From a virus, in IMG/VR virus record IMGVR_UViG_3300028794_000198, positions 1-64,000 of that record: a DNA stretch of 64,000 nt; one strand, written 5' to 3'. The number at the start of each line of letters is the position of its first letter. The stretch's first letter is position 1. Under the pieces are notes generated by a model that ran no database searches, was not told where the DNA came from, and saw nothing but the letters and a program-made list of their open reading frames with translations. This document shows, one piece after another, positions 1 to 64,000 of the stretch. Position numbers and translations under genes: made by a program.

Positions 1-1
1 A

Positions 2-46
2 CTACTAGCGCTAGTAGCTACCTACTAGTCGCCGCCGAACTAGTAG
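2..46. repeat. Tandem palindromes CTACTAG/CTAGTAG
   Basis: Positions 2-17 are a perfect 16-bp palindrome (CTACTAGCGCTAGTAG). It is followed by CTACTAGT at 22-29 and its reverse complement ACTAGTAG at 39-46, 9 bp apart. Four copies of the half-site CTACTAG or its complement therefore lie within 45 bp. No gene is seen in 1-142. This could be an operator or partition-like site, or a tract near an element end. No ligand can be named. A separate inverted repeat, GCCCCG (72-77) with CGGGGC (90-95), could terminate the minus-strand gene that would be read out towards position 1. Confidence 0.6.
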
Positions 47-142
47 TTGGCCCGAGCCCGCACAGCAGAGCGCCCCGCACCCGGCGGACCGGGGCGGGGC
101 TTCAACTCACGCAGCCAGCATGGGTTGGTTGATGTGACGAGC

Positions 143-406
143 CTACTGGCCGCCACCGACAACGCCGGGGCGCGACGACAGGCGGTACTCGTCGACGGGC
201 GGCGACCAGTCCATGGCGGCGATCTCCGCGTACCGGTCGCGAGCCTCCTGTAGCAGCGTCTGCGTGTGGTCGATCAGCTCGGCGCGGACCTGCTCGGGAA
301 GGTGCTCGGCGACGTTGGAGGCCAGCTCGCCGTACTTCACGATCAGGCCTTGCGTGAGGTTCAACAGTGCGCCGATACGCGGGTCCGTGTCCGCCTGAGT
401 GGTCAT
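143..406 (-). CDS. Small hypothetical protein, 87 aa
   Basis: Not recognised. The protein is acidic and probably mostly helical (for example EHLPEQVRAELIDHTQTLL). The ATG at 406 is chosen because the protein-like composition begins there; the open frame continues upstream but turns into Arg/Gly-rich antisense-type sequence. It lies 20 bp downstream of the next minus-strand gene and may share its transcript. Confidence 0.6.
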   Translation of the reverse strand: MTTQADTDPRIGALLNLTQGLIVKYGELASNVAEHLPEQVRAELIDHTQTLLQEARDRYAEIAAMDWSPPVDEYRLSSRPGVVGGGQ

Positions 407-426
407 GCCGCCAGGATCGCAGACGG

Positions 427-624
427 TCACGTCTCCTCGGGCCACTCCGTCAACGTCTCGCCCGTCTCCTCGTCGACGAGCACGATCCGGGCGCCGGGCA
501 GGCCGTGCTCGCCCACCCACGACCGGAACTGGCGTCGGGCCGTCGACTCCTTGGCCCACCATCCGTGCATCACCGGGCGGCCGTCGGTGGTCAGGGTGAG
601 GTGGTAGCGGTCCGGGGCGGTCAC
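427..624 (-). CDS. Small hypothetical protein, 65 aa
   Basis: Not recognised. It starts at GTG 624 behind a GGGGGT tract, and the sequence before that start is low-complexity antisense of the plus-strand gene at 670. The protein ends in an acidic WPEET tail and contains a HLTLTTDG..VMHGWW segment that looks like a beta-rich fold. It is transcribed divergently from the plus-strand DUF6233-like gene, so the 46-bp gap between them must hold control elements. Confidence 0.5.
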   Translation of the reverse strand: MTAPDRYHLTLTTDGRPVMHGWWAKESTARRQFRSWVGEHGLPGARIVLVDEETGETLTEWPEET

Positions 625-669
625 ACCCCCAGGATGCCAGCCGGCGACCCCACCCCTAGACTCGAACAC

Positions 670-996
670 ATGTCCGACCTGACGCCTGCTGAGCGCCTCG
701 CCAAACTCCGCACCCTGGAAGCCTGGCTCGACTGGCAGCTGCGGGATACGAGGCGGAAGATCGAGCAGGCTGAGCAGCAGGCCAAAGCGACAGGCGGCTA
801 CATCACCGAGCAGGAACGCAAAGCCGGGCAGGCCGTCGGTGCCACCATCCACCTCGCCACCTGCACCCACATCGGACCGCCCGCCGCCACCCTCACCGAA
901 GCCGAAGCCCGCTTCGCCCTCGCCAAAGACAAGGGCTTCATGCACCCGTGTGAGCACTGCCGGCCCGACCGGGAACTCGGGCTCAGCGAGTACTAG
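670..996 (+). CDS. DUF6233-like small protein, 108 aa
   Basis: It has an N-terminal helical region (LAKLRTLEAWLDWQLRDTRR) and a C-terminal CEHCRPDRELG motif. From memory this is the signature layout of Streptomyces DUF6233 proteins: a leading helix, a conserved His region (here HLATCTH) and a final C-x2-C-RPD. The function is unknown and the Cys/His set suggests metal binding. The start is ATG 670. It forms a divergent pair with the minus-strand gene at 624. Confidence 0.75.
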   Translation: MSDLTPAERLAKLRTLEAWLDWQLRDTRRKIEQAEQQAKATGGYITEQERKAGQAVGATIHLATCTHIGPPAATLTEAEARFALAKDKGFMHPCEHCRPDRELGLSEY

Positions 997-1124
997 TCGG
1001 CGCCAGTACACCAAACCCCGGCTGCCTGGACTGGGTGGCCCGTTCTGGTGAGATCCCGGGATCCGCCTCCGCGGGGCCAGGGCCCCGACGTACAGTCCTG
1101 GCTTCGGCGTCGAAGGGGGACGAA

Positions 1125-1247
1125 ATGATCGGATTGGCGATCTCGCTGGTGCGGCTGTCGCTGCGGCTCAGCTTCGGGATGATGGACATGATGGTGTGGA
1201 TGTGCACCCTCGGAAAACTCGACCCGCGGATGCGCCGCTTCGTCTGA
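1125..1247 (+). CDS. Putative small membrane peptide, 40 aa
   Basis: ATG 1125 follows a good Shine-Dalgarno (AAGGGGGACGAA). The product is short, Met/Leu-rich and amphipathic (LVRLSLRLSFGMMDMMVW), ending in basic residues. No family is recognised. The ribosome binding site is the main support. Confidence 0.4.
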   Translation: MIGLAISLVRLSLRLSFGMMDMMVWMCTLGKLDPRMRRFV

Positions 1248-1282
1248 CGGCCTCTGTCAGACCCGGCAGCGATGATGGGCGC

Positions 1283-1468
1283 ATGACGATCACCATGAAG
1301 AGTTTCGCCCTCACCTGGACCGACACTGACGGCACCCACCGCGCGTCCGCCGTCGCCTACGACGAGCGCAGCGCCGAGCAGCGGCGAGACGGACTGGTGG
1401 CGGCGAAGGCCACGGACGTTGAGATCGTGCCGGTCAAGCCCGGGGAGCTGCCCGAGCCGAAGGCGTGA
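1283..1468 (+). CDS. Small hypothetical protein, 61 aa
   Basis: Compact alpha/beta protein beginning MTITMKSFALTWTDTDG with a conserved-looking VKPGELPEPK tail. I recall similar short proteins in Streptomyces genomes but cannot name the family. It lies 35 bp after the 40-aa gene. The codon usage is typical of high-GC coding sequence. Confidence 0.6.
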   Translation: MTITMKSFALTWTDTDGTHRASAVAYDERSAEQRRDGLVAAKATDVEIVPVKPGELPEPKA

Positions 1469-1636
1469 CGCGGGAGGGATCCAGTTGCCTGGTTCCGACC
1501 TGATCCCGGCAGATGGGGCGGCACGGGGAGGTTGCCCTATCCTTCCGCCAGCGGTCGCCACCCGCCCTTCCGTGCCGCAGTCTCAGGATGGCAGAACGCG
1601 GCCGGGAAAACTCACGGGCGGTGGGGGAAAACCGAA

Positions 1637-1667
1637 CCTCCGCCAAGACGGGGGAGCCTGGCGGAGG
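1637..1667. terminator. Inverted repeat, possible terminator
   Basis: CCTCCGCC (1637-1644) pairs with GGCGGAGG (1660-1667) around a 15-nt loop. It lies downstream of the plus-strand gene ending at 1468 and beyond the integrase stop, in a stretch (1469-1792) with no coding sequence. No T-tract follows, so termination is only a possibility. Confidence 0.35.
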
Positions 1668-1726
1668 CGTACTCAGTGTGGCACGGGGCGGTGACAGGAC
1701 GGCAGCGTTCCGTCTACCGTGGCCGG

Positions 1727-1788
1727 GCGGCCTGCCTCGTTCGCAGCGACCCTTCGGGGCGTGGGGGAAACCCCGCTGGCAGGCCGCA
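1727..1788. terminator. Nested inverted repeat after integrase stop
   Basis: GCGGCCTGCC (1727-1736) is perfectly complementary to GGCAGGCCGC (1779-1788). The intervening 42 nt contain two more small hairpins, CCC-TTC-GGGG (about 1751-1760) and GGGG-GAAA-CCCC (about 1764-1775). The branched structure ends 5 bp from the integrase stop codon. It could terminate integrase transcription or form part of an attachment-site region, which in many integrating elements flanks int. No core-site identity can be read from sequence alone. Confidence 0.5.
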
Positions 1789-1792
1789 CCTC

Positions 1793-2836
1793 TCACTCCC
1801 CCTCAAGAGCCCGCATTGCTGCGGTGATCTCGTCCTGCATCTTGTATGACGGCGAGCGGTCGAGTGCCCCGGCGGCCCGGTCGTAGCGGCGAGTGGTGCG
1901 CGGGTCGGCGTGCCCCATGGCGTCCTGCACATCCGCGAGGGGGACGCCCTTGCTCAAGAGTGCCGTCGCGTAGGAGTGGCGTAGCGAGTGGGGCGACAGT
2001 TGGTCGGCATGCGGAAGACCTGCGGCCCCGGCAACGCGGCGGACGAGGCGGAAGGCGGCCGGCTCATCCATCGGTTTTCCGGTGTTGGTGACGAACAGCA
2101 GATCCTCGGGCTCCGGTTGGCCCCGCTCCGCGAGAAGCGCCTCCACCGCCTCGACGGCCATGGGCACGAGGGCGAAGCGCTTCTTGTGGTCGCGTTTCGT
2201 GATGAGGTCGATGACGCGGTGCCCCTGGTCGTGACCGAGGGCTCCGACGGGGGCGTTGAGGATCGAACCGATTCGGGCGGCGGTGACGGCGAGCATGACG
2301 AGCAAGGCGTAGGTGCGGGCCGTCTCGTGCTTTCGGGCGTAGGTGAGGAGGGCTGCCAGTTGCGCCGCCGTCATTCCTCGGGTCGGGGAGTCGTCGGCGG
2401 AGACCGAGGGCCGCTCCATGCCGAAGAACGGGTTGCGCTCGGCCGCCTCGGCGCGCACCAGGTAGGCGTACCAGCTTGATGCGGCGGCGAGTCGGCGGGC
2501 CCGGGTGGACTTCGCGAGCTCGGCCTCGGCGAGGGCGGCGGCGTACTGGTCTGCCTGGAGTGGCCGCGCGAGTGCCGGATTAGCTTCGCTGGCCGCGCAC
2601 CAGGCGAGCCACCAGGACGCGTCCTTGGCGTAGGCGGTTCGGCTGTGGAGGGACTTCCGGCGGGCGAGCCAGGTGGCGGTCGCCTCGACGACGTTGGGTG
2701 CGGCGCCGGCGTTGCGGAGGAGCGAGAGGAGGGCGTCTGGCGAAGAAGCGGGCGGGGCGCCCCGGAGGGAGAGCTGCGGGACGGCGGTCGGCTCCAGGAA
2801 CGCGGGCCGTTCGGGCACTGCGGGAAGGTCGGCCAT
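1793..2836 (-). CDS. int: Tyrosine recombinase / phage integrase, 347 aa
   Basis: Site-specific recombinase for integration and probably excision. The catalytic set is visible: Arg in TAARIGSIL (about residue 205), Lys in the ITKRDHKK beta-hairpin, HSLRH (about residue 290), the following GH, and the nucleophile Tyr in TRRYDR. An N-terminal SAM-like core-binding domain (HSRTAYAKDASWWLAW) precedes it. ATG 2836 is preferred, with two GTG codons directly upstream. No Shine-Dalgarno is seen; a TATCCT box at 2848-2843 would put the transcript start on the ATG, so the mRNA may be leaderless. It is at one end of the phage-like block and faces the plus-strand gene at 3015 divergently. Confidence 0.93.
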   Translation of the reverse strand: MADLPAVPERPAFLEPTAVPQLSLRGAPPASSPDALLSLLRNAGAAPNVVEATATWLARRKSLHSRTAYAKDASWWLAWCAASEANPALARPLQADQYAAALAEAELAKSTRARRLAAASSWYAYLVRAEAAERNPFFGMERPSVSADDSPTRGMTAAQLAALLTYARKHETARTYALLVMLAVTAARIGSILNAPVGALGHDQGHRVIDLITKRDHKKRFALVPMAVEAVEALLAERGQPEPEDLLFVTNTGKPMDEPAAFRLVRRVAGAAGLPHADQLSPHSLRHSYATALLSKGVPLADVQDAMGHADPRTTRRYDRAAGALDRSPSYKMQDEITAAMRALEGE

Positions 2837-2872
2837 CACCACAGGATAACGGTCATTATTCTGTAGTGATGG
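2833..2872. promoter_or_regulatory. Inverted repeat over integrase start
   Basis: CCATCACCACAG (2833-2844) and CTGTAGTGATGG (2861-2872) form a 12-bp inverted repeat with one mismatch and a 16-bp AT-richer spacer. One arm covers the integrase start codon and the TATCCT -10-like box. This is the arrangement expected of an operator that silences int. Which protein binds is unknown. Confidence 0.5.
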
Positions 2873-2940
2873 AGAACGCCGAACCTGGTCAACTGGCCGC
2901 GCTTCACCCGACGTTATGCGCTAGCCCTCACGTTCCCCAC

Positions 2941-2982
2941 GGTTGACGCATGCGCATACCTCTGCCATGGTTGACGCATGCG
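2941..2982 (+). promoter_or_regulatory. Direct-repeat operator/promoter for the 3015 gene
   Basis: GGTTGACGCATGCG occurs at 2941-2954 and again at 2969-2982, a 28-bp period. Each copy contains the palindrome CGCATGCG and a -35-like TTGACG. Weak -10-like boxes lie 17 bp downstream of each (CATGGT, CATCCT). The sites sit directly upstream of a gene whose product ends in a ribbon-helix-helix-like segment, which suggests autoregulation. Confidence 0.5.
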
Positions 2983-3014
2983 GAAAACGTCCGCATCCTT
3001 CCAGGGGGAACGCC

Positions 3015-3509
3015 ATGGCGCGCATCAACGTGTACAGCTACGCAGAGGACGAGTACGACGAGACCACCCTCGCCGGATGGTTCAACCCCGACTCATCCGC
3101 GAAGTTCGACGAGGGCACGGAGTGGGACGGCAACAACCACGTCTCCGTGAACGCCGTCGGCCAGTACGGGCACCAGATGCTCTACCGGACCAAGGGGGGT
3201 CGCTGGGTCCTCTACTTCTGGTCCCAGTACCAGGGCGTCGCCGAGAAGCACGAGTTCATCGACGACAACGCAGCGAAGGACTGGCTGCTCCGCAACAACC
3301 ACGACGGCGCGATCGAGCAGTACTTCGGCAAGCTCGACGAGGAGTCCGGCCCGAGGCTCGGCGGTCGCCCGTCGATCGGCCCCAAGGTCGAGGTCCGGAT
3401 CCCCGAGGAGATCCTGACCCGCGTTGACGCCTTCAAGGGCGACCGCGAGCGGGCCGACGCGCTGCGCGACCTCATCGCCGCCGGGCTCGACGCCCTCGAA
3501 TCCGCCTGA
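3015..3509 (+). CDS. Protein with C-terminal RHH-like segment, 164 aa
   Basis: ATG 3015 follows a strong AGGGGGAA. Residues 1-110 are acidic and aromatic (for example RWVLYFWSQYQGVAEKHEFI) with no family I recognise. Residues about 120-164 (VEVRIPEEILTRVDAF...RADALRDLIAAGLDAL) resemble a CopG/Arc-type ribbon-helix-helix: one beta strand then two helices. A DNA-binding repressor with an N-terminal sensor or partner domain is one reading. It is convergent with the Ro60 gene, with a shared terminator between them. Confidence 0.7.
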   Translation: MARINVYSYAEDEYDETTLAGWFNPDSSAKFDEGTEWDGNNHVSVNAVGQYGHQMLYRTKGGRWVLYFWSQYQGVAEKHEFIDDNAAKDWLLRNNHDGAIEQYFGKLDEESGPRLGGRPSIGPKVEVRIPEEILTRVDAFKGDRERADALRDLIAAGLDALESA

Positions 3510-3540
3510 GCCCCGACCTCCCCGAACGATAGCCGCACAG

Positions 3541-3603
3541 CGAAACGCCCCCGCCCTCCGCGCCGCCAGATGGCAGCGAGAAGAACGGGGGCGGTGGCGT
3601 TCG
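3541..3603. terminator. Bidirectional terminator between convergent genes
   Basis: Complementary arms CGAAACGCCCCCGCC (from 3541) and GGGGGCGGTGGCGTTCG (3587-3603) form a long GC-rich hairpin with small bulges. It lies between the plus-strand gene ending at 3509 and the Ro60 gene ending at 3605 on the minus strand. The last bases overlap the end of the Ro60 gene. Confidence 0.6.
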
Positions 3604-3604
3604 G

Positions 3605-5296
3605 TCAGGCGGCGCGGTTCTCCCACGGCCAAGCCGCGTCGCGGCCAGCCTCCAGGAGCGGGATCATCCTGAAAGCGTGGTCCGTGAGCCCGCCGAAGGT
3701 GTGACGGCCCGCGCTCCCGGACGGCATGGCGCCGGGCTTGTAGCCGGCCATGTTCCACATGTAGACCGGCACGGTCGTCGGTACGAGGTCGTCGATGGCC
3801 GTCTCGCGCATGCCGCCGTAGCGCTCCATGTTGGAGGGGAGCCATCCGGGCCGGGTCTGTTCGTCGGTGACGATGACGATCCGGTTGTGGCGGAGCAGGT
3901 CGAAGTGCTGCTTGATGGCGGACGGGATGTCGGTGCCGTCGTTCCGGCTGTACTTCTCGATGAGCTTGAGGACGCTTCCGCCCTTGGGTACGTCGACGGT
4001 CTTTGAGCTGCCGCCGAACTCGACGAGCGTCGCGTTCTCTGCGCGCATCGCGAGCGCCGACCCGAAGACTGCGGCCTGTTCGGCGAGCGGGATGTCGGAG
4101 GTGTTCGGGGTGGAGAAGCCGTAGCCCGGGAACATCGACGGCGACCGGTCCACCAGGATCAGCGTCCGGCCCGACAGTCTCGGCACGTTGGCCAGCGAGT
4201 GGTTCAGGGCCTGCTCCAGTGCGTGCGCCCACCGCAGTGAGGGAGCGTGCTTGTAGGCGGCCCACCAACGGAACGGGAACATGCGGGACTTCGCCACCTG
4301 CTCTGGGTCGGCGAACCGCGCGCAGATCTGCGCGGCCACCGCGTCAGAGACTCCGGCCTCGTCGAAGTTCCTGAGGTTCCGCGCGAGCGCCATCACGCCC
4401 ATGGATGGGATGACCGCCTCCCAGGCCGCCTTGTCCATCGGCCCCTGAAGCCAGCCGGCCAGCGCCTCCCACGTCATGCCCGCCCGGCTCAGCTCACCGC
4501 TGGCGTCGACGTTCTCCGTGACGAGCTGGCGCCGCTCTTCCAGTGGGAGCGTCATGAGCCGCTGCCGGTTCAGGAGCAGCGGCAGCCTGCCGGGAATCTC
4601 CTCGTCGTTTCCGTGTCGCCGGTCGAGGGCGTGCCGGAAGAGGTGGCCCTGCCACGGCTTGTCGTCTGCGGGTGCGGCGTGGACGAGGTTGAGGACGTCG
4701 CCGAAGCGGTAGCCCTTCGAGTCGGTGTCGTACTTCAGCAGCGAGCGCTCGTTGTACAGGCGCTGTACGGCGTCGGCGATGCCGCGCTTCACCGGCTTGG
4801 GGACCTTGCGGCCGTAGCGGGATGTCCAGTAGCCGAGCAACTCCCCCGGCTCGTCGGGGCGCTGGAGGACGGCGTCGATGACGCGGCGGTTCCAACCGCC
4901 GTTCGTGGACGCGTCAGCCGCGGTCTCGCGATTCCATCCGGCGGGGTCCGTGCCCTTGTCGCCTTCGAGCCGTGCCTTCACGAACTCGGCCGCGCCGACG
5001 ATCGCCGCGGTCCGCATGTTGCCCTCACCGCGCAGCCAGCCGAGCAGGCCAACCGTCCAGGCCGGGTCTTCGACGGCGAGCTGCCGAACGAGCTGCGTGT
5101 ACCGGTCGTCGCGGTCGCCGCCCTTCTCGTAGAACGCGTCCTGGCCAACGAAGTTGGAGACGGCGAGCAGGAAGAGTTCGGAGCGCGCGTCGCGGAGATG
5201 CCCGGTGGCGCCTTCGTGGGTGACGGTCCGCTCCCCGGTGGTGGTCACGGGCGAGTGGACGGCGGAACGAGTCGAGCGCGTGTTGAAGCGAGACAC
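3605..5296 (-). CDS. rsr: Ro60/Rsr-type TROVE-VWA RNA-binding protein, 563 aa
   Basis: Ortholog of the ring-shaped Ro60 autoantigen, which binds Y RNAs and misfolded RNA ends; bacterial Rsr works with 3'-5' exoribonucleases. The N-terminus SRFNTRSTRSAVHSPV, then GHLRDARSELFLLAVSNFVG and the HEAT-like TROVE region (to about residue 350), are characteristic. The C-terminal VWA domain keeps an intact MIDAS: DRSPS (about residue 375), Thr in DGTDIP and Asp in IVTDEQ. GTG 5296 is chosen because family members begin M-S-R/K-F-N-T-R and GAGGGG lies 7 nt upstream. Ro homologs are known in some actinobacteriophages. Here the gene is directly downstream of tRNA-like RNAs. Confidence 0.93.
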   Translation of the reverse strand: MSRFNTRSTRSAVHSPVTTTGERTVTHEGATGHLRDARSELFLLAVSNFVGQDAFYEKGGDRDDRYTQLVRQLAVEDPAWTVGLLGWLRGEGNMRTAAIVGAAEFVKARLEGDKGTDPAGWNRETAADASTNGGWNRRVIDAVLQRPDEPGELLGYWTSRYGRKVPKPVKRGIADAVQRLYNERSLLKYDTDSKGYRFGDVLNLVHAAPADDKPWQGHLFRHALDRRHGNDEEIPGRLPLLLNRQRLMTLPLEERRQLVTENVDASGELSRAGMTWEALAGWLQGPMDKAAWEAVIPSMGVMALARNLRNFDEAGVSDAVAAQICARFADPEQVAKSRMFPFRWWAAYKHAPSLRWAHALEQALNHSLANVPRLSGRTLILVDRSPSMFPGYGFSTPNTSDIPLAEQAAVFGSALAMRAENATLVEFGGSSKTVDVPKGGSVLKLIEKYSRNDGTDIPSAIKQHFDLLRHNRIVIVTDEQTRPGWLPSNMERYGGMRETAIDDLVPTTVPVYMWNMAGYKPGAMPSGSAGRHTFGGLTDHAFRMIPLLEAGRDAAWPWENRAA

Positions 5297-5303
5297 AAGA
5301 AAG

Positions 5304-5320
5304 CCCCTCACATGGAGGGG
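5304..5320 (-). promoter_or_regulatory. Hairpin enclosing the Ro60 Shine-Dalgarno
   Basis: On the minus-strand RNA, CCCCUC (5320-5315) pairs perfectly with GAGGGG (5309-5304) across a 5-nt loop. GAGGGG is the only good Shine-Dalgarno for GTG 5296. The hairpin is followed by CUUUCUU, so it could act as an attenuator as well as an RBS mask. Its 5' arm overlaps by two bases the CCUCC (5323-5319) that could pair with GGAGG at the start of the neighbouring tRNA-like element. Confidence 0.55.
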
Positions 5321-5396
5321 AGGTCCAGCAGTGAGGTGCCCGAGATCAAGGTCGGCTGCGGAGACAAAGCGCTCTAGGCCACTGAGCTACCTCCGG
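5318..5396 (-). ncRNA. tRNA-like element C in Ro60 leader
   Basis: The minus-strand RNA begins CCGGAGG-UA-GCUC-AGUGGCCUA-GAGC: an acceptor-like strand, U8-A9 and a perfect D-arm with GG in the loop. After an irregular middle arm comes CCGA-CCUUGAUC-UCGG, a 4-bp stem with an 8-nt loop that resembles an altered T-arm. ACCUC directly after this stem, or CCUCC at 5323-5319, can pair with GGAGG. No credible anticodon arm is present. It is probably a tRNA mimic rather than a translating tRNA, and might be part of a Y RNA (bacterial YrlA RNAs contain a tRNA-like module). Confidence 0.45.
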
Positions 5397-5401
5397 TCCG
5401 C

Positions 5402-5472
5402 TGGACCGGTGGACGGGATTCGAACCCGCGTCTCTCTCTTAGCAGGAGAAGTATCCGCCGCCTGCGCACCGG
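5402..5472 (-). tRNA. tRNA-like element B, GCU anticodon, short D region
   Basis: The anticodon arm is UUCUC-CUGCUAA-GAGAG (GCU, Ser). The T-arm GCGGG-UUCGAAU-CCCGU is canonical. The 3' strand CCACCGG, U73 and an encoded CCA follow. The 5' strand CCGGUGC gives six acceptor pairs and one C-C mismatch. Only 15 nt separate acceptor and anticodon stems, where a normal D region needs about 19. The variable loop is 4 nt, although bacterial tRNA-Ser is class II. It is therefore either a degenerate tRNA or a tRNA mimic. It immediately precedes element C on the same strand. Confidence 0.5.
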
Positions 5473-5487
5473 GCACCCCCGATGCTG

Positions 5488-5560
5488 TGCCTCCCGAGAT
5501 CAAAGTCGGGACCGGTGTCACTTTCCAAAGAAGTAACCGGGCCCTGCGCACCGGGAGGTG
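5488..5560 (-). ncRNA. tRNA-like element A, UUG loop
   Basis: It shares CCCGGUGCGCAGG and UACUUCU with element B, so the two are probably duplicates. UACUU-CUUUGGA-AAGUG forms a tRNA-like anticodon arm with UUG (Gln). CCCGA-CUUUGAUC-UCGGG replaces the T-arm with an 8-nt loop. An alternative closing stem CCUCCCG (5558-5552) with CGGGAGG (5496-5490) is perfect over 7 bp. The UUUGAUC element recalls, from memory, the 3' strand of Ro-binding sites in Y RNAs, but this is weak evidence. Confidence 0.4.
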
Positions 5561-5626
5561 CATGAAGTTGTGTGACCACCATACCCACATCAACCGGTAA
5601 CACGTCCACCAGATAGAACAACACGC

Positions 5627-5655
5627 CCCACCCTCCTGCCGGAGCAGGGGGTGGG
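5627..5655 (-). terminator. Intrinsic terminator of late operon
   Basis: Read on the minus strand, CCCACCCCCTGC-TCCG-GCAGGAGGGTGGG forms a strong hairpin with one bulge, followed by a T-rich GTTGTTCTAT. It would end the tail/lysis transcript and isolate the RNA/Ro60 unit, which then needs its own promoter within 5561-5626. A TATGGT box on the minus strand (5583-5578) is a weak candidate. No gene is seen in 5656-5815; it contains a small CCTCGC/GGCGAGG hairpin. Confidence 0.65.
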
Positions 5656-5815
5656 ACGTTGTCGTCGTGTGCGGGAGCCCATCCCGCAGGTTCGCGGTCC
5701 AGCAGCAACCAGCCTGGAGTGTGCACACCTTCAGCCGGTCACCGATGCTGCCGTTCGGGCAACCAAGGGGAGCGGCCCCAAGGTCCCTCGCCAGACGCGA
5801 GGTATTGAGATCAGG

Positions 5816-5986
5816 CTACGCCGGCTCCTCGTCGACAGGCGGGGGCGGCGGATCCGGTTCCAGGAACGGCGAGATCGACGGCTCCGGAATCGGCTGCGGG
5901 TCGAGGCGGCCCATACGCTCCAGGGAGCCGGCGTCGGCCGCGGTGTCGTCGCGGCGGGGCTCACGGGCGACGGGCGGTTCGGTCAT
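5816..5986 (-). CDS. Small Pro-rich protein, 56 aa
   Basis: ATG 5986 has GGAG 7 nt upstream, inside the end of the preceding gene. The product is hydrophilic and ends in a proline/glutamate tail (EPDPPPPPVDEEPA). It is the last gene of the lysis region before the terminator. No family is recognised. Confidence 0.5.
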   Translation of the reverse strand: MTEPPVAREPRRDDTAADAGSLERMGRLDPQPIPEPSISPFLEPDPPPPPVDEEPA

Positions 5987-6000
5987 TCGCACTCCAGTTC

Positions 6001-6354
6001 TCACGCGTCGATGTTGCGGATGTAGCGTGCCGCCTGATCCGTCATCGGTTCAGCAGCCGGCGGTTCCAGTCCGGCCTTCTTGATGTGGGAGACCAGCGAC
6101 CGCACCCGGTGGAGGAGCCAGCCGATCGCCTCGTCCTGGTCGCCGATCCGCTCCCGCTGCTTCTCCGAGTCCTCTTCCTGGCGCAAGACCCGTGCCTCCA
6201 GGCGCTCAATGGCCTTGCCCTGCTGTTCGGTGATGGCGGTGAAGTCGTCGCGGCGTTCCTGCCGCTTCGTTCTCCGCGCCGACCGGGCGGAGACGACGCC
6301 GCCTGCTGCGGCGACCACCGCCATGCCCGCCTGAACCCAGGTGTCAACGCCCAT
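6001..6354 (-). CDS. Membrane-anchored coiled-coil protein, 117 aa
   Basis: One N-terminal transmembrane segment (VQAGMAVVAAAGGVVSA) is followed by basic residues and a coiled coil (about residues 35-85, EQQGKAIERLEARVLRQEEDSE). The layout fits a phage lysis accessory or signal-anchor holin-like protein. ATG 6354 overlaps the preceding gene by 11 nt, suggesting coupling. Confidence 0.6.
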   Translation of the reverse strand: MGVDTWVQAGMAVVAAAGGVVSARSARRTKRQERRDDFTAITEQQGKAIERLEARVLRQEEDSEKQRERIGDQDEAIGWLLHRVRSLVSHIKKAGLEPPAAEPMTDQAARYIRNIDA

Positions 6355-6778
6355 CGTTGCTCTCGAATCTCTTGGGCCGGGGCGGTTCGCGCCATCCGGC
6401 AACGACCATCACCGGTACAGCCAGCGCGCCCCACACGGCAGCGGCCACCCACCCTCTCGGGAAGTCGCCTTGCAGCCACGACACCAGGTAGGACAGTGTC
6501 CACGGCAGGTCGATCAGCGGCAGGATCAGGAAGCCGGGCCAGTCGACGCCCTGCGGCAGCCACGCAGACGCGATGGCGATGAGTCCGGTGCCGATCCATA
6601 GCCAGCCCCATACGTGCAGCGGCAGCATCTGTGTTGCCAAGGTGAGCCCGCGCTGATCGGGCTGCGGGGCGATGATCTGCCCGTATCCGACCAGCGCCCA
6701 CACCGTTCCGTAGGAGAGGAGGATCGCGCCGCGGTGTCCGAGCTGGCGAAGCAGCCGCCGGATGATACGGCGCGGCAC
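6344..6778 (-). CDS. Multi-spanning membrane protein, 144 aa
   Basis: About four hydrophobic segments are visible, including AILLSYGTVWALVGY, VWGWLWIGTGLIAIASAWL, FLILPLIDLPWTLSYLVSWL and GWVAAAVWGALAVPVMVVAGW. GTG 6778 directly follows the stop of the preceding gene. The position among lysis genes makes a holin or superinfection-related role possible, but no family is recognised. Confidence 0.6.
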   Translation of the reverse strand: MPRRIIRRLLRQLGHRGAILLSYGTVWALVGYGQIIAPQPDQRGLTLATQMLPLHVWGWLWIGTGLIAIASAWLPQGVDWPGFLILPLIDLPWTLSYLVSWLQGDFPRGWVAAAVWGALAVPVMVVAGWREPPRPKRFESNDGR

Positions 6779-7129
6779 TCAGGCCGCCAGGTTGAGGTCT
6801 TCGCGGGTGACGCGCGCCGTGACCTGAGTGCGGGACCACAGGCCGATGACGACGGTCACCAGCGACAGCCACAGCGCCTGGTGGTCGGCGTCCAGCTTCA
6901 GCCCGAAGCCGACTGCGGCAGCGACGAGGGCCTGCGCAAGGTTGAACACGGCCGCACCCATGGCGTCATGCGCCATGACGGCGATGGCCAGGGCGACGGC
7001 GCAGGCGGCGACCGTGTTGACGGTGGCCTGCTGTGTCTGGGTGGCGTGGAAGACGTAGGCCGAGCCGAGCTTCACCAGGATGCTGACGAAGGCCAGGACC
7101 GCAGCCGGTTCGCGTCCGAAGATCTTCAT
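6779..7129 (-). CDS. Putative holin-like membrane protein, 116 aa
   Basis: Four hydrophobic stretches (AVLAFVSILVKLGSAYVF, TVNTVAACAVALAIAVMA, AVFNLAQALVAAAVGFGL, ALWLSLVTVVIGLW) and charged ends fit a phage holin. ATG 7129 overlaps the exoribonuclease stop by 4 nt. Its place just downstream of the amidase supports lysis, but the assignment is by size, topology and context only. Confidence 0.6.
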   Translation of the reverse strand: MKIFGREPAAVLAFVSILVKLGSAYVFHATQTQQATVNTVAACAVALAIAVMAHDAMGAAVFNLAQALVAAAVGFGLKLDADHQALWLSLVTVVIGLWSRTQVTARVTREDLNLAA

Positions 7130-7680
7130 GGGGTTCTCGTTTCCTGTTCGGCGAGCCAGCGCCGGACGGTCTGGTTGTGTCTCGCGTCGGCTAGGGCGTT
7201 GTGCTCGGCGCCCTCCTGCTTCGGGAGTGCGTCCCAGGCGATGCCGAGGCGGCGGGCTTCCTGCTGGATGTCGTTGGTGAACATCGGCACCCCGGCCGGG
7301 AGCGCGATCATCGGGCCCCACAACTGGGCGAGCGCGACGTGGTCGTAGGCCCCGTAGTTCGCCCACAGTTCGACGTCCGGTCCGGCCGCGCGGATGAACT
7401 CGGCGACCTCGGAGGCGATCGTCTTCCGGTGCTTCACCCGGTGGTCGGCGTAGTGGAACAGCCAGCGTTTCGGCATGTGGATCCGCTGGTCACCGTGCCC
7501 CTTCGGGAGGCTGGGGACGACGTTCTGCATCAGCCACGGGTGCTTCCGAATGCGGCGGACGGGCATGTCGCGATTGACGGCGTCGTACTCGCGGCCGTCG
7601 TCGCACACCATGCCGATGGAGATCAGCTCGATGGTGCGGCCGTCCTCCAGGAATTCGAGATCGTAGAAGACGTCGGTCAC
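7126..7680 (-). CDS. Rv2179c-like 3'-5' exoribonuclease (DEDDh), 184 aa
   Basis: The start MTDVFYDLEFLEDGRTIELISIGMV carries the D-x-E of a DEDD exonuclease, a middle Asp lies in NYGAYDHVAL, and the final H/D pair in HNALADARHN. This matches the family of the mycobacterial RNase Rv2179c. GTG 7680 overlaps the amidase stop (GTGA). RNA or DNA may be the substrate. It is in the lysis cassette but close to the Ro60/RNA unit; Rsr proteins are known to work with exoribonucleases, so a link is possible but unproven. Confidence 0.8.
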   Translation of the reverse strand: MTDVFYDLEFLEDGRTIELISIGMVCDDGREYDAVNRDMPVRRIRKHPWLMQNVVPSLPKGHGDQRIHMPKRWLFHYADHRVKHRKTIASEVAEFIRAAGPDVELWANYGAYDHVALAQLWGPMIALPAGVPMFTNDIQQEARRLGIAWDALPKQEGAEHNALADARHNQTVRRWLAEQETRTP

Positions 7681-8546
7681 GCGGCATCGGGCACGTCGAG
7701 GTGGATGACGACCTGGCTGACGGCCGCCTCGATGGCCGCCTTGACCTCGGCGACCAGGGCGGGCACGTCGATCGCGGCATCGACCTTGCCGATCGCCGTG
7801 GCGAGCGCGGTGAGGGCTGCGGTCTGCGCGGCCTCGGTGGCCACGATCTTCAGGGCGTCGTAGTGGATGTGCGCCAGGTAGTACCCGGCACCGTGGACGA
7901 CCGGGTTGCCCTTCGCGTCCTTCTCCGTCAGCGAGCTGATGGAGAGCAGGTTGTCGTGCAGCGTCTTCAGCTGTGCGGCCTGGTCGGGGGTCATGTCGGT
8001 CTCCTGGGGTGTCGTCTTGCCGGTTGCGCGGGCGACGATGCCCGGGAACACGACGTTCTTGAACTGGGTCACGCGCGCGTCGCCGGGGCAGCTGTGCCCG
8101 TTCGGGTTCCATGAGCCGAACAGACGGTGGTAGCCGTAGCCGGGATCGTCGGCGCTACGGCAGATCCGCAGCGGGATGCCGTGCTGCTCATGCAGCCACG
8201 CGCCGAGCTTGATGAGCGACTCGACCTGCGCAGCCGTCCACGCGTCGGAGGCCTGCAGGTTCGATGCCGACTCCAGCGACACCGCGCCCGTTCCGTCCGC
8301 GCGCCGGTTCGCTGCGGCGTTGGCGTCCGCACGGGTCTCGGTGCCGATGAACTGCCCGAGCGACCCGTCGTACCCGAGGCCGAAGTGGGACTCCAGGTTG
8401 GTCGAGTCGCGCCAGTACTCGTAGGTACGTTGCGGCGTCCACGGGGCGACGATGCTGTGGAGGATGAACTGTGTCGGCCGGATCGCGGGCTGCGCATCCG
8501 ACTCCGGCTGCAGTTCCATCCTCGCGGCACCTGGATACCAGGCCAT
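7677..8546 (-). CDS. Endolysin, N-acetylmuramoyl-L-alanine amidase, 289 aa
   Basis: Residues about 20-165 form an amidase_2/PGRP-like domain: FILHSIVAPWT holds the first zinc His, then YDGSLGQFIGTETRADAN and, near the end, NGHSCPGDARV with the zinc-ligand pattern H-x-CPGD. The C-terminal third (about 200-289) is helical and may be a cell-wall-binding or oligomerisation region. ATG 8546 follows AAGGGGGG. It is the first gene after the terminator at 8569. Confidence 0.85.
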   Translation of the reverse strand: MAWYPGAARMELQPESDAQPAIRPTQFILHSIVAPWTPQRTYEYWRDSTNLESHFGLGYDGSLGQFIGTETRADANAAANRRADGTGAVSLESASNLQASDAWTAAQVESLIKLGAWLHEQHGIPLRICRSADDPGYGYHRLFGSWNPNGHSCPGDARVTQFKNVVFPGIVARATGKTTPQETDMTPDQAAQLKTLHDNLLSISSLTEKDAKGNPVVHGAGYYLAHIHYDALKIVATEAAQTAALTALATAIGKVDAAIDVPALVAEVKAAIEAAVSQVVIHLDVPDAA

Positions 8547-8568
8547 GGGCCCCCCTTGTCTGGGCATG

Positions 8569-8595
8569 AAAAAAGGCCCGGCCATCGGCTCGGGC
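8569..8595 (-). terminator. Intrinsic terminator before lysis genes
   Basis: On the minus strand GCCCGAGCC-GAT-GGCCGGGC is followed by CTTTTTTC: a near-perfect stem and a six-T run. It separates the tail genes from the amidase. Partial read-through or a promoter within about 8550-8568 is needed for lysis-gene expression. Confidence 0.8.
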
Positions 8596-8614
8596 GGGCG
8601 GGTGTTGCGGCCGG

Positions 8615-9208
8615 TCAGGTGGTGATGAGGAATCCGACGTGCAGCCGCAGGTTGGTGGCGTTGCCGATGTCTTCGGAGGCGGTGCGCAGGGTGCAGAGGC
8701 CGTCGGTTCCGACGACCCATCCGCCGTGCACGATTCCGGTGTCGAAGCAGGAGGTGATCGTGTCGTGGGTGGGTCGCCAGCCGGACGGCAGAGTGCAGCA
8801 GACGGTGTCGGCGATGTTGCCGCCGGTGGCGACGATGTTGCTGCCGGTGCGGGTCAGGAAGACGTCGATGGTGACGCTGCGGCCTTGCCGGAACCCGAAG
8901 AAGTCCTGGAGGCTGAAGCCGCTCGCGGCGGTCAGGCCGCTGGTGGTGCTGGTCAGGGACGGCTGAGGGGTCACCCAGCCGCTGCCGTCGTACACCTCCA
9001 GACGGTCCACATCCTGCAGCCAGGTCGCCATGCCGTCGACGGGCGCCGACGTTCCCGTGAGTGTGGCGCCGCGCGCGGACGCGGACGCGAACCGCATCAC
9101 CGAGCGCTGAGCAACCCCGTTGGCGATGTTCTTGGCCAGGACTTCGGCGTTGGGCGCATCGGCCAGCGAGGCGATGCTGACGCCCTGCCCGTAGTCATCG
9201 GTGGACAT
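8615..9208 (-). CDS. Minor tail / distal fibre protein, 197 aa
   Basis: Beta-rich, Ser/Thr-rich protein with the short repetitive turns typical of tail tip proteins (LEVYDGSGWVTPQPSLTSTTSGL). The last residues (LRLHVGFLITT) look like a receptor-binding beta structure. ATG 9208 follows GAGAGG. It is last in the structural gene order, as for many siphovirus tail-tip genes. No specific family is recognised. Confidence 0.65.
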   Translation of the reverse strand: MSTDDYGQGVSIASLADAPNAEVLAKNIANGVAQRSVMRFASASARGATLTGTSAPVDGMATWLQDVDRLEVYDGSGWVTPQPSLTSTTSGLTAASGFSLQDFFGFRQGRSVTIDVFLTRTGSNIVATGGNIADTVCCTLPSGWRPTHDTITSCFDTGIVHGGWVVGTDGLCTLRTASEDIGNATNLRLHVGFLITT

Positions 9209-9222
9209 AGAGCCCTCTCAGG

Positions 9223-9981
9223 TCAGGCGAAGCGGTGCAGCCGCAGCCAGGAGTCGGTGTAGACGAAGGTTGCGGTGGCGTTGATTGCGCCCTGGGCCCA
9301 CGCCACAGCGAAGTTCCCGGCCGTGGCGGCGACCCGGACCGTGCCGCGGATCTGGACCCCGAACGTGGTCGTGGTGATGCCGCCGTAGGTGCGGGTGCTG
9401 GCGATGTCGGTCGTTTCGGTGCGGAGGGTGTAGCCCCAGGTGGAGATGACGTCCTGCTGGGTTCCGCCTCCCGCCGTGGCGGAGGTGACGGTGATGCCGT
9501 TGCCGAGACCCTGCCAGTCCCCGAGCGTTCCCGCCGGGGAACTCCAGCCGATGAGGACGTCGCTGGCGCCCGAGTACTTGATGTACGCGTCGAGCGTGTA
9601 CTTGGCGTTCGCCGTTACAGGCAGCGTCATCTGCGGGTCCGCGGCGGCCGTGTTCGTGCTGGCGCGGGACAGGTCGGTGGTGCGGGGAGCGGATCGCGTG
9701 GCGCCGATCGGGTCGCTGCCGGTGGCGAGCCGGCCGCGGGTGATGAGATTGCCGGCGCTGTTCTGGTCGACGACGATGACGTCGCCCACGGTCGGCTGCA
9801 GGTAGGACTCCATGCAGCGGACAGTCATGCCGTCCGCGACGACGGTTCCCGTTCCGGTGGCGGTGACGGTGGCGAGCCGCCAGTCCGAGCCGCGCACGGT
9901 GGCCGACTGTTCGCCGGTGCGCCGGGCCTGCTGCTGCAGTGCCGATTTGAGGTCGCGGGTGGAGCTGTGGGAGGACTTCAC
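9223..9981 (-). CDS. Minor tail protein, 252 aa
   Basis: GTG 9981 overlaps the upstream stop by 4 nt. The N-terminal region (DLKSALQQQARRTGEQSATVRGSDWR) is followed by an OB-like beta segment (SYLQPTVGDVIVVDQNSAGNLITRG) and a C-terminal jelly-roll-like region. Composition and position point to a baseplate or tail-tip protein. It is not specifically recognised. Confidence 0.65.
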   Translation of the reverse strand: MKSSHSSTRDLKSALQQQARRTGEQSATVRGSDWRLATVTATGTGTVVADGMTVRCMESYLQPTVGDVIVVDQNSAGNLITRGRLATGSDPIGATRSAPRTTDLSRASTNTAAADPQMTLPVTANAKYTLDAYIKYSGASDVLIGWSSPAGTLGDWQGLGNGITVTSATAGGGTQQDVISTWGYTLRTETTDIASTRTYGGITTTTFGVQIRGTVRVAATAGNFAVAWAQGAINATATFVYTDSWLRLHRFA

Positions 9982-11072
9982 GAGTCTTCCTTGGCGCTGA
10001 TCGTGGTGATGGGGAAGCCGCCTCCGGTGTCGAGGGGTACGGAGAAGGAGGCGGCCTGGTGGAGTTCGCGGCTGCCGTCCTCGTGCGTGACCCTCAGGAC
10101 GTCGCCCGGCTCCAATGCGGGGTTGGGCAGTGAGCTGATGTCCCCGGACGCGTTGGGCGCTTTGGCCTGCGCCAGTTTCAGCCGGGCAGCGTTCGTGCAG
10201 GCCGCCAGCGTGATGAGCGTGGATGAGCTGTAGAAGTCGGGCCGCCTGCCGAACGGTCCACTCCAGTACGTGGGCGATCCGGGGTCGTCGTCGGTGGCCA
10301 GATAGGAGACGGGTGCCACGTTGTCGGCGGTGTTCTCGCCCGACGCCAGGATGCCGTTGAAGACTTTGTCGGCCGACATGGCGCGGGTCGCGGAAATGTA
10401 GACGCCGCCCTCGACGGCCTCGATCGCCCACACCGGCGTGGCAGTCGACAGGTCGGGCAGGGTGGCGATGACGAAAACCCCGTCGGCGTTGGAGTACACC
10501 TCGGCGCCGGCCGCCGCGGCGATCTCCTGACAGCCGGCCCACGGGTCGGCCTGAATATCGAAGGCGCGCGAGCCGATGGTGACGTCGGTGATCTGGCTGA
10601 TGATGTTGGCGGTGGGCAGGCTGCGGAGGATGAGCGCGTTGATGGCGGACACGACGGTGCCGGTTGCCGTGTAGGGCGCCGTGAACTTGTCGTCGCCGAC
10701 CACCACCTCAAGGCCTTTTCCCTGAAGTGTCACCGGGCCTTGCGTGACGTCGCCGTCGATGTTGTCGAGCCGGAACACGCCGAGTGGCACGAGGTCGGGC
10801 GGGGTGCCGTCGCCGTAGTCGACGCCGCGGGCGATCTGTAGCCGGGCCCCGTAGGTGGCGATCTGGTCGGCGGCTGTGCGCGGGATGAGGGTGGGGTCGG
10901 CGACGGTGACGGTGCAGGTGCGGCGGATCGCCTGCGACCTGTCGACGGTCACCGATCCGCCGGTGTGCGGTATGTCGATGACCTGGCCGGTTGTCAGGAA
11001 CAGTTGCACCTGCGTGGCGGGGGCGTGGGTTTCGGCGAGCCGGGCGAGGAAGCGGTCCGAGACGGCGTACAT
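9978..11072 (-). CDS. DUF5047-type minor tail protein, 364 aa
   Basis: The opening YAVSDRFLARL, then GSVTVDRSQAIRRTCTVTVAD and GVFRLDNIDGDV, match the layout I recall for DUF5047 tail proteins of actinophages, analogous to gp27/Dit-Tal-type hub proteins. The C-terminal part (LEPGDVLRVTHEDGSRELH) is typical of these hubs. ATG 11072 has GGAGGGGGTGAG upstream. It follows the 744-aa tail gene by 4 nt. Confidence 0.8.
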   Translation of the reverse strand: MYAVSDRFLARLAETHAPATQVQLFLTTGQVIDIPHTGGSVTVDRSQAIRRTCTVTVADPTLIPRTAADQIATYGARLQIARGVDYGDGTPPDLVPLGVFRLDNIDGDVTQGPVTLQGKGLEVVVGDDKFTAPYTATGTVVSAINALILRSLPTANIISQITDVTIGSRAFDIQADPWAGCQEIAAAAGAEVYSNADGVFVIATLPDLSTATPVWAIEAVEGGVYISATRAMSADKVFNGILASGENTADNVAPVSYLATDDDPGSPTYWSGPFGRRPDFYSSSTLITLAACTNAARLKLAQAKAPNASGDISSLPNPALEPGDVLRVTHEDGSRELHQAASFSVPLDTGGGFPITTISAKEDS

Positions 11073-11076
11073 GCGC

Positions 11077-13311
11077 TCACCCCCTCCGCTGGTCGAGGAG
11101 GACGGCCTCCCAGGTGGCGTATGCGTCGAGGGCGTCCTGCCAGGTGTCGAACTCGGTGAGGATGTCCTGCCAGGTGCGCCCTGCGGCGCCGTTGACGGCT
11201 GTGGTGACGGGCATGTCGGTTTCGATGAGCGGCAGTGTCCAGGTGCGCCATTCGTCCTGGGCAAGGGTGCCGAAGCGGGCCTCGGGGACGGCTCCGACGG
11301 TGACGTACATGTCGTCGACGCCCATGCCGGGTACGGCCTGCCACAGCAGGACGTTGCCGGAGTCGAGCAGCTGGTGCAGGGCCCGTCGTTCTTCGTCGGA
11401 GCGTGTCGCGACCGCGAGGTCCCCTTCGAGTCCCTGGCGGCTCCCGTACAGGGTGACCTTGTTGCGGCGCCCGCGGATCACGAAAGAGGCTTGCTCGATG
11501 GGCCGTTGCCAGTCCGGTGCTTTCCCGACCAGCACTTTCGTGTTGCGCTGCGGGTTACCGGGGTCCTTCAGCCAGGCTTCGTTGACGTCGGCGAGGGCGA
11601 CGGTGGCGTAGTCGCTGGTGCGGGTGGCGGCGATGAGGGAGGCGGGCGGGTAGATCTCGATGTGGTAGCGGACCGGCACGTTCAGTGGCGCCTCGTGATC
11701 CTCAATGATCATGAGGTCGGAGGTGATGACCTGGTGGTCGATCAGCCCGGACGTGCCGCGAACCAGGGTGCGGGAGCCGTCAGGAAGCTCCCGGTACACG
11801 CTCAGTTCGTAGTCGAGGGGAAGTTCCCGCAGCGTCAGCTCGATGTAGCCGTCGTCGGAGAAGCTCTCGACCTCGGTGAGCGGCAGAACCTGCCACAGTG
11901 CGGCAATGTCGGTGTGCAGCACACTGCTGACCGCAGACGCGGTCACCACCAGTTCCATCGCCGCCTGCGTCGCATTCGCCGGGGCGACTGCGTCCGAGGT
12001 CAGCACGTACCAGGACGACCCCGGCAGGGTGTAGGACACGCCCGTGGACGTGCCGAGATCTGCGCCCACCGCGCTGTACCAGTGCACCCGGATCGTCGCC
12101 GACGACCAGGTGCCGACTGCGGGATGCGCAACGACGAGTGCGCGGAAGTTCTGGCCTGCCGCGACCCCGGTGAACGTGGCCGACCGGATGGTGGAGGCGG
12201 TCGCGGTCGCCGAGGTAGCGGCGAGGGAGTAGGAGCCCTCGAAGTAGCTCAGACCCCACGGGGTGGTGCGGGCCAGGGTCGCCACGCCAGTCGGGACCGT
12301 CCACCCGGCGATGCCCTGCTCGAAACTGGAGTCCGCATACGGGAGGAGGCTCCCGGCCTGCAACTTGGGCGTCACCGTCACGACGACGGTTTCCAGGCGC
12401 AGCACCTGCCCGGCGGACGCCGAGTCGAGTCCTGCCGCCACAGAGCAGGTAGCCGCATTCGACGGCGCGAATGCGGAGGCGCGCTGCCGGTACATGCCGG
12501 TCGCCGGCGTAGGCGGCGCCAGCGTGCTGCGCTGGGCGCCGACCTGGTTGCCGGTGACGTCGTAGAAGCGCAGCTCAAGCCATGCCGTCGACGCAACTGT
12601 CGGCGGCTGTAGGTAGGCGTAGGCCAGGTATTCGGTGCCCGGCGTCACTGCTGGTCGGTCCACCGCCAGCACCGACGCGTTACCGGCGGCGACCGCGGTC
12701 ATCGACAACGCGTGCCCGCCGGCGAGGTAGTTGTCGACGGCCCACGACATGACCGGCACCTGCCGGGACACAGTCGCGTTGACGACCGCAGCCCAGCCGG
12801 CGGCGTCGATCTCGGTCGACTCGGTGTTGAAGCCGAATAGGTTGCCGGTCGTGCGGATCGGCAGGCCGAGGTAGACGTTCTCCCAGTAGTGGGAGACGGT
12901 CGCGCCGACCTCGGTCGAGGACAGCAGCACCTGCGCCTGCGTTGCCCCGGACGGCGCGGCCCCGGCCACGGATACGCGGTGCCAGCCGCCTGAGGATCCG
13001 GTGGTGGTGACCGACCAGGTGACGGACAGTTCGGTGCCCGACGAGTTGAGCCAGCGGATGCCGATCCGCTCCCCCACCACTCCGGCCGTGTCGGAGAACG
13101 TGTAGTAGGTGGTGCCTGCGGCGATCGGGTAGGAGGAGACGGTGCGGGCCTGCATTTCGCCCGCGGCAATGGATTTGACGGCGAGGCAGCCGTCTCCGTT
13201 GCGGCCTCCGACGCCCTGCACGATCGTGCAGTTGAGTTTGGTCGTCCAGCCCGACATGTTCGGGTCGACGGCCTCGGTGGTCGGGCTGAGGAGGTTTCCG
13301 GGGATTGCCAA
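11077..13311 (-). CDS. Large minor tail protein, 744 aa
   Basis: TTG 13311 is chosen: GGAGG lies 5 nt upstream and the frame before it is antisense-like. The protein contains repeated jelly-roll/carbohydrate-binding-like modules (about 30-180, 190-330 and 340-470), each with a GGWHRVSV- or PGTEYLAYAYL-type core. An Ig/FnIII-like region (VRYHIEIYPPASL) and a C-terminal tail-attachment domain follow. It lies directly after the tape measure gene, where the distal tail protein is usually encoded. The modules suggest binding to host surface sugars. Confidence 0.75.
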   Translation of the reverse strand: MAIPGNLLSPTTEAVDPNMSGWTTKLNCTIVQGVGGRNGDGCLAVKSIAAGEMQARTVSSYPIAAGTTYYTFSDTAGVVGERIGIRWLNSSGTELSVTWSVTTTGSSGGWHRVSVAGAAPSGATQAQVLLSSTEVGATVSHYWENVYLGLPIRTTGNLFGFNTESTEIDAAGWAAVVNATVSRQVPVMSWAVDNYLAGGHALSMTAVAAGNASVLAVDRPAVTPGTEYLAYAYLQPPTVASTAWLELRFYDVTGNQVGAQRSTLAPPTPATGMYRQRASAFAPSNAATCSVAAGLDSASAGQVLRLETVVVTVTPKLQAGSLLPYADSSFEQGIAGWTVPTGVATLARTTPWGLSYFEGSYSLAATSATATASTIRSATFTGVAAGQNFRALVVAHPAVGTWSSATIRVHWYSAVGADLGTSTGVSYTLPGSSWYVLTSDAVAPANATQAAMELVVTASAVSSVLHTDIAALWQVLPLTEVESFSDDGYIELTLRELPLDYELSVYRELPDGSRTLVRGTSGLIDHQVITSDLMIIEDHEAPLNVPVRYHIEIYPPASLIAATRTSDYATVALADVNEAWLKDPGNPQRNTKVLVGKAPDWQRPIEQASFVIRGRRNKVTLYGSRQGLEGDLAVATRSDEERRALHQLLDSGNVLLWQAVPGMGVDDMYVTVGAVPEARFGTLAQDEWRTWTLPLIETDMPVTTAVNGAAGRTWQDILTEFDTWQDALDAYATWEAVLLDQRRG

Positions 13312-13321
13312 GATGGCCTCC

Positions 13322-16300
13322 TCAGCCCGCGTTGAGTACCTGGATGAGTTCGCCCTGCGCGGTGTGGACTTCGGCGCGGGCGATGGAGGCGATGCCCTCG
13401 TTGCCGACCCATACGTTGAGCGACAGGTCGCCGAGCTGCTGCGTCGCCGACTGGTGGGCCAGCGACGACAGTGCACCGGCCTGCGCCGACGTGAATACGG
13501 GTTCGGGCTTTCCGGTGCCGTTGTAGGCGAGGTTCATGCCGGGTTGTAGGTAGCCGCCGCTGTCGTATTTGCCGGGCTGGAAGCCGTACCAGGAGGGGAA
13601 CAGGCTGTTGTTGTAGCCGCGGGCGCTGGGGCCCATGTGCACGCCTGCGCCGCCGCTGCTCTCCACATTCGTCTTGCCGAGGGTGCCCGCTGTGTGGCCG
13701 ACACCGGCCGCGGTGATGCCGACCCGGAACGGCGAGTTGCCGTGGTACACCCAGCCGGGCGGCGCCGTCTTCCCGGAGAAGGCGTGCGTCGACCAGCGGC
13801 GGTGGGGCTTCTCGCCTCGGATGACGGACTCGATGGCGCTCATGAAGCCACTGCAGTCCCAGGATGGGTTTCCGTTGCCGCCCCACTGGTAGGGCAGACC
13901 GTTCTGGGTTTTTGCCCAGTTCAGTGCGGCTGTGATGCGGGGGCCGCCGACTCCTCCGGCGCCCTTCGCGTCGGCCTTTTTCGAGTAGCCGAACATCGCG
14001 TCGATGATCTTGTTTGGGATGTTGCGGATCATCGACCCGAAGCCGGTATCCATGCCCGGGAAGTTCGCGAGCAGCGGGTTTACGACGTTCTTCACGCCTG
14101 CCCGCGCCGACGACTCCAAGGTGTCGCCGAGCCAGCTGGCGCCCTTCTTAATGGCATTCCACACGTCAGATCCGGCGCCGGACACGGCGCTGATGCCCTT
14201 GCCGATCCAGCCGAAGATCCCGCCGTCCGCGAACGACTGCACCGGGTAGATGCCGCCACTGGCGTACTTGAGGGAGGTGTCGGTGTGCGTCTTCGGGTTG
14301 CCGCCGAACACCGGGGCCAGGGCCGCCTTGACACCTTGCGCGCCCTGCGACTTGGCGATTGAGTTCATGGCGCCGACGAAGCCGCTGCCGACGGCCCGGG
14401 TGAACTCGGGCCGCATGATGGCCTCGCCGCCCGACAGTTCCAGCGCCCCGCCGGTCGGGGAGATGAACTGGTGGACGTCCTTGCCCGGGCTGTAGCCGGG
14501 CATGATGCCGCCGCTCGCGAATTTGAACGCGCCCAGCTTCGGTGCGCCGAACGCGGATGCAACCTTGTTCCAGACGCCGCGGATGCCGTTGTTGTAGACG
14601 GTGTCGACGATGAACTGGACGGGCGCCTTCGCGATCGCCTTCAGCTTGTCCCACTGCGACTTGATGGCGCCGACCGCGGTCTGGAACCAGCCGCCGAGCC
14701 CCTTCAGGATCAGGTGGAAACTATCGAAGACCGGCTTGATGCCGACCCGGTAGCCCGCCTTGATGACGGAGACGATGCCGTCGATGGCGGGCTTGATGCC
14801 GCTCCTCCACAGCCACTTCGCCCCGTTGGCGATGTTGGTGAAGGTGGGCGAGAGGGCGTTCTTCCACAGCCAGGTGCCTGCTTGAGCGAAGGCGTGGAAC
14901 ACGCCGACCATCAGGGCGATGTTCGGCTTGATCCCATTCGTCCACAGCCACTTCGCGAGCGCCGCGATGCTGCGGAAAGCGGGCTGGATGGCGACCTGCC
15001 ACAGGGCCAGTCCGGCCTTGCCGAACACCTTGAGCACGGCGATGATCGGGAGGATCGCCGCAACCACCATGATCGTGAACAGGATCTTGGCAGCCGCCCA
15101 GATGAAGCGGAACGCCGGACCGATCGCGTTCGTCCACAGCCACGACGCCCAACGGCCCACCGTCTGCAGGGCCGTCCAAATGGCCATGAACGTGGGCTTC
15201 AGGATGTTGTTCCAGGCGAACAGGGCGACGGTCTGGATGCCGCGCCAGGCCGCCTGGACGCCCTCGCGGAACCAGCTGAACCGGTTGTAGGCGTAGATCA
15301 CGAAGCCGACGAGGGCGACGATCGCCAGCGCGATCAGCACATACGGGTTCGCCTTTGCGGCGGCGTTGAGAGCCCACTGGGCGATCGCCCACAGCTTCGT
15401 CGCGACGATGATCCCGTAGATCAGCAGGATGAACCAGGGCGCCTTGTCCGCGATGATGCTGATCGCGTTGGCGGTCCCGCCGAGTAGTTTCAGCAGCGGC
15501 CCCGTCAGCGGTGACAGGGCCTCGCCGACATTCAGGAACGCGCCAGCTATCTTGCCGAGCGTGTCGGCGAGGAGTGGGCCCTTCTCCGCCGAGTACGACA
15601 GGAAGTGCTCGAACTCCGGCGAGCCCTTCAAACCGGTCGCCCATTTGGCGAACTTGCCGGTGATCCGCTGCATCGTCTTCGAGATGCCGTCCATGTGCGG
15701 CAGGAAGGCGTCGACGATGCCCGCCATCCCCTTGATGATGTTGCCGAACGTGACGCCCAGGCCAATGATCGCGGGCTTCACGGAGCCCTGCAGATCCTTC
15801 TTGAAGCCCTGCCAGAACGGCGTCTTCACGCTGGCCGACGCCCGGTCCTGCAACCCCTTGATCGCAGACGCGGCCTCTGTCACGAACAGCGTCAGCGACG
15901 GTAGCGTGTTCTTCAGCGACACCAGCGCCCGCGTGAAAATCGGCATCACCGCAGGCTGAAGCGACTTCGACCAGGCGCCGAACGCCGTCCGCAGATCGAG
16001 GTAGGCGTTCAGCGTGTCCCGCGCCGCCGGGGTCAGCTTGGCGAGCGCAGCCTGATATTTGGACTGCGCGACGGCAGCCTGATCGACGCCCCCGGCCGCC
16101 GACTGCGACGCGGAGGCAATCTGGCGCTGAGCCGAAGCGATCGAGTCGGCGGCGTTCTGCTGTGCGATACCGACGTTGCGCTCAGCCTGCGCAACCTTCT
16201 GCTGCGCGTCGGCGATCGACCGGGCATTCTGGACCGCCGTCTGCGCCTGGTTGTCCTGGGCGTCCTTCAACGCCTTCGTCTGTGCGGCCACATTCTGTTG

Positions 16301-18028
16301 CGCCGAGGTGAGCTTGTCCTGCGCCGACGTGTACGTCTGGGAGCCCTTGACCCCAGCCTTGTTCGCGGCAGCCGTGTCCGTGGCCTGCCGCGCCGTCGCG
16401 GTCTGCTGTTCCTTCTGGTGCTGGACGGCCTCGTCGTACTGCAGTTGCGCCTGCTCGCGCTGCAGGGCTGTCGCCTTCGACCCGGCCGCGTTGACCGCGT
16501 TGAGGTTCTGACGGGCCGCCTTCACCTGAAGGTCGGCGTCCCGCTGCGCCAGCTTGGAGTCGGCGAGCTGGCTGTTCATGTCCTGGAGCTGGCGGCTCGC
16601 CTCCTGCCGGGCAGACACCAGATCCTTCTGCGCCCGCGTGGCGTCCTTCTGTGCCTGAGCCAGCGACGTTTCGGCCTGCTCGACCTGCTGCTCGGCCTGC
16701 CGTGTGCGCTGACCCGCCTGGACGATCGCGTCCGAGACGCCCTGCTTGGCCTGCCGCACCTGCTGCTGCGCCGCCGCGATCTGCTGCGCCCCGTTGCGCT
16801 CGGCCGTCGCCAACGCCTGCTGCGCGCCGGCCATCTGCAGCGCCTTCGACGCGCCCTGCGACGACGCCTGCGCACCCTTGTAGGTGGCGTTGGTGGACGC
16901 GTCCTGGGCGGCCTTCTGGGCCTGAAGTACCGTGCCGATCTGCTTGAACGCAGGGATCGCCACCAGAGCGATGGCGCCAATGCCAGCACCGGCGGCCGTT
17001 GCGGCAGCAGCGACCGCGCCCAGCCCGGCCGCGATCACCGGCAGGATCGGCAGGATCGCCGGACCGAGGGCAATCGCCGCGAACACCAGGTTGTTCATTC
17101 CGCCGACCGCGCCAGTCGTATCGACGTCGACCCGGGCGTTCTGGCCGTCCAGGCGGTTGACCTGCGCCTGGAATGCGGCCAGTTGGGCAGCCGCAGCGGC
17201 GGTGTCGACGCGAACCCCGACGTTCGGAGTCTCGCTCGACAGGCGTGCGAGGCGGGTCTGGATTTCGGTGATGCGGGCCAGCGCCGTGGCCGCGTCGATG
17301 TCGATGCCCACGCGCGCGTCGGCCAGCGACGACAACTGCGCCCGCAGGCGGGCGATCTCGACCTCGGCGGGCGTGGTGTCGGCGCCAATGTTGACGTTCG
17401 GCAGCGATGCTTCCGCCTGTCGGACAGCCTCCCTCAGGCGGGTACCAAGCTGCCCGTCCGTCTCCACCCGGATCCGGGCAGGATCAGCCGACAACTCGTC
17501 GATCTGCGCCCGCAACGCCTGCAGTTGCGCAATCGCCGCCGCCGTGTCCGCGCGCACCGCAATGTTGGGATGGGCCGCGCCGAGCCGGCGCAGCCGCTCC
17601 TCGATGTCCGCGGCCTGTGCGCGTGCCGTGGCCGCATCAATGTCGATGCCGATGCGCTTACCAGAAAGGGATTCCAGCTTGGCCCGCAGCCGGGCCAGAT
17701 CCGCGTCGACGCCCGTGTCGCCCAGCTTGACGTCCAGCTTGGGCATGCTGCGGAATGCTTCAGTGAGCTTCGCCTTCAGCGAGCGCGCGAACGCCCCACC
17801 GGTATCCGACCCTTGCCGAGTGGCGGCAGGCTTGGCCGCCTTCGCCCCGTCGTTGATGCCGTCCCGCACTGCCGCCGTCAGGTGGGTGACGATCTGGCGG
17901 CCGATGATCTTACCGACCTCGTCGCCGATCTTCGACGCCGGTGGCACCAACGCGGCCCGTAGGCGGCCCTCGATGCCCTGCGCGTTCGGCAGAACATCGA
18001 CTTCGACGGATCCGACACTGATGGCCAC
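13322..18028 (-). CDS. Tape measure protein with NlpC/P60 domain, 1568 aa
   Basis: Sets tail length and probably breaches peptidoglycan at DNA entry. The N-terminal third has repeats of the type LRAKLESLSGKRIGIDIDAA. A hydrophobic patch at about 300-360 and an Ala/Gln-rich coiled coil at about 380-640 follow, then membrane-like segments at about 850-1000. Near residues 1365-1470 an NlpC/P60-like hydrolase appears: LPYQWGGNG, then DCSGF with the likely nucleophile Cys, and GVGHTAG with the likely His. The length implies a tail of roughly 235 nm if the usual 1.5 Å per residue holds. Confidence 0.9.
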   Translation of the reverse strand: MAISVGSVEVDVLPNAQGIEGRLRAALVPPASKIGDEVGKIIGRQIVTHLTAAVRDGINDGAKAAKPAATRQGSDTGGAFARSLKAKLTEAFRSMPKLDVKLGDTGVDADLARLRAKLESLSGKRIGIDIDAATARAQAADIEERLRRLGAAHPNIAVRADTAAAIAQLQALRAQIDELSADPARIRVETDGQLGTRLREAVRQAEASLPNVNIGADTTPAEVEIARLRAQLSSLADARVGIDIDAATALARITEIQTRLARLSSETPNVGVRVDTAAAAAQLAAFQAQVNRLDGQNARVDVDTTGAVGGMNNLVFAAIALGPAILPILPVIAAGLGAVAAAATAAGAGIGAIALVAIPAFKQIGTVLQAQKAAQDASTNATYKGAQASSQGASKALQMAGAQQALATAERNGAQQIAAAQQQVRQAKQGVSDAIVQAGQRTRQAEQQVEQAETSLAQAQKDATRAQKDLVSARQEASRQLQDMNSQLADSKLAQRDADLQVKAARQNLNAVNAAGSKATALQREQAQLQYDEAVQHQKEQQTATARQATDTAAANKAGVKGSQTYTSAQDKLTSAQQNVAAQTKALKDAQDNQAQTAVQNARSIADAQQKVAQAERNVGIAQQNAADSIASAQRQIASASQSAAGGVDQAAVAQSKYQAALAKLTPAARDTLNAYLDLRTAFGAWSKSLQPAVMPIFTRALVSLKNTLPSLTLFVTEAASAIKGLQDRASASVKTPFWQGFKKDLQGSVKPAIIGLGVTFGNIIKGMAGIVDAFLPHMDGISKTMQRITGKFAKWATGLKGSPEFEHFLSYSAEKGPLLADTLGKIAGAFLNVGEALSPLTGPLLKLLGGTANAISIIADKAPWFILLIYGIIVATKLWAIAQWALNAAAKANPYVLIALAIVALVGFVIYAYNRFSWFREGVQAAWRGIQTVALFAWNNILKPTFMAIWTALQTVGRWASWLWTNAIGPAFRFIWAAAKILFTIMVVAAILPIIAVLKVFGKAGLALWQVAIQPAFRSIAALAKWLWTNGIKPNIALMVGVFHAFAQAGTWLWKNALSPTFTNIANGAKWLWRSGIKPAIDGIVSVIKAGYRVGIKPVFDSFHLILKGLGGWFQTAVGAIKSQWDKLKAIAKAPVQFIVDTVYNNGIRGVWNKVASAFGAPKLGAFKFASGGIMPGYSPGKDVHQFISPTGGALELSGGEAIMRPEFTRAVGSGFVGAMNSIAKSQGAQGVKAALAPVFGGNPKTHTDTSLKYASGGIYPVQSFADGGIFGWIGKGISAVSGAGSDVWNAIKKGASWLGDTLESSARAGVKNVVNPLLANFPGMDTGFGSMIRNIPNKIIDAMFGYSKKADAKGAGGVGGPRITAALNWAKTQNGLPYQWGGNGNPSWDCSGFMSAIESVIRGEKPHRRWSTHAFSGKTAPPGWVYHGNSPFRVGITAAGVGHTAGTLGKTNVESSGGAGVHMGPSARGYNNSLFPSWYGFQPGKYDSGGYLQPGMNLAYNGTGKPEPVFTSAQAGALSSLAHQSATQQLGDLSLNVWVGNEGIASIARAEVHTAQGELIQVLNAG

Positions 18029-18058
18029 CGGGAGCCTCCCCCCGGCGCAGTACGGCGC

Positions 18059-18412
18059 CTACCTGGTGAGCTGGAACAAGAACTCGGCGCTGGCCAGGGA
18101 CAGTTGGACCTTCGGCTTAATCGGCTTGCTGCCTGGGCGCCGAACGGGCTCCGGGGCCTTCGGGCGCTTAGCCTTCGACTCGGTGTTGGCGCAGATCAGC
18201 ACGTACTCGACGCGGCGCGTGGCGTCCACGAGGGCCGCCGTCAGCTGCTCCAGCTGGGACCAGCGGCCCTTTTCCGGCTCACCCTTATCGCCCTGCTCGG
18301 CGAGTTCCTCGTCGGACAGGCTGTTGCGGAGTGCGGTCCAAGTGGCGGACTCGGGGGGCAGGTGCTGGATGAGGACCCGCAGGCGTCGCCACGACATGTC
18401 GCCGCGGTGCAC
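18059..18412 (-). CDS. Tail assembly chaperone, frameshifted C-terminal part
   Basis: The reading frame continues upstream without stop to the slippery site in the previous gene and reads EIQWTRSVVEAHAEAVEADLLRYY..., then DLLDVHRGDMSWRRLRVLIQHLPPESATW, a typical second-frame tail chaperone sequence. It is therefore probably made only as a -1 fusion to the 18457 gene (gpG-T type). An internal GTG 18412 would give a 117-aa free product but has no clear Shine-Dalgarno. It ends 30 bp before the tape measure gene. Confidence 0.85.
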   Translation of the reverse strand: MHRGDMSWRRLRVLIQHLPPESATWTALRNSLSDEELAEQGDKGEPEKGRWSQLEQLTAALVDATRRVEYVLICANTESKAKRPKAPEPVRRPGSKPIKPKVQLSLASAEFLFQLTR

Positions 18413-18456
18413 GTCGAGGAGGTCGACGCCGTTGTAGTAGCGGAGCAGGTCGGCTT

Positions 18457-18900
18457 CTACCGCCTCCGCGTGCGCCTCGACGACGGATCGGGTCCACTGG
18501 ATTTCCCCAGGCTCTCACCGGCACGTTCGGCAGCAGAGCCCACCATCTCGCCGAACTGCTCGTTCGTCGGGTCGAGTTCGAGGTAGAGGTCGTAGTCCTC
18601 AGGGTGAAGGACGATGCCCGCGAACGCGTCGACTTGCCCGTTTCCGAGCAGGCGCTGCCATGACTGCCGCCACGCGCCGGGCGGGATGATGCGCACCTCG
18701 CCTTCGGCGCCGTCTGCCCCGCAGAGCGTGGCCGTGACGTACTTGTTGACGGCCTCGGCTTCCTGCGCTTCCGCCGAGGAAACGTCCAGGTCGTCCTCGA
18801 AGTCCTCCTCCGGGGCGGCGACGGGACGTGTCGTCGCCGGACGGGATGCGGCGCGTGCTGCTGTACGCGGCTTGCCGGTGGTGGTACGCGTGTTGGCCAC
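18457..18900 (-). CDS. Tail assembly chaperone (G-type), 147 aa
   Basis: The protein has a basic, low-complexity N-terminus and an acidic core (EEDFEDDLDVSSAEAQEAEAVN), then GAWRQSWQRLL...VLHPEDYDLYLELDPTNEQ. This is standard for the upstream tail chaperone in actinophages, directly 5' of the tape measure. GTG 18900 has GGAGG 9 nt upstream. The slippery GGGGAAA near its end sends a fraction of ribosomes into the 18059 frame. Confidence 0.85.
   Translation of the reverse strand: MANTRTTTGKPRTAARAASRPATTRPVAAPEEDFEDDLDVSSAEAQEAEAVNKYVTATLCGADGAEGEVRIIPPGAWRQSWQRLLGNGQVDAFAGIVLHPEDYDLYLELDPTNEQFGEMVGSAAERAGESLGKSSGPDPSSRRTRRR
18502..18508 (-). other. -1 frameshift slippery site GGGGAAA
   Basis: On the minus strand the zero frame reads CTG-GGG-AAA-TCC. 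Slipping -1 on G-GGG-AAA gives GGG-GAA-ATC and enters the open frame of the second tail chaperone. GGGGAAA is an established slippery sequence in mycobacteriophage tail chaperone genes. The zero-frame product ends 16 codons further on in an Arg-rich tail. Confidence 0.8.
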
Positions 18901-18991
18901 GGCGCGGGCCTCCGTTCATTCAGGGCGCGGGCAGGGGTGTGAAGGTGGACGGGCCGGGCCCGCGCCAGGGTTGGCGGCCCGTCCACCCGTC

Positions 18992-19582
18992 TCAGGAGCC
19001 GGTGTACGCGGGCGTCACCGGCAGCTTGTCCGTGTGGTAGACCGTGTTTCCGGCGTCGTCCGGGTAGGAGGTGACGGTGATCTCGTAGCCGCTGATTTCG
19101 TCCTGCTTGAAGCTGACGTCGGAGCGGTCCGAGATCTCGCCCTGGGGGACGTAGAAGCCGCGCGAGGTGTCACCATCGAAGATCGCGAACCACCAGGCGC
19201 GACGGTCCGGAGTCGGGGACGCGGTCTCCGCGAACGAGGTGAGGCCGCTGGTCCCGTCCGGGACGAGGTCGCCCGCCGGGATGCGGTACATGACGCTCTG
19301 GACGGAGACGCGGGCCGTCTCCCACAGGGTGATCTTGAACGTCCGGATCGACTTGATGATCGTCGTGCGGATCGGGCTCGTGAGGCCCCACGGGGTGAAC
19401 TCCTGCGAGTCCTCGTCGAAGCCGTAGGTCAGGCCGTCGTCCGAGATGCAGCCCAGCGGCTCCCACGGAGTCGGAGGCTGAAGGAGCGGCGACGTCGGGC
19501 TCGACGTGCCAACGTCGGACACCCAGCCGCCACCGTTCGTGCCGATGATCGTGAGGTCCGCCGCGCGGGTGATGTTGACCAT
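18992..19582 (-). CDS. Major tail protein, 196 aa
   Basis: Forms the tail tube. MVNITRAADLTIIGTNGGGWVSDVG is followed by beta-rich sequence with FKITLWETARVSV and EISGYEITVTSYPDDAGN, which fit the tube fold shared by siphovirus major tail proteins. ATG 19582 has GGAG upstream; the longer open frame in front is Arg-rich and antisense-like. It is placed between the connectors and tail chaperones as expected. Confidence 0.85.
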   Translation of the reverse strand: MVNITRAADLTIIGTNGGGWVSDVGTSSPTSPLLQPPTPWEPLGCISDDGLTYGFDEDSQEFTPWGLTSPIRTTIIKSIRTFKITLWETARVSVQSVMYRIPAGDLVPDGTSGLTSFAETASPTPDRRAWWFAIFDGDTSRGFYVPQGEISDRSDVSFKQDEISGYEITVTSYPDDAGNTVYHTDKLPVTPAYTGS

Positions 19583-19664
19583 GAAGGGTCTCCAGACATG
19601 CGAAAACCCCGCACGGCGGCGAGGTTCAGAGGGAAACAGGGTCCGGCGCGGGCCCGAAAGCCGG

Positions 19665-20057
19665 TCAGGAGACCGGGTGACAGAAGATTTCGTAGGTGCC
19701 GCCAACCCGGCGCAGGGCGACGTTCTCGTAGTCCCTCGGCCCGGGCAGCGTCAGTGCCGCCACCCGACCGAACACGACCGTGTCCCCGAAAGAGCCGGGG
19801 AGGTCGCCCGTGAGCCAGGCATGCACTGACCGGCTCCAGGTGATCGCAGCGGAACGGGTCTCGCCGAAAACGTCCATGTCGACGAGGAAGCGGGCGAGCC
19901 GGAACCCGTCGTCGCTACCGGCCGGAACCTGCTGGAACCGGATGGTCGGCAGCTCGTTGAGCAGATTGTTGTCGAGCTCGTCCCGCACCACGGCATCCGG
20001 GAAGCGGGCCGTGGCCCGGGTGATGAGTTCCAGCTCGATGTCGACGAGGGCGGTCAC
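19665..20057 (-). CDS. Tail terminator / tail completion protein, 130 aa
   Basis: The opening ALVDIELELITRATARFPDAVV and FQQVPAGSDDGFRLARFLVDMDVFG resemble small tail-terminator proteins (gpU/Gp17-like fold). GTG 20057 overlaps the stop of the preceding gene by one base. Order (connector, HK97 gp10-like, terminator, major tail) supports this. Confidence 0.75.
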   Translation of the reverse strand: MTALVDIELELITRATARFPDAVVRDELDNNLLNELPTIRFQQVPAGSDDGFRLARFLVDMDVFGETRSAAITWSRSVHAWLTGDLPGSFGDTVVFGRVAALTLPGPRDYENVALRRVGGTYEIFCHPVS

Positions 20058-20383
20058 TAGTCGCCGCCCCCCATCTGTGCGGCCCGCAGCAGCACATGAT
20101 GCGCAGGAACCTTCTCGGTTCCGTACTCCACCCAGCGGGCGTAGTAGGCCGTGTTGCGGACGACCGCGACCGCACGGTCCCGGCGACGCCCGCCGCGAGC
20201 CTTGCTGTCCGTCTCCCACGACTCCTTGTAATGGCCCGGAGTGGGGCTGCTGTCGTCAACTGGCGACAGCGTGATCGCCACATCCTTGATGACTTCGGCC
20301 CGGCGCAGCATCTCCGCCTGCATGCCCGGCATCCGCAGCATCTGGCCGACGCCTTGCCGCTTCATCTTGAACCGTGCTGCCAT
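20057..20383 (-). CDS. HK97 gp10-like head-tail protein, 108 aa
   Basis: Basic protein with helix MLRRAEVIKDVAITLSP, then GHYKESW and NTAYYARWVEYGTEKVPAHHVL. The YYARWVEYGT and P-AHHVLLRA motifs are characteristic of the HK97 gp10/phi13 family of tail-completion proteins. ATG 20383. Confidence 0.85.
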   Translation of the reverse strand: MAARFKMKRQGVGQMLRMPGMQAEMLRRAEVIKDVAITLSPVDDSSPTPGHYKESWETDSKARGGRRRDRAVAVVRNTAYYARWVEYGTEKVPAHHVLLRAAQMGGGD

Positions 20384-20418
20384 ATCCCCTCCATCGACTC
20401 GCGCATCAGGGGGCGGAC

Positions 20419-20739
20419 ATGGACGTGAAGGGCGTGCTCGGCACGATCAGCTTCGACGGGGAATGGGTCACGATCACGAAAACGCCGGCCGGGCCGAAGC
20501 CCGCGCCGGTGCGGATTCGGGCCGCAGTCGTCACGGGCACACGGTTCAAACGAGGAACCCGGCTCATGCACGGCTACGTGCAGTTCGAATTCCCGGGAAG
20601 CCGCGCCAGCGGAGAGAAGAAGGGGCTGGCCTTCGGTGGCCGGCCGCCCTACGGAGACCCGTACAGCCTCTCCATCCCCCACAAGAGCAACGACGGCGCC
20701 GAAAAGCTGGTCGCAGCCGTCGAGCAGGCCCGCGGCTAG
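20419..20739 (+). CDS. DUF4429-like protein, reversed in head operon, 106 aa
   Basis: The only plus-strand gene between the connectors and terminase. ATG 20419 follows AGGGGG. The sequence MDVKGVLGTISFDGEWVTI, RFKRGTRLMHGYVQFEFPG and a C-terminal SIPHKSNDGAEKLVAAVEQ match the PH-like DUF4429 pattern I know from Streptomyces proteins (GxxGxxxFDGxxVxI, ..GxIQFxxPG.., ..F.....F..L...IE). It converges on the connector gene, overlapping its stop by 4 nt. Reverse orientation and a chromosomal-type family suggest a moron expressed from the prophage. Confidence 0.75.
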   Translation: MDVKGVLGTISFDGEWVTITKTPAGPKPAPVRIRAAVVTGTRFKRGTRLMHGYVQFEFPGSRASGEKKGLAFGGRPPYGDPYSLSIPHKSNDGAEKLVAAVEQARG

Positions 20740-21098
20740 CCGGTCACCCGGTCGGCTGCGAACTGGATCGGACCGCGGGTCCCGGTGAACGGGCTGCGAC
20801 CCCAGTCGCCGGGCTCGCCCGTGATGTCGCAGACGACGGACCGGATCACGGCCCGGTCCGTCGTCATCAGCGGTCTGCCAGCGGATACATAGACGGTCCA
20901 CCCGGTGATGACGGTGTCCCGCGCCTGCTGCTCCGGACCGCCCACCTGCGGGGTCTCGGCGCGCGGCGTCACCACGCACCCCTTCAAATCGAACGACTCG
21001 TCCGGGCCCGGCAGCGGCTGCCCGCGCGGATCGCGGCCCGGCGACAAGCCCGTGCGCATGATCCGCACCGTCTCGCCGAAGGGATACGGGGCAGGCAT
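20736..21098 (-). CDS. Head-tail connector (stopper-like), 120 aa
   Basis: MPAPYPFGETVRIMRTGLSPGRDPRGQ and a run of short beta strands (VYVSAGRPLMTTDRAVIRSVV) fit a head-closure protein. ATG 21098 overlaps the preceding stop (TGATG). It lies between the gp6-like connector and the gp10-like protein, interrupted by the inserted plus-strand gene. Confidence 0.75.
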   Translation of the reverse strand: MPAPYPFGETVRIMRTGLSPGRDPRGQPLPGPDESFDLKGCVVTPRAETPQVGGPEQQARDTVITGWTVYVSAGRPLMTTDRAVIRSVVCDITGEPGDWGRSPFTGTRGPIQFAADRVTG

Positions 21099-21514
21099 CA
21101 CACCCACCCCCAGCCCGGCTCGTACTCCTCGCCGACTCCAAGGCCACTGTCGGGCGGCCATGACGCCCACGGATCGGCGGTGTCCGGCGTGGGGTCCACC
21201 GTGAAAGCACCACCGCGGCCGGCCAGCGACTTGAGCGCCGACTTGTCGGCCTTCGTGAGATACAGGCCGCCCGAGCCGGACGGGCGCTGCACCGACATGG
21301 GGCCGATCGTCTCGTAACTGACCTGCTGCGGATTCACATAGGCACGGCCCGCCACCGACAAGACGACAGCCTCCGCACCCTCCGGGAGCGGCTTAACGAT
21401 CGTCTGACAGAGCGATAGCGCCGACGCGATCAACAGGTCGGCCCGGTCACCGTCGATCTCGTCCAAGCCGAGGAACAACCCGAGCTCCTCGACAGTCGGC
21501 GGGGTGAAAGCCAC
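21098..21514 (-). CDS. Head-tail connector (gp6/adaptor-like), 138 aa
   Basis: AFTPPTVEELGLFLGLDEIDGDRADLLIASALSLCQTIV is a typical helical start of phage adaptor proteins, ending in the acidic/aromatic GEEYEPGWGWV. GTG 21514 has GGAGG 5 nt upstream. It follows the glycosyltransferase gene. Confidence 0.75.
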   Translation of the reverse strand: MAFTPPTVEELGLFLGLDEIDGDRADLLIASALSLCQTIVKPLPEGAEAVVLSVAGRAYVNPQQVSYETIGPMSVQRPSGSGGLYLTKADKSALKSLAGRGGAFTVDPTPDTADPWASWPPDSGLGVGEEYEPGWGWV

Positions 21515-21522
21515 GACGCCTC

Positions 21523-22551
21523 CTATCCGGCCAGTCCCTCTACGGCTCCGCACCAGGCAGCCAGGTCGGCCGTCGGATCCAGCTCGGCAGACCGGGCCTT
21601 CGCCCGCTTGCCGGCGAGCCGGTACTCGGACGCCGTGCGCAGCTTCCGGATCACCGCCTCGTAGCCGTCGAGATCCTGACGCTCGATGAAGATGCCGCCC
21701 TCGCCGAGCGACTCACACAGGCCCGGGGTGGGGTGGGCCAGGACTGGGATCCCTGAAGCGAGCGCCTCGACGCCTGCCCGGCCCCACGACTCGTAGGACG
21801 ACGGCATCAGCAGCAGGCGCGTCCGCGCATACACCGTGTCGCGCATCTCGTGCCCGGAGACGTGCTCGACTTCCTCGACGTTCGGCAGGTCCGAGTAGTC
21901 GGTCTGCTCGCCGTAGGAGCCCTTCGCCGCCAGGAACTTGATGTCCGGCATGCGCTTGGCCAGCTTGTGGAACAGCAGGCCGCCCTTTTCCGGGTTGGTG
22001 TTGACCAGCGTCACCCGGTCGCCGGGCTTCGCCGCATACTCCTTGGCGAACACCGGAGGGCGAACAACGATCGACTGCTCGGGCCGGATGCCCTTGGGGT
22101 GGTCCACGAAGTGCAGTTCGGCCTCCCGGGCCATCCACTGCGAGTTGTAGACCGCCAGCGCCGTCGAGCCCGACGCCATGTCCCGGAACGTTGGCAGGAA
22201 CGTGTTGTGGCAGATCGACACGAACGGCTTCCCGTAGCCGCGGGCCAGTGCGGCAGTCGACGGCACATTCTCCAGGTGGGACACCAGAACGCTCGCCCGC
22301 CGGACCGCAGTTGCGAAGTCCAGGCGGGACTCCAGCGGCACCACCTTCACGCCGTCCAGCTCATACGGTTCATGATCCTCGCCGTAGCGGGACAGCCACA
22401 CCGTGACCTCGTGCCCGCGCTCGACGAGAGCCCGGAACATCGACCAGGCCATCCACTCCGCCCCGGCATTGTGCCGGGGCGGGGCGGCGTGCAGCCGGGC
22501 AACGACCTGCATCGCCCGACTGCCCTTCCCGCCGCCGCGGGCCTGCGTCAC
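21523..22551 (-). CDS. GT4-type glycosyltransferase in capsid operon, 342 aa
   Basis: A GT-B glycosyltransferase. The acceptor domain has a glycine/His-rich loop (HAAPPRHNAGAEWMAW) and a Rossmann-like core; the donor domain has RVTLVNTNPEKGGLLFHKLA and the E-x7-E signature in ESWGRAGVEALASG, then IPVLAHPTPGLCESLGEGG. It starts at GTG 22551 overlapping the capsid stop, or at ATG 22512. Its tight coupling to capsid suggests it glycosylates virion proteins, as reported for some mycobacteriophages with a GT near the capsid gene. The sugar is unknown. Confidence 0.85.
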   Translation of the reverse strand: MTQARGGGKGSRAMQVVARLHAAPPRHNAGAEWMAWSMFRALVERGHEVTVWLSRYGEDHEPYELDGVKVVPLESRLDFATAVRRASVLVSHLENVPSTAALARGYGKPFVSICHNTFLPTFRDMASGSTALAVYNSQWMAREAELHFVDHPKGIRPEQSIVVRPPVFAKEYAAKPGDRVTLVNTNPEKGGLLFHKLAKRMPDIKFLAAKGSYGEQTDYSDLPNVEEVEHVSGHEMRDTVYARTRLLLMPSSYESWGRAGVEALASGIPVLAHPTPGLCESLGEGGIFIERQDLDGYEAVIRKLRTASEYRLAGKRAKARSAELDPTADLAAWCGAVEGLAG

Positions 22552-23507
22552 GACGAGGAGCCGGCCGTGCCGGTGTACTTGACGAACGCCTGTGCGTCAC
22601 CCTGCACGTAGCCGTAGAACGCCTCTGCGAGGATCAGCACCAGGTTCTCCTGGAACGCCGAGTGGACGCCGCCGTCCTCGTCGACGTAGGTGGCCTCCTT
22701 GGAGATCCGCACGGTGATGTCCATGCCGACGCCGTAAGCCGCCTGCGACCAGTCTCCGCCGATCGCGCGCAGGCCCGTGTCTGAGCTGGTGGACTGGCGG
22801 CGCTGCTTGCCCGACACGCTCCGCGAGTACGCGAGCGGCTCACCGATCAGCGTTCCCGCCGACGCCATCTGCGTGCCCGGGACGGTCGTGTCGACGAGGA
22901 TCGGACGGCCCGTGGTGTCCGTCGCGAGCAGCAGACGCGGCTTCAGCCGGTGGTCCGCCACCGTGCCGGTGTAGTCCCAGTCGTCGTTGATGACCAGGCC
23001 CATGCCGTTGACGAAGTCCGCCCACACGCCGCCGTCCGCCTGCGTGGCCGTGCCGAGCGCGATCGAGTTGGTGGTCTCCGCGAGGTAGTCGTCGAACGGG
23101 CCGGCCGCGCCCTTCATGGTGAGGCCGTGGATCGCCGCGTGGTCGAAGGCGCGGGCGAAGGCCGTCGGCAGATCCCGCTGCAGCTGCGTGTACAGCCCGC
23201 CCGCGTTGGTCATCGCGACCTCTTCGGCCACCGGGATGAGGACGGCGACCTTCTTCGCGGTCATCTGCTTGATGCTGACCCCGCCGCTCGACAGCGGCTT
23301 CCGGGCGGCCTGGCCGACCCAGTCGGCGACCGGCACGTCCATCGGGATCGGGATCGACGTGGTCGCGTCGATCGCGAGCGGCGCCGGACGGGCGAGCGCC
23401 ATCACCGCGGACTGCTCGACGCTCTTCTCGAAAATGGGGCCGGCGAGGGTTCGCGGCAGGAGTGAAGCGTTGACATCACTCAGCTTGATCGGGGCCGTAG
23501 CCACCAT
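22548..23507 (-). CDS. Major capsid protein, HK97 fold, 319 aa
   Basis: MVATAPIKLSDVNASLLPRTLAGPIFEKSVEQSAVMALA, then ATTSIPIPMDVPVADWVGQAARKPLSSGGVSIKQM, are typical of phage HK97-fold capsid proteins (N-arm, then P-domain). The C-terminal part FQENLVLILAEAFYGYVQGDAQAFVKY is the usual A-domain end. There is no delta domain, in keeping with the separate scaffold gene upstream. It is followed by the overlapping glycosyltransferase. Confidence 0.92.
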   Translation of the reverse strand: MVATAPIKLSDVNASLLPRTLAGPIFEKSVEQSAVMALARPAPLAIDATTSIPIPMDVPVADWVGQAARKPLSSGGVSIKQMTAKKVAVLIPVAEEVAMTNAGGLYTQLQRDLPTAFARAFDHAAIHGLTMKGAAGPFDDYLAETTNSIALGTATQADGGVWADFVNGMGLVINDDWDYTGTVADHRLKPRLLLATDTTGRPILVDTTVPGTQMASAGTLIGEPLAYSRSVSGKQRRQSTSSDTGLRAIGGDWSQAAYGVGMDITVRISKEATYVDEDGGVHSAFQENLVLILAEAFYGYVQGDAQAFVKYTGTAGSSS

Positions 23508-23525
23508 GATTCCTTCTTTCGGCAG

Positions 23526-24173
23526 CTACTTCAGCTGCGCATGGAGGAACCCCTGGAACTCGTCCTCAGGGGTCAGAGGGGCCTGCTTGTTGTTGGCGCC
23601 GGACGCCTGTGTGCGGTCCGGTGCGGGGCGCCGCGGGCCCTCCTGGGGCTGGGATTTCGCCCAGTGCGGCTTGCGCTCCAAAAGCGCCTGGAGGTCGGCC
23701 TCGATGGCCGCCTCGTCGATGTCGCCGTCAGAGTCGATGTACGAGTCGAGGTCCAACTCGCCGAGCGGGTCGTCCGCGTCGGCGAACGACGTTGCCGCCA
23801 GGGCCTGCACCTGAGTTCGCACCAGGCGCTCGCGGGTCTTGGTGATCCGCTCGTTCGCTGCGGCCAGCTGGTCCGTCAAGCGCTCGGTGTCGGACTTCTC
23901 GGCGTCCTTGAGGCGCTGCAGCTCGGCCGCCTTCGGCTCCAGCTCCTTCAGGCGCTTGCGGAGGTTCTGGGCCTCCGAGTTCGCCTTCCGGATCTTTGCC
24001 TCGGCCTGCTTTCGGTCGAACGGCGTCTCCTCGGTCCCGGTCTCCGCCGCCTGGGCGTCGTCCGTAACCTCGGTGGTGTCATCGACCTCTGCGGCCTCGT
24101 CGGGCGAAATGACGCCCTCCGCGACCTGCTGGACAACTGCGTCGGTCTTGGCGTTCTCGTTCTCTTCGGGCAT
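23526..24173 (-). CDS. Scaffolding protein, 215 aa
   Basis: Acidic N-terminus (VDDTTEVTDDAQAAETGTEE) and a long coiled coil (about 50-120, KQAEAKIRKANSEAQNLRKRLKELEPKAAELQRL) with a short basic C-terminus: the standard architecture of phage scaffolds. It lies directly before the capsid gene. Confidence 0.85.
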   Translation of the reverse strand: MPEENENAKTDAVVQQVAEGVISPDEAAEVDDTTEVTDDAQAAETGTEETPFDRKQAEAKIRKANSEAQNLRKRLKELEPKAAELQRLKDAEKSDTERLTDQLAAANERITKTRERLVRTQVQALAATSFADADDPLGELDLDSYIDSDGDIDEAAIEADLQALLERKPHWAKSQPQEGPRRPAPDRTQASGANNKQAPLTPEDEFQGFLHAQLK

Positions 24174-24252
24174 GACGGATCGGCCCTCCAGGGGCTGTGG
24201 AAATGAGAAAGGCCGCCACCAGGGCGACCTCGTCGAACGTTGAGCGCGGTTG

Positions 24253-25044
24253 TCAGCCGTGCTCGGCTATGGCCCGCCGGAACAGGCGGAGCTGATCGCC
24301 GGAATGGCCTGCGGCGTACTGCTGGTACAGGCGATCCCACTCCTGGGCGTGAGGCGACAGCTCGAAGCGCTGACCTCGGAAGACGGGGACGATCGCGCAG
24401 TGGCAGTCGTTGTGGAACTTCACGACCGAGGCGTCGCCAGTGAACAGTTCGTTCGCATCCCGGCCCGCCGTCTGGGCGTTCCGATAGACGGCGCCCCTGG
24501 ATGCCATCAAGCGACAGAACGCACAGGCCCCCAGCGCGGCAGCGCGGGCATAGGCGACAGCCTGCGGATCCGAATTCACCGCCTGCCGGAGTGTGGCCCT
24601 GCCCCGATCCGCAACCAGCTTCTGTGTCGCGCCGTCGGCTTTGGTCATCGCGGCTTCGAGCCGCACATCCAGAGGCTTCTGCTGGGCAACCGTGGCGACA
24701 GCGTCGTCGCGCGGCCACAGGTCTTTCGTCGCCCACCGCATCGCGCTGTCCACCTGCTCGCCCGGCGGGGGATCCGCCAGCGGCACAGTGAATGCCCCCG
24801 CCGCACCGGCAGAGACCCGCTCCCCGTCGTAAAAGTCGGCAGCCAGAGTCGCCGACACCTCCGAGTAGCGGGCCACGATCGCGGCGACAGCCTCAATCCA
24901 GGGCGGCACCGAGGTCTGCAGCCGAGACGGGTTGATGAGACGCCGAATCCCCCGCAAGTCCCGCAGGAGCAGCCGGGTGAGCCCCAACTGGGCGGCGCGC
25001 CACCGGCCAGCCGACGCGGAGCCGTCAGAGGTTGTTGACGCCAA
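24253..25044 (-). CDS. MuF-like minor head protein, 263 aa
   Basis: Helical N-terminus, then an SPP1 gp7/MuF-type core with AACAFCRLMASRG (C-x2-C) and FHNDCHCAIVPVF (H-x3-C-x-C), a likely metal-binding set seen in VG15-type minor head proteins of actinophages. It overlaps the portal gene by 20 nt and lies before the scaffold, as usual. Confidence 0.85.
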   Translation of the reverse strand: MASTTSDGSASAGRWRAAQLGLTRLLLRDLRGIRRLINPSRLQTSVPPWIEAVAAIVARYSEVSATLAADFYDGERVSAGAAGAFTVPLADPPPGEQVDSAMRWATKDLWPRDDAVATVAQQKPLDVRLEAAMTKADGATQKLVADRGRATLRQAVNSDPQAVAYARAAALGACAFCRLMASRGAVYRNAQTAGRDANELFTGDASVVKFHNDCHCAIVPVFRGQRFELSPHAQEWDRLYQQYAAGHSGDQLRLFRRAIAEHG

Positions 25045-26491
25045 GGCCGACCTCCGGCGGAGTCACCGCAGGCGAACTAGCTCCGGCGCCGAGTTCGGCC
25101 AGCCGATCCATCAGGGAGTTACTTCCGGCCTGGCCTGCAGACCGGGAGCGGTCAGCGCGAACCCGCTGCCGCTGGCCTTCCGTCAAGCCCGCCATCTCCA
25201 ACGTCACATCGGAATCGGCAGGCAGAATGCCCGCCTGGACCAGCTTCACCGTGGCGTCCGCCTGCGCGGCCACCGTCGGCGTCGCCGGGTTGCGCCACAC
25301 CGTCTCGATGCGGCGTGTCTTGTCCGGCGGCTCGCCGTCCCGCACCCACAGCGCGAGGCGCATGGCCTGCTGCCAGGCCGCCCCATACCGGCGGATGCGG
25401 CGCTCGGACCGCTTCACCAGCTTCGCCTCGGTCGACCGGATGGCATCCGCCGAGGCAGGGTTGTCGGTCGTGTAGCCGAGCATGTGGGGCGGCAGGCCGA
25501 ACTGCGCCGACATGATCCGCGCATACAGGTCGATGATCCGCGTCATCGCCGTCGGATCGTGAGCCGCGAACTGGCCCACGTCCGGAACGTTGCCGTCCTC
25601 GTCCCGCTCCAGAGCGAGCACGCGGCCGATGTACGTCTCCCAGGCACTCTTCGCGTTGCCCTCCGCATCCTGGAAGGCGGACTCGGAGGCGCCGAGGATG
25701 TAGCGCTGCGGGGCGCCGAAGAACTCGGCCGCCACCTCCATGCCCATCAGGCGCCGGCATGCAGCATCAGTGATCGACATGACCTCGGGGGTGATCTCCG
25801 ACCTGCCCACCCGGTCCGCGGTGCGCTGGCGGTTCGCCATCCGCACCACCGGCACGACACCCAGGTTATGGATGTCCCGGTCGACGACCTCCCAGCCGCC
25901 CGACTCCGACGGCAGCGCCGTGACGGTCTGATCCGGCAGGTACAAGACGATCATCCGCTCCTCGGGGCCCGACTCCAGATACGAGTCGGCCCGGCACTCA
26001 CGGAGTGCCGCAGTACCCATGCGGATCCGGGCGTCCCACAGCAGCGTCATGTCGAGCGGGGACTCCACCGTGATCAGTGGCGGGCAGTCCGGGGTGCCGC
26101 AGTCACCCGAGCCGACCGCGAGGTACTCGCGGCCGTACACCAGGGCGTCCAGGTGCGCGAGGGACGACTCGTCGAAGAGGTCGTTGGCGTCGGCGATCTC
26201 GTCAAGATCCGACGAGTCGGAACCGTCCTTCCATCGGAACGCCTCCAAGTCGAGGCGCTCCTCCAGGGACTCGACGCCGACCCGAGGCCATCCGATCACC
26301 GTATGCAAGCCCTTGAGCTGCGGCGGAATCGAGATACCCAGATCGCGCACCAGCTGCTCGCCGTTGAAGTACGAGTCCCGCAACTGCAGCGCCCACCGGT
26401 CCCGCAGCATGTCCGCGCGCAGCATGTTGATCAGCGCAAGTTCGTCGTCCGACAGATACACCAGCGGCAGTTCAGGGATCGAGACAGTCAC
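25025..26491 (-). CDS. Portal protein, SPP1 gp6-type, 488 aa
   Basis: LSDDELALINMLRADMLRDRWALQLRDSYFNGEQLVRDLG is the usual N-terminal helix of Gp6-like portals. ALVYGREYLAVG and the later SQFGLPPHMLGY / NPASADAIRSTEAKLVKRSERR segments are typical. GTG 26491 overlaps the terminase stop by 4 nt. Confidence 0.92.
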   Translation of the reverse strand: MTVSIPELPLVYLSDDELALINMLRADMLRDRWALQLRDSYFNGEQLVRDLGISIPPQLKGLHTVIGWPRVGVESLEERLDLEAFRWKDGSDSSDLDEIADANDLFDESSLAHLDALVYGREYLAVGSGDCGTPDCPPLITVESPLDMTLLWDARIRMGTAALRECRADSYLESGPEERMIVLYLPDQTVTALPSESGGWEVVDRDIHNLGVVPVVRMANRQRTADRVGRSEITPEVMSITDAACRRLMGMEVAAEFFGAPQRYILGASESAFQDAEGNAKSAWETYIGRVLALERDEDGNVPDVGQFAAHDPTAMTRIIDLYARIMSAQFGLPPHMLGYTTDNPASADAIRSTEAKLVKRSERRIRRYGAAWQQAMRLALWVRDGEPPDKTRRIETVWRNPATPTVAAQADATVKLVQAGILPADSDVTLEMAGLTEGQRQRVRADRSRSAGQAGSNSLMDRLAELGAGASSPAVTPPEVGLGVNNL

Positions 26492-28260
26492 CGCAACACC
26501 ACCACCCTGCCTTTACCGCGCACGGTGGAGCGCTTCTGATTCTTCGGACTGTTCAACACCAGGCGCCGCAGCATGCGGGCGCCGACCATGCACACCGCGA
26601 GGTCGATTTTCCGGGCGGACTCGCGGTGCTCCTTGCCGATCGTGATCCCCCAAGCATTCGTCCGCCTGCGGGCATTGATCACATGGGTGCGCATCACCTT
26701 GTGGCCGTCGTGGGCCAGGTTCCGCTGCAGCACATCCTCATGCGCGCGCTTCACCGCGTCGGTAAACGTCTCCTGATTGCGGCGGTCACGCATGTCCCAG
26801 CGAACCGCGTGCGCCTTCGGGCCGGCCGATACGGCGCGCAGCGTGAGCTTCTTCCCGAATGCCTGCCCCCAGCGGTCCAGGTAGGTGTCCCAGTACATTT
26901 CGCCGTCGTCGTCCTTGCCGGAGCCGGGGTCGGCATAGAACGCCAGCACCCTGAACCGTCCGAACGCGTTGGCCACAACGCCGTCGACGTCCTCGCGCGG
27001 CACCTGGTACGGCATATAGCCCGGCGTTTCCGGCGACGGCCAGTTCGGAGGCCTCTGCCACACGCCCAGCGTCGACACCAGACCGTCCGACATGCGGCAG
27101 GCCGCCAGGCCCGTCGCATCGTCCGACTTTGAACCGTCGAAGAAGAGGACGACCTCGTCACCGTCTGCCAGCGCCAGATCCTCGCGCTTGCAGGCATCCC
27201 ACTCGTAGCGGGCCAGCCACGCATCCTCCGCCGCGGCGATCTGGTTGAACCAGAAGCGCCGACTGCGGGAAGGCGGGTTGCGGACGTCGAGGATCGACTT
27301 GATGATCCGGGGAATGTTCAGCCAGACCGAGTCGCCCCGGACGGCAAGCAGCACCTTCTCCAGCCACGGCCTGGTGAGCTTCGCCTCGGGCGGCGCCTCC
27401 AGCGAGTCGTACAGAATCCCCGTGTCCTCGGCGCGGCCTGCCTCGGCCGCCTCGTAGGCGTCGCGGGTCTGCTCAGCGACCGAGTCCTCGCCGGGCTCGA
27501 ACGCGTTGGTGATCGCGAATGTCCGGGCCGAACCGTCCGCCGACTTCGTAGCGTTGCGCTCGATCGTGGCGGCCATCTCGTGGCCCTGGTTCGACTCGAT
27601 CCAGTGGTGCGTCTCGTTGAGCAGGGTGAAGGTGGTCCGGCCGCCCTCAAGGGCGCGCGGCGAAGAGGTCACGGCCTCGATGCGCGCCTGCCCCTTGTGG
27701 GCGTAGACGATCTCCTTGCCGACATCGATGCCGAACTCGGCCCTGGCTTTCGGGGTGAACAGTGACCCGAAGATGATCATTGTGTTGCGGGTCTGATCCT
27801 TCGACACCGCAGCCACCTGCACCCACGGCTCCAGGTGGGGCTCGCCGACCGCCTGCCCCTCCGGCACGCCACTCTCGTCGTCCGGGCCGGCAATCCGCCC
27901 CGACCAGCGGGACGGGCCGACGAACTCGACAGCGCACAACGTAGCGCCGAACGGATCCTTGCCCCAGCCCTTCAAGCGCTGAAGCACGGCATCTCGGTAC
28001 GCGAACTCGCCGGTCACTGGATCGAGGGCAAACCACCACAGGACCAAGCGGACCTGCTCGCTCGTGTACCGCCACCGCTCACCGCGATGCTGAAGATAGG
28101 CGCCCGTCCACACGAGAACATGCCAGCCGAGCGTGAACGCCGGCTTGATGAACAGGCCGTCCTCGCCGCGCGTCCAGGTCGGCCCGATGACAACGGGCGT
28201 GACCTCGTCCGGGACTTCCTCGACCGACTGCTCAGCCACCGAAGGCGGAGCGGTAGTCAT
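26488..28260 (-). CDS. Terminase large subunit, 590 aa
   Basis: ATPase-nuclease that packages DNA. A P-loop-like LKGWGKDPFGA (about residue 112), an adenine-binding/Walker-B region with TFTLLNETHHWIESN, and the RNase H-like nuclease with VVLFFDGSKSDDATG (about residue 375) and FYADPGSGKDDDGEMYWD are visible. ATG 28260 overlaps the small subunit by 29 nt. Confidence 0.93.
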   Translation of the reverse strand: MTTAPPSVAEQSVEEVPDEVTPVVIGPTWTRGEDGLFIKPAFTLGWHVLVWTGAYLQHRGERWRYTSEQVRLVLWWFALDPVTGEFAYRDAVLQRLKGWGKDPFGATLCAVEFVGPSRWSGRIAGPDDESGVPEGQAVGEPHLEPWVQVAAVSKDQTRNTMIIFGSLFTPKARAEFGIDVGKEIVYAHKGQARIEAVTSSPRALEGGRTTFTLLNETHHWIESNQGHEMAATIERNATKSADGSARTFAITNAFEPGEDSVAEQTRDAYEAAEAGRAEDTGILYDSLEAPPEAKLTRPWLEKVLLAVRGDSVWLNIPRIIKSILDVRNPPSRSRRFWFNQIAAAEDAWLARYEWDACKREDLALADGDEVVLFFDGSKSDDATGLAACRMSDGLVSTLGVWQRPPNWPSPETPGYMPYQVPREDVDGVVANAFGRFRVLAFYADPGSGKDDDGEMYWDTYLDRWGQAFGKKLTLRAVSAGPKAHAVRWDMRDRRNQETFTDAVKRAHEDVLQRNLAHDGHKVMRTHVINARRRTNAWGITIGKEHRESARKIDLAVCMVGARMLRRLVLNSPKNQKRSTVRGKGRVVVLR

Positions 28261-28672
28261 CGAGCGCCGTCACCTTCGCGCCACCCTGCGAGGCGGGCTT
28301 CTTCCGCTCCAGCTCCATGCGAGCCCGACGCCGGTCGCCCTCCGTCGTCAACAGCGACGACATGACGCTGTTCAGGGCGGCCACCAACTGGCCGTTCGGG
28401 CCGCGCTCCGACAGCAGCACCTTCGACATCAGGTCGGCGGCATACCGGGCCACCGCCCAGTCCGACGGCTGATAGAACGCGGACTGCCCCGACTCGCGCA
28501 GCGACAGATACCAGTCGGCGGAGATCGGATGCCACAGCGGATCAGCATCCGGCAGATCCGGCAGATCGTCCGGCGCCCCCGACGGGGCCCTCGTGACGGA
28601 ATCCTGCTCTTCCTTCGAGCGATGGCCCATGCGCTCCTCGGAGCGCTTACCGATAGGTCCACGAGCGCCCAT
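28232..28672 (-). CDS. Terminase small subunit, 146 aa
   Basis: Short MGARGPIGKRSEERMGHRS start is a typical phage small-terminase N-terminus. A central helical region (WHPISADWYLSLRESGQSAFYQPSDWAVARYAADLM) and a basic C-terminal helix follow. It directly precedes and overlaps the large subunit. A small hairpin (about 28743-28759) separates it from the upstream prim-pol-like gene. Confidence 0.85.
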   Translation of the reverse strand: MGARGPIGKRSEERMGHRSKEEQDSVTRAPSGAPDDLPDLPDADPLWHPISADWYLSLRESGQSAFYQPSDWAVARYAADLMSKVLLSERGPNGQLVAALNSVMSSLLTTEGDRRRARMELERKKPASQGGAKVTALDDYRSAFGG

Positions 28673-28758
28673 GACGACCTCCAGGGTCAGAGCGCGCCAC
28701 CAGGGCGCACGGAGGGCTGGAAACGACAGCGCCCCAACTCAGGGACGCCGCCGGGGCG

Positions 28759-29385
28759 TCAGAGCGAGGCGACCAAACCGGCCGCATCAGGCAGCACGGC
28801 AAGACTCAACGGCGTACCCGGAACCCGGTCACCGACGATGATGTAGCGGCGATCCGAGTACACCTCGAACGCCAACTCCCCCTTGCGGATACGGCGGCCT
28901 GCCGGGACGGCGCCGCGGAACCACAGGTGCAGGCCGGTACCGGACCGGCCGCGTTCCATGTACGTCGGCGGCAACCGGTCCACGATCGCCTGCGCCCACG
29001 GAAGGACGCTTCCATCCTCGACCGCATGGTCCAGGTCGACGACCATGATGCCGTCGCCGGCCGTGAGGACGAAGCCGATGCCGTCGCCCGTCTTGGATCC
29101 GGCGACTGCGGCGTAGTCCGACCAGGACGACGGGTCCTTCACCGAGGCGAAACGGCCGTCGGTGCGCAGCGGCACCTTGTCCTTGTGCCGCACCCAGCGG
29201 GGACGTGAGGTCAGCTCGGCGGGAATACGGGCCTGCTGCTCGGCAGCAAGGGCTGCGTCACGCTCACGCTTGCGGGCCCGAGCTGCGAGGACGCGATGCG
29301 AGTTGGAGCAGTAGCGGCGGTCCGACCGGTGCATGACCGGCAGCTCTCCCCCGCAGTGCGCGCACCTCTGAAGCGTCTCTGGCAT
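28759..29385 (-). CDS. Zn-finger prim-pol-like protein, 208 aa
   Basis: An N-terminal zinc finger (CAHCGGELP...YCSNSHR, about residues 8-34) is followed by a basic helix and an archaeo-eukaryotic primase-like segment. GDGIGFVLTAGDGIMVVDLDHAVE carries the D-x-D pair and GRSGTGLHLWFRG the S-x-T-G-x-H motif of bifunctional primase-polymerase N-terminal domains. It is shorter than typical prim-pols and no helicase follows, so it may be a reduced or accessory form. ATG 29385. Confidence 0.75.
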   Translation of the reverse strand: MPETLQRCAHCGGELPVMHRSDRRYCSNSHRVLAARARKRERDAALAAEQQARIPAELTSRPRWVRHKDKVPLRTDGRFASVKDPSSWSDYAAVAGSKTGDGIGFVLTAGDGIMVVDLDHAVEDGSVLPWAQAIVDRLPPTYMERGRSGTGLHLWFRGAVPAGRRIRKGELAFEVYSDRRYIIVGDRVPGTPLSLAVLPDAAGLVASL

Positions 29386-29413
29386 GCATCCAGGATAGCG
29401 CCGCCTGTTAACG

Positions 29414-29441
29414 ACTATAGGCATTTGAGCTGCACTGTTAC
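29414..29441 (-). promoter_or_regulatory. Candidate promoter for prim-pol-like gene
   Basis: Minus-strand TATAGT (29419-29414) lies 16 nt downstream of GTAACA (29441-29436), giving 5/6 and 4/6 matches to the sigma-70 boxes. The start would be about 20 nt before ATG 29385. The local sequence is AT-richer than the surroundings. Confidence 0.4.
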
Positions 29442-29444
29442 CGG

Positions 29445-29562
29445 CCTGCGACATAGCTCAGCCACCCGAGCGGACTGGACCACTTAGGCATACTCGCAGG
29501 TCAGGGGCCTTGGAAACCCGGGGGGGATGTCAGGTGCTATACGGGCCCGATCCTAAAGGATC
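29445..29562. other. Structured noncoding stretch, 29445-29562
   Basis: CCTGCGA (29445-29451) pairs with TCGCAGG (29494-29500), enclosing GCTC-agccaccc-GAGC. Further on is the palindrome GATCCT-AA-AGGATC (29549-29562). No gene is visible between 29386 and 29610. The GCTC...GAGC piece resembles a tRNA D-arm, but no T-arm follows. The stretch could be a leader or a cis-acting site. Confidence 0.35.
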
Positions 29563-29610
29563 ATGGGTGGGGGGTACGCCCCCTATGTCCGTTTAGGGTT
29601 GGATCAAGGT

Positions 29611-29790
29611 TCAGAGATCATCCGGATCAGCCTCGTGCGTCCAGGCGTGGGCGATCACGTCCGTGAGGTCAGGCTCAACGCTCATGATCAGCATGTTGCC
29701 TTCGCGACCTCTCGACGTGATCACTGTCGTGATCGGTACTGCGACGTCGCACTCGGGACAGTGGACCTGGACCGCACCGACCGCTGCCAC
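29611..29790 (-). CDS. Small zinc-ribbon-like protein, 59 aa
   Basis: GTG 29790 has GGGGAGG upstream. The product opens with VHCPECDVAVPI, a single C-x2-C knuckle, and ends in acidic residues. Its function is unknown. Confidence 0.5.
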   Translation of the reverse strand: MAAVGAVQVHCPECDVAVPITTVITSRGREGNMLIMSVEPDLTDVIAHAWTHEADPDDL

Positions 29791-29816
29791 GCTCGCCTCC
29801 CCGGTGGCCGACGTAC

Positions 29817-29993
29817 CTACCGGCTGGCCTGCTCCCTGCCGTCGAGGGAGTGGTGCACCAGCAGCCAGCCCGTCGACCCGTCCTCCTGGGTGGCCGGCCT
29901 GACCTCGGGCCCGCACGCGCAGTCGGGCTCGCTGGTGCTGGTGTCGTGGTCGACCAGGTCGTGCTGTGGTGTGACGTGAAGGGTGTTGGTCAC
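29817..29993 (-). CDS. Small hypothetical protein, 58 aa
   Basis: GTG 29993 overlaps the previous stop by 4 nt (GTGA), which decides the start. The product is hydrophilic with a CACG motif and a WLLVHHSLDGR C-terminus. Not recognised. Confidence 0.5.
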   Translation of the reverse strand: MTNTLHVTPQHDLVDHDTSTSEPDCACGPEVRPATQEDGSTGWLLVHHSLDGREQASR

Positions 29994-30250
29994 CGCCGCT
30001 TGGCCCCGCCTCGCAGTGCCTTGGCGTGAGCGCTCGTGCTCATGCCTGTCGCCGCGATATGCCTCAGCTGGCAGTATCCCTTGGCTCGCGCCCCAAGATG
30101 CTTTGACAGGAGTCGGTTGCATCGGGACCAGTCGCCTGGTGTACCCCAGCGGATCTTGGCCGCCCCGACCCCGTGGGTCCAGTAGTTGCGCAGGGTCTGG
30201 GCGTTGCCGCCGCCTTTGCGTCCGCCGTTGCCTTGCCTGCCGCGTGCCAT
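29990..30250 (-). CDS. Small basic phage protein, 86 aa
   Basis: The segment AQTLRNYWTHGVGAAKIRWGTPGDWSRCNRLLSKHLG followed by a CQLRH-like stretch resembles a short basic protein I have seen repeatedly in actinophages near packaging genes. The function is unknown; it may bind nucleic acid. ATG 30250. Confidence 0.65.
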   Translation of the reverse strand: MARGRQGNGGRKGGGNAQTLRNYWTHGVGAAKIRWGTPGDWSRCNRLLSKHLGARAKGYCQLRHIAATGMSTSAHAKALRGGAKRR

Positions 30251-30459
30251 CACGTGCCACCCTTCTCCAGCGCGGGCCCGCCCTGTGGTGCGTCTACCCG
30301 CATGATGCTGCGGATCTGCTCACGGGGTACGGCGAAGCAGGTGCCGGCTTCGTCTTTGAAGATGGCCCAGTCGGGGGTGAACTCGACGGTGAGTGCGTCG
30401 TCTTCGAGGAGGACGTCTTCGCCGCGTCGCTCGTTGTGGACGATGAGGTAGGCGGGCAT
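30250..30459 (-). CDS. Small hypothetical protein, 69 aa
   Basis: ATG 30459 has AAGGCGG upstream. An SH3-like or PH-like small beta protein is suggested by AYLIVHNERRGEDVLLEDDALTVEF...FAVPREQIRSIMRV. Not recognised. It overlaps the next gene start by one base. Confidence 0.55.
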   Translation of the reverse strand: MPAYLIVHNERRGEDVLLEDDALTVEFTPDWAIFKDEAGTCFAVPREQIRSIMRVDAPQGGPALEKGGT

Positions 30460-30469
30460 AGTCACCGCC

Positions 30470-30763
30470 TTACAGGAGTCCTGGGTGCCGCTCGGGCTGG
30501 CGCTTCCGCCCGGGCGGCGGGTTGGCGGCCTTAGCCGCGCGGCCCTCTGCGCTGGACTTCAACCCATGGCATGTGGCGCAGACGCCTTGAAGTCGATCCT
30601 CTGCATGATCGTCAGTCTTGGCCTCGACGTGATCGCAGTGACTGCTCGGCCGTACCCCGCAGATCTTGCACGTCGGGTCGCGGGCGAGCACCTTGGCACG
30701 AATGGTCGACCAGTTCGACGGCAGCCGGCTCTTGCGGTCCGAGTTCTTCCAGCCTCCGCTCAC
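30470..30763 (-). CDS. HNH endonuclease, 97 aa
   Basis: Small ββα-metal nuclease: RDPTCKICGVRPSSHCDHVEAKTDDH, then LQGVCATCHGLKSSAEG. The D-H pair and CxxC pairs form the zinc-stabilised HNH fold. Phages with this terminase type often encode an HNH protein near the packaging genes that assists DNA cleavage. Confidence 0.88.
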   Translation of the reverse strand: MSGGWKNSDRKSRLPSNWSTIRAKVLARDPTCKICGVRPSSHCDHVEAKTDDHAEDRLQGVCATCHGLKSSAEGRAAKAANPPPGRKRQPERHPGLL

Positions 30764-31035
30764 GGCTGCGCCTCGGCGTTGGGGTCGTCCTTCCGCCCTG
30801 GGCGCCAGTCGGTGACGAGGTCGAGGGTGAGCGTGCAGTCGTCGGGGTTGTAGCCGGTGATGCGGTAGACGACTTGGTCGGCGATGTTGACGTTGCCGCC
30901 TTCGATCCTGATGAAGAGGCCGGGGCCCCCAACGGCGTCGACGTCCATCTTCGCCCGCTGCGGGGCTTCGTCGACGACGACGCCTTTCCCGAGGTGGCGG
31001 CTGATCTGGATGTCTCCGTACTCGGTGCCGCTCAT
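30760..31035 (-). CDS. Hypothetical protein, 91 aa
   Basis: The ATG at 31035 is chosen over an adjacent ATG at 31038. A compact beta-rich protein: DIQISRHLGKGVVVDEAPQR, then NIADQVVYRITGYNPDDCTLTLDLV. No family is recognised. It overlaps the HNH gene by 4 nt. Confidence 0.6.
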   Translation of the reverse strand: MSGTEYGDIQISRHLGKGVVVDEAPQRAKMDVDAVGGPGLFIRIEGGNVNIADQVVYRITGYNPDDCTLTLDLVTDWRPGRKDDPNAEAQP

Positions 31036-31038
31036 CAC

Positions 31039-31230
31039 CTACTCCTCACCGCTGCTGCTGGGTGACCAGCCTGCGAATCCGGCGCGCCGGTCGGCCGGGC
31101 TGCTTGCGGTGGCGACGCCGTATAGCCGGATGGCGGTTTCTTCGGCGCGTCGGAGTGCGTCGTCGGCGCCGCTGATTTCGACGGTGATGTCGCGGGTGCC
31201 GTCGGACAGCTTGACTGTCACGTCAGGCAT
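31039..31230 (-). CDS. Small hypothetical protein, 63 aa
   Basis: MPDVTVKLSDGTRDITVEISGADDALRRAEETAIRLYG is an alpha/beta pattern, followed by a flexible tail. ATG 31230 lies inside the previous gene (8-nt overlap). Not recognised. Confidence 0.5.
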   Translation of the reverse strand: MPDVTVKLSDGTRDITVEISGADDALRRAEETAIRLYGVATASSPADRRAGFAGWSPSSSGEE

Positions 31231-31429
31231 CGGCGTGGGGCAGCGCGGCGTTCTCGATGAGGTAGTTACCTGCTTCGACGAGTAGGGCGCCGAGGGCTCG
31301 GTAGACGTCTTCTGCGTAGAGCGTGCCGCCACGAGGGGCGACGGCGAGGGTGCCGATGCGTCCTCCGATTGGGGTGGCTCCGGGGAGGCAGGTGGTGACC
31401 TCTACGGGTGCTGTGATCTCTGCAGCCAT
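31223..31429 (-). CDS. Small hypothetical protein, 68 aa
   Basis: ATG 31429 is preceded by a GGAGCCAGCGCC leader resembling the initiation cassette seen before three other genes here. The protein (EDVYRALGALLVEAGNYLIENAAL) is short and helical. Not recognised. Confidence 0.5.
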   Translation of the reverse strand: MAAEITAPVEVTTCLPGATPIGGRIGTLAVAPRGGTLYAEDVYRALGALLVEAGNYLIENAALPHADA

Positions 31430-31456
31430 GGCGCTGGCTCCTGTGGTCGTCAAGGG

Positions 31457-31873
31457 TTACGGCTTCCAGCGACGCCCGAGTAGCGCTTCGGGCACGTCGC
31501 TGGTGGTGATGGGCGGGGTGATCCAGTGGGCGAGGCGTGGGCCGGTGCTCGACTTGCGCTCGGGCGGTGTCGGCTGGTCAAGGCTCGCGAGAATCTCGGC
31601 GGTTACGCCTTGGGCGTGCGCGAGGTCGAGCAGTTCGGGGCAGTCGTTGAGGTTGTCGACGTTCGCCAGATCCATGTCGCTGTAGGTGCCGCAGCCGTGG
31701 CAGGCGATCGCGTAGGGGTTCCTCGGGTCGAGCGTGTGCCGGGCGAGGATGCGGCGGTCCGCCTCGCAGCGGCGCAGGATGGGCGCGGCTTCGTCGCTCG
31801 GAATGCAGTCCTCTTCGATCGACCGCTCAACAGTGTGGACTTGCTGGGTGATCCAGGCGTGGAGATCCGTCAC
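31457..31873 (-). CDS. DUF6221-like protein, 138 aa
   Basis: Opening MTDLHAWITQQVHTVERSIEEDC, then CEADRRILARH and a CHGCGTYSDMD knuckle with CPELLDLA, follow the layout of the Streptomyces DUF6221 family (helix, A/RRILxxH, C-x2-C). A second member is at 43876. The function is unknown. Confidence 0.65.
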   Translation of the reverse strand: MTDLHAWITQQVHTVERSIEEDCIPSDEAAPILRRCEADRRILARHTLDPRNPYAIACHGCGTYSDMDLANVDNLNDCPELLDLAHAQGVTAEILASLDQPTPPERKSSTGPRLAHWITPPITTSDVPEALLGRRWKP

Positions 31874-32148
31874 GGCGTCTCCTCGGTGCTGGCGCCTTGC
31901 GGGGCCGGGAATCCGGAGAGGTCATCCGTGAGCGCGTTCCACGTCGACTCGATGTGGTCTTTCGTGGTGCTCTGCGCGGCGGCTTGGACGTAGGCGCGGA
32001 TGGCTTCGGCCTGGTCGCGGACGTCGATGGGGATGGCGCTGACGACTGCGTTGAGGCAGGTCTTGTCGGCACCGTGCTCGTCTTCGTGGTTGAGCATGGC
32101 GATAGTCAGGTCCCATACCCATTTGGGCAGGACAGTGTTGGAAGCCAT
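31870..32148 (-). CDS. Small hypothetical protein, 92 aa
   Basis: ATG 32148 has the leader GGAAGGCCCGCGCCC. The protein is helical and acidic (IAMLNHEDEHGADKTCLNAVV). It overlaps the DUF6221-like gene by 4 nt. Not recognised. Confidence 0.55.
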   Translation of the reverse strand: MASNTVLPKWVWDLTIAMLNHEDEHGADKTCLNAVVSAIPIDVRDQAEAIRAYVQAAAQSTTKDHIESTWNALTDDLSGFPAPQGASTEETP

Positions 32149-32169
32149 GGGCGCGGGCCTTCCGTGGGT

Positions 32170-32373
32170 TCAGGCGATGGGCGCGCCGCACCACGTGCAG
32201 CGCGGCGCGATGCTGTGCGGGGCGCCGCGTCCGTGGCGTCCGCGCTTGTGGAGGTATCGCATGCGTGCGGCGTAGGCCCGCGAGTAGACGGCCACGTACA
32301 GGCTGTGGAGGCCGCCCGACTCGCGCCTGAAGCTGCGGATGTGGCGGTAGGCGAACTGCTGCACACCGTTCAC
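32170..32373 (-). CDS. Small basic protein with Zn knuckle, 67 aa
   Basis: GTG 32373 has GGGAGG 7 nt upstream. Basic, Tyr/Arg-rich (SLYVAVYSRAYAARMRYLHKRGRHGRG) with a C-terminal CTWCGAPIA. It may bind nucleic acid. It follows the glycosyltransferase gene. Confidence 0.5.
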   Translation of the reverse strand: MNGVQQFAYRHIRSFRRESGGLHSLYVAVYSRAYAARMRYLHKRGRHGRGAPHSIAPRCTWCGAPIA

Positions 32374-32386
32374 GTGGCGCCTCCCG

Positions 32387-33070
32387 TCAGGCGGGGATGG
32401 TGGCACGTTCGGTGAGCAGTGCCCGGACCGTATCCGGCTGCCCGGTGGCGTCGACGTACCGCTGACACAGCTGCCCGTTGGCGACGTGCTGGGGTGTGCC
32501 GTGGCCAACCTCGGGCGGGTGCCACAGGTGGGTGATGGTGCCCTGGTGAGCGACGGTCGAGCCGAGGAGTGCGTCGGCGGCGATGCGGTACGCGGCATCC
32601 TCGAAGCCGTAGGCGACGAACCGTTCGTCCATGCCGCCCGCTGCCCACCAGCTCGCGGGTTGGATGACGAGGACGCCGCCGGTGGCCCATTGGTGTTCGA
32701 GGTCGACCGCACAGTCGGAGGCCGGCGCACCTGCGAGGTAGTCGGCGGTGCCGTGCCGTGAAAGGCCCCGGTACCAGGTGTACGGCAGGTGCAGCACGCC
32801 GTCCGTAGCCGCCTCGATCGCGGCATGCAGGGGCTCGCGCTCGGGGAGGGTGTCGGCGTCGCAGAGGACGACGACGTCTGCCCCGGCTGCCTGCGCCTGC
32901 CGGACGCCTTCGTTGCGGCTTCCAGCGCGGGAGAACGGTGTGTGCCCGCTGTCGACGTCGAGGGGGATCGCGTCGGGCAGTAGCTGCCGCAGGTGGGCGC
33001 GGACGTACTCGTGGTGGGCGTTGCGCTCCGGGGTGCCGGGCCGCCACGGGATGACGACAGCGACGGTCAC
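32387..33070 (-). CDS. GT2-type glycosyltransferase, 227 aa
   Basis: GT-A fold: TVAVVIPWRPGTPERNAHHEYVRAHL is the usual N-terminus, SRNEGVRQAQAAGADVVVLCDADTLPE carries the D-x-D for metal and nucleotide-sugar, and WATGGVLVIQPASWWAAGGMDERFVAYGFEDAAYRI is the acceptor-side GGxDE..GxED. It looks complete. It is last in the sugar cassette. The donor and acceptor are unknown. Confidence 0.88.
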   Translation of the reverse strand: MTVAVVIPWRPGTPERNAHHEYVRAHLRQLLPDAIPLDVDSGHTPFSRAGSRNEGVRQAQAAGADVVVLCDADTLPEREPLHAAIEAATDGVLHLPYTWYRGLSRHGTADYLAGAPASDCAVDLEHQWATGGVLVIQPASWWAAGGMDERFVAYGFEDAAYRIAADALLGSTVAHQGTITHLWHPPEVGHGTPQHVANGQLCQRYVDATGQPDTVRALLTERATIPA

Positions 33071-33085
33071 GCGCGGCTCCTTCCT

Positions 33086-33484
33086 TCAGAGCCACATCAC
33101 GGCAGCGGCATTGATCGCCAAGTGCATCGCGTTGTCCGCAATGATCAGTAGCCAGACGGCCAGCCAGACCGGTCGGTCCTTGTGGTAGCCCGTCGCCGAG
33201 CACTCCGACCACGGATGCCAGTAGGAGCGCGGAGCCAGGAAGTTCTTTGCCCACACGACGTGCCGCGCTAGGCGGTAGTGATCGATGACCGCATGGGTCA
33301 CGACGATGACCGCGAGCGCGACAGGCGACCGGGTGACGAGCAGGAATGGCAGGCCGTAAGTAAGCGCGTGCGCCCAGGCTGGCCACCAGCGCTTCGTCTT
33401 CTCGTTGGCCATCCAGTCGGATTGCAGGACGTAGTCCCCGAAGAGGTGGGCGAGGAGTAGGCCGAACGCAACCTCACCGGTCAC
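33086..33484 (-). CDS. DUF3307-family membrane protein, 132 aa
   Basis: The sequence EVAFGLLLAHLFGDYVLQSDWMANEK is the DUF3307 signature (LLxAHxxGDYVLQSDxxxxxK). Further hydrophobic segments and ADNAMHLAINAAAVMW complete it. GTG 33484 overlaps the methyltransferase stop. The role is unknown; placement in the sugar cassette could mean membrane attachment or transport. Confidence 0.85.
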   Translation of the reverse strand: MTGEVAFGLLLAHLFGDYVLQSDWMANEKTKRWWPAWAHALTYGLPFLLVTRSPVALAVIVVTHAVIDHYRLARHVVWAKNFLAPRSYWHPWSECSATGYHKDRPVWLAVWLLIIADNAMHLAINAAAVMWL

Positions 33485-34071
33485 AGGGCCCGCCACACCG
33501 ACCATGGCCGGTCGGCTTCGACGCGCTCCATCTTCAGCTTCGCGGCTAGCTCGTCCTGCCGCTCACGCGCCCAGGTCGTGACGCCGAGCCAGCCGTGCCC
33601 GTCCGACGGCTCATCCGACACGGGCCAGTCGAGGGCTAGCAGGCCGCCCTTCTTCACCACCGCACGCAGGTTGCTGACGAGTTGCTCACCGGTCGCGTAG
33701 TCGTGGTGGATGAGCACGGCGAGGCAGTACGCGGCGTCGAACTTGCGGCGGCCGAGATGCCTCCCGAAGTCGGAGCCGTCGGACTGGAACGTGGTGAGGC
33801 CGGGGTCGCGTTCGGCGAGCGCCGCAAGCATGCGCGGAGAGGCGTCGACGCCGGTCACGTCGTAGCCCATGGCGCGGAGCGGAATGGCGACGCGGCCGTC
33901 TCCGCATCCGAAGTCGAGCACCCGCGCTGCGGCAGGAATATCGGCGGCGAGGAGGACGGCCTGCGCCCGCCCGGATGCCCGGTAGGCATCCTCGGAGATG
34001 CCGCGCGTGGGGTGGATGGCGCCAGCCGCTTCAGGCTGGTCCCACGCCTTGATGACGTCTTCGGCGCTCAC
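33481..34071 (-). CDS. Class I SAM-dependent methyltransferase, 196 aa
   Basis: SAM motif I VLDFGCGDGRVAIPL (about residues 50-64), followed by VTGVDASPRMLAALAERD and DAAYCLAVLIHHDY, is a typical Rossmann methyltransferase. It overlaps both neighbours by 4 nt. In this context a sugar O- or N-methyltransferase is likely, but the substrate is inferred from neighbours only. Confidence 0.85.
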   Translation of the reverse strand: MSAEDVIKAWDQPEAAGAIHPTRGISEDAYRASGRAQAVLLAADIPAAARVLDFGCGDGRVAIPLRAMGYDVTGVDASPRMLAALAERDPGLTTFQSDGSDFGRHLGRRKFDAAYCLAVLIHHDYATGEQLVSNLRAVVKKGGLLALDWPVSDEPSDGHGWLGVTTWARERQDELAAKLKMERVEADRPWSVWRAL

Positions 34072-35321
34072 GACTTCCTCCCTACGCGGATGGTGGTGAC
34101 ACCCGACTGATCCGGCATGTAGCCGTGAGGGTCGATAACGACCGAGCCGGGCGGGAGGCGCAAGTGCAGGAACGCATCATGCCGGGTGGCGATCACGATG
34201 ACGCCGGGCTCGTCGGGGGCGAAGGTGCCACCGCTGTCGACGTGCGGATCCCAGTGCTCCACGTCGAGGTCGCGCGCCCGAAGCTGGTGGGCGAGAAGCA
34301 GCCCAGCGGAGCCGTTCACGAGGCTGACGTTGGGCTTGTACGCCTTGCCGAGGATGCAGATCGGCAGGCCGCTCATGCGGTGCCAGTGCTCAACCAGATC
34401 GGCCAGCCACGCGGACTGCTGCTCGCGGGCGTCGGAGACGTAACCCATCAGGTCGACGGACAGGTCAAGGCGCTGGGCCAGCCAACTCATGGCCTGGTTG
34501 TCGCGGGGGTGGCAGGCTCCAGAGTCGCCCATGCCGCCGCGCATGTAGGCCGGCGAGGTGATGCGGTCGGTGGCGAGTGCGAGCCCATCGGCGACTTGGT
34601 CGCAGTCGGCGCCGGTTTTCTGGCAGATCTCCATGACCATGTTCGCGAACACGATCTTCATGGAGACGAAGCAGTTGTAGGCAACCTTCGTCAGCTCGGC
34701 GGACTCGATCGACACGGCATGCACGGGCCGGTCATGCACGGTGCGGTACAGGTCTGCGATGTCGGCGACAGCTCCAGCGTCGTCGCTGCCGAGGAGGACG
34801 AACTCGGGGTGGAGGAAGTCCTGCACGGTGGTCGACATGGCAATGAAGTAGGGCCCGTAGACGAGTCGCACGTTCGGCCCGCACAGCGGGGCGAGGTAGG
34901 CGCGGGTAGTGCCGGGCAGCATGGTCGAGATGACGACCAGGGTGATCTGCTTGTCCTGCGCCTCGGCTGCCTGGGCGACGTCGCGGACGGCTTGAATGAG
35001 GTAGCCGTACTCGAAGTCGACCGGCTCGTCGATGATCGGTGTCTCGCCGCCGTATCGCGGGTCGTGCGGGGTCTGCACGGACACCATGACGATGCCCTCG
35101 CTCGCCGCGACCACGTCGGACGGCGAAGGGGCGAGGATCATTCGGGAACCGTTGAGGAGTTCCTCAATGCCAGCCTCTTCCGGCGGTGGCACTTGTCGGT
35201 TGAGGATCTGTTGCGGCCGGGGCGAAGGGTCGTAGCCGACGATGTGATGCCCGCCATGCTTCTCCATGGCGAGCGCACACGTGAGCCCGAGCTTCCCGAG
35301 ACCGATCCAGCCGAGCCTCAT
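34068..35321 (-). CDS. UDP-glucose/GDP-mannose dehydrogenase family, 417 aa
   Basis: Oxidises a nucleotide sugar to a uronic acid. MRLGWIGLGKLGLTCALAMEKHGGHHIVGYD is the NAD-binding start (G-x-G-x2-G); SIESAELTKVAYNCFVSMKIVFANMV is the central helix; the presumed catalytic Cys is in GDSGACHPRDN; ILGKAYKPNVSLVNGSAGLLLA begins the C-terminal domain. Length fits. ATG 35321 is preferred over the longer open frame. Exact substrate (UDP-Glc, UDP-ManNAc or other) cannot be told. Confidence 0.88.
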   Translation of the reverse strand: MRLGWIGLGKLGLTCALAMEKHGGHHIVGYDPSPRPQQILNRQVPPPEEAGIEELLNGSRMILAPSPSDVVAASEGIVMVSVQTPHDPRYGGETPIIDEPVDFEYGYLIQAVRDVAQAAEAQDKQITLVVISTMLPGTTRAYLAPLCGPNVRLVYGPYFIAMSTTVQDFLHPEFVLLGSDDAGAVADIADLYRTVHDRPVHAVSIESAELTKVAYNCFVSMKIVFANMVMEICQKTGADCDQVADGLALATDRITSPAYMRGGMGDSGACHPRDNQAMSWLAQRLDLSVDLMGYVSDAREQQSAWLADLVEHWHRMSGLPICILGKAYKPNVSLVNGSAGLLLAHQLRARDLDVEHWDPHVDSGGTFAPDEPGVIVIATRHDAFLHLRLPPGSVVIDPHGYMPDQSGVTTIRVGRKS

Positions 35322-36100
35322 CCGGCCGCCTCCTTCTTGCGTAGGACGGCCGCGAGGTATTGGCCGGTCGGGGTGAGGTATTCGCATCGCTCAACAGCGA
35401 ACAGGTCGCCGAAGCGCTGTTCCAGACGGTCGCGGCTGTACCAGTCGGCATATTCCCCGACCTGGTCGAAGTAGCGGACGAAGCGTTCGAAGCCCGGGTC
35501 GGTGGTGGCGTCGTCGGGCGGCTCGGTGCCGGTGGCCTGGATCCAGCCGCGGTCGGAGTAGAGCATCAGCCGGGCGACGCCGTCGGGCCGGAGGATTTGG
35601 TGGGCGCGTTCCATGACCTGGCGGGCCCACGGGATGTGGTGGAGGACGCCGTTGCAGTGGAACACGTCGTAGCTGCCGGGATCGGCTTCGATGTACGGCG
35701 GTTCGCCGAGCGCGCGGTAGATCGTCAGCGCGGGCTGTTCGGCGATCCGGTCGGCGTACAGGCCGAGGACGCGCACGGCGAGGTGCAGGTTGTCGACGCT
35801 GATGTCCGCGAGGTCGACGCGGTTCCCGGCGAGGGCGAGCTCCAGGGCCTCGACGCCGACGCCACAGCCAAAGTCGAGCACATCCTGGCCGCCGGGCTCG
35901 TCGAGGCCCATGAGGTCGCGCCATAGGCCGTCATGGTTGCGCCAGCCGCCGTAGCGGGTGGCGCGCATCTGCTCGACCAGGGCCCGCAGTTCGTCGTCCG
36001 GCTTTGCGAGCAGGTCGGCGGCGGGGATGTAGCCGACGTCGTCGACGGGCGGACGCGACCATGCAGCACGCTGCCGTTCGAGGAAGCCTTCGTCGGTCAC
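35318..36100 (-). CDS. SAM-dependent methyltransferase, 260 aa
   Basis: GTG 36100 overlaps the GT2 stop by 4 nt. SAM motif I is VLDFGCGVGVEALELALAG (about residues 74-92), with DVFHCNGVLHHIPWARQVMERAHQIL as the post-motif region of small-molecule methyltransferases. Preceding residues (YIPAADLLAKPDDELRALVEQMRATRYGGWRN) form an N-terminal cap. Probably acts on a sugar or glycolipid. Confidence 0.85.
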   Translation of the reverse strand: MTDEGFLERQRAAWSRPPVDDVGYIPAADLLAKPDDELRALVEQMRATRYGGWRNHDGLWRDLMGLDEPGGQDVLDFGCGVGVEALELALAGNRVDLADISVDNLHLAVRVLGLYADRIAEQPALTIYRALGEPPYIEADPGSYDVFHCNGVLHHIPWARQVMERAHQILRPDGVARLMLYSDRGWIQATGTEPPDDATTDPGFERFVRYFDQVGEYADWYSRDRLEQRFGDLFAVERCEYLTPTGQYLAAVLRKKEAAG

Positions 36101-36750
36101 CGGGCCTCCGTGGCGATCAGGGCGCGAAGAATCGTGACGTCGGCGGCTCGGGCGGCTTCCATGGCGGGGCTGCCGTAGTCGGCGGTGCGGTAGCCGGCCA
36201 GTGATTCGGCGCGGGTCTGGTCGTCGTGTCCGCCCGTGAGGTCGGCCCGGTCGTGCAGGATTTCGATGTCGACACGTTCGTGCCGGTCGAGGGACTGACC
36301 CAGATATTGGATCCACGAGTCGCAGTGCGGCGACAGGGAGACGTGCCCGAGGCAGTCGGTCCAGGCTGCGGGCCAGATCGGGAAGGTGTTGCAGGTCGCG
36401 ATGTCGTTGCTGCGCGGCCACAACGCGCCGGGCTCCTGTTCGCGGACTGCGGCGTCCCAGCCTGGCGTGAGCATGCGGGCGTCGTCGTTCCACAGCATCA
36501 GCCACTCGCCGTCAGCCTGCTCGGCGAGCCGGTTGACGTACTCGTGCAGCCGCGGATAGCCGAAACGTTCCGGTGCTGTCCAAGTGCTGGCCTGCCACGG
36601 GAGTTCGGCGTTCAGTGTGGCCTCGTCGTCGGGGTCTGCGGCGACGAGGATCTGAATGCTGCCGGGCCGGTCCGCGAGGTCAAGGAGGCTACAGATGGAC
36701 TCAACGAGGGCCTTCGGCCGGCCGCGGGAAGGCAGCAGGATCGAGATCAA
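36097..36750 (-). CDS. GT2-like glycosyltransferase, 217 aa
   Basis: TTG 36750 is the start that fits: ISILLPSRGRPKALVESICSLLDLA is a classic GT-A N-terminus, and the frame before it is Arg/His-rich antisense. ILVAADPDDEATL, WLMLWNDDARMLTPGWD (DDA in place of DxD) and DIATCNTFPIWPAAW complete it. TTG 36750 overlaps the stop of a 17-codon leader (TTGA). First enzyme of the sugar cassette. Confidence 0.8.
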   Translation of the reverse strand: MISILLPSRGRPKALVESICSLLDLADRPGSIQILVAADPDDEATLNAELPWQASTWTAPERFGYPRLHEYVNRLAEQADGEWLMLWNDDARMLTPGWDAAVREQEPGALWPRSNDIATCNTFPIWPAAWTDCLGHVSLSPHCDSWIQYLGQSLDRHERVDIEILHDRADLTGGHDDQTRAESLAGYRTADYGSPAMEAARAADVTILRALIATEAR

Positions 36751-36800
36751 CCGGCCACCGTCCCGCGAGTGGGGATGATGACGAGCAGGTCGTCGGCCAT
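36747..36800 (-). CDS. 17-codon leader resembling a GT2 N-terminus
   Basis: ATG 36800 has a strong GGAGGCCCGCGCC leader and reads MADDLLVIIPTRGTVAG, then stops, overlapping the TTG start of the GT2 gene. The segment LLVIIPTRG is itself how many GT2 glycosyltransferases begin. It may be a coupling leader or the remnant of another glycosyltransferase. Too short for confident calling as a protein. Confidence 0.45.
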   Translation of the reverse strand: MADDLLVIIPTRGTVAG

Positions 36801-36812
36801 GGCGCGGGCCTC

Positions 36813-37106
36813 CTAGTAGACGGTGAGGATGCCCGCCCTGTAGACGGGCGTTTCGGTTCCTGCCGCCCAGGTGATCCACACGCTGTATTCGCCCGCAGTG
36901 AGCGCGGTGGTGCCGCCTGCGGGGCCGACGAGGATGCGGGCCCAACTGGTGGCCCATTCGCCGTTGAACCAGTCGCTGGTGCCCGGGTTGCCGCTGGTGG
37001 CCATGAACGCGAACTTGGGGGCGACGGCCACGTTGATGAGGCTGCCGGACAGGCGGGAGCTGGCGGAGATCCGCACATATTCGGTGCTGGTGGCGGCTAT
37101 CTCCAT
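36813..37106 (-). CDS. Small virion-associated beta protein, 97 aa
   Basis: MEIAATSTEYVRISASSRLSG, then WARILVGPAGGTTALTAGEYSVWITWAAG and YRAGILTVY, is closely similar in layout to the protein at 38358 (STEYLHVPA..ARILVGPD..LELAAGDYRVWINLDPP..RKAGILSVT). The two are probably paralogs. Likely a head-fibre or tail accessory protein from context. Confidence 0.7.
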   Translation of the reverse strand: MEIAATSTEYVRISASSRLSGSLINVAVAPKFAFMATSGNPGTSDWFNGEWATSWARILVGPAGGTTALTAGEYSVWITWAAGTETPVYRAGILTVY

Positions 37107-37945
37107 GGCCTGCTCACCGCCCATCCGCTGACGGGGTGCCCGAGTTGCACGTCGACGTCGATGGTGGCGCCGACAAGAGCGGCGGTGAGCGTCGAGCCGC
37201 CGGTGAGGGCTGCGCCGGTCATGGCGGTGATGGCGGGGGCCGCAGCGCCGAGTGCGGCGTCGGCGGTGAGGTCCGCTGTGACGATGGTCCGTGCGGTGGC
37301 GGCGGCGGCGAGGGTGGTGTCGCTGGTGAGGGCGGCGGTGGCGAAGAAGGTGGCGGCGGCCGTCGTGGCCGTGTTGACGTTGTCGAACTCGGTGAAGTTC
37401 GTGGTGCCGTTGTTGCGGTAGGAGTACAGGTCAAGGGCGCACGTGTTGCGGGTGGTTCCGGCGGTGATCCATGCGGGGGTGGCGAGGGTGCGCCGGTTCG
37501 TCCACGTGCTGCCGTCGGTGCTGGTGTCCCAGTACACGTTGGTTCCGTCTTCACGGAAGCGGAGCCACAGGTGTGTGACGGCGCTGTAGGTGAGGACGGT
37601 GGCGCCCGCATCGGAGTAGGCGACGTTGGATTCGAGGCGCAGCGTCCCGGCAACGGTGTTGATGTTGAACGCGAGGTTGGTGCCGTCGGTGACGTTGATG
37701 ACGGAGAACGCAGTCTGGGCTTCGACGGTGGCACTGGCCGCGGCTGCCGCGGTGGGGACTTGCAGGTAGACGCTGCTTCCGGCGAGGGTCCACACCTTGG
37801 CGGTCTGGTAGCCGGAGTAGTTGCCTGCAATGCAGGGGATGTGGGCGCGTCCGCCGGTTTCGGTGCAGCCGCCGTAGGCGTTGCCCCAGTCGGGTCCGAT
37901 GATGTTGTCGTTGAAGTTGTCTACGAGGGTGGCGATGAGTGCCAT
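37097..37945 (-). CDS. Putative fibre/lectin-like protein, 282 aa
   Basis: MALIATLVDNFNDNIIGPDWGNAYGG and a beta-sandwich-like core (LWLRFREDGTNVYWDTSTDGSTWTNRR) resemble concanavalin-type lectin modules. The C-terminal third contains repeat-like ATAALTSDTTLAAAATA motifs related to those of the 559-aa protein, joined to VQLGHPVSGWAVSRPW. It probably contacts host surface glycans. Confidence 0.7.
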   Translation of the reverse strand: MALIATLVDNFNDNIIGPDWGNAYGGCTETGGRAHIPCIAGNYSGYQTAKVWTLAGSSVYLQVPTAAAAASATVEAQTAFSVINVTDGTNLAFNINTVAGTLRLESNVAYSDAGATVLTYSAVTHLWLRFREDGTNVYWDTSTDGSTWTNRRTLATPAWITAGTTRNTCALDLYSYRNNGTTNFTEFDNVNTATTAAATFFATAALTSDTTLAAAATARTIVTADLTADAALGAAAPAITAMTGAALTGGSTLTAALVGATIDVDVQLGHPVSGWAVSRPWR

Positions 37946-37958
37946 GCCGCCTCCTCAG

Positions 37959-38342
37959 CTACGCGAGGGCGAGCGTGAGGGTGCCTGCGGCGATGCGCAG
38001 TTCGTCGCCCGCTGCGACGGTGCGGCTGGTGCCGACGGCCCCGTACCAGAAGCGGATGGGGGTGCCTGCGGAGTCCCAGATTTCTACGCCCACGACAGTG
38101 CAGGCGGGCATGCCGGTCCAGGAGAGGTCAGCACTGTTGGAGGTGGCTCCGCTGCTGGCGGCGGCGACGGTGAGGGTCTTGCGGGCGTAGGAGCCGCCGG
38201 TGACCTCGGTGCCTGCGGTCGCGTCGTTGCCGTTCGCGGTGACGAGCGCGACCTTGAGGGGGGCGGTGGGGGCGGTGGTGGTGTTGCCCATGAGCCAGTC
38301 GAGAGCCCTGTTCTCGGCTGTATTTGAAAGGTTGTCGCTGAT
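37959..38342 (-). CDS. Tail fibre-family protein, 127 aa (ATC start?)
   Basis: Alignment with the family form (..SDxLENxxLDxLLGNTTxTAPTxxxVALxTA..) suggests the product begins ISDNLSNTAENRALDWLMGN. The codon for I is ATC 38342, with AAAGGGGG about 7 nt upstream and no ATG/GTG/TTG between it and the in-frame stop of the upstream gene. ATG 38291 is the conventional alternative but lacks a Shine-Dalgarno. Similar to the 132-aa protein at 40340. Confidence 0.7.
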   Translation of the reverse strand: MSDNLSNTAENRALDWLMGNTTTAPTAPLKVALVTANGNDATAGTEVTGGSYARKTLTVAAASSGATSNSADLSWTGMPACTVVGVEIWDSAGTPIRFWYGAVGTSRTVAAGDELRIAAGTLTLALA

Positions 38343-38357
38343 GAGACTCGCCCCCTT

Positions 38358-38642
38358 TCAGGTGACGGAGAGGATTCCGGCTTTGCGGACGACGTTTTCG
38401 GCGCCGGGCGGATCGAGGTTGATCCACACCCGGTAGTCGCCTGCCGCAAGTTCGAGGCTGCTGTCGGGGCCGACGAGGATGCGGGCGGCGCCGCTCACCC
38501 AGTCCGCGGCATGCCATTCACCGTCGGCGGGATCACTGCGGTGGGCGACGACGGCGATCCGCACCGGAGTACTTCCGGTGTCGACGCCGGCCGGGAGGGT
38601 CGCAGGCACGTGCAGGTATTCGGTGGAGGAGGCGGGGATCAC
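38358..38642 (-). CDS. Small virion-associated beta protein, 94 aa
   Basis: GTG 38642 overlaps the fibre stop by 4 nt. VIPASSTEYLHVPATLPAG and ARILVGPDSSLELAAGDYRVWINLDPPG match the paralog at 36813. Probably a small structural protein attached to the fibre or head. Confidence 0.7.
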   Translation of the reverse strand: MIPASSTEYLHVPATLPAGVDTGSTPVRIAVVAHRSDPADGEWHAADWVSGAARILVGPDSSLELAAGDYRVWINLDPPGAENVVRKAGILSVT

Positions 38643-40318
38643 CACGTTGCGCCCACCTTCCAGCCGGTGTCCTGCGGCTCGGCGGCGACCCACGGGTCGC
38701 CGTGCGGTATCCCTGCCGCCCAAGGGCTATAGGGGGCGCCGACGGTGACGTCGATGTCGTCGTGGGTGGAGATCAGCGTCCCGCTGGCCGTGAGCGTCGC
38801 GGTGGCGGCGAGCGCCGTACTGCCGATAGAGGCTTTGACCCCTGACGCCGCCAGTACCGCTGCGATGTCCAGGACGGTTCCCGCGACTGCCGCGCGGCTG
38901 CCTGCCGCCGCGAGAGTGACCGTGGCGCTCAGGGCGGCGTCTGCGAGTACGGGTGGAGTGCCCGTGACTCCGTCGGCCGTCAGGGCGGCCGTGACTGCGA
39001 GGGCGGCTGTACCGGTGCGGCCGGCCTGCCCTTGTGCGGCCAGACCTGCTGTGACGGCGAGGCCGGTGTCGGCGGTGGCGCCTCGCTGTCCGGCCGCGGT
39101 GAGGGATGCTGTGGTGCTGAGGGTGGCGTCGCCGATGGATGCTGTCTGCCCGGCGGCGGTCAGGCCCGCGGTTGCGGGAAGCGCCGCGTCTGCCTGGGTG
39201 GCGCGCATTCCGTCCGCGTCGAGCCCCGCTGACGTGGTGAGTGCGGCCTGCCCTGGGTGATCGACCAGCCCGGCGGCGGCCAGGTTCGCGCTCGCGGTGA
39301 GCGCAGCGCCGCCGACTGCGGTTGTTGCGCCGTCTGCGGCGAGGCCTGCCGTGATGGCGAGGCTTGCCGCTGCGGAGGCGCCGCAGGTCCCAGCTGCCGT
39401 CAGGGTCGCGGCGGGCGCGAGGCTCACATCGCCGGTCGTTGCCCGTAGGCCTGCTGCGGTGAGGGTGGCTGCGGGTGCCAGCGCCGCGGCGCCTGCTGTG
39501 GCGCGAGTGCCGTCCGCCGTCAGGGCCGCCGAGGATGGCAGGGTTGCGGCGCCGGTTGTGGCCCGTACTCCGCCCGCCGACACGCCGGCTGTGGCAGCCA
39601 GGCCCGCGTCTCCGGCCGTAGCCCGAAGGCCACCGGCCGTCAGAGCGGCGGCGGAGGCCAAGGTCGCGCTACCGGTAGCGGCCCGGACTCCAGCAGCGGT
39701 CAGGCCCGCCGTGGCCGCCTGTGCCGCGCCGCCGGTGGTGGCCCGCAGACCGGCCGCGGACAGTGTTGCCGTGTTGGCCAGTGCCGCGTCGCCTGTGGTG
39801 CCGGAGGTGACGTCGGCTCCGGTGAAGTTGTCGAAGCGGAGCGAGTTACTCGACTCGGCGCGGATGCCGACGCTCGTGCCGCTGGTGACGGCCGTGTTGG
39901 TGACGGAGACGCGCGAGATCCCGTTGACGAAGCCTTGGATCGTCGACCCGACGGCCTGCACTTTCGCCACATCGCCCGCGACGGCTGCCGCGGTGTAGCT
40001 GCCGATGGATACAAAGGATCCGCCGACGACGGAGAAGAGGGTCCACGTGGTGCCGTCGTTGCGCCACAGGTAGCCCTGGGTGATCGTCGTGTTGCCGCGA
40101 CACCAGACGCCGTGACTGAGCGCTGCGGTCGCGGTGATCGTGATCTGGGCGGAGTTGTCGTTGGTGGCCATCGCGCCGGTCGCGCGGATGACGATGGTGC
40201 CGCCCGCGGATCCCGATGAGAGTTGGCTGGAGACGATCGACCAAGTGCCGGACACCGCAGTCCAGTTGGCGCCCGGGCTTCCGTCGGCCCGGTTGAAGTC
40301 GTCGCTGAAGCTGGTCAC
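38639..40318 (-). CDS. Fibre protein with about 18 Ala-rich 20-aa repeats, 559 aa
   Basis: Residues 1-170 form a lectin/jelly-roll-like domain (FNRADGSPGANWTAVSGTWSIV ... FVNGISRVSVTNTAVTSGTSVG). From about 175 to 510 come about 18 imperfect 20-residue repeats, consensus LxATAxLTAAGxRATxGDAA. The last 45 residues (DVTVGAPYSPWAAGIPHGDPWVAAEPQDTGWK) form an aromatic tail, perhaps an attachment point. The repeats probably build an elongated shaft. ATG 40318. Confidence 0.8.
   Translation of the reverse strand: MTSFSDDFNRADGSPGANWTAVSGTWSIVSSQLSSGSAGGTIVIRATGAMATNDNSAQITITATAALSHGVWCRGNTTITQGYLWRNDGTTWTLFSVVGGSFVSIGSYTAAAVAGDVAKVQAVGSTIQGFVNGISRVSVTNTAVTSGTSVGIRAESSNSLRFDNFTGADVTSGTTGDAALANTATLSAAGLRATTGGAAQAATAGLTAAGVRAATGSATLASAAALTAGGLRATAGDAGLAATAGVSAGGVRATTGAATLPSSAALTADGTRATAGAAALAPAATLTAAGLRATTGDVSLAPAATLTAAGTCGASAAASLAITAGLAADGATTAVGGAALTASANLAAAGLVDHPGQAALTTSAGLDADGMRATQADAALPATAGLTAAGQTASIGDATLSTTASLTAAGQRGATADTGLAVTAGLAAQGQAGRTGTAALAVTAALTADGVTGTPPVLADAALSATVTLAAAGSRAAVAGTVLDIAAVLAASGVKASIGSTALAATATLTASGTLISTHDDIDVTVGAPYSPWAAGIPHGDPWVAAEPQDTGWKVGATW
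38790..39800 (-). repeat. In-frame 60-bp tandem repeats in fibre gene
   Basis: About 17-18 diverged 60-bp units encode the 20-aa repeats of the fibre protein. Units recur with CTGCGGTGAGGG- or GCCGTCAGGGC-like cores on the plus strand. Such DNA can expand or contract by recombination and change fibre length. Boundaries are approximate. Confidence 0.7.
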
Positions 40319-40339
40319 GACGGCCTCCCCGTCAGGGCG

Positions 40340-40738
40340 TTACGCGGCCTGCGGGCTTAGCGAGACGGAATGGCTCGTCAATGTGAAGGTATCGGCGGAC
40401 GCCCACGCCTTCGAGGCGGTGAGCTGCACCGAGTACAGGAACGTTCCGCCGGTCACGGCGGTCCACACGGAGATGTCCGTGATCGTTTCCGAGGTGCCGC
40501 CGTTGGTCCACGCCGGGTTGGTGCCGGTCAGCGCGAGGGCGGATCCGGCCGACGATGCGGCGTGCGTGAAGATGACGCGGGTCGCGGAGCCTGCGCTGAT
40601 CGCCGTCGTCCCGGCCGCGCCCGGGTTGGCGGTGTGGAGCTGCGCGTACTCGGCTGCGACCGGGCCGAAGGCAGCACCCGCCGCGCGCAAGGTGTTGAGC
40701 AGGTTGGAGACCAGGGTGGTGGAGAGTCCTTCAGCCAT
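40340..40738 (-). CDS. Tail fibre-family protein, 132 aa
   Basis: MAEGLSTTLVSNLLNTLRAAG, then EYAQLHTANPGAAGTTAISAGSATRVIF and SVWTAVTGGTFLYSVQLTASKAW, follow the same family layout as the protein at 37959 (a short helix, then a small beta domain). This family is common among actinophage head/tail decoration proteins. Confidence 0.75.
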   Translation of the reverse strand: MAEGLSTTLVSNLLNTLRAAGAAFGPVAAEYAQLHTANPGAAGTTAISAGSATRVIFTHAASSAGSALALTGTNPAWTNGGTSETITDISVWTAVTGGTFLYSVQLTASKAWASADTFTLTSHSVSLSPQAA

Positions 40739-40850
40739 CGGTCAGTTCCTCGTCTTCCGTGGCGGGCTCGACGGCGTCGGGCTGCTGGGGTGCGGGCGTG
40801 ACTTCGCCGGATGCTTCGACGGTGAGGGTGATGACGTGTTCGTCGGCCAC
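40731..40850 (-). CDS. Short acidic protein, 39 aa
   Basis: GTG 40850 follows AAGGAGACCGCC. The product is MADEHVITLTVEASGEVTP plus an acidic Pro/Glu tail. It overlaps the next gene by 8 nt. Probably a real small gene of the fibre operon. Function unknown. Confidence 0.55.
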   Translation of the reverse strand: MADEHVITLTVEASGEVTPAPQQPDAVEPATEDEELTDG

Positions 40851-40860
40851 GGCGGTCTCC

Positions 40861-40986
40861 TTACGGGTGGGCGCCGTGTGGCGCGTCGACTGCGGGCTGG
40901 GGTGCGACGGGCCCGTCGGCGATGTAGGCGACCGGGCCGACCATCCAGGCGAGGACGAACAGCACGGTGATGACGGCCCGCCGCAT
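40861..40986 (-). CDS. Short membrane peptide, 41 aa
   Basis: ATG 40986 follows AGGGGGCGCT. It has one hydrophobic segment (VITVLFVLAWMVGPVAYI) and a Pro/Ala tail ending HGAHP. It may be a signal-anchored or secreted peptide. It is the first gene of the fibre operon. Confidence 0.5.
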   Translation of the reverse strand: MRRAVITVLFVLAWMVGPVAYIADGPVAPQPAVDAPHGAHP

Positions 40987-41072
40987 AGCGCCCCCTGAGG
41001 TCAAGTCCCGCCGCCCGGCGTAGGGGTGGACGACGGGACGTTCGGGGCTCGAAGTGAGCGGCCAGCCCCGGC

Positions 41073-41330
41073 TCAGGCGGTTTCCATGAGGTGCCAGACG
41101 AGTTGGCCGCCGGGTGCGAGCGCGGTGCCGACGTGGTCCAGGTTGTCGGGCATCGACTGTCCGGTGCCGTAGACACGGAAGCTGCGAATGTCGGACGCCC
41201 CGTCGGCGTGGCGGGCCCAGACTTCGACGGCGTGGACGTTCCGGCAGTCGACGTGCACGATCTCGCCGGAGAGCTGCAACGGATGCCAGCGGTCGTCGAC
41301 GGGGATCTCGTACCGCCAGATCGCGTCTGC
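41073..41330 (-). CDS. DUF7352-like small protein, 85 aa
   Basis: GTG 41330 has GGAGG 5 nt upstream. DAIWRYEIPVDDRWHPLQLSG, RSFRVYGTGQSMPDN and GTALAPGGQLVWHLME match a short family I recall as DUF7352 (WRYEIPVDDxWH..FRVFGTGxxLP..GTAxxxxGxLVWHLF). Common in actinophages; function unknown. Confidence 0.7.
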   Translation of the reverse strand, partial: ADAIWRYEIPVDDRWHPLQLSGEIVHVDCRNVHAVEVWARHADGASDIRSFRVYGTGQSMPDNLDHVGTALAPGGQLVWHLMETA

Positions 41331-41355
41331 CACCGCTGCCTCCGTCCGGGTTGTT

Positions 41356-41388
41356 GCCCGCACGGCCCCCACGCGAGGCCGTGCGGGC
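41356..41388. terminator. Perfect inverted repeat, probable terminator
   Basis: GCCCGCACGGCC (41356-41367) and GGCCGTGCGGGC (41377-41388) form a 12-bp perfect stem with a 9-nt loop. It lies between the excisionase-like gene and the DUF7352-like gene. No long T-run follows in either direction. Confidence 0.55.
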
Positions 41389-41454
41389 TGGTTGGGCCGA
41401 GCGCTGAGCGCTTCAAGGCCCGCCCTGCGCAGCTGCCACCGCGCGCAGGGGGCT

Positions 41455-41694
41455 TCAGGCGGCGAGTAACGTCGTCTGCCGCTGAGGAAGTGGTGGCGGC
41501 GGGGTTGGCGTGATCAGCTCGCGAGTGTCCGGGTCTCGCTTGGCGGGGTCGATCTCCATGAGGTCGTAGCGGGCGTTCTTGCCCTTGCCGTAGACGGAGA
41601 TGCGGCCTTCGGATGCCCAGCGCCAGATGGTGCCGATGGGGCGTCCGGTCCAGTAGGCCATGTCGGCTGCGGTGACGAGTGCGGTGGAGGGCAT
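41455..41694 (-). CDS. Excisionase/MerR-like HTH protein, 79 aa
   Basis: ALVTAADMAYWTGRPIGTIWRWASEGRISVYGKGKNARYDLMEID is a winged helix of the HTH_17/Xis-AlpA type: helix-turn-helix, GKGKNxRY wing. ATG 41694 follows GGAGGTGACC. It may be an excisionase but is far from int, so a transcription factor is equally possible. Confidence 0.75.
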   Translation of the reverse strand: MPSTALVTAADMAYWTGRPIGTIWRWASEGRISVYGKGKNARYDLMEIDPAKRDPDTRELITPTPPPPLPQRQTTLLAA

Positions 41695-41819
41695 GGTCAC
41701 CTCCGGGAACGACGAAGGCCACCCGGTGGGGGGTGGCCTTAGCGCGAGACTTGAGCGATCTAAGCAGATGATCGCTTCGGTTACCGACGATTGTCAACCT
41801 CGTCGGCCACAACTAACGC

Positions 41820-42593
41820 TTACGTCGCGCTACGCCCTCCGCTCGCAAGGGACTTCAGATCCGACAGGAAGTACAACTGGACGCCGTTCTCGTCACGGAG
41901 GACGTGATCGAGCTTCTTCCGGTGGATCCACACGCGCGCCGTTCCGAGTCGAATGCCGAGTTGGCGCGTCCCGACTTCCAGGGTGACGAGGTGCGCGGTG
42001 AGGGGGAGTTCAGGGAGTCGAGCGCGACTGGGGCGTTGCCGGAGGTTCTGAAGCGTGGGCCACGCCGGGTCCGGGGCCCCGAACTCCTCACGGACCTGGG
42101 CAATGTGCGCGTCGAGCGTGGCGTGGCGAGTGAAGTATTCGGCAGCGTTGCTGAGCCTGAGGTTGCTGAACTGCTGGTGCCGATCGGCCTCTTCCGGGCG
42201 TCCACCCGGCTCCCAGGCAAGGATCTCGTCAGGGAGGAGTCCCGCGAATCGCTTGCGCGGCTTCGCGGTGTAGCCGATCTTTACCAGCCTCCCCCGTCGT
42301 GCGTAGTACACGATCGATGAGGGGATGCGGCTGGGACGTCGATCCTCTTCGTCTTGAAGGTGCTGCGCATACTTCCGTCGACCGTCGGCGATCGCCTGAC
42401 CTATCGACTCGGCGTCGAGGTCTCCGCCTGTTCGCCGGATCCGCTGGAGTTCGGCGGCGATGAGAATGAAGGCGGGTTCACTCTGATCGACCGTCTCCAC
42501 CAGGGCCTGAACGCTAGGGCGGACTCCGGACGACTCTTCGCGCGCAAGCCCGTAGGGCCTAGCGATCGGGATCTTGTGGTTACTCTGGACCAT
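41820..42593 (-). CDS. GIY-YIG (T5orf172-type) protein, 257 aa
   Basis: IVYYARRGRLVKIGYTAKPRKRFAGLL matches the T5orf172 form of the GIY-YIG fold (YxxxxxxxVKIGxTxxxxxR), with RHQQFSNLRLSNAAEYF as its second half. The N-terminal 100 residues are helical; the C-terminal part (LGIRLGTARVWIHRKKLDHVL) looks like a small HTH. A DNA-binding nuclease-like regulator is likely. A second member is at 59699. An AT-richer -10-like TAGAAT (42671-42666) lies about 75 bp upstream. Confidence 0.8.
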   Translation of the reverse strand: MVQSNHKIPIARPYGLAREESSGVRPSVQALVETVDQSEPAFILIAAELQRIRRTGGDLDAESIGQAIADGRRKYAQHLQDEEDRRPSRIPSSIVYYARRGRLVKIGYTAKPRKRFAGLLPDEILAWEPGGRPEEADRHQQFSNLRLSNAAEYFTRHATLDAHIAQVREEFGAPDPAWPTLQNLRQRPSRARLPELPLTAHLVTLEVGTRQLGIRLGTARVWIHRKKLDHVLRDENGVQLYFLSDLKSLASGGRSAT

Positions 42594-42665
42594 GTTGGCG
42601 CTCCTTCGTAGCGTCGGCCACGCCCCGGGACCGGTCGCACGGTCGCCGGGGTCTCAACTGCCCCA

Positions 42666-42671
42666 ATTCTA
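42666..42671 (-). promoter_or_regulatory. -10-like box upstream of GIY-YIG gene
   Basis: TAGAAT on the minus strand (42671-42666) in the AT-richest part of the 114-bp gap between 42594 and 42707. No good -35 is visible at 17 nt. It would start transcription of the GIY-YIG gene and possibly the fibre operon. Confidence 0.3.
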
Positions 42672-42707
42672 CCGGCTTTTGGATCTATTCGCGGGCCTTT
42701 GCGCAGG

Positions 42708-43016
42708 TCAGTGACGCAATCCTGCGACGATGCCGGAGGCGAGGTACACGACCAGCCCCACGATCACCAGCGGCCAGACGAGCGCGAAGGCGGCGGCCAG
42801 CAGGGCGTGTGAGAGTCCGTGCCCGTTCGTGGGTGCGCCTTTGGTGAGCACCATGTTGACCGCCCACAGTGCGAGTCCGATGCAGAGGTAGACAGCGACG
42901 CCGAGCTTGGGCGGGCCGGACGCCGCGAAGGCGACCGCGACGACCATGGCGGCGCCGATGAGCCAGGCGGCAGCGTAGATCCTGAACAGGCCCTGGTTGG
43001 GGCTCGCTTCGTTCAT
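42708..43016 (-). CDS. Three-spanning membrane protein, 102 aa
   Basis: Hydrophobic segments IYAAAWLIGAAMVVAVAFA, VAVYLCIGLALWAVNMVL and LLAAAFALVWPLVIVGLVVYLAS are clear. ATG 43016 overlaps the next gene by 4 nt. It is the last gene of the long small-gene chain. Unknown role. Confidence 0.6.
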   Translation of the reverse strand: MNEASPNQGLFRIYAAAWLIGAAMVVAVAFAASGPPKLGVAVYLCIGLALWAVNMVLTKGAPTNGHGLSHALLAAAFALVWPLVIVGLVVYLASGIVAGLRH

Positions 43017-43213
43017 GGCGTGTGTCCGTGCTTCTCGTGCGGTTCGACACGGCAGACCGTGCACTGTAGGCAGATGCAGTAGCCCGGCTCCCCGCGCGGG
43101 ATGCGAGGGTCAGCGCAACGGACGCAGTGGCATACGCATTCAACGTCCATCGCGGGCGGGTGGCCGCACTTGCTGTTCGCCTGATCAGGGCTAGCGAGGC
43201 TCGTCTCGTTCAC
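43013..43213 (-). CDS. Cys-rich small protein, 66 aa
   Basis: Ten Cys arranged as CGHPP..CVCHCVRCADP..YCICLQCTVCRVEPHEKHG suggest zinc binding. ATG 43213 overlaps the next stop. Not recognised. Confidence 0.6.
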   Translation of the reverse strand: MNETSLASPDQANSKCGHPPAMDVECVCHCVRCADPRIPRGEPGYCICLQCTVCRVEPHEKHGHTP

Positions 43214-43431
43214 GTCGCCTGCCCTTCCGTGTCCGGGTCGACCCGGAACTCCTCGACGTCACACGCCGGAGCGCCCCACTGGGTGGCGTTCCCTTCGCGG
43301 ACTCTGCGGGCGTGCTCGGCGCGTCTGGCTTCAATCCACGCGTCCGCCTTCTGCCGGGTACTGAACACGCCACGGACGACGAGGCCGACGTCGTATCCAG
43401 TGTCTTCCGTGACGACATACACATCGCTCAC
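43210..43431 (-). CDS. Small hypothetical protein, 73 aa
   Basis: GTG 43431 overlaps the upstream stop by 4 nt. DVYVVTEDTGYDVGLVVRGVFSTRQKADAWIEARRAEHA is a compact alpha/beta form with an acidic C-terminus. Not recognised. Confidence 0.6.
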   Translation of the reverse strand: MSDVYVVTEDTGYDVGLVVRGVFSTRQKADAWIEARRAEHARRVREGNATQWGAPACDVEEFRVDPDTEGQAT

Positions 43432-43652
43432 GGCGTCTCCTCGTGCCACTCTTCGAGCATCGCCTCGATGCGCCTGAGGGTCTGCGCATGGTCCAGGACC
43501 ACGGTCCCGTCCGGCTGGGTGACGTCCTCCGGAACGCATTTCCCATTGTCGACTCCTGCGGCGAGGAAGCCGATCGCGTCCTCGATGTCCTCGCAGGGCA
43601 TTTCGTGGAGCCGGTGGTACTGGTAGTAGCGGGCTCCGAAGTCGTCGCTCAT
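43428..43652 (-). CDS. Small acidic protein, 74 aa
   Basis: ATG 43652 overlaps the next stop. Helical: DIEDAIGFLAAGVDNGKC and AQTLRRIEAMLEEWHEETP. Not recognised. Confidence 0.6.
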   Translation of the reverse strand: MSDDFGARYYQYHRLHEMPCEDIEDAIGFLAAGVDNGKCVPEDVTQPDGTVVLDHAQTLRRIEAMLEEWHEETP

Positions 43653-43879
43653 GTGGTCTCCTCGCCCGCGTCGCCGATGCCGAGTTCACGTTCGAGCCGG
43701 GCGATCTTCGCACGGTCGGGGCGTGGTCGGGGACGCCGCCAGTCGTGTGCAATCAGGTTCCAGACGGGATGGGGCCACCGTAGCCACAGGGGTGCGCCCG
43801 GCTCGGCGCCGTAGATGCCGCAGAGGCCGGTATAGGTGACGGCGAACAGGCTCAAGATGACCGCCAAGACATCGTTCAC
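43649..43879 (-). CDS. Small membrane protein, 76 aa
   Basis: GTG 43879 (GTGA overlap) starts NDVLAVILSLFAVTYTGLCGIYG, a single transmembrane segment, then a basic tail PRPRPDRAKIARLERELG that may form a helix. Not recognised. Confidence 0.55.
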   Translation of the reverse strand: MNDVLAVILSLFAVTYTGLCGIYGAEPGAPLWLRWPHPVWNLIAHDWRRPRPRPDRAKIARLERELGIGDAGEETT

Positions 43880-44337
43880 GGCGCCCACTCTTCACCCTTG
43901 TGCTCCGGATGCCCGACGAACGGCTGGGCAAGAATGCCGAGTCGCCGGTTGACTCGCTCGTCGCGTCCACAGTCACACGGACTGCCGATCCGAGCATCGT
44001 GGCAGGTCTCTCCACCGTCGCGCTCTTCGGTGGCCGCCGCGCATGTCCACCAGCAGTCCTCGACGACCTGATGCCGTTCGGCGAGCAAGTCGTCGACGAG
44101 CGCGAGCTTGGCGTCGAGGTCGGCGAGGACGCCCGGGTCGGCGGCGGACTCGCCGTACTTCTCGAAGAACTCGTCCATGCCGATCCGGTGGAACTCGCCG
44201 AGCATGACGTGCGGATCGTCCTGGCTGTAGACGGCTGTCCACTGGAACGGCAGGTCGCCCCGAACCGACTGCTTCCGTGTCTCCTTGTCCCGCGCTTCCG
44301 TGTACCTGGCGCGCAGAAACTCGGCGATCTCGCTCAC
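43876..44337 (-). CDS. DUF6221-like protein, 153 aa
   Basis: MSEIAEFLRARYTEARDKE, LADLDAKLALVDDLLAERHQVVEDC and CDCGRDERVNRRLGILAQPFVGHPEHKGEEW fit the Streptomyces DUF6221 pattern, whose C-terminus usually reads ...LALPYxxHPDYxxEW. The internal CPCxxC-like Cys cluster is shared with the 31457 protein. Confidence 0.7.
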   Translation of the reverse strand: MSEIAEFLRARYTEARDKETRKQSVRGDLPFQWTAVYSQDDPHVMLGEFHRIGMDEFFEKYGESAADPGVLADLDAKLALVDDLLAERHQVVEDCWWTCAAATEERDGGETCHDARIGSPCDCGRDERVNRRLGILAQPFVGHPEHKGEEWAP

Positions 44338-44528
44338 GGCACATCCCTCTCACTCTGTCGCCCCGCGAAGGCCATGAAGATGGCACCCGCGCTGCCGAGA
44401 ATCGCCAGACCTCCTGGGGCGATGTACCTGAGTCCGGCGGTCGTCACCCAGATCCCGGTACACAGCCCCGCGAGGCCAAGGATGAGCAGCGTCGAGGTGT
44501 AGATGGCGTTCTCCTTCCGAACGTTCAC
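44334..44528 (-). CDS. Small membrane protein, 64 aa
   Basis: GTG 44528 overlaps the stop of the previous gene. Two hydrophobic stretches (IYTSTLLILGLAGLCTGIWV and PGGLAILGSAGAIFMAFAG). Not recognised. Confidence 0.55.
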   Translation of the reverse strand: MNVRKENAIYTSTLLILGLAGLCTGIWVTTAGLRYIAPGGLAILGSAGAIFMAFAGRQSERDVP

Positions 44529-45331
44529 GCCGCGACTCCTGCCGCTTCGGCGAGCACGGCTTCCTGTGCGGCCCGGAGTTCCCGCCACTCCCCGATCGTC
44601 TCCCACTTCGCGTTGCATCCGCCGCAACGCACCCGGTGGCTGGCTGCGGACGCGGTGAGCGGCGTCCAGCACGGCCCGTCGTCGAGGCGCACGGGACAGT
44701 TGCCGATCTGCACCCGGCCGGGCCGCCGCTCGTCGTTGACGATGGCCGTGCACTCGCCGTGCAGCTTGCCGATCTCGTCGATGTCCTGGCCGACCTCCTC
44801 GTAACTGCCGCACGCCCACAGCAGGTTGTTCGCGAGGAAGGCGGTGCGACGCTGCACAGCGTCCGCCGCATGGTCGGCACGCCAGTACGGGTAGACGCGA
44901 TCCTCGCGCACTGCCTCACCGACACGTCGGGCCCCGCCCTTGTCGCGCCAGACCGGATAGACGGTGCGAGGTGCAGTGGGCGGCGGGGTGGGCCAGCCGA
45001 GCGCTTGCCGCCACGAGTCCTCAATCGCCTGAAGCCTGGCCGCAACACCGCCGGACCCGACGAGGGCGAGGACTTCGAGCCGGAGCGGGACAGGTGCGGT
45101 GCGGCTACTGGATGAGCTGCCGCCGGGCTGGCGGGCGCCACGCATGAGAGCGGCCGTGGTGTCGAGCTTCCGGAACAGGACGGGGAGTTCAGCGATGCGG
45201 GCCAGGGTGACGTCGCCGCAGGGCCGGCACGCCCACCGGTCGAGCTCGTCGGCCCACAACTGCCGTCCGCAGCGAGGGGTGACGCATGTCGGCCATTCGT
45301 AGCTGTCGTCGTCGGGGGTGTGGTCGCGCAT
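44525..45331 (-). CDS. Zinc-ribbon protein, 268 aa
   Basis: Two clusters are visible: CVTPRCGRQLWADELDRWACRPCG (residues about 16-40) and RCGGCNAKWETIGEW (near 245). In between are helices (RLQAIEDSWRQALG; RRTAFLANNLLWACG). It is the largest gene of this chain and resembles a small-molecule or nucleic-acid-binding phage protein I have seen annotated only as hypothetical. ATG 45331. Confidence 0.65.
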   Translation of the reverse strand: MRDHTPDDDSYEWPTCVTPRCGRQLWADELDRWACRPCGDVTLARIAELPVLFRKLDTTAALMRGARQPGGSSSSSRTAPVPLRLEVLALVGSGGVAARLQAIEDSWRQALGWPTPPPTAPRTVYPVWRDKGGARRVGEAVREDRVYPYWRADHAADAVQRRTAFLANNLLWACGSYEEVGQDIDEIGKLHGECTAIVNDERRPGRVQIGNCPVRLDDGPCWTPLTASAASHRVRCGGCNAKWETIGEWRELRAAQEAVLAEAAGVAA

Positions 45332-45421
45332 GGTGCAGTCCTCCGGCGGTGGTACGGGGAACGGGGGCACTACTGAGCCAATGATGCTCTACGTGATTGA
45401 CACGGCGGGCCATTGGCACAG

Positions 45422-45640
45422 TCAGGTGCCGCACTCCACAGCCCGCACGCATCCCCGGCATTCCCCGACCGCCCCGACGACGTACCCGCTGGCGAGCAGC
45501 CCGCTCTTCCCGCAGGCGGCGTGCAGCAGCTCCCACCACCGCTGCTCCTCGGGCCGGCGGACGCGATGCCGGGTGCGGCCGTTGACGAACCGGACGCGCG
45601 CCGGGTATTCGTCGGCGATCGACGGGGCGGGGGCGGTCAC
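45422..45640 (-). CDS. Small Cys-containing protein, 72 aa
   Basis: GTG 45640 (GTGA overlap). VRFVNGRTRHRVRRPEEQRWWELLHAACGKSG ... GECRGCVRAVECGT. A C-x2-C pair at the end. Between 45332 and 45421 no gene is seen. Confidence 0.55.
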   Translation of the reverse strand: MTAPAPSIADEYPARVRFVNGRTRHRVRRPEEQRWWELLHAACGKSGLLASGYVVGAVGECRGCVRAVECGT

Positions 45641-45876
45641 GGAACGGCTCGGACGGGGATCGTCGCGGTCGACGACCACCAGGTCTCGCGGGTCTCCGGG
45701 TTGCCCGGGCCGGTGCGACGAGAGAAGTCCTCGCCCGCAGTCACCCGGTACTCGTAGCTGCCGTCAGGCCACGGGCCCTTCACCTCGCGGACGGTGGCGG
45801 TCCCGGCGCGGGCGGCGGCCCACTGCTGGCCGTAATGCCGGACGCGGGTGCCGACGCGGACGGGGTGGGTGCTCAT
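45637..45876 (-). CDS. Small hypothetical protein, 79 aa
   Basis: ATG 45876 overlaps the previous stop by 4 nt. VRVGTRVRHYGQQWAAARAGTATVREVKGPWPDGSYEYRVTA looks like a small SH3-like beta barrel (KOW/Tudor-like). Not recognised. Confidence 0.55.
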   Translation of the reverse strand: MSTHPVRVGTRVRHYGQQWAAARAGTATVREVKGPWPDGSYEYRVTAGEDFSRRTGPGNPETRETWWSSTATIPVRAVP

Positions 45877-46166
45877 CGCGTCTCCTTGCGTGTCGCCCGC
45901 CGTTCCCAGGCGAGCAGCCCGGCAACAGCGGCCTTCTGGATGGTGGCTTCGACCGGGTTGCGGGTGCGCCCACCATCGGCGAACCACCAGTTCCACCCGT
46001 TGCGGCCCGTGCGCGACGTCCCGCCGTAGGACGGTTCGACGACGACCAACACCCGACCGCCGGAGACGACATGCCAGTTGCGGGTGTCCGCCCAGTCGGG
46101 GGCTTTCACGATCTCAGCGGCGTCGATGACGGCGCGGGCCGCTTTCGCGGACAGGGGGCGGGTCAT
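45873..46166 (-). CDS. Hypothetical protein, 97 aa
   Basis: MTRPLSAKAARAVIDAAEIV, then NWHVVSGGRVLVVVEPSYGG and GWNWWFADGGRTRNPVEATIQKAAVAGLLAWE. Alpha/beta pattern. Not recognised. It overlaps both neighbours by 4 nt. Confidence 0.6.
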   Translation of the reverse strand: MTRPLSAKAARAVIDAAEIVKAPDWADTRNWHVVSGGRVLVVVEPSYGGTSRTGRNGWNWWFADGGRTRNPVEATIQKAAVAGLLAWERRATRKETR

Positions 46167-46459
46167 GCCGTCTCCTTGCCGGCTCGGTCGGCGAGTCGCG
46201 CGAGCGCCGCTGTGGTGTCGGGCGCGTTCCCGGCGTATCCGCCACCGGGTCCGTAGGCGGTGGGCATCTGGCCCGCGCGGGTGGGAATGTTGATGGCTCC
46301 GATGAACGTCTCATCGGTCGGCTGGTCGCCTTTGAACAGCCACAGGTAGGCGGTTCCGAAGGTGTCGGTGCCGATCGCGATGCTGTGGCCGGGTGGGGTG
46401 GTGTCGTCGACACCGTGCCAGTTGATCGCGCAGTGGGCGGCCAGGAACTTGGCGGGCAT
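46163..46459 (-). CDS. Hypothetical protein, 98 aa
   Basis: MPAKFLAAHCAINWHGVDDTTPPG, then IAIGTDTFGTAYLWLFKGDQPTDETF. Not recognised. ATG 46459 is chosen because the longer frame is Arg-rich antisense. Confidence 0.6.
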   Translation of the reverse strand: MPAKFLAAHCAINWHGVDDTTPPGHSIAIGTDTFGTAYLWLFKGDQPTDETFIGAINIPTRAGQMPTAYGPGGGYAGNAPDTTAALARLADRAGKETA

Positions 46460-46461
46460 GG

Positions 46462-46608
46462 TCAGTCCTCGTCTCGGTTGATGTCGCGGTCGCCCCACCA
46501 GCGGTCGAAGCGGGCGGCTTCGGCCGGGGTCTCGTCCCACTCCCGCGCCCCGGGTTCGGTCAGCGGCTCCGGCATGGGCGCCGGGGCAGGCTCGGGCGGG
46601 GCGGTCAC
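46462..46608 (-). CDS. Short Pro-rich acidic protein, 48 aa
   Basis: GTG 46608 overlaps the previous stop by 4 nt. Pro/Glu repeat followed by ARFDRWWGDRDINRDED. Not recognised. Confidence 0.5.
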   Translation of the reverse strand: MTAPPEPAPAPMPEPLTEPGAREWDETPAEAARFDRWWGDRDINRDED

Positions 46609-46892
46609 GGCTGGTCGTCGCAGACGCACGCCTCGTGCGGGAACCAGCACGGCCTGGGGTGGGCCTTTGAGGCGTCGCGGACGGCGATGATGGCGCCGAT
46701 CTCGTCGTTGCTGAGGCCTTTGGCGAGGCGGTAGCTCTCGCGCCAGCCGTCGGCCTCCGCGTACTGCTCGTCGTTGTCGGCGAGGAGCCGCAGCGCTATG
46801 TCTCGCGCTTCCTGCACGGTCAAGGCGGGGTCGTTCAGGCGCTTGCGGATCTGGTCGATCTCGTCGTTGGTGAGCGGCTGGTGGGTGGTCAT
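46605..46892 (-). CDS. Hypothetical protein, 95 aa
   Basis: MTTHQPLTNDEIDQIRKRLNDPALTVQEARDIALRLLADNDEQ then RLAKGLSNDEIGAIIAVRDASKA and a CWFPHEACVCDDQP end with three Cys. Mostly helical. Not recognised. Confidence 0.6.
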   Translation of the reverse strand: MTTHQPLTNDEIDQIRKRLNDPALTVQEARDIALRLLADNDEQYAEADGWRESYRLAKGLSNDEIGAIIAVRDASKAHPRPCWFPHEACVCDDQP

Positions 46893-47434
46893 CGGGGCTC
46901 CTCGCCTTCGGCCGGGTTGGTGACGGTGACGCCGTCGCGGGTGCGGGACAGGACGCGGTCGTACTCGCGCTTGGGGTCGTCCCAGCCGCCTCCACCGCCA
47001 TCGAGGGTGAGGGTTTTGGCGTTGGCGCGCTTCACCTTGTAGGTGCTGGTGACGGCGAGGTCGCGCCGGAAGTCGCGGACCTTGACGATGTCGCCGGGCT
47101 GGAAGTCGGAGCGCTGCCACGGCCGGGAGCGCGTCGCTTCGACTGCCGCAAGGTCCGCTACGTCTTTCGCCTGGCTCGCTTTCTGCTGCGCCCGGGCGGC
47201 CATCTCGCGGGCTTCGATGGCGCGGCGGGTGGCGTTGTCGGCGCGGTCGCGGTCGCGGACTGCGGACCGGTAGGAGTGGTGGCCGACGAGGAGCGGCTGC
47301 CCGCCGGCGAACCGGCCGTACATGCCGGATGCGTGGTCGCTCATCTGGTCGGCGGTCTTCTTGAGTTCGTCCGCTCGCCGTTGAAGACGCTCGGCGTCGC
47401 GCTGTTCGGGGTTTTCGTTCGCGGCGTCCACCAC
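46889..47434 (-). CDS. DUF3560-like protein, 181 aa
   Basis: Residues about 10-110 (RRADELKKTADQMSDHASGM...GGQPLLVGHHSYRSAVRDRDRADNATRRAIEAREMAARAQQKA) match the DUF3560 signature GQPILVGHHSExRxRRxxx with flanking coiled coil. The C-terminal 60 residues (PGDIVKVRDFRRDLAVTSTYKVKRANAKTLTL) form an SH3-like domain. DUF3560 proteins are common on actinobacterial plasmids and phages; function unknown. Confidence 0.8.
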   Translation of the reverse strand: MVDAANENPEQRDAERLQRRADELKKTADQMSDHASGMYGRFAGGQPLLVGHHSYRSAVRDRDRADNATRRAIEAREMAARAQQKASQAKDVADLAAVEATRSRPWQRSDFQPGDIVKVRDFRRDLAVTSTYKVKRANAKTLTLDGGGGGWDDPKREYDRVLSRTRDGVTVTNPAEGEEPR

Positions 47435-47440
47435 GTGCTC

Positions 47441-47701
47441 CTATCGGTTGAGGCCGGGCAGGTCGCCCCAGCCGTGTACGAGCCCCGGGTTGTGGGCGGC
47501 CAGTACCTTGGTGGCGGCAGCGATCCGGGCGAGCGCCGCCTGCCGACCTTCCTCATAGCGGGGCTGTCGGCAGAGGGAGAGGTGGACGCAGGCTTCCCAG
47601 GATTCGCGGCGCGCGTCCCGGATGTGGGGCGGGAGTTGCCGGGCGGCTAGGTCGGCGACTGCATCCGGGACGGGGACGGTGTACGGCGGGCGGGCGATCA
47701 C
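47441..47701 (-). CDS. Small hypothetical protein, 86 aa
   Basis: VPVPDAVADLAARQLPPHIRDARRESWEACVHLSLCRQPRYEEGRQAALARIAAATKVL is helical and basic. GTG 47701 overlaps the previous stop. Not recognised. Confidence 0.55.
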   Translation of the reverse strand: MIARPPYTVPVPDAVADLAARQLPPHIRDARRESWEACVHLSLCRQPRYEEGRQAALARIAAATKVLAAHNPGLVHGWGDLPGLNR

Positions 47702-47934
47702 GGCTTCCGCTCCCCCAGCGCCCCGATGGCCGCGATGACGTCGGCGACGCCCCGGTTGTAGGCCTCGTCGGTTTCGTCGCCGGTCGCGTCGGTGAGGTAC
47801 TCGCCGCGCGCCGCCTCAATGGCCTTGGCCAACTGGAGGGCGTCGTGCTCGGCGAGGATGCTTTCGGCTTCTGCGCGTTCGGTGCATCCGCTGACCGTGA
47901 TCGCGCCGATGATGTACTCGGTCGGGTTCTGCAT
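47698..47934 (-). CDS. Small hypothetical protein, 78 aa
   Basis: MQNPTEYIIGAITVSGCTERAEAESILAEHDALQLAKAIEAARGEYLTDATGDETDEAYNRGVADVIAAIG is acidic and helical. ATG 47934 is preferred over an in-frame ATG 47955. A terminator hairpin precedes it. Confidence 0.55.
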   Translation of the reverse strand: MQNPTEYIIGAITVSGCTERAEAESILAEHDALQLAKAIEAARGEYLTDATGDETDEAYNRGVADVIAAIGALGERKP

Positions 47935-47979
47935 GTCGATCTCCTCAGGCGGCAAGTCGGGCGACGGTTCGGTGGTGGA

Positions 47980-48001
47980 GCCCGGCCTCGAAAGGCCGGG
48001 C
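47980..48001. terminator. Hairpin terminator
   Basis: GCCCGGCCT-CGAA-AGGCCGGGC forms a 9-bp perfect stem with a tetraloop between the genes at 48010 and 47934. No T-run follows. It is probably a partial terminator or an RNA-stability element. Confidence 0.5.
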
Positions 48002-48009
48002 GGGGCGGG

Positions 48010-48333
48010 TCAGGACAGTTCGGTGAAGCACAGCCAGGCGGCCCGGTCCCGGCCGCTGTAGCCGAGGGCCTGGATCGCGTGCGCGAGTTGGACGTCCCAG
48101 CCGGCCTGCTGCTCCGGGGAGATGCCCGCCGCGCTCCGGTACTCGCCGGGCTCGACCTCCTTGCTGTAGGCGACCAGGAAGATCTGCTCACCCTGGTTGG
48201 AGCCGCCGGCCGCAGAGTGCACGTCGGGGCACCGGTCCTTGATCGTGTCCAGGACTTCGTCGATCCGTTCGGCCTCATCGGCGTCGGAGCCGACGTGCAG
48301 GCCGTAGGCGAGGAATGCGGTGTTCGTGTCCAC
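48010..48333 (-). CDS. Hypothetical protein, 107 aa
   Basis: GTG 48333 follows AAGGTCTCCCC. DTNTAFLAYGLHVGSDADEAERIDEVLDTIKDRCPDVHSAAGGSNQGEQIFLVAYSKEVEPGEY is an alpha/beta pattern seen in phage small proteins. Not recognised. Confidence 0.6.
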   Translation of the reverse strand: MDTNTAFLAYGLHVGSDADEAERIDEVLDTIKDRCPDVHSAAGGSNQGEQIFLVAYSKEVEPGEYRSAAGISPEQQAGWDVQLAHAIQALGYSGRDRAAWLCFTELS

Positions 48334-48388
48334 GGGGAGACCTTTCGTCGCGGGGCCGGACTGATTCGGGCGCAAGGGTGTTGCGTTG

Positions 48389-48422
48389 CGTAGGGGGCCC
48401 GGGTTGTCCCGGGCCCCCTACG
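48389..48422. terminator. 15-bp perfect hairpin terminator
   Basis: CGTAGGGGGCCCGGG (48389-48403), loop TTGT, then CCCGGGCCCCCTACG (48408-48422). This is one of the strongest stems in the window and sits between the genes at 48430 and 48333, dividing the small-gene chain from the conjugation-side genes. Confidence 0.75.
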
Positions 48423-48429
48423 GTTCGAT

Positions 48430-48621
48430 CTAGCCCATCATCCGGCGCCACACCGAGACGGTCTCCTCGTCGCCGCTGATGTTGAATTCGACCTTCCCGT
48501 TGTCTTGGATCTTGGTCGATACGCTGAGCCCGCCCTCCCGGAGTGCGTCGCGGTTCTCCTTGAGGGTGGTGCCGCGCAGGTCTTCGGTCGTGCGGGTGAA
48601 GCTGAACCGGCTCTTCGCCAT
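48430..48621 (-). CDS. Small protein under operator control, 63 aa
   Basis: ATG 48621 follows AGGGAG. MAKSRFSFTRTTEDLRGTTLKENRDALREGG ... KVEFNISGDEETVSVWRRMMG is an alpha/beta small protein. It is transcribed divergently from the HTH protein at 48741 across three operators. It may be an antirepressor or partner. No family is recognised. Confidence 0.6.
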   Translation of the reverse strand: MAKSRFSFTRTTEDLRGTTLKENRDALREGGLSVSTKIQDNGKVEFNISGDEETVSVWRRMMG

Positions 48622-48672
48622 GTGAACTCCCTGTTGAGGTGTCGTTCCGTCTTGCGATACCTCAAATATAGT

Positions 48673-48726
48673 GGGTACCCATCAATACGTCAAGTGGGTA
48701 CCCACTAGATCTTTTCATGGGTACCC
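48673..48726. promoter_or_regulatory. Three GGGTACCC operators, 23-bp spacing
   Basis: The palindrome GGGTACCC, usually within AGTGGGTACCCACT, occurs at 48673-48680, 48696-48703 and 48719-48726. Start-to-start spacing is exactly 23 bp in both intervals, about two helical turns. The region is AT-richer than its surroundings and separates two divergent genes, so it must hold both promoters. The sites overlap the likely promoter of the plus-strand regulator, suggesting autorepression. Confidence 0.75.
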
Positions 48727-48740
48727 ACTACACTCGACAC

Positions 48741-49016
48741 ATGGACACTCCACCCAAGCCGTTTCAGCAGCTCACCGCCCTCGCCGGCTCCGAGAGCATC
48801 GAGCGCGCCCAGGCCCTGACCGAGGCGTTGAAGGCCATCCCTGACCTTCAACACTGGCTGCGGGAGCAGCGCCAGCACGTCGTCCGCACCCTCCATGAGC
48901 GGGACGGAATCAGCTACACCGACATGGCGCCCGCCCTCGGGGTCAAGCCTGAGCGCGTGTCAGGCATTGCCCGTGGCCACAGCCGTTCATCAAGGAAGGG
49001 CAGCGCCGAGGGCTGA
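48741..49016 (+). CDS. Small HTH regulator, 91 aa
   Basis: LTEALKAIPDLQHWLREQRQHVVRTLHERDGISYTDMAPALGVKPERVSGIARGHS contains a helix-turn-helix near residues 55-75 (ISYTDMAPALGVKPERVSGI). ATG 48741 lies 15 bp after the third operator. The gene probably controls the divergent unit and itself. It is convergent with the 49107 gene and shares a terminator. Confidence 0.75.
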   Translation: MDTPPKPFQQLTALAGSESIERAQALTEALKAIPDLQHWLREQRQHVVRTLHERDGISYTDMAPALGVKPERVSGIARGHSRSSRKGSAEG

Positions 49017-49052
49017 CCGGCGCCCGGTGGATGGCCCGCGCCGCACCCGACA

Positions 49053-49092
49053 CGCAAGCCCCGACCGGAGACGATCCCGGTCGGGGCTTGCG
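49053..49092. terminator. Strong bidirectional terminator
   Basis: CGCAAGCCCCGACCGG (49053-49068) pairs perfectly with CCGGTCGGGGCTTGCG (49077-49092), a 16-bp stem with an 8-nt loop. It lies between the convergent genes ending at 49016 and 49107. Confidence 0.8.
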
Positions 49093-49106
49093 AGTGCCCG
49101 GGCAGG

Positions 49107-49646
49107 TCACCGCTGGTTGATGTTCTTGACCCAGACGGCCCGGGTGTTGGTGGTGCGGTGCTCGTGATATTCGGGCCCGTTGTGGTGGTGCACGTCGGGC
49201 ACGACAGCCCGCTTGGCCTTGCCGATGGCACCCCCGACGGCGGTCACGACCATGGCGAAACCGGCGAACGGGAGGGCAACGGTCAGAACACCGGCCAGGG
49301 TCACGGTGGACAGGCTGTGGATAACCGACGACAGGCCCTTGCAGGCGAGCCAGACCGCACAGCCGAGGCCGATGGATCCGACACCGACTCCGATGGAGCC
49401 GACGGCGATTCCGAGCGCCCAGGCGGGCACGATCCGGCTGTCGGGCTGCGGGACGGGCGGGGTGGTGCCAACGCGAGGCCCGTCCTCGAATGACGGGATG
49501 CTCTCGTCGTCGACGCGGACGGCGGTGGGCTTGTCGGTGCCGATCTCGTCGAGGGCTGCGAAGAGGCGGCGGATGTTGTCGCGGTCGGCTTGCGTGGCCT
49601 GCCCGGCCGCGGCGGCGGTGGGCGTCGGCTCGGGCAGGTCGAGCAT
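49107..49646 (-). CDS. Membrane protein of conjugation module, 179 aa
   Basis: MLDLPEPTPTAAAAGQATQADRDNIRRLFAALDEIG is an N-terminal soluble part; RIVPAWALGIAVGSIGVGVGSIGLGCAVWLACKGL and VTLAGVLTVALPFAGFAMVVTAVGGAIG are the membrane segments, followed by a His/Asn-rich tail. I recall similar proteins (DUF6251-like) beside tra genes in streptomycete elements. The role may be pock formation/spread (Spd-like), but this is inferred from position. Confidence 0.65.
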   Translation of the reverse strand: MLDLPEPTPTAAAAGQATQADRDNIRRLFAALDEIGTDKPTAVRVDDESIPSFEDGPRVGTTPPVPQPDSRIVPAWALGIAVGSIGVGVGSIGLGCAVWLACKGLSSVIHSLSTVTLAGVLTVALPFAGFAMVVTAVGGAIGKAKRAVVPDVHHHNGPEYHEHRTTNTRAVWVKNINQR

Positions 49647-49672
49647 GGGGTGAGGTCTCCTTCGGGTAGTGG

Positions 49673-50320
49673 TTACGGGGTGGCAGCCTTGGCGGTCGCC
49701 TTGGCCGGCTTCTTGCGGGTGCTGGTCTTGGGTGCGGGTGTGGGCGGCGACGGGGCCATGGCGGCTGCGGCGGTCTGCTGCGCGTACCACTTGCCGCCGA
49801 CGCTCGCCCCGCCGTGCACCTGCTTCTCGTGGGCCCGCAAGGCGCTGGTGGCCTTCTTGGCGTCCTGGAAGCGGGGCTTCACCTTCTTGCCGCAGGGGCA
49901 GCTCCAGCCGATCAGGCCGGAGCCTTTGTCGGCACCGAACCGGCTCGCCTTGTAGACGGCCCACTTGCTGGCCGTGGCCTTGGTGCCCTTCGCGGGGCAG
50001 GGCTTGGATCCGGTGAGGGTTCCGTCCTTGGCCCGGGTGGCGATCTGTCCGTTGCCGTGGCAGGTGGTGCAGTTCTCGTGGGTGATGCGGCGGATGGCCG
50101 CGGCCTTGCGGGAGGTGGTCACGTCGCGGTGGGTGTCGACCATGGGGGCGATGACCCGCAGCACCAGCCAGGTGCCGAGGCGGGCGTGGAGCGGGCCGCT
50201 GCGCGGGATTTTGACCCGCCGGGCGGGATGCGTGCGCCGGACGGCGGTCGCGGTGGTGCGGCGGCGCGCCGGGGCCTTGCGGCGGGCGGTCGGCCGCCTT
50301 GCGGAACGCTTCGCTGCCAT
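49673..50320 (-). CDS. Basic zinc-binding protein of tra module, 215 aa
   Basis: Arg/Ala-rich N-terminus (ARRPTARRKAPARRRTT). Near residues 81-88 is CTTCHGNG, one DnaJ-type C-x2-C-x-G-x-G zinc motif, and near 140 GWSCPCGKKVKPRF. A Lys-rich tail follows. It may bind DNA or RNA. Similar proteins accompany tra genes on streptomycete plasmids, in my memory as hypothetical. A palindrome CACATATGTG (50346-50355) lies upstream of ATG 50320. Confidence 0.65.
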   Translation of the reverse strand: MAAKRSARRPTARRKAPARRRTTATAVRRTHPARRVKIPRSGPLHARLGTWLVLRVIAPMVDTHRDVTTSRKAAAIRRITHENCTTCHGNGQIATRAKDGTLTGSKPCPAKGTKATASKWAVYKASRFGADKGSGLIGWSCPCGKKVKPRFQDAKKATSALRAHEKQVHGGASVGGKWYAQQTAAAAMAPSPPTPAPKTSTRKKPAKATAKAATP

Positions 50321-50362
50321 GATCGGGACTCCTTCTCAAGAACTTCACATATGTGGATCAAT

Positions 50363-50503
50363 AGGGTGTCTATGGGCCGTCTTTGGCCCGACTAAGGCCC
50401 GTCTATGGCCCGGCTACCTGCGGTTCCTCTTGATCGCCCAGTCGGGCCATAGACGGGGTGAAGACGGGGGTTAGGCGGCCCGTAGACGGGCCATAGTCGG
50501 GCC
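50363..50503. repeat. Two opposed arrays of 11-bp iterons at tra 3' end
   Basis: Forward array: five contiguous 11-bp units, 50363-50417, consensus GGCCCGTCTAT (for example GGCCCGACTAA, GGCCCGTCTAT). After a 20-bp spacer (50418-50437) come six contiguous 11-bp units on the opposite strand, 50438-50503 exactly 66 bp (for example ATAGTCGGGCC, GTAGACGGGCC, ATAGACGGGGT). The stop codon of the translocase gene (50473-50471) lies in the array. Position and inverted, phased layout suggest the cis-acting transfer locus (clt/TRS) recognised by TraB-type proteins; in pSVH1-type plasmids such repeats also lie near the end of traB. Confidence 0.8.
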
Positions 50504-52570
50504 CAACAGGCCTGCGGCGGCCTGCTCAACAGACTCTCGGGACCAGCCGCGGACCTGCGCCCGGCCATCCCACTCCTGACGGATCGCCGTCACCGACGGG
50601 GCATGCTTCCGAAGCAGCTGAGAGAGGCCGTTGGCGTCCATCTGCACGCCCGCCTCGCCGAGCGCGGGGAGCAGTTCCTCGGTCGTCGGCAGGAACGTCT
50701 TCGCGCCGAACGCCCGCAGCAGAACGGCGACCGTCGCCGCATCCTCCACACCGCCCTGCTCGTCGAGAGCGACGAGGCGGTCGGCCAGGGACGCTTCGCC
50801 CGCCGCACCATCGCGGCGGATCACGTGCAGCAGGTTGGCGGCGGCGAGGCTGGCGTGGTCGAACCAGGGACGTCCGGCGTCCTTGCGGTCCTTGACGGCC
50901 TGCCGAATCTGGTCACGCTCGAACCGGTTCCACCGCCACAGCACGGGCCGGTCGAAGCCAGGGCCAGCGATGTAGAACTTGCCGGCGTCGTAGACCCGCT
51001 CGTCGTCGACGGCCGGACGCAGCCGGTCGGGACGGTATCCCGCCGCGGAGGCCCCCTTACCCAGGACAAGGGGGATGTCCTCGCTGCGCGCGGCGAGCAT
51101 CACCCGGTAGGTGACGGCGCTGGCGATGGCGTCACCGAGGGAGTCTTGTGTGGCTTCCTGGGCGGCGAAGAGGAGGTAGACGCCGGTCTCGCGGCCGATG
51201 CGGAGGATCTCGATGGCGAGTTCCTTGGCTTCCTTGGGTAGGAAGATGAACTCGTCGATCAGGCCGAAGATGGCGGGCTCTTCGGGGGTGGGCTCCCACA
51301 GGTCGCCCATCTCCTTGGCCGACTTGACCTGATTGCGGGCCGAGGCGATGTCGCGCAGCCAGCGCAGCTTCTCCGTGCACTCCTTCGGTCCACGGATCGG
51401 CGGCAGCGCCATGACCTCGGAGAACTCGCGGATTCCGTCCTTGACCGGGTCCATCTCGATGGCGATGGCGTCCCGGCATGCGGTGATGACCTCGGCGAGG
51501 CAGCGCAGCGCCCCCTTCGTCTTCGCCGACCCGGACGAACCGATGACCATCATGAACATTCCGCGCAGGCGCATCTCCAGCAAGGTGCCGTCCATGCAGC
51601 GGCCGTACACCACCGCATCCTTCACCGACAGGCTGTTCGGCGAGTGCACCGACGGCCGGGGCATGTCGGCGAACGGATCCGACTGCACGAGACGCAGCGT
51701 GAGGTGGGAGTTGTCCTCCGGGTCCGGCTCGCACAGGGTCTGCCCCTTGCCGATGCCGAAGTGGGAGTCCAGCTTGCTCATTACGGCGTTGACCTGCTCC
51801 GGCGCCGCCCCCTTGAGGACGACGTCGATCTCCCAGCCCCAGCCACGGTAGCCGAGCACGCGCACCGCGCGGGTGTCGATGCCCTCCCAGGCGAGCGCCC
51901 GGGTGACGCACTGCTCGACCTTGTCCGGCGACTGCGCAACCGCGAGCGGGAACGGCTCGTCGCTGGTCGGGTCGTCCTGCTCGGCGACGATCTGCTCGGG
52001 CGCAAGGCCGGTGTTGTTGAGCCGGTAGCGCCCGTACCAGGTGACGGCGGAGGCCACGGACAGGGCGAGCACGCCTGGCGTGATCCACCACGAGTCCGCG
52101 GCGGTCATGCCCGCTTCGGCGACGAGCGCCCACCAGCCGGCGAGGTTGAGTGCGGCCAGCGCGCCGGCGCCCCAGCCGAGGAACTTCCAGCGCCGGTGGC
52201 GGATCTCGGTGTTGCGGCGCCAGTCGGTCGACGAGGTGACGCCGCCGATCGCCTCCTGATAGTCGTGGGAGCGCAGGTACCGCCAGCCGAGGAAGGAGAC
52301 AGCGCCGGCGCCGGCGCCGAACCAGCGAGCCGCCGTCCAACTGCCGCGCACCGACAGGCCGACAGCGCGCCCGGTGGTCTTGGCGACGACCATGGCCGCG
52401 CTGCCGGTCTTCCGCAGTACCGGGTAGGCCGGCTCGTAGGGCAGGAGGACGCCAGGCGCGATGTCGTCGTCGAGTTCCCCGGACAGGTCGTCGGGGACTT
52501 CGAGCTCGCCCGGGATCACCTTCGTCAGGTCCCAGCCGGGCGGGAGTTCCGGGTTCATCTCGAGGCTCAT
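50471..52570 (-). CDS. traB: FtsK/TraB-type DNA translocase, 699 aa
   Basis: Hexameric motor that moves double-stranded DNA between mycelia in actinomycete conjugation. Two transmembrane stretches lie at about 130-155 and 160-180. Walker A is VIGSSGSAKTKG (about 343-354), Walker B FGLIDEFIFLPKE (about 440), and sensor-like LLFAAQEATQDSLGDAI follows. The last 90 residues (LPTTEELLPALGEAGVQMDANGLSQLLRKHAPSVTAIRQ) resemble a winged helix that reads the transfer site. It ends within the iteron arrays and overlaps the SpdB-like gene upstream by 4 nt. Confidence 0.9.
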   Translation of the reverse strand: MSLEMNPELPPGWDLTKVIPGELEVPDDLSGELDDDIAPGVLLPYEPAYPVLRKTGSAAMVVAKTTGRAVGLSVRGSWTAARWFGAGAGAVSFLGWRYLRSHDYQEAIGGVTSSTDWRRNTEIRHRRWKFLGWGAGALAALNLAGWWALVAEAGMTAADSWWITPGVLALSVASAVTWYGRYRLNNTGLAPEQIVAEQDDPTSDEPFPLAVAQSPDKVEQCVTRALAWEGIDTRAVRVLGYRGWGWEIDVVLKGAAPEQVNAVMSKLDSHFGIGKGQTLCEPDPEDNSHLTLRLVQSDPFADMPRPSVHSPNSLSVKDAVVYGRCMDGTLLEMRLRGMFMMVIGSSGSAKTKGALRCLAEVITACRDAIAIEMDPVKDGIREFSEVMALPPIRGPKECTEKLRWLRDIASARNQVKSAKEMGDLWEPTPEEPAIFGLIDEFIFLPKEAKELAIEILRIGRETGVYLLFAAQEATQDSLGDAIASAVTYRVMLAARSEDIPLVLGKGASAAGYRPDRLRPAVDDERVYDAGKFYIAGPGFDRPVLWRWNRFERDQIRQAVKDRKDAGRPWFDHASLAAANLLHVIRRDGAAGEASLADRLVALDEQGGVEDAATVAVLLRAFGAKTFLPTTEELLPALGEAGVQMDANGLSQLLRKHAPSVTAIRQEWDGRAQVRGWSRESVEQAAAGLLGPTMARLRAA

Positions 52571-53868
52571 GACGGGTCCTTCTGGGTGCTCTGCTCAAGG
52601 CGTGCCTGAGTGCGGGCGATAGGGCTGGGCGGCTGGCTGTCGCCGGCCCGTCGGACGGGCGGAGTGCCGCCGTTGTTGCGGCGCCCGTCGGGGGCGTTCG
52701 GGTCACGCTTGGAGCGGGGACCCTTTTGGGATTCGATCAGCGAGAACTCGCCGAAAACGGGCGCTTCAGTGACGGTCCGCATGTGGGCCTGTGCGGCGCG
52801 CGACTGAGCTTCGATTTCGGGACGGATTCCGACCGTCTTGCAGCCGGTAACGAGGAACCAGGACTCGGCCCAGATCTGGTCCGTGACGAACCTGGAACCG
52901 CGCGCGGAACGGATCGCGTCAGCGACCTGCCACACGTCGCCGTGCGTCGCCTCGCGGTCGGCGTCCTTGCGGGTCTGCTCCTCCTCGGCGGCCTTCTCGC
53001 GGGCCACCCTCTCGGCTGCCGCTTTCGTATCGGCAGCCTGCTTCTCGGCGCGCGCCTTCTCGCGGGCGGCGTCCGCCTGGGCCTTGGCGCGCTCGGCAGC
53101 CCGGCGCTCACGGCCGGATGGGATCCCGTCGACCTTCTGCGCGATGCCGTGCTCGTAGGTCATCAGCACGATCGGTCCACCGAGGGAAGCGATCGCGCCG
53201 ATGATGCCGGCGTTGAGGCCGATCGCCGGGTCGGTCATGCCGCCGTACAGGTTGACGGCTGCGGCGATCACGGCGCCAACCATGATGCCGACGCGGTAGG
53301 GGCGAACGTCGCGCCGGTGGGCAACCGCCCATGCGGCGCCGAACGCGAGGACGAGGGCGAAGCCTTCGAGCAGTGCCGGGGCAGCGATGAGGAACTTGCG
53401 GTGCGGGTCCCAGAAGTGCATGAACTGCACCGGCGCTGCGATCACCAAGCCGACGGCATAGATGCCGCGGGCGCCCCACTTCCACCAGCGCTCCGAACGC
53501 TTCTGCTCCTTGGCGATCCGCACCTCCAGAGCTTCCGCCTCAGCCTCGGCCGCGTCTGCCTTCTCCCGATCCGCTTCGGCCTTGGCGGCTTCGGCGGCCT
53601 TCTTGGCGAGGTAGACGTCGTGGTCGGCCTGCTTCCTCTCCTGGGCCAGGCGGGCTCGCTCGTTGGTGAGCCGTTCTTTTTCGGCTTGTTCGGCGGCGAG
53701 GATCTCGGCAGCCTTCGCCTCGCCTTCAGCCTTGATGCGTAGCGCGTCGGCTTCAGCAGCAGCCCGGGTGCGGATCGCCTCCGCCTCGGCCAGCGCGCGC
53801 GGGTCGAACCGCGGCTCGGGCGAGGCCAGCGGCGAGCCGTTGACCTTCTTCTCGACGGAGGTTGTCAC
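52567..53868 (-). CDS. spdB: SpdB-like DUF2637 membrane protein, 433 aa
   Basis: Residues 20-125 form a long Ala/Glu/Lys coiled coil (AEAEAIRTRAAAEADALRIKAEGEAKAAEILAAEQAEKERL). Four transmembrane segments follow at about 135-260 (IYAVGLVIAAPVQFMHF, FLIAAPALLEGFALVLAFGAAW, IMVGAVIAAAVNLYG, AGIIGAIASLGGPIVLMTYE). A second coiled coil and a C-terminal tail end the protein. The DUF2637 core is shared by SpdB spread proteins of streptomycete plasmids. Coupled to traB by a 4-nt overlap. Confidence 0.88.
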   Translation of the reverse strand: MTTSVEKKVNGSPLASPEPRFDPRALAEAEAIRTRAAAEADALRIKAEGEAKAAEILAAEQAEKERLTNERARLAQERKQADHDVYLAKKAAEAAKAEADREKADAAEAEAEALEVRIAKEQKRSERWWKWGARGIYAVGLVIAAPVQFMHFWDPHRKFLIAAPALLEGFALVLAFGAAWAVAHRRDVRPYRVGIMVGAVIAAAVNLYGGMTDPAIGLNAGIIGAIASLGGPIVLMTYEHGIAQKVDGIPSGRERRAAERAKAQADAAREKARAEKQAADTKAAAERVAREKAAEEEQTRKDADREATHGDVWQVADAIRSARGSRFVTDQIWAESWFLVTGCKTVGIRPEIEAQSRAAQAHMRTVTEAPVFGEFSLIESQKGPRSKRDPNAPDGRRNNGGTPPVRRAGDSQPPSPIARTQARLEQSTQKDPS

Positions 53869-53886
53869 GATCGGGTCCTTTCGGAT

Positions 53887-54090
53887 TCAGCCGCGCGGGG
53901 CGGCGCGGTGGGCGATGAACGTTGCGGTGGCGTTGGCCGCGCTGTAGGCGGTCGCGTAGAACACGGCGACAGCTGCGGCGACCGTGACGACGGTGGGGGC
54001 GCCGAGCGTGCTGACGGCGGTCAAGGTGACGGAGGCGACCAGGGCGGATGCGACGCCGATCGCAACCAGGACGAGACGGTTCAGGCACAT
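53887..54090 (-). CDS. Spd-like small membrane protein, 67 aa
   Basis: MCLNRLVLVAIGVASALVASVTLTAV and VVTVAAAVAVFYATAYSAANATATF give two transmembrane segments. It lies directly before the spdB-like gene. Small hydrophobic proteins in this position are typical of the spread genes. Not specifically recognised. Confidence 0.65.
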   Translation of the reverse strand: MCLNRLVLVAIGVASALVASVTLTAVSTLGAPTVVTVAAAVAVFYATAYSAANATATFIAHRAAPRG

Positions 54091-54091
54091 G

Positions 54092-54289
54092 TCAGCCCCT
54101 CCCCCGCCGGGTCGTCTTGCGCCAGCCGAAGCCGCCGGGGAGGTTCCACGACGTGGTACGACGGCCGGTCGAACTGCGGGTGTAGTGCGGCGTGTTCTTG
54201 CCGCCCAACGTGATCGACCAGCTGTGCAGGCCGATGTTGACGCGGACACCGGGCAGGACCCGGAAGGACTTGCGGAAGGTGATCGGCAT
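54092..54289 (-). CDS. DUF4236-like protein, 65 aa
   Basis: MPITFRKSFRVLPGVRVNIGLHSWSITLGGKNTPHYTRSSTGRRT is the DUF4236 start (MxxRFRKSxKxxPGVRxNxxxxGxSxSxG). Function unknown; short basic beta protein common on plasmids. It lies one base from the next genes on either side. Confidence 0.8.
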   Translation of the reverse strand: MPITFRKSFRVLPGVRVNIGLHSWSITLGGKNTPHYTRSSTGRRTTSWNLPGGFGWRKTTRRGRG

Positions 54290-54567
54290 CAGACCGTCTC
54301 CGATCCGAGCGGCACCGGCGTGAAGCCGACCTCGCCGTCCACCTTGTCCGGGAAGTCAGGGCCCGCGACCTGGTGCGATCGCATCCGGTAAGGGCGCTGC
54401 AGCCGCCACACCATCGGCGTGTAGTCGAAGGCCACGGTGTAACCGTCGGCGGTCGGCCAGTCCAGTTCGGAGGCGGCGCGGACTGCGTCGGTCGGGTCGG
54501 CGGCGCGAACCCACTCGGTGTAGACGCCGGACGGGCGGGTCGGCCAGGTCACGCTGTACTTCTTCAT
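54289..54567 (-). CDS. Hypothetical protein, 92 aa
   Basis: MKKYSVTWPTRPSGVYTEWVRAADPTDAVRAASELDWPTADGYTVAFDYTPMVWRLQR is an alpha/beta pattern (a small beta sheet with one helix). Not recognised. It overlaps the DUF4236-like gene by one base. Confidence 0.6.
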   Translation of the reverse strand: MKKYSVTWPTRPSGVYTEWVRAADPTDAVRAASELDWPTADGYTVAFDYTPMVWRLQRPYRMRSHQVAGPDFPDKVDGEVGFTPVPLGSETV

Positions 54568-54602
54568 GCGGTGCTCCTCTCAGGGGTGGGGTCGGGGGCC
54601 GC

Positions 54603-54776
54603 TCAGCCGCCGATTTCCTTCAGGTAGGCCTTGGCCTCGCTCTTCGAGACCTCCAGGCAGGTGGCGACGATCGTTGCGTCGGCGTCGGGGTTGACCTCCC
54701 GGATCGCCTCGATGCGGCGGATGTGCTCGTCGTGCCGGACCGGGTTCTGCGGCACGTTGCGGTTGAACAGGCCCAT
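54603..54776 (-). CDS. Small HTH-like protein, 57 aa
   Basis: ATG 54776 follows GAGAGG. MGLFNRNVPQNPVRHDEHIRR, then IREVNPDADATIVATCLEVSKSEAKAYLKEIGG, which looks like a short helix-turn-helix-like segment (ATIVATCLEVSKSEAKAYL). Shorter than 60 codons. Confidence 0.55.
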   Translation of the reverse strand: MGLFNRNVPQNPVRHDEHIRRIEAIREVNPDADATIVATCLEVSKSEAKAYLKEIGG

Positions 54777-54788
54777 ATCGGGTTCCTC

Positions 54789-55085
54789 TCAGGCGGGCGC
54801 GCCGGTGCGCGCCTTGTGGAATTCGCGGATGAACTCGTCGGTGAGCCCGGCGCCGAGTGCGGCCCCGACCGGGCCGATCCCGGTCACGTCAGCGGCCCAC
54901 AGCTCCAGCCACGCCATACGGGTGGCGGCGTAGTTGATGACCGGGCGCATGCAGCGGATCGCGAACACGACCGCCCCGAGCGCGCACATGACGGTCAGGG
55001 CGAGGGCCCGCAGCGCCCACCGGCCCGCGAACCGGGCAGCGAGATGCAGCCGACCGGGCTTCGCGGTGATCAGGTACGGGCGCAT
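54789..55085 (-). CDS. Membrane protein, 98 aa
   Basis: Basic start MRPYLITAKPGRLHLAARF, one clear transmembrane segment (ALRALALTVMCALGAVVFAI) and a helical C-terminus. It sits in the tra/spd module. Not recognised. Confidence 0.55.
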   Translation of the reverse strand: MRPYLITAKPGRLHLAARFAGRWALRALALTVMCALGAVVFAIRCMRPVINYAATRMAWLELWAADVTGIGPVGAALGAGLTDEFIREFHKARTGAPA

Positions 55086-55102
55086 GCGGACTCCTCTCGG
55101 GG

Positions 55103-55615
55103 TCAGGCGATGGTGTGGATGGGTGCGCGCCGGGCCACACGAACGGGTCCGGCGGCGGGGTTGAGGTGGGCGGCGAGGCGCTCCAGTTCGCAGGCCTGGG
55201 CTTCGCCGTCGTCCCACTGCGCGTCGTACTGCTCCAGCTCGGCGGCCGGGAGCCGGGACAAGGCTTCTTCGGTGCGGAACTTTTCGACCCGCCGCACGCC
55301 CGGTCGCAGCATCTGCGCGGCGTGCACGAGTTCGTGAATGACGGTCTTGTCGACCTCGGACGCGTCGTAGAGGTGGGCTTGGGCGTTGACGACGGCGAGG
55401 ACCCGGTCGAGGCCGTACAAGGTGCAGCCGTACAGGCCGTCGTCGTCACCGGCGAGGAGGCGGGTGAAGTAGGTGCCGGTGACGAGGAGTTCCACCCCGA
55501 GCAGGCGCACACCCATCTCGCTCTCGACGAGCGCGGCGGCCTGGTCGGCAATGGCGCACACCCGGTCCAGGACTGGGCGTCGGGCCGGGCCGATGGCGTA
55601 GGCGTTGACCTGCAC
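55103..55615 (-). CDS. HExxH putative metalloprotease, 170 aa
   Basis: VDKTVIHELVHAAQMLR (about residue 93) is a zincin-type H-E-x2-H helix. The start MQVNAYAIGPARRPVLDRV and the helical flanks (ADQAAALVESEMG; DAQWDDGEAQACELERLA) match no family I can name. Glu in DDGEAQACE could be a third ligand. It lies inside the conjugation module, where a peptidase might act on the cell wall or a regulator; both are inference. Confidence 0.7.
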   Translation of the reverse strand: MQVNAYAIGPARRPVLDRVCAIADQAAALVESEMGVRLLGVELLVTGTYFTRLLAGDDDGLYGCTLYGLDRVLAVVNAQAHLYDASEVDKTVIHELVHAAQMLRPGVRRVEKFRTEEALSRLPAAELEQYDAQWDDGEAQACELERLAAHLNPAAGPVRVARRAPIHTIA

Positions 55616-55644
55616 GGGGGGCTCCTCTCGGGGTTGGGGGTCGG

Positions 55645-55830
55645 TCAGTTGCCGGGCTTGAGCTCGTCGGCGGTGTAGCCGCGGTAGCCGAGGACGGCCT
55701 CCTTGACGCGCCCGTCGATGCCCTTGACGGCGAGTTCACCGCCGGACTTGGAGCCGTCGTCGACGACCGTGCCGGTCTTGCCCTTCGCGTCGCCGGTGGT
55801 GACGGTGACCTTGTCGCCCTTGCGGAACAT
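55645..55830 (-). CDS. KOW-motif small protein, 61 aa
   Basis: MFRKGDKVTVTTGDAKGKTGTVVDDGSKSGGELAVKGIDG is a short SH3-like KOW pattern (KGDKVxVxxGxxKGKxGxV), as in NusG or L24. It probably binds nucleic acid. ATG 55830. Confidence 0.7.
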   Translation of the reverse strand: MFRKGDKVTVTTGDAKGKTGTVVDDGSKSGGELAVKGIDGRVKEAVLGYRGYTADELKPGN

Positions 55831-55930
55831 GCGGGACTCCTTCGGTTCGGTGAATGGATGTGCTGGTGCCGGTCGTGCTGGGCGCCGCACCGTGGGGGCG
55901 ATGCGGTCCCCGGCAGGACCAGGGGGTGGA

Positions 55931-55975
55931 GCCGTGGCGGCGAGGCCGCGGGGGAACGAATCCCACCGCCACGGC
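55931..55975. terminator. Inverted repeat GCCGTGGCGG/CCGCCACGGC
   Basis: GCCGTGGCGG (55931-55940) and CCGCCACGGC (55966-55975) form a 10-bp perfect stem around a 25-nt loop. It lies between the genes at 55989 and 55830. A second inverted repeat at 56904-56949 includes the same 10-mer, so these may be a shared element type. Confidence 0.5.
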
Positions 55976-55988
55976 GATCAGGGGCCGC

Positions 55989-56135
55989 TCACCAGTACTT
56001 GGCGTCGGCGGGGTCGATCTTCGGCAGCTTCCGGGCCGTCTTGCGCAGGGCGTCCGCTTCACGCTTGGCGCGGGCGACTGCGGCGGGGTCGGGCTTCCGT
56101 GGCGGGGGCGCGTCGTCGCGCTTGCGGCCGAACAT
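55989..56135 (-). CDS. Short basic protein, 48 aa
   Basis: MFGRKRDDAPPPRKPD then AAVARAKREADALRKTARKLPKIDPADAKYW. Helical and Lys-rich. ATG 56135 overlaps the stop of the FtsK-gamma-like gene by one base. Not recognised. Confidence 0.5.
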   Translation of the reverse strand: MFGRKRDDAPPPRKPDPAAVARAKREADALRKTARKLPKIDPADAKYW

Positions 56136-56353
56136 CACAGGTAGCTCCCCGGGTCGGCCGCGACGAGCACCTCGCGCGACAGGTCACCCTGGGCCGGGCC
56201 GACCACACTGTCCGCCTCCAGCAGATCCAGCAGCCGGCAGGCCGTCTGGTAGCCGACTCGGAGACGCCGCTGCAGGCTCGTCACCGACGCGGACTGGAAG
56301 TAGATGACGTGGGTGCGGGCCTCGGCCAGCAGCTCCGGTGTCACGGCGGCCAT
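56135..56353 (-). CDS. Stand-alone FtsK-gamma-like winged helix, 72 aa
   Basis: The whole protein reads as an FtsK gamma domain: THVIYFQSASVTSLQRRLRVGYQTACRLLDLLEADSVVGPAQGDLSREVLV. FtsK gamma reads A..V...G.AS.SLLQR.L.IGY.RAARL.D.LE..G.VGP..GSKPREVLV; the QRRLRVGY, RLLDLLE, VVGP and REVLV elements are all present. In FtsK/SpoIIIE this domain is the C-terminus of the motor and reads the orienting DNA motif. Here it is a separate 72-aa gene 3.6 kb upstream of the TraB-like motor in the same direction. Confidence 0.85.
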   Translation of the reverse strand: MAAVTPELLAEARTHVIYFQSASVTSLQRRLRVGYQTACRLLDLLEADSVVGPAQGDLSREVLVAADPGSYL

Positions 56354-56562
56354 CAGGCAGCTGCCGGGTAGTTGAAGCCGTCGAGCTCGGCAAGCAGGTC
56401 GGCGTCGGCGGCGAGCCGGATCTCCGCCCGACGGGCCTTGCTGGCGGCGGCGTACTCGGTGAACACGTCGGAGATCGACAGGACCGTCGGGACGAGCACC
56501 AGGGCGCGGTCGGCGCCGCCCGTCAACGTGGCGTGATCGGCGGAGAGCAGGAAGGGGGACAT
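56353..56562 (-). CDS. Small hypothetical protein, 69 aa
   Basis: MSPFLLSADHATLTGGADRALVLVPTVLSISDVFTEYAAASKARRAEIRLAADADLLAELDGFNY. Alpha/beta. It overlaps the FtsK-gamma-like gene by one base. Not recognised. Confidence 0.55.
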   Translation of the reverse strand: MSPFLLSADHATLTGGADRALVLVPTVLSISDVFTEYAAASKARRAEIRLAADADLLAELDGFNYPAAA

Positions 56563-56609
56563 GGCGGGGGACCTTTCAGGTCGCAGAGAACGTGGAAGGG
56601 GGGCGGGGG

Positions 56610-56870
56610 TCAGGCGGTGCGGCGGCTGGGCAGCCACAGGCGGCGCTTGGGCTCGGGCTCGACGGGCGCGACCGCCTTCGGCTGCTGCAAGGCGTCGGCG
56701 ATCCGGGCGAGCTGGATGTTGGTGGCCTGCTGCTCGGAGACCAGCGCGAGCAGGGCGTACAGGACGGCCTGCTGCTCGCCTTCCGTGCTGGTGATGCGGA
56801 GGCCATGACCGTCCCTGCCGTCGAGGCGGCGCCGCACGGTGGTCAGGTGCTGCTCGGTGGTTCCGGACAT
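56610..56870 (-). CDS. Small helical protein, 86 aa
   Basis: MSGTTEQHLTTVRRRLDGRDGHGLRITSTEGEQQAVLYALLALVSEQQATNIQLARIADALQQ then a basic tail. Helical; may form an oligomer. Not recognised. Confidence 0.5.
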   Translation of the reverse strand: MSGTTEQHLTTVRRRLDGRDGHGLRITSTEGEQQAVLYALLALVSEQQATNIQLARIADALQQPKAVAPVEPEPKRRLWLPSRRTA

Positions 56871-56903
56871 GAGGGGACTCCCATTGGTGGGGCGAAGGTG
56901 GAT

Positions 56904-56949
56904 GCCACGGCGGCGGGACGGGGGGATTGTCGAACCGCCGCCGTGGCGG
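56904..56949. terminator. 13-bp perfect inverted repeat
   Basis: GCCACGGCGGCGG (56904-56916) and CCGCCGCCGTGGC (56935-56947) form a 13-bp stem around an 18-nt loop, between the genes at 56958 and 56870. It includes the 10-mer GCCGTGGCGG (56940-56949) shared with the repeat at 55931. A terminator or RNA-stabilising hairpin is likely. Confidence 0.55.
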
Positions 56950-56957
56950 TCTAGGGG

Positions 56958-57038
56958 TTAGGCCTTCGGCCGGGTCTCGGACTCCCGGTTGGCCTTGGCG
57001 ACCTTCCGGGAGAGTTCGGCGCGCTCTGAGTCAGTCAC
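56958..57038 (-). CDS. Very short basic ORF, 26 aa
   Basis: GTG 57038 overlaps the upstream stop by 8 nt; the product is VTDSERAELSRKVAKANRES plus six residues. It could be a real micropeptide or a coupling artefact. Weak support. Confidence 0.3.
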   Translation of the reverse strand: MTDSERAELSRKVAKANRESETRPKA

Positions 57039-57210
57039 CGGACTCACCGTCCGGCAGGAACTTGCCGCCGTCGCGGTGCGCATAGCTGACGTAGACGCCT
57101 TTTACGAGTGGGGCGCGGACGATGGCCATCAAGTCATCAGGCCAATAGCCGAGGAACACCTCGTCCACGCTGGCCGCCAACTCCTCCTCCGGCGACGGGT
57201 CGGCAGTCAC
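57031..57210 (-). CDS. Small hypothetical protein, 59 aa
   Basis: GTG 57210 overlaps the previous stop by 4 nt. EELAASVDEVFLGYWPDDLMAIVRAPLVKGVYVSYAHRDGGKFLPDG has a consistent alpha/beta pattern. Not recognised. Confidence 0.5.
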   Translation of the reverse strand: MTADPSPEEELAASVDEVFLGYWPDDLMAIVRAPLVKGVYVSYAHRDGGKFLPDGESGD

Positions 57211-57401
57211 GGCGCCACCACCGTCAACTGCGGGGTGCCAACCTTGTAGGCGACGAAGCCGGTGGCGAGCCGCTGCCCGGTCGCAGCGTCGGCGACCGCG
57301 ATCCGCAGCAGCGGGCCGCCGTCGAGAGGCTCGGCAATCGCGCCGATCACCTCGTCGGCCTTCGCCTGCGCCGCCGTCAGGCGTGCCAGGTCGGCGGTCA
57401 C
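57207..57401 (-). CDS. Small hypothetical protein, 64 aa
   Basis: GTG 57401 (GTGA overlap). TADLARLTAAQAKADEVIGAIAEPLDGGPLLRIAVADAATGQRLATGFVAYK. Not recognised. Confidence 0.5.
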   Translation of the reverse strand: MTADLARLTAAQAKADEVIGAIAEPLDGGPLLRIAVADAATGQRLATGFVAYKVGTPQLTVVAP

Positions 57402-57571
57402 GACTCGGCCTCGACGTCCGGGACGACGACCAGGAAGCGGTCGGTACGGATGTCCTGCACGACGGTCGCCGGGACGCCCTGGTCGCGGAACTGCTTCGCC
57501 TGCTCCTCCGCGGGCCAGGAGCCGCGCGGGTGGGAGGCCGGCGAGGTGGCGAGAACCTTGCGGCCGGTCAC
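57398..57571 (-). CDS. Small hypothetical protein, 57 aa
   Basis: GTG 57571 overlaps the previous stop. TGRKVLATSPASHPRGSWPAEEQAKQFRDQGVPATVVQDIRTDRFLVVVPDVEAES resembles short alpha/beta proteins. Not recognised. Confidence 0.5.
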   Translation of the reverse strand: MTGRKVLATSPASHPRGSWPAEEQAKQFRDQGVPATVVQDIRTDRFLVVVPDVEAES

Positions 57572-57768
57572 GACGCACCGTCCTCGGTGAGGATGAACGT
57601 CGCGGACTTGAGGTCACCGAACGCGCTGGCCCGCTCGCGGCCGAGCTGCGTGTGCTCAGCCGCCGTAGTGGCGGACTCGGTTCGATCGGCGATGTCGGTG
57701 ATGCGACCGCGGGCATCGGCCTGAAGCGTGGCCGCGGCGGCGATGTCCTTCTTGCTGAAGCAGCCCAT
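57568..57768 (-). CDS. Small Cys-containing protein, 66 aa
   Basis: MGCFSKKDIAAAATLQADARGRITDIADRTESATTAAEHTQLGRERASAFGDLKSATF. Helical. The MGC start has no hydrophobic signal before it, so a lipoprotein is unlikely. ATG 57768 overlaps the next stop by one base. Confidence 0.55.
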   Translation of the reverse strand: MGCFSKKDIAAAATLQADARGRITDIADRTESATTAAEHTQLGRERASAFGDLKSATFILTEDGAS

Positions 57769-58133
57769 CACGCACCTGCCGTCTGCGGGTGCGGGCCGCG
57801 GGGACGCTGCGGGAGGCGCGGCTCGTTCGCTTTGGCGTGGTCGTCGGAGGCGACGAGGTGCAGCAGACCGGCGTCGGCGAGGGTAGCGCGGGAGCCGGCC
57901 ATCAGCTCCTCGGCGAACTCCCACGAACGGACATCCAGCGCGGGCAGACCGTTGCCGGTTGCAGCCTTCGCCGCCAGCTCGGCAGCGTGCAGGGCGGCCG
58001 ACTCGTAGCGGGTCACCGCATCGACAACCGGCTTCGGGAAGGCGAGACGCAACTCCAGGCGGGCCGGAGTGGGGACGGCCGGAGTGGGGAGCGGTGCGGT
58101 GGGGGTGTGCGGGGAAGTGCTGGTGGCGGCCAT
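57768..58133 (-). CDS. Hypothetical protein at module start, 121 aa
   Basis: Pro/Thr-rich leader, then ELRLAFPKPVVDAVTRYESAALHAAELAAKAATG and EFAEELMAGSRATLADAGLLHL. It is the first gene of the minus-strand conjugation operon, divergent from the GntR regulator. Not recognised. Confidence 0.6.
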   Translation of the reverse strand: MAATSTSPHTPTAPLPTPAVPTPARLELRLAFPKPVVDAVTRYESAALHAAELAAKAATGNGLPALDVRSWEFAEELMAGSRATLADAGLLHLVASDDHAKANEPRLPQRPRGPHPQTAGA

Positions 58134-58222
58134 GAGCGGTGTTCCTTCCTCTGGTCGTAAGTCGCACAAAACGGTGTGGCCGCCATTTCGTCGGCCTTCC
58201 GGCGATGCGATACTGACGGTAG

Positions 58223-58253
58223 ACCGGTGGTCCACCGGTGTCAACCAGTTGAC
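58223..58253. promoter_or_regulatory. Two adjacent palindromes in tra/GntR intergenic
   Basis: ACCGGTGGTCCACCGGT (58223-58239) is a near-perfect palindrome and GTCAACCAGTTGAC (58240-58253) is perfect; they abut. They lie between the minus-strand module start (58133) and the plus-strand GntR gene (58312). They are the obvious sites for a GntR/KorSA-like repressor controlling transfer genes and itself. Confidence 0.7.
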
Positions 58254-58311
58254 CGGAGGGAGAACCGTCCCTATGGTCAAGAGACATCCAGCGAAAGGAG
58301 AGGAAGGAGCG

Positions 58312-59031
58312 ATGCTTGGATACGCCGAAATCGCCGCACACTTCAGGAGGCAGATCACCGACGGGGAGCTCAATCCCGGAGATGCGATGCCGTCCTATAC
58401 GGAGGCCTCCGACCAGTTCGGGGTGAACCGAACGACGGTGGTCCGCGCCTACGACATCCTCAAATCCGAAGGACTGGTCGCCAGTCGACCCGGAAAGGGA
58501 ACGACCGTCGCCGCCCGCCCCAGCGTCATCATCAGCGGCGTCGACCGGCTTGACCGACTGAGCCGGACTGGTCGACGTTATGGGCCCGGAGAGGACTCGA
58601 CAGGCCACCGTGTGATGTGGCGATCGGCGTATGACGTCGACGTGTGCCGCGCTCTTGAGATCGAACCGGGCGACGAGGTCGTGATCCGCATCCGCACGTT
58701 CCGACAGGACGGACGGGCGACAAGTGTCGGCATCTCGGTCTACCTGCCGCGAACTGTCGCCGAGGTCCAAGAGCTCGCCGAGAGCGAACGGATGGGGCGC
58801 TTCTTCGGTGAGATCTACACCGAACGCACCGGACGCGAAGTCACCAAGGGGCAGCGCACAGCCCATGCTCGGCAAGCCTCGCAGGACGAGATCGATGCCC
58901 TGCAACTCAACGTGCCCGCCCACATGGCGGTGTCCGTCCTCGTCACGAACGTGACCTTCCACGACGAGGAGGGCCCACTCGCCTACTGGGAAGACGTCTA
59001 CGCGCCGGGGGAGAAAATCCCGACCGCGTAG
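58312..59031 (+). CDS. GntR-family transcriptional regulator, 239 aa
   Basis: MLGYAEIAAHFRRQITDGELNPGDAMPSYTEASDQFGVNRTTVVRAYDILKSEGLVASRPGKGTTVA is a GntR winged helix (about residues 1-75), with a HutC/UTRA-type effector domain after it (VVIRIRTFRQDGRATSVGISVYLP). ATG 58312 with AGGAAGGAGC is preferred; ATG 58273 would add 13 residues. pSAM2 and related elements use a similar KorSA repressor. A terminator hairpin follows. Confidence 0.88.
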   Translation: MLGYAEIAAHFRRQITDGELNPGDAMPSYTEASDQFGVNRTTVVRAYDILKSEGLVASRPGKGTTVAARPSVIISGVDRLDRLSRTGRRYGPGEDSTGHRVMWRSAYDVDVCRALEIEPGDEVVIRIRTFRQDGRATSVGISVYLPRTVAEVQELAESERMGRFFGEIYTERTGREVTKGQRTAHARQASQDEIDALQLNVPAHMAVSVLVTNVTFHDEEGPLAYWEDVYAPGEKIPTA

Positions 59032-59037
59032 AACGCG

Positions 59038-59070
59038 AAAGGCCGAGCGGTTGCACCCGCCCGGCCGTTT
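59038..59070 (+). terminator. Terminator after GntR regulator
   Basis: AAAGGCCGAGCGG-TTGCAC-CCGCCCGGCCGTTT forms a stem with small mismatches ending in a short T-run. It lies directly after the GntR stop at 59031 and probably separates it from the downstream plus-strand operon. Confidence 0.6.
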
Positions 59071-59129
59071 CGACCAGCGAGTTGCTGCTCGCTGATCTTC
59101 AACCGTCACTCGCCAGAGAGAAGGTCTCG

Positions 59130-59606
59130 ATGACCACTGTACTGCCCGCCCAGGCCTCTGCCCCCGCGACGTCTGTCACTCCCCCGCCCCGGACGTGGTC
59201 GTTCGTCGACCGCCGCACCGGTGAGGCCGTCGAGTATCGATGCATGGACAACTGCACCCTGGATCATGGCCGCGAGGTGGGGCGCGCCATCTTCCGTGAG
59301 GACGTGTGGTGCTGGACGTGGGCCGAGTCCATGACTCTGCCAGTCAACGAGAACGGAACGCCGGAGGAGATGGCCGTCCTCTCCACCGTCATCAAGGTCG
59401 AGCCGTTCTCCCGAACGATCTCCCAGCGCCTGCCGTATGCGGTCGTCGAGCTGGTCGAGGACCAGTTCATCGAGAACCTCGACCCCGACGGCTACGAGAC
59501 GCTCATCCGCACACTGTCCGACCGCCTCGACCAGATGCGCGCCACGCACCGCCGGCTCGTTGGGATCCGCGCCGCATACATGGCCCGGCAGGTGCGCGCC
59601 GCCTAG
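59130..59606 (+). CDS. DUF6907-like protein, 158 aa
   Basis: CMDNCTLDHGREVG..IFREDVWCWTWAESMTLP and a helical C-terminus (DGYETLIRTLSDRLDQMRATHRRLVGIRAAYM) fit the streptomycete DUF6907 pattern (C-x3-C-x3-H). ATG 59130 follows GAGAAGG. First gene of the plus-strand operon. Confidence 0.65.
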   Translation: MTTVLPAQASAPATSVTPPPRTWSFVDRRTGEAVEYRCMDNCTLDHGREVGRAIFREDVWCWTWAESMTLPVNENGTPEEMAVLSTVIKVEPFSRTISQRLPYAVVELVEDQFIENLDPDGYETLIRTLSDRLDQMRATHRRLVGIRAAYMARQVRAA

Positions 59607-59698
59607 CGCCTTCAGTCCTCCCGCAACCAACCCGCAGGCGGCCCGGCGAGTTCCCATCGTCGGGCCCCGCGTCATCCGCAAACCTGGAGCATAGGTAC

Positions 59699-60400
59699 AT
59701 GCTGATTCACCGCAGGCCAGACCCCGCCGAAGCTGAGGCCGCCCAACGAGCTCTTCTGTTGGATGGGCGTCTGAGCCTTCTGACCGTCGGCGTTCTGATG
59801 AAGATTCTCAATCGCGCCCCCGAGTGGCAGATCAACGCCAAAACATTCCATGCAATGTGCGAGGAGGGGCGTGGCATCGGCGCCGAATCAGCACGCAGCA
59901 TTCGGATGGCGTTCCGCGAGCTCGAAACGATCGGCTACATGCGCCGCACCAAGGGCAAGAAGTCCAACGGCGACTTCTACACGTGGCTTGAGGTGTCCGA
60001 TGTTCCGCACCAGTTCGCACCCTTCAGCCTGGCGGAACAACCGTCGGAGCCGGTCGCAGGCTACGAGCACGGAACGATGCCGACCGAAGGCTTCGTCTAC
60101 ATAATCAGCCCGGCAGAAAGTCGCGTCGTGAAAATCGGCACGACTGTGGATGTGTCGACTCGACTGCGGAGCATGCAGACGTCCAACCCTCAACTGCTCG
60201 TCGCCCGATGGTCGTGCCTAGGGAACGTCGAGCTGGAAAGCTTCCTTCATCGCCGATTCGACCCCATCCGCGTCAAGGGTGAGTGGTTCGATTTCGGCGA
60301 CGGGGATCCCATCGCCGAAGTTTCCGCAGCGGCGGAGTACTTCTACGAGTTGCCGTTTGGCTCCCTGAGTGAACCGGCAGTCGCGACCGAGCCGATCTGA
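59699..60400 (+). CDS. wHTH-GIY-YIG (T5orf172) protein, 233 aa
   Basis: A winged helix at about residues 20-100 (SLLTVGVLMKILNRAPEWQINAKTFH...RSIRMAFRELETIGYMRRTKGK) is followed by a GIY-YIG-like domain: EGFVYIISPAESRVVKIGTTVDVSTRLRSMQTSNPQLLVARWS and FLHRRFDPIRVKGEWFDFGD. It resembles T5orf172/MvaI-type nucleases and DNA-binding regulators. Related to the 41820 protein. Confidence 0.85.
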   Translation: MLIHRRPDPAEAEAAQRALLLDGRLSLLTVGVLMKILNRAPEWQINAKTFHAMCEEGRGIGAESARSIRMAFRELETIGYMRRTKGKKSNGDFYTWLEVSDVPHQFAPFSLAEQPSEPVAGYEHGTMPTEGFVYIISPAESRVVKIGTTVDVSTRLRSMQTSNPQLLVARWSCLGNVELESFLHRRFDPIRVKGEWFDFGDGDPIAEVSAAAEYFYELPFGSLSEPAVATEPI

Positions 60401-60544
60401 CGCTCAACACTTCGGCTCCCGCCTCCATCGTTAATACGCGGGGCCGCAGGCCCGGCCTTAGTGCGTGCGTGCGCGAGGCGGAAGCGGCAGGCGGGCAAGC
60501 CTGTCGATCATCGACGACGACCACATTTCAACGAGAGGTTCACT

Positions 60545-60772
60545 GTGGGACTGACGAAGGAGCAGATCGGCAGGCTCGAAGCCGACACCAGGATCGACGG
60601 GTCGGACCGCCGGCTGCTGATGTCGCTGTGCGACTACGACCCGGGGGACGGCTCGGACGACAGTGGATGGGGCGGACTCCGGGTGATGTTCCGAAAGCTG
60701 GAGGCCGCCGGATACCTGACGATCGACGGACTCCACGTTCACGTCCGAGTACTTGAAACGGAGGCGCGATGA
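60545..60772 (+). CDS. Small helical protein, 75 aa
   Basis: GTG 60545 follows GAGAGG. GLTKEQIGRLEADTRIDGSDRRLLMSLCDYDPG and LRVMFRKLEAAGYLTIDGLHVHVRV look like a short wHTH. Not recognised. It overlaps the next gene start by 4 nt. Confidence 0.55.
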   Translation: MGLTKEQIGRLEADTRIDGSDRRLLMSLCDYDPGDGSDDSGWGGLRVMFRKLEAAGYLTIDGLHVHVRVLETEAR

Positions 60773-61074
60773 GCAACATCCCGTACACCCACTGGTCGTA
60801 CTTCCCAGACGAGGCCACCGCGCGCCGCTGCGCCCAGGATCTCGCCGACTACATAACCCGCGTCCGTGAGCCGCTGCCGGACAGCACCGACTGGCTGCTG
60901 CTGGCGGGCCGGGACGTCAGCATCGACCACCTCGTAGCGCGCCACCGGGAGGTCGCCGCGATCGTCGAGCGGCACGGCGGCCGGTACGACGGCGGGGAGG
61001 CGGCCTACCTCGGAACGGGCCGGCCGGTCGCGGACCCGATGCTGATCGAGGACGACGACGGGGCCACTACGTGA
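60769..61074 (+). CDS. RraB-like protein, 101 aa
   Basis: YFPDEATARRCAQDLADYITRVREPLPDSTDWLLLAGRDV and VAAIVERHGGRYDGGEAAYL resemble the RraB (ribonuclease E inhibitor) family, with its closing HGGxYDGWE. From memory Streptomyces encode several such proteins. An RNA-metabolism role is inferred. It overlaps the NUDIX gene by 4 nt. Confidence 0.6.
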   Translation: MSNIPYTHWSYFPDEATARRCAQDLADYITRVREPLPDSTDWLLLAGRDVSIDHLVARHREVAAIVERHGGRYDGGEAAYLGTGRPVADPMLIEDDDGATT

Positions 61075-61454
61075 TCGCCGCCGCGGTCATCACCCACGCG
61101 GCCCGCGTCCTCCTCATCCGCCGCACAACCCCGGAGGCCGCCCTTCTGTGGTCGTTCCCTGCGGGCAAGCTGCACCCCGACGAGTCCCCTGTCGAGGCCG
61201 CTGTCCGCGAGGCCCTGGAAGAGGCGGGCGTGACGGTGGCCCCGCTCCAACTGCTGGGTGAGCGCACGCATCCGGTGACGGGCCTACGCGTCGTCTACAT
61301 CGCCTGCGAGCTGGTCGGTGGCACGGCGCATGCGGCGTCGCCTCGCGAGGTGGCAGAAGTCCGCTGGGCGCGCCTCAGTGAGCTGCCAGGGCTGATCCCT
61401 GGCGGCATCTACGCACCGGTGCAGGCCTTCCTCGAAGGAGTCCTACCGCCGTAG
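61071..61454 (+). CDS. NUDIX hydrolase, 127 aa
   Basis: GKLHPDESPVEAAVREALEEAGV is a complete NUDIX box (G-x5-E-x7-R-E-x2-E-E-x-G). Flanks VLLIRRTTPEAALLWSFPAG and LSELPGLIPGGIYAPVQAFL complete the fold. It removes nucleoside diphosphate moieties; the substrate could be a nucleotide sugar, an NAD derivative or a damaged nucleotide. GTG start overlaps the previous stop. Confidence 0.88.
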   Translation: MIAAAVITHAARVLLIRRTTPEAALLWSFPAGKLHPDESPVEAAVREALEEAGVTVAPLQLLGERTHPVTGLRVVYIACELVGGTAHAASPREVAEVRWARLSELPGLIPGGIYAPVQAFLEGVLPP

Positions 61455-61547
61455 CTCTCCGCCTCGCCCGCACCATCAGCCCTTCCGTCCCTCACCCATC
61501 CACCCACCCCTAAACTGACCCGGCCGCCGCCGAAAGGACCCTCCCGT

Positions 61548-61937
61548 ATGCGCCCCGCCGACTACCGCGACTACCTCGTCGACCTGCTCAAGAACAGCTC
61601 TGACGTGCAGCGAGTGCAGGTCATCGACTCCGGCAAGCATCCTTACGCCCTGGCCGCGACGGTGGCGGGCAAGGAGCGCCGCTGGCAGGTGATCGGCCAG
61701 CTGGCGGACGGCGCAAAGCACGCGACTCCGACGGCGCCGGTGCACTCAGGCCCGCCCGCGTACACAGCGGCGCCCGCCACTGGCGCGCCGGATGCGTGGC
61801 TGGCCGGTGTGATCGGTGCTGCGGAGCCTGCGGACACGGAGCGGCTTGAGGTGTGGTCGACACGCAAGAAGACGGGCGAGCCCGGGGTGACCGTGCATTT
61901 TCACAACGGCGAGCGCGCCTTCGTGCGCCTCATCTGA
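61548..61937 (+). CDS. Hypothetical protein, 129 aa
   Basis: MRPADYRDYLVDLLKNSSDVQRVQVIDSGKHPYALAATVAGKERRWQVIGQLADG then a Pro/Ala linker and a C-terminal beta-rich half (TERLEVWSTRKKTGEPGVTVHFHNG). Not recognised. Upstream 61455-61547 has no gene. Confidence 0.6.
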   Translation: MRPADYRDYLVDLLKNSSDVQRVQVIDSGKHPYALAATVAGKERRWQVIGQLADGAKHATPTAPVHSGPPAYTAAPATGAPDAWLAGVIGAAEPADTERLEVWSTRKKTGEPGVTVHFHNGERAFVRLI

Positions 61938-62014
61938 GCCCTTCCTGCGACTGGCCGGCTGCCGCATCGTGGGTCGCGCAGGAAGCACCTCCGCCCGTTG
62001 AAGGAGATCTGCTC

Positions 62015-62164
62015 ATGCGCAACCGTGTCGACCCCACCCAGTGCTCGGCCTCCTGTCCCGTCTGCGGCGCCTACGGCAGCGCAGAGCCCGGCCAGCCGAC
62101 AGCTCAGCATCAGGCTCAGGGCAGCCGCGAGATGTGTCCTGGCAGCGGCCAGCCGGCCGTCTGA
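62015..62164 (+). CDS. Small zinc-knuckle protein, 49 aa
   Basis: ATG 62015 follows GAAGGAGATCTGCTC. ASCPVCGAYGSAEPGQPTAQH ... EMCPGSGQPAV contains a CPxC knuckle, His and a second Cys. Not recognised. It ends the plus-strand operon. Confidence 0.5.
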   Translation: MRNRVDPTQCSASCPVCGAYGSAEPGQPTAQHQAQGSREMCPGSGQPAV

Positions 62165-62175
62165 GCGCGCACGCG

Positions 62176-62206
62176 AAAAAGCCCCGCACCATCAGGTGCG
62201 GGGCTT
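62176..62206. terminator. Bidirectional terminator
   Basis: GCCCCGCACC-ATCA-GGTGCGGGGC (62181-62204) is a perfect 10-bp stem, with AAAAA before and TT after. It terminates the plus-strand operon and the converging minus-strand operon (62227 gene). Confidence 0.8.
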
Positions 62207-62226
62207 CGCCGTGTCCCGGTTGCCCC

Positions 62227-62505
62227 TCAGTCCTCTTCCGCCGCGTGCGCCAGTTCGTTGGCGAGCCGCTTCAGCGCCCGGTCCGCATTGGCGGGCACTT
62301 CGCGCATGTCTTCGTCGCCGTCTGCAGTGGCTGCTTCGAGGAGGGCGCGGATCGGTGCCCGGAGTTCGAGGACGGCTTCCCGGAGTTCCAGGAGGATCTC
62401 CTGCGCGCTGTCGGCGTCCGCGGGCAGGTCGGTGACGTCGAGTTTGGCGGCGGCGGCGCGGATCTGGGCGGCGAGTTCCTTGCTGAGACGGACGTTGCGG
62501 GGCAT
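62227..62505 (-). CDS. Hypothetical protein, 92 aa
   Basis: MPRNVRLSKELAAQIRAAAAKLDVTDLPADADSAQEILLELREAVLELRAPIRALLEAATADGDEDMREVPAN is helical and acidic. Not recognised. Confidence 0.55.
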   Translation of the reverse strand: MPRNVRLSKELAAQIRAAAAKLDVTDLPADADSAQEILLELREAVLELRAPIRALLEAATADGDEDMREVPANADRALKRLANELAHAAEED

Positions 62506-62520
62506 CAGGGCTTCTGTCGG

Positions 62521-62670
62521 TCAGAGGATGTGCAGGAGGGTCCACAGCGCGGCCTTGAGTACCCAGTTGACGAGCGTGAGCATCCCGAGCGCGGCAACGA
62601 TCAGGGCGGCGCCTCGCGGGACGCGGACCTCTTCGTTCAGCCAGTGCGGGTCGCGGTCGGTCACGCTCAC
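62521..62670 (-). CDS. Small membrane protein, 49 aa
   Basis: GTG 62670 overlaps the previous stop by 4 nt. SVTDRDPHWLNEEVRVP, then GAALIVAALGMLTLVNWVLKAALWTLLHIL. One or two transmembrane segments. Confidence 0.5.
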   Translation of the reverse strand: MSVTDRDPHWLNEEVRVPRGAALIVAALGMLTLVNWVLKAALWTLLHIL

Positions 62671-63125
62671 CGCCGCCGCCGCGCCGGCCCATGCGACGGC
62701 TGCCAGGCGGGCCGGTCGCGTGGTCGGGGCGGCTTGCCGCAGTCGTCGCACCCGACGGCCTCGGGTAGGTGCCGGAAGGCTTCTTTGATCTGCCTGAACT
62801 GGTCGGCGACGCGTTGGAGCAGCGGCTGGAACGCGGCACGGAGACTCTCCTGCATCTCGGCCAGGACCGCTTGCGCTTCGATGGCCGCGAGATCCGCGTG
62901 CGGGCCAGGTCGTCCGAGTTCGGCGGCGATGACGGCTGCCTGGGCTTCGGCCGGGGTGAGGTCATGCCGTTCGATGAGCCGGCCGATGAGGACGTTGGCC
63001 CCGTTCATCCGTGGGCGCACAGCCGGTGGGGGCGGCAGGTCGGGCGCCCACCGCATGGCGCCGCCGCTGACGTCCCAGTCGTCGAGGGCGGTGTCGATCT
63101 GGCCGAGGACGTCGTCGGTGCGCAT
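62667..63125 (-). CDS. Hypothetical protein, 152 aa
   Basis: MRTDDVLGQIDTALDDWDVSGGAMRWAPDLPPPPAVRPRMN then long helices (LTPAEAQAAVIAAELG; AEMQESLRAAFQPLLQRVADQFRQIKEAFRHLPE) and a CDDC knuckle. I recall phage proteins of this layout. Function unknown. Confidence 0.6.
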   Translation of the reverse strand: MRTDDVLGQIDTALDDWDVSGGAMRWAPDLPPPPAVRPRMNGANVLIGRLIERHDLTPAEAQAAVIAAELGRPGPHADLAAIEAQAVLAEMQESLRAAFQPLLQRVADQFRQIKEAFRHLPEAVGCDDCGKPPRPRDRPAWQPSHGPARRRR

Positions 63126-63126
63126 C

Positions 63127-63384
63127 TCAGGTCTCCTTCTGGTGGTGCGGGCAGCTGCACGGCGCCATGTCCTGCTTGCGGGTGAGCCGACAGGAGGCGT
63201 GCTGCCGTCCGGCCCACAGCAGGAGTTCGTCGGCCATGTCGGGGCGCCGTAGGCCGGCTACTTCGAGGGCGCGGGCCATCTGGCAGGCGGTGGAGTCGTA
63301 GGGGCCGAGGTCGACGACGGCGAGGAGGTGGTCGGGGAGTTTGTCGCGGTCGCTGCCGGGCGGCGGCGGGGTCCAATCGGTCAC
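63127..63384 (-). CDS. Hypothetical protein, 85 aa
   Basis: DWTPPPPGSDRDKLPDHLLAVVDLGPYDSTACQMARALEVAGL and a Cys-rich end RQHASCRLTRKQDMAPCSCPHHQ. Not recognised. Confidence 0.55.
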   Translation of the reverse strand: MTDWTPPPPGSDRDKLPDHLLAVVDLGPYDSTACQMARALEVAGLRRPDMADELLLWAGRQHASCRLTRKQDMAPCSCPHHQKET

Positions 63385-63602
63385 TGCTGCTCCTTCTGCC
63401 GGTCGAGCTGGTCGATGAGCTGCGCCGCCCCGTCGCTGAAGCTGCGCTCCGGCGCTCCAGCAGGGCAGTCGTGTCCGCAGAGCGGGCAGATCCGGGCGTT
63501 GATGGCGTCCCGTATCCAGCGCCTGGCGGTGTGGGCGGCGGCATACGCCGAGGGTCCGAGGATGATGCCGACGGCGAGCGCGATCCAGTTGGCGGTACTC
63601 AC
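63381..63602 (-). CDS. Membrane-anchored Zn-knuckle protein, 73 aa
   Basis: GTG 63602 overlaps the previous stop. A transmembrane segment (NWIALAVGIILGPSAYAAAHT) precedes ARICPLCGHDCPAGAPERSFSDGAAQLIDQLDRQ. Not recognised. Confidence 0.5.
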   Translation of the reverse strand: MSTANWIALAVGIILGPSAYAAAHTARRWIRDAINARICPLCGHDCPAGAPERSFSDGAAQLIDQLDRQKEQQ

Positions 63603-63817
63603 TTGCCGCCTTGTCCGGCTCGGTGCCCGTTCTTCTCGTGGCGTTCTGCTGCGGCGATGAGGACGGCGAGGGACGGGATGTCGTCGTTGGTGTCCCAGGT
63701 GCCGACGTCGCCGACGCCGATCAGGTTGTTGTTGCAGGCGTCGCAGGTGAGGGCGACGGTTGGGTGTCCGCCGGTGGGGTCGTCGCCGGTGACGTGGTAC
63801 TCGTCGAGATTGACCAT
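63599..63817 (-). CDS. Small zinc-knuckle protein, 72 aa
   Basis: ATG 63817 overlaps the stop of the next gene upstream by one base. MVNLDEYHVTGDDPTGGHPTVALTCDACNNNLIGVGDVGTWDTN. One C-x2-C. Not recognised. Confidence 0.5.
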   Translation of the reverse strand: MVNLDEYHVTGDDPTGGHPTVALTCDACNNNLIGVGDVGTWDTNDDIPSLAVLIAAAERHEKNGHRAGQGGK

Positions 63818-64000
63818 CACTCGCCCTCGCTTTCCAGCGGCCAGCGCAGGTCGTCGCTGCTGGTCGGCGAGTTGTCCGCCCCGTTGTCCACCGACTCGCA
63901 CGCCCTGACCTGCACGTTCGCGATTGTGGGCCCGTTTTTGTCCGCCGGAATGTCCGCAGCGGTGTCCGTGGGTCCGTCGAGTGCGGCAAGGGTGTCGCGC
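63817..64000 (-). CDS. C-terminal end of a gene cut by window edge
   Basis: The frame is open from the window end to the stop (63819-63817). The last 60 residues include DTLAALDGPTDTAADIPADKNG and end DDLRWPLESEGE. The start lies beyond 64000. Not recognised. The 4-nt-type overlap with the next gene argues that it is coding. Confidence 0.45.
   Translation of the reverse strand, partial: RDTLAALDGPTDTAADIPADKNGPTIANVQVRACESVDNGADNSPTSSDDLRWPLESEGE

What the first reader, a model, noticed from the sequence alone, without database searches (positions are those of the whole stretch)
3605..5560. Ro60 gene preceded by a cluster of three tRNA-like RNAs
A complete TROVE-VWA (Ro60/Rsr) gene lies directly downstream, on the same strand, of three tandem tRNA-like elements (A 5560-5488, B 5472-5402, C 5396-5318). 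B has a canonical T-loop, a GCU anticodon arm and encoded CCA but only 15 nt where the D region should be, and a short variable loop wrong for tRNA-Ser. A and C each have an 8-nt CUUUGAUC/CCUUGAUC loop in place of the T-arm. Bacterial Y RNAs (YrlA) contain a tRNA-like module and are encoded next to rsr. The set may be a phage-borne Y RNA or a new class of Ro60 client made of tRNA mimics.
Basis: partly seen in the sequence, partly recalled or inferred. Interest (0 to 1): 0.8.

Follow-up and report, generated by a model that had tools for sequence, protein, structure and literature searches.

The report
Phage Ro60 with two Y RNAs
A Streptomyces-type virus carries a ring-shaped Ro60-like protein gene together with two small Y RNAs, one containing a rearranged tRNA-like part; this is a phage copy of a known bacterial RNA-handling module, and software mistakes such RNAs for tRNA genes.

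Summary
The Ro60 gene is real (5296-3605, minus), but the three 'tRNA-like elements' are two RNAs. B and C are the halves of one 143-nt YrlA-type Y RNA (Y2, 5477-5335): a closing stem, then T-arm, acceptor-like hairpin and D-arm in permuted order. In 26 aligned copies 33 pairs are 97.5% kept, 18 of them with changes on both sides (0/500 shuffles). A is a 69-nt Y RNA without the tRNA module (Y1, 5558-5490) sharing Y2's end motifs. The CUUUGAUC/CCUUGAUC 'loops' belong to the base of the closing stem, the probable Ro60 site. The ARAGORN tRNA-Ser is false: its called identity changes between relatives, and six annotated GenBank phage 'tRNAs' upstream of Ro60 lie on the same RNA. In 199 Streptomyces genomes RNA and Ro60 co-occur (88 both, 96 neither, 15 discordant). 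The protein belongs to a second Ro60 lineage, about 20% identical to classical Rsr, yet its RNA's tRNA-like module is up to 85% identical to that beside classical phage Ro60 genes, while the RNA ends differ by lineage. Likely mechanism (inferred): Ro60 on the stem, tRNA-like module tethering a nuclease such as host PNPase. Phage Y RNAs are already known.

The parts
5490..5558 (-).
   Evidence: present in nearly all close relatives; alignment A2 and model R2; same end motifs as Y2 (R2 also hits Y2 at 56.5 bits)
5335..5477 (-).
   Evidence: 33 pairs, 97.5% kept, 18 with double changes; model R1 144.6 bits (the window is in the model); Rfam YrlA is a full-length but sub-threshold match
5465..5476 (-). 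Y2 closing stem P1, 5' strand, with UGCG of the UGCGCAG element
   Evidence: pairs with 5348-5336; 5 of 10 pairs with double changes (coordinates)
5336..5348 (-). Y2 closing stem P1, 3' strand, with UUGAUC element
5448..5453 (-). UACUUC element, shared by Y1 and Y2; it or a one-base variant is in 32 of 33 RNAs of this Ro60 lineage examined and absent from 8 of 8 RNAs of the classical lineage
5413..5429 (-). T-arm of the tRNA-like module (GCGGG UUCGAAU CCCGU)
   Evidence: 100% paired in 26 sequences
5390..5412 (-). acceptor-like hairpin joining T-arm and D-arm
   Evidence: 6 of 7 pairs with double changes
5371..5387 (-). D-arm (GCUC AGUGGCCUA GAGC)
   Evidence: 100% paired, 2 pairs with double changes
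5304..5320 (-). hairpin CCCCUC-CAUGU-GAGGGG followed by CUUUCUU: terminator-like, and its 3' strand is the likely Shine-Dalgarno sequence of Ro60
   Evidence: terminator scan; same hairpin in most relatives just before the start codon
3605..5296 (-). Ro60-like TROVE-VWA protein, 563 aa, start GTG
   Evidence: Pfam, PHROG, AF2 and Foldseek; start by comparison
1793..2842 (-). tyrosine integrase downstream of Ro60 (context: temperate phage)
   Evidence: Pfam Phage_integrase, E 1.7e-27

Best explanation
The locus is a phage-borne Ro60/Y RNA cassette: Y1, then Y2, then Ro60. Shown: Y2 is one YrlA-type RNA whose ends pair and enclose a permuted tRNA-like module; Y1 is a short Y RNA without the module; both share end motifs; the RNAs and this Ro60 lineage occur together across phages and Streptomyces genomes. 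Inferred: the Ro60 ring binds the base of each stem; Y1 occupies or gates the ring; the tRNA-like module of Y2 tethers a partner, most simply the host PNPase (as RYPER in Deinococcus), biasing decay or repair of structured RNA during lysogeny or infection. The confidence given is for the identity of the cassette; for the PNPase-tether mechanism it is about 0.5.
For: Covariation over 26 sequences; alternative pairings do worse. R1 finds the RNA upstream of Ro60 in phages not used to build it: VanLee 112.9 bits, Gurke 81.5, Kradal 76.3, BearBQ 75.2, prophiGD43A-5 71.1, Nappy 65.8; in Atuin (76.4 bits) the hit lies just downstream of Ro60. Rfam YrlA is the best Rfam match at the same places in L036 and L010 (47.0 and 44.5 bits, E 1.2e-7 and 6.3e-7). 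In 199 Streptomyces genomes 88 have both, 96 neither, 4 RNA only, 11 Ro60 only; 29 of the top 40 RNA matches lie within 1 kb upstream of Ro60 on its strand. Ro60 fold: Foldseek top hits 9kop, Thermus phage phiLo Ro60 (9l5y), 1yvp and D. radiodurans Rsr 2nvo. Mechanism precedent: PMC7790460, PMC8394870, PMC4726728.
Against: No expression, binding or PNPase data. The Rfam YrlA gathering score is not reached (25.2 against 69). The protein is about 20% identical to classical Rsr-type phage proteins and lacks the Pfam vWA_Ro60 match, so transferring RYPER to it is a step. An autoregulatory leader or a decoy role is not excluded.
Confidence: 0.9

Rival explanations
1. Ordinary or degenerate tandem tRNAs: B is a tRNA-Ser and C the start of the next tRNA, which would also give T-arm followed by D-arm.
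For: ARAGORN calls tRNA-Ser. R1 does give weak matches on real tandem tRNA-Asn genes, about 42-46 bits in Streptomyces.
Against: Y2 scores 108-147 bits in the window and its close relatives, above the tandem-tRNA ceiling. The hairpin between T-arm and D-arm covaries, which two separate tRNAs would not do. The called identity changes between relatives (Ser, Asn, Gly, Met, Val, Lys or none). Rfam tRNA passes the true tRNAs of the same loci but not these.
Confidence: 0.02
2. The RNAs act as a cis-acting leader: Ro60 binding to Y1/Y2 in its own transcript, together with the hairpin that covers the Shine-Dalgarno sequence, sets Ro60 level.
For: Same strand, under 50 nt between Y2 and the start codon; a conserved terminator-like hairpin overlapping the Shine-Dalgarno sequence in most relatives.
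Against: YrlA-type RNAs unlinked to Ro60 exist in Streptomyces-group chromosomes, and in phage Atuin the array follows the gene, so the RNAs can presumably act in trans. Not exclusive of the main explanation.
Confidence: 0.2
3. The tRNA-like module is a decoy for tRNA-acting host defence nucleases or modification enzymes, with Ro60 as stabiliser.
For: Conserved T-loop and D-loop identities; a competitor role was suggested for Salmonella YrlA (PMC7790460); phage Kela has an RNA ligase gene next to its Ro60.
Against: No conserved anticodon arm; some members of the lineage lack the full module (L027, L058, L060).
Confidence: 0.15

Closest known systems
YrlA (bacterial Y RNA with tRNA-like domain; Salmonella, Mycobacterium smegmatis; Rfam RF02553)
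   Same: Encoded beside Ro60/Rsr; ends pair into a stem; T-arm, acceptor-like hairpin and D-arm in permuted order
   Different: Below the Rfam gathering score; partner protein is a divergent Ro60 lineage; own end motifs (UGCGCAG, UACUUC, UUGAUC)
Y RNAs reported or proposed in phages (mycobacteriophages, Chen 2014 as cited in PMC12282133; Listeria phage CKA15, PMC12282133)
   Same: Phage genome with Rsr and nearby Y RNA; here Mycobacterium phage Nappy gives an R1 match upstream of its Ro gene
   Different: Nappy's Ro60 is of the classical type (vWA_Ro60) with other RNA ends
Salmonella rsr-yrlBA operon
   Same: More than one Y RNA per Ro60 gene
   Different: RNAs precede Ro60 here; no rtcBA seen next to the cassette
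Ro60 of Thermus phage phiLo (PDB 9l5y) and 9kop
   Same: Best structural and sequence matches to the window's protein
   Different: 22-24% identity; no RNA was examined for them here

Membership tests
YrlA-type bacterial Y RNA | encoded next to a Ro60 gene | tested here: met
   window and relatives
YrlA-type bacterial Y RNA | 5' and 3' ends pair in a stem | tested here: met
   P1, 5 of 10 pairs with double changes
YrlA-type bacterial Y RNA | tRNA-like domain: T-arm, acceptor-like stem, D-arm, permuted | tested here: met
   (Y2 only; Y1 lacks it)
YrlA-type bacterial Y RNA | published Ro60-binding sequence at the stem | tested here: inconclusive
   conserved UGCGCAG/UUGAUC found, but the defining paper was not held
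YrlA-type bacterial Y RNA | binds Ro60 and PNPase; modified by tRNA enzymes | not testable with these tools
   needs biochemistry
Rfam RF02553 as curated | gathering score 69 bits | tested here: not met
   25.2 bits; relatives up to 47; so filed with the wider YrlA type, not with this Rfam family
tRNA | Rfam tRNA gathering score and stable decoding identity | tested here: not met
Ro60 (TROVE-VWA) | TROVE plus VWA fold | tested here: met
   Pfam TROVE above cut-off; Foldseek 9l5y, 1yvp, 2nvo
Ro60 (TROVE-VWA) | MIDAS-like D-x-S-x-S | tested here: met
   D382, S384, S386 invariant in 23 proteins
Classical Rsr/Ro60 subfamily | Pfam vWA_Ro60 PF25045 and sequence match to Rsr 2nvo | tested here: not met
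   no match; BearBQ, Cashline, Nappy and FuzzBuster do match PF25045

The most novel reading that the evidence does not exclude
Y RNAs are modular: one tRNA-like effector is carried on two different Ro60-binding handles, each matched to one of two Ro60 lineages only about 20% identical, and some Streptomyces carry further YrlA copies unlinked to Ro60 that serve it in trans. The partner of the module, rather than Ro60, would then be the common and most constrained target.
Probability: 0.4. Interest if true: 0.6.

Novelty: new member of a known kind. Interest (0 to 1): 0.42.

Why it matters
It resolves a puzzling cluster into a known type of RNA and explains why gene finders report tRNAs of changing identity in front of phage Ro60 genes. 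It also shows that a divergent Ro60 lineage, common in Streptomyces (99 of 199 genomes with a match), travels with YrlA-type RNAs. That gives a set of natural RNA/protein pairs in which binding handle and effector can be separated, so the partner of the tRNA-like module becomes testable outside Deinococcus and Salmonella.

Tried and rejected
Tandem tRNA reading. Rfam at gathering score: nothing in the window, and sub-threshold YrlA alone is weak because control genomes ring too. A link to the nearby Rv2179c-like exoribonuclease gene (7126-7650): its homologues occur in 216 phage records, most of them phages not seen in the Ro60 list, so no specific link. A sigma-70 promoter scan upstream gave nothing. 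The key paper (Chen 2014) and a review are not in the library, so its exact phage list and binding consensus could not be checked.

Full report
What was checked. The window lies in a 90,048-base virus record. On its minus strand there is an intact TROVE-VWA gene; relatives place its start at GTG 5296. Pfam gives TROVE above its cut-off, PHROGs 'RNA-binding protein' phrog_850, and an AlphaFold2 model (mean pLDDT 76, pTM 0.74) matches solved Ro60 structures, best 9kop and Thermus phage phiLo Ro60, then 1yvp and D. radiodurans Rsr 2nvo. A tyrosine integrase lies downstream and tail, endolysin and holin genes upstream, so this is most likely a temperate tailed phage. Relatives in named genomes are in Streptomyces, Kitasatospora and Actinacidiphila.

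The RNAs. The alignment of 26 copies folds into one structure: closing stem, second stem, T-arm, acceptor-like hairpin, D-arm. Of 33 pairs, 18 show changes on both sides; 97.5% of cells pair; none of 500 shuffles reaches this, and slid controls fall to 35-48%. Relatedness inflates such counts, but the acceptor-like hairpin alone has six doubly changed pairs of seven.

A is a different object: 69 nt, closing stem CCUCCCG/CGGGAGG, no T- or D-arm, but the same UGCGCAG, UACUUC and UUGAUC elements as Y2. The shared elements explain why A and B look alike at their 5' ends and A and C at their 3' ends: they are the two ends of Y RNAs. Covariation inside A alone is thin (2 of 14 pairs with double changes), so its identity rests on the shared motifs and position.

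Independent tests. The model R1, built from the window and IMG/VR copies only, finds the RNA upstream of Ro60 in phages that were not in it: Gordonia VanLee 112.9 bits, Brevundimonas Gurke 81.5, Streptomyces Kradal 76.3, Gordonia BearBQ 75.2, Mycobacterium prophiGD43A-5 71.1 and Nappy 65.8; in Arthrobacter Atuin the array follows the gene. Weaker hits (about 43-60 bits) in this set rest partly on position and motifs, because real tandem tRNAs in Streptomyces reach about 46 bits. A DNA search with the RNA region alone led to five phage loci taken up because of the RNA match, and all five have an annotated Ro-like or RNA-binding gene just downstream. In 199 Streptomyces genomes the RNA (E up to 1e-8) occurs in 92 and this Ro60 in 99, with 88 shared (Fisher p 2e-38, not corrected for kinship).

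Not tRNAs. ARAGORN's identity at the same place changes from locus to locus (Ser, Asn, Gly, Met, Val, Lys, or none). Annotated tRNAs directly upstream of Ro60 in GiJojo, Alone3, Frankenweenie, VanLee, Gurke and prophiGD43A-5 overlap R1 hits; the first five fail the Rfam tRNA gathering score while most neighbouring tRNAs pass.

Two Ro60 lineages. BearBQ, Cashline, Nappy and FuzzBuster carry classical Ro60 (Pfam vWA_Ro60; BearBQ matches Rsr 2nvo at E 5e-122). The window's protein is 19-20% identical to BearBQ, prophiGD43A-5 and Nappy and lacks that match; a quick tree separates the two groups with full support, though with long branches. Nevertheless the tRNA-like module of Y2 is 85.4% identical over 82 nt to BearBQ's and 75-79% to the others, while the ends differ: the UACUUC element is in 32 of 33 RNAs of this lineage and 0 of 8 of the other. 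Gordonia phages occur in both groups, so the ends follow the protein rather than the host genus; on the tree this is a single change, hence one event and not a statistical proof.

Mechanism. In D. radiodurans a Y RNA tethers Rsr to PNPase and gates substrate entry (PMC4726728, PMC7790460, PMC8394870). By analogy Ro60 should hold the stem of Y1 or Y2, and the module of Y2 should recruit a partner; this is inference. Whether the phage uses it to steer RNA decay, to protect or repair RNA, or to counter a host nuclease is open. A conserved hairpin that looks like a terminator and covers the likely Shine-Dalgarno sequence of Ro60 (5320-5304) suggests, as a guess, that the RNAs are made in excess of the protein.

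Novelty. Y RNAs with tRNA-like domains next to Ro60, including in mycobacteriophages, are known (cited in PMC12282133). This locus is a new member. Possibly new are the pairing of YrlA-type RNA with the divergent Ro60 lineage, the lineage-specific ends, the unlinked copies and the tRNA misannotation; the primary paper could not be read to confirm this.

Noticed in passing
L030, L031, L035, L036, L041, L045: GenBank tRNA genes directly upstream of phage Ro60 (Arg, Ser, Pro, Arg, Ser, Thr) overlap YrlA-type RNAs and are probably misannotated.
   Followed up: yes
L092:2838-2976 (-), L093:2454-2595, L094:2603-2734: High-scoring YrlA-type RNAs (103-118 bits) in Streptomyces-group chromosomes with no Ro60 found within about 2.5 kb; 11 of the top 40 matches in 199 genomes are unlinked, and one genome (G203) has two such RNAs and no detected Ro60.
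   Followed up: partly
window 5320-5304: Conserved CCCCUC/GAGGGG hairpin with a U-run just before the Ro60 start codon; its 3' strand is the likely Shine-Dalgarno sequence.
   Followed up: partly
L055, L056 (just upstream of Ro60): Instead of full Y RNAs there is only a short hairpin GUCCAGG..CCUGGAC; in L056 it keeps the UGCGCAG and UACUUC elements: a reduced Y RNA or relic.
   Followed up: no
L017:2876-2977; L058, L062 upstream of Ro60: Shortened Y RNAs with a lone T-arm-like hairpin and no D-arm.
   Followed up: no
L034:1238-1990: Streptomyces phage Kela encodes an RNA ligase between its YrlA RNA and Ro60, hinting at RNA repair.
   Followed up: partly
window 7126-7650 (-): Rv2179c-like 3'-5' exoribonuclease gene near the lysis genes, kept in several relatives but widespread in phages, so no specific link to Ro60.
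   Followed up: yes
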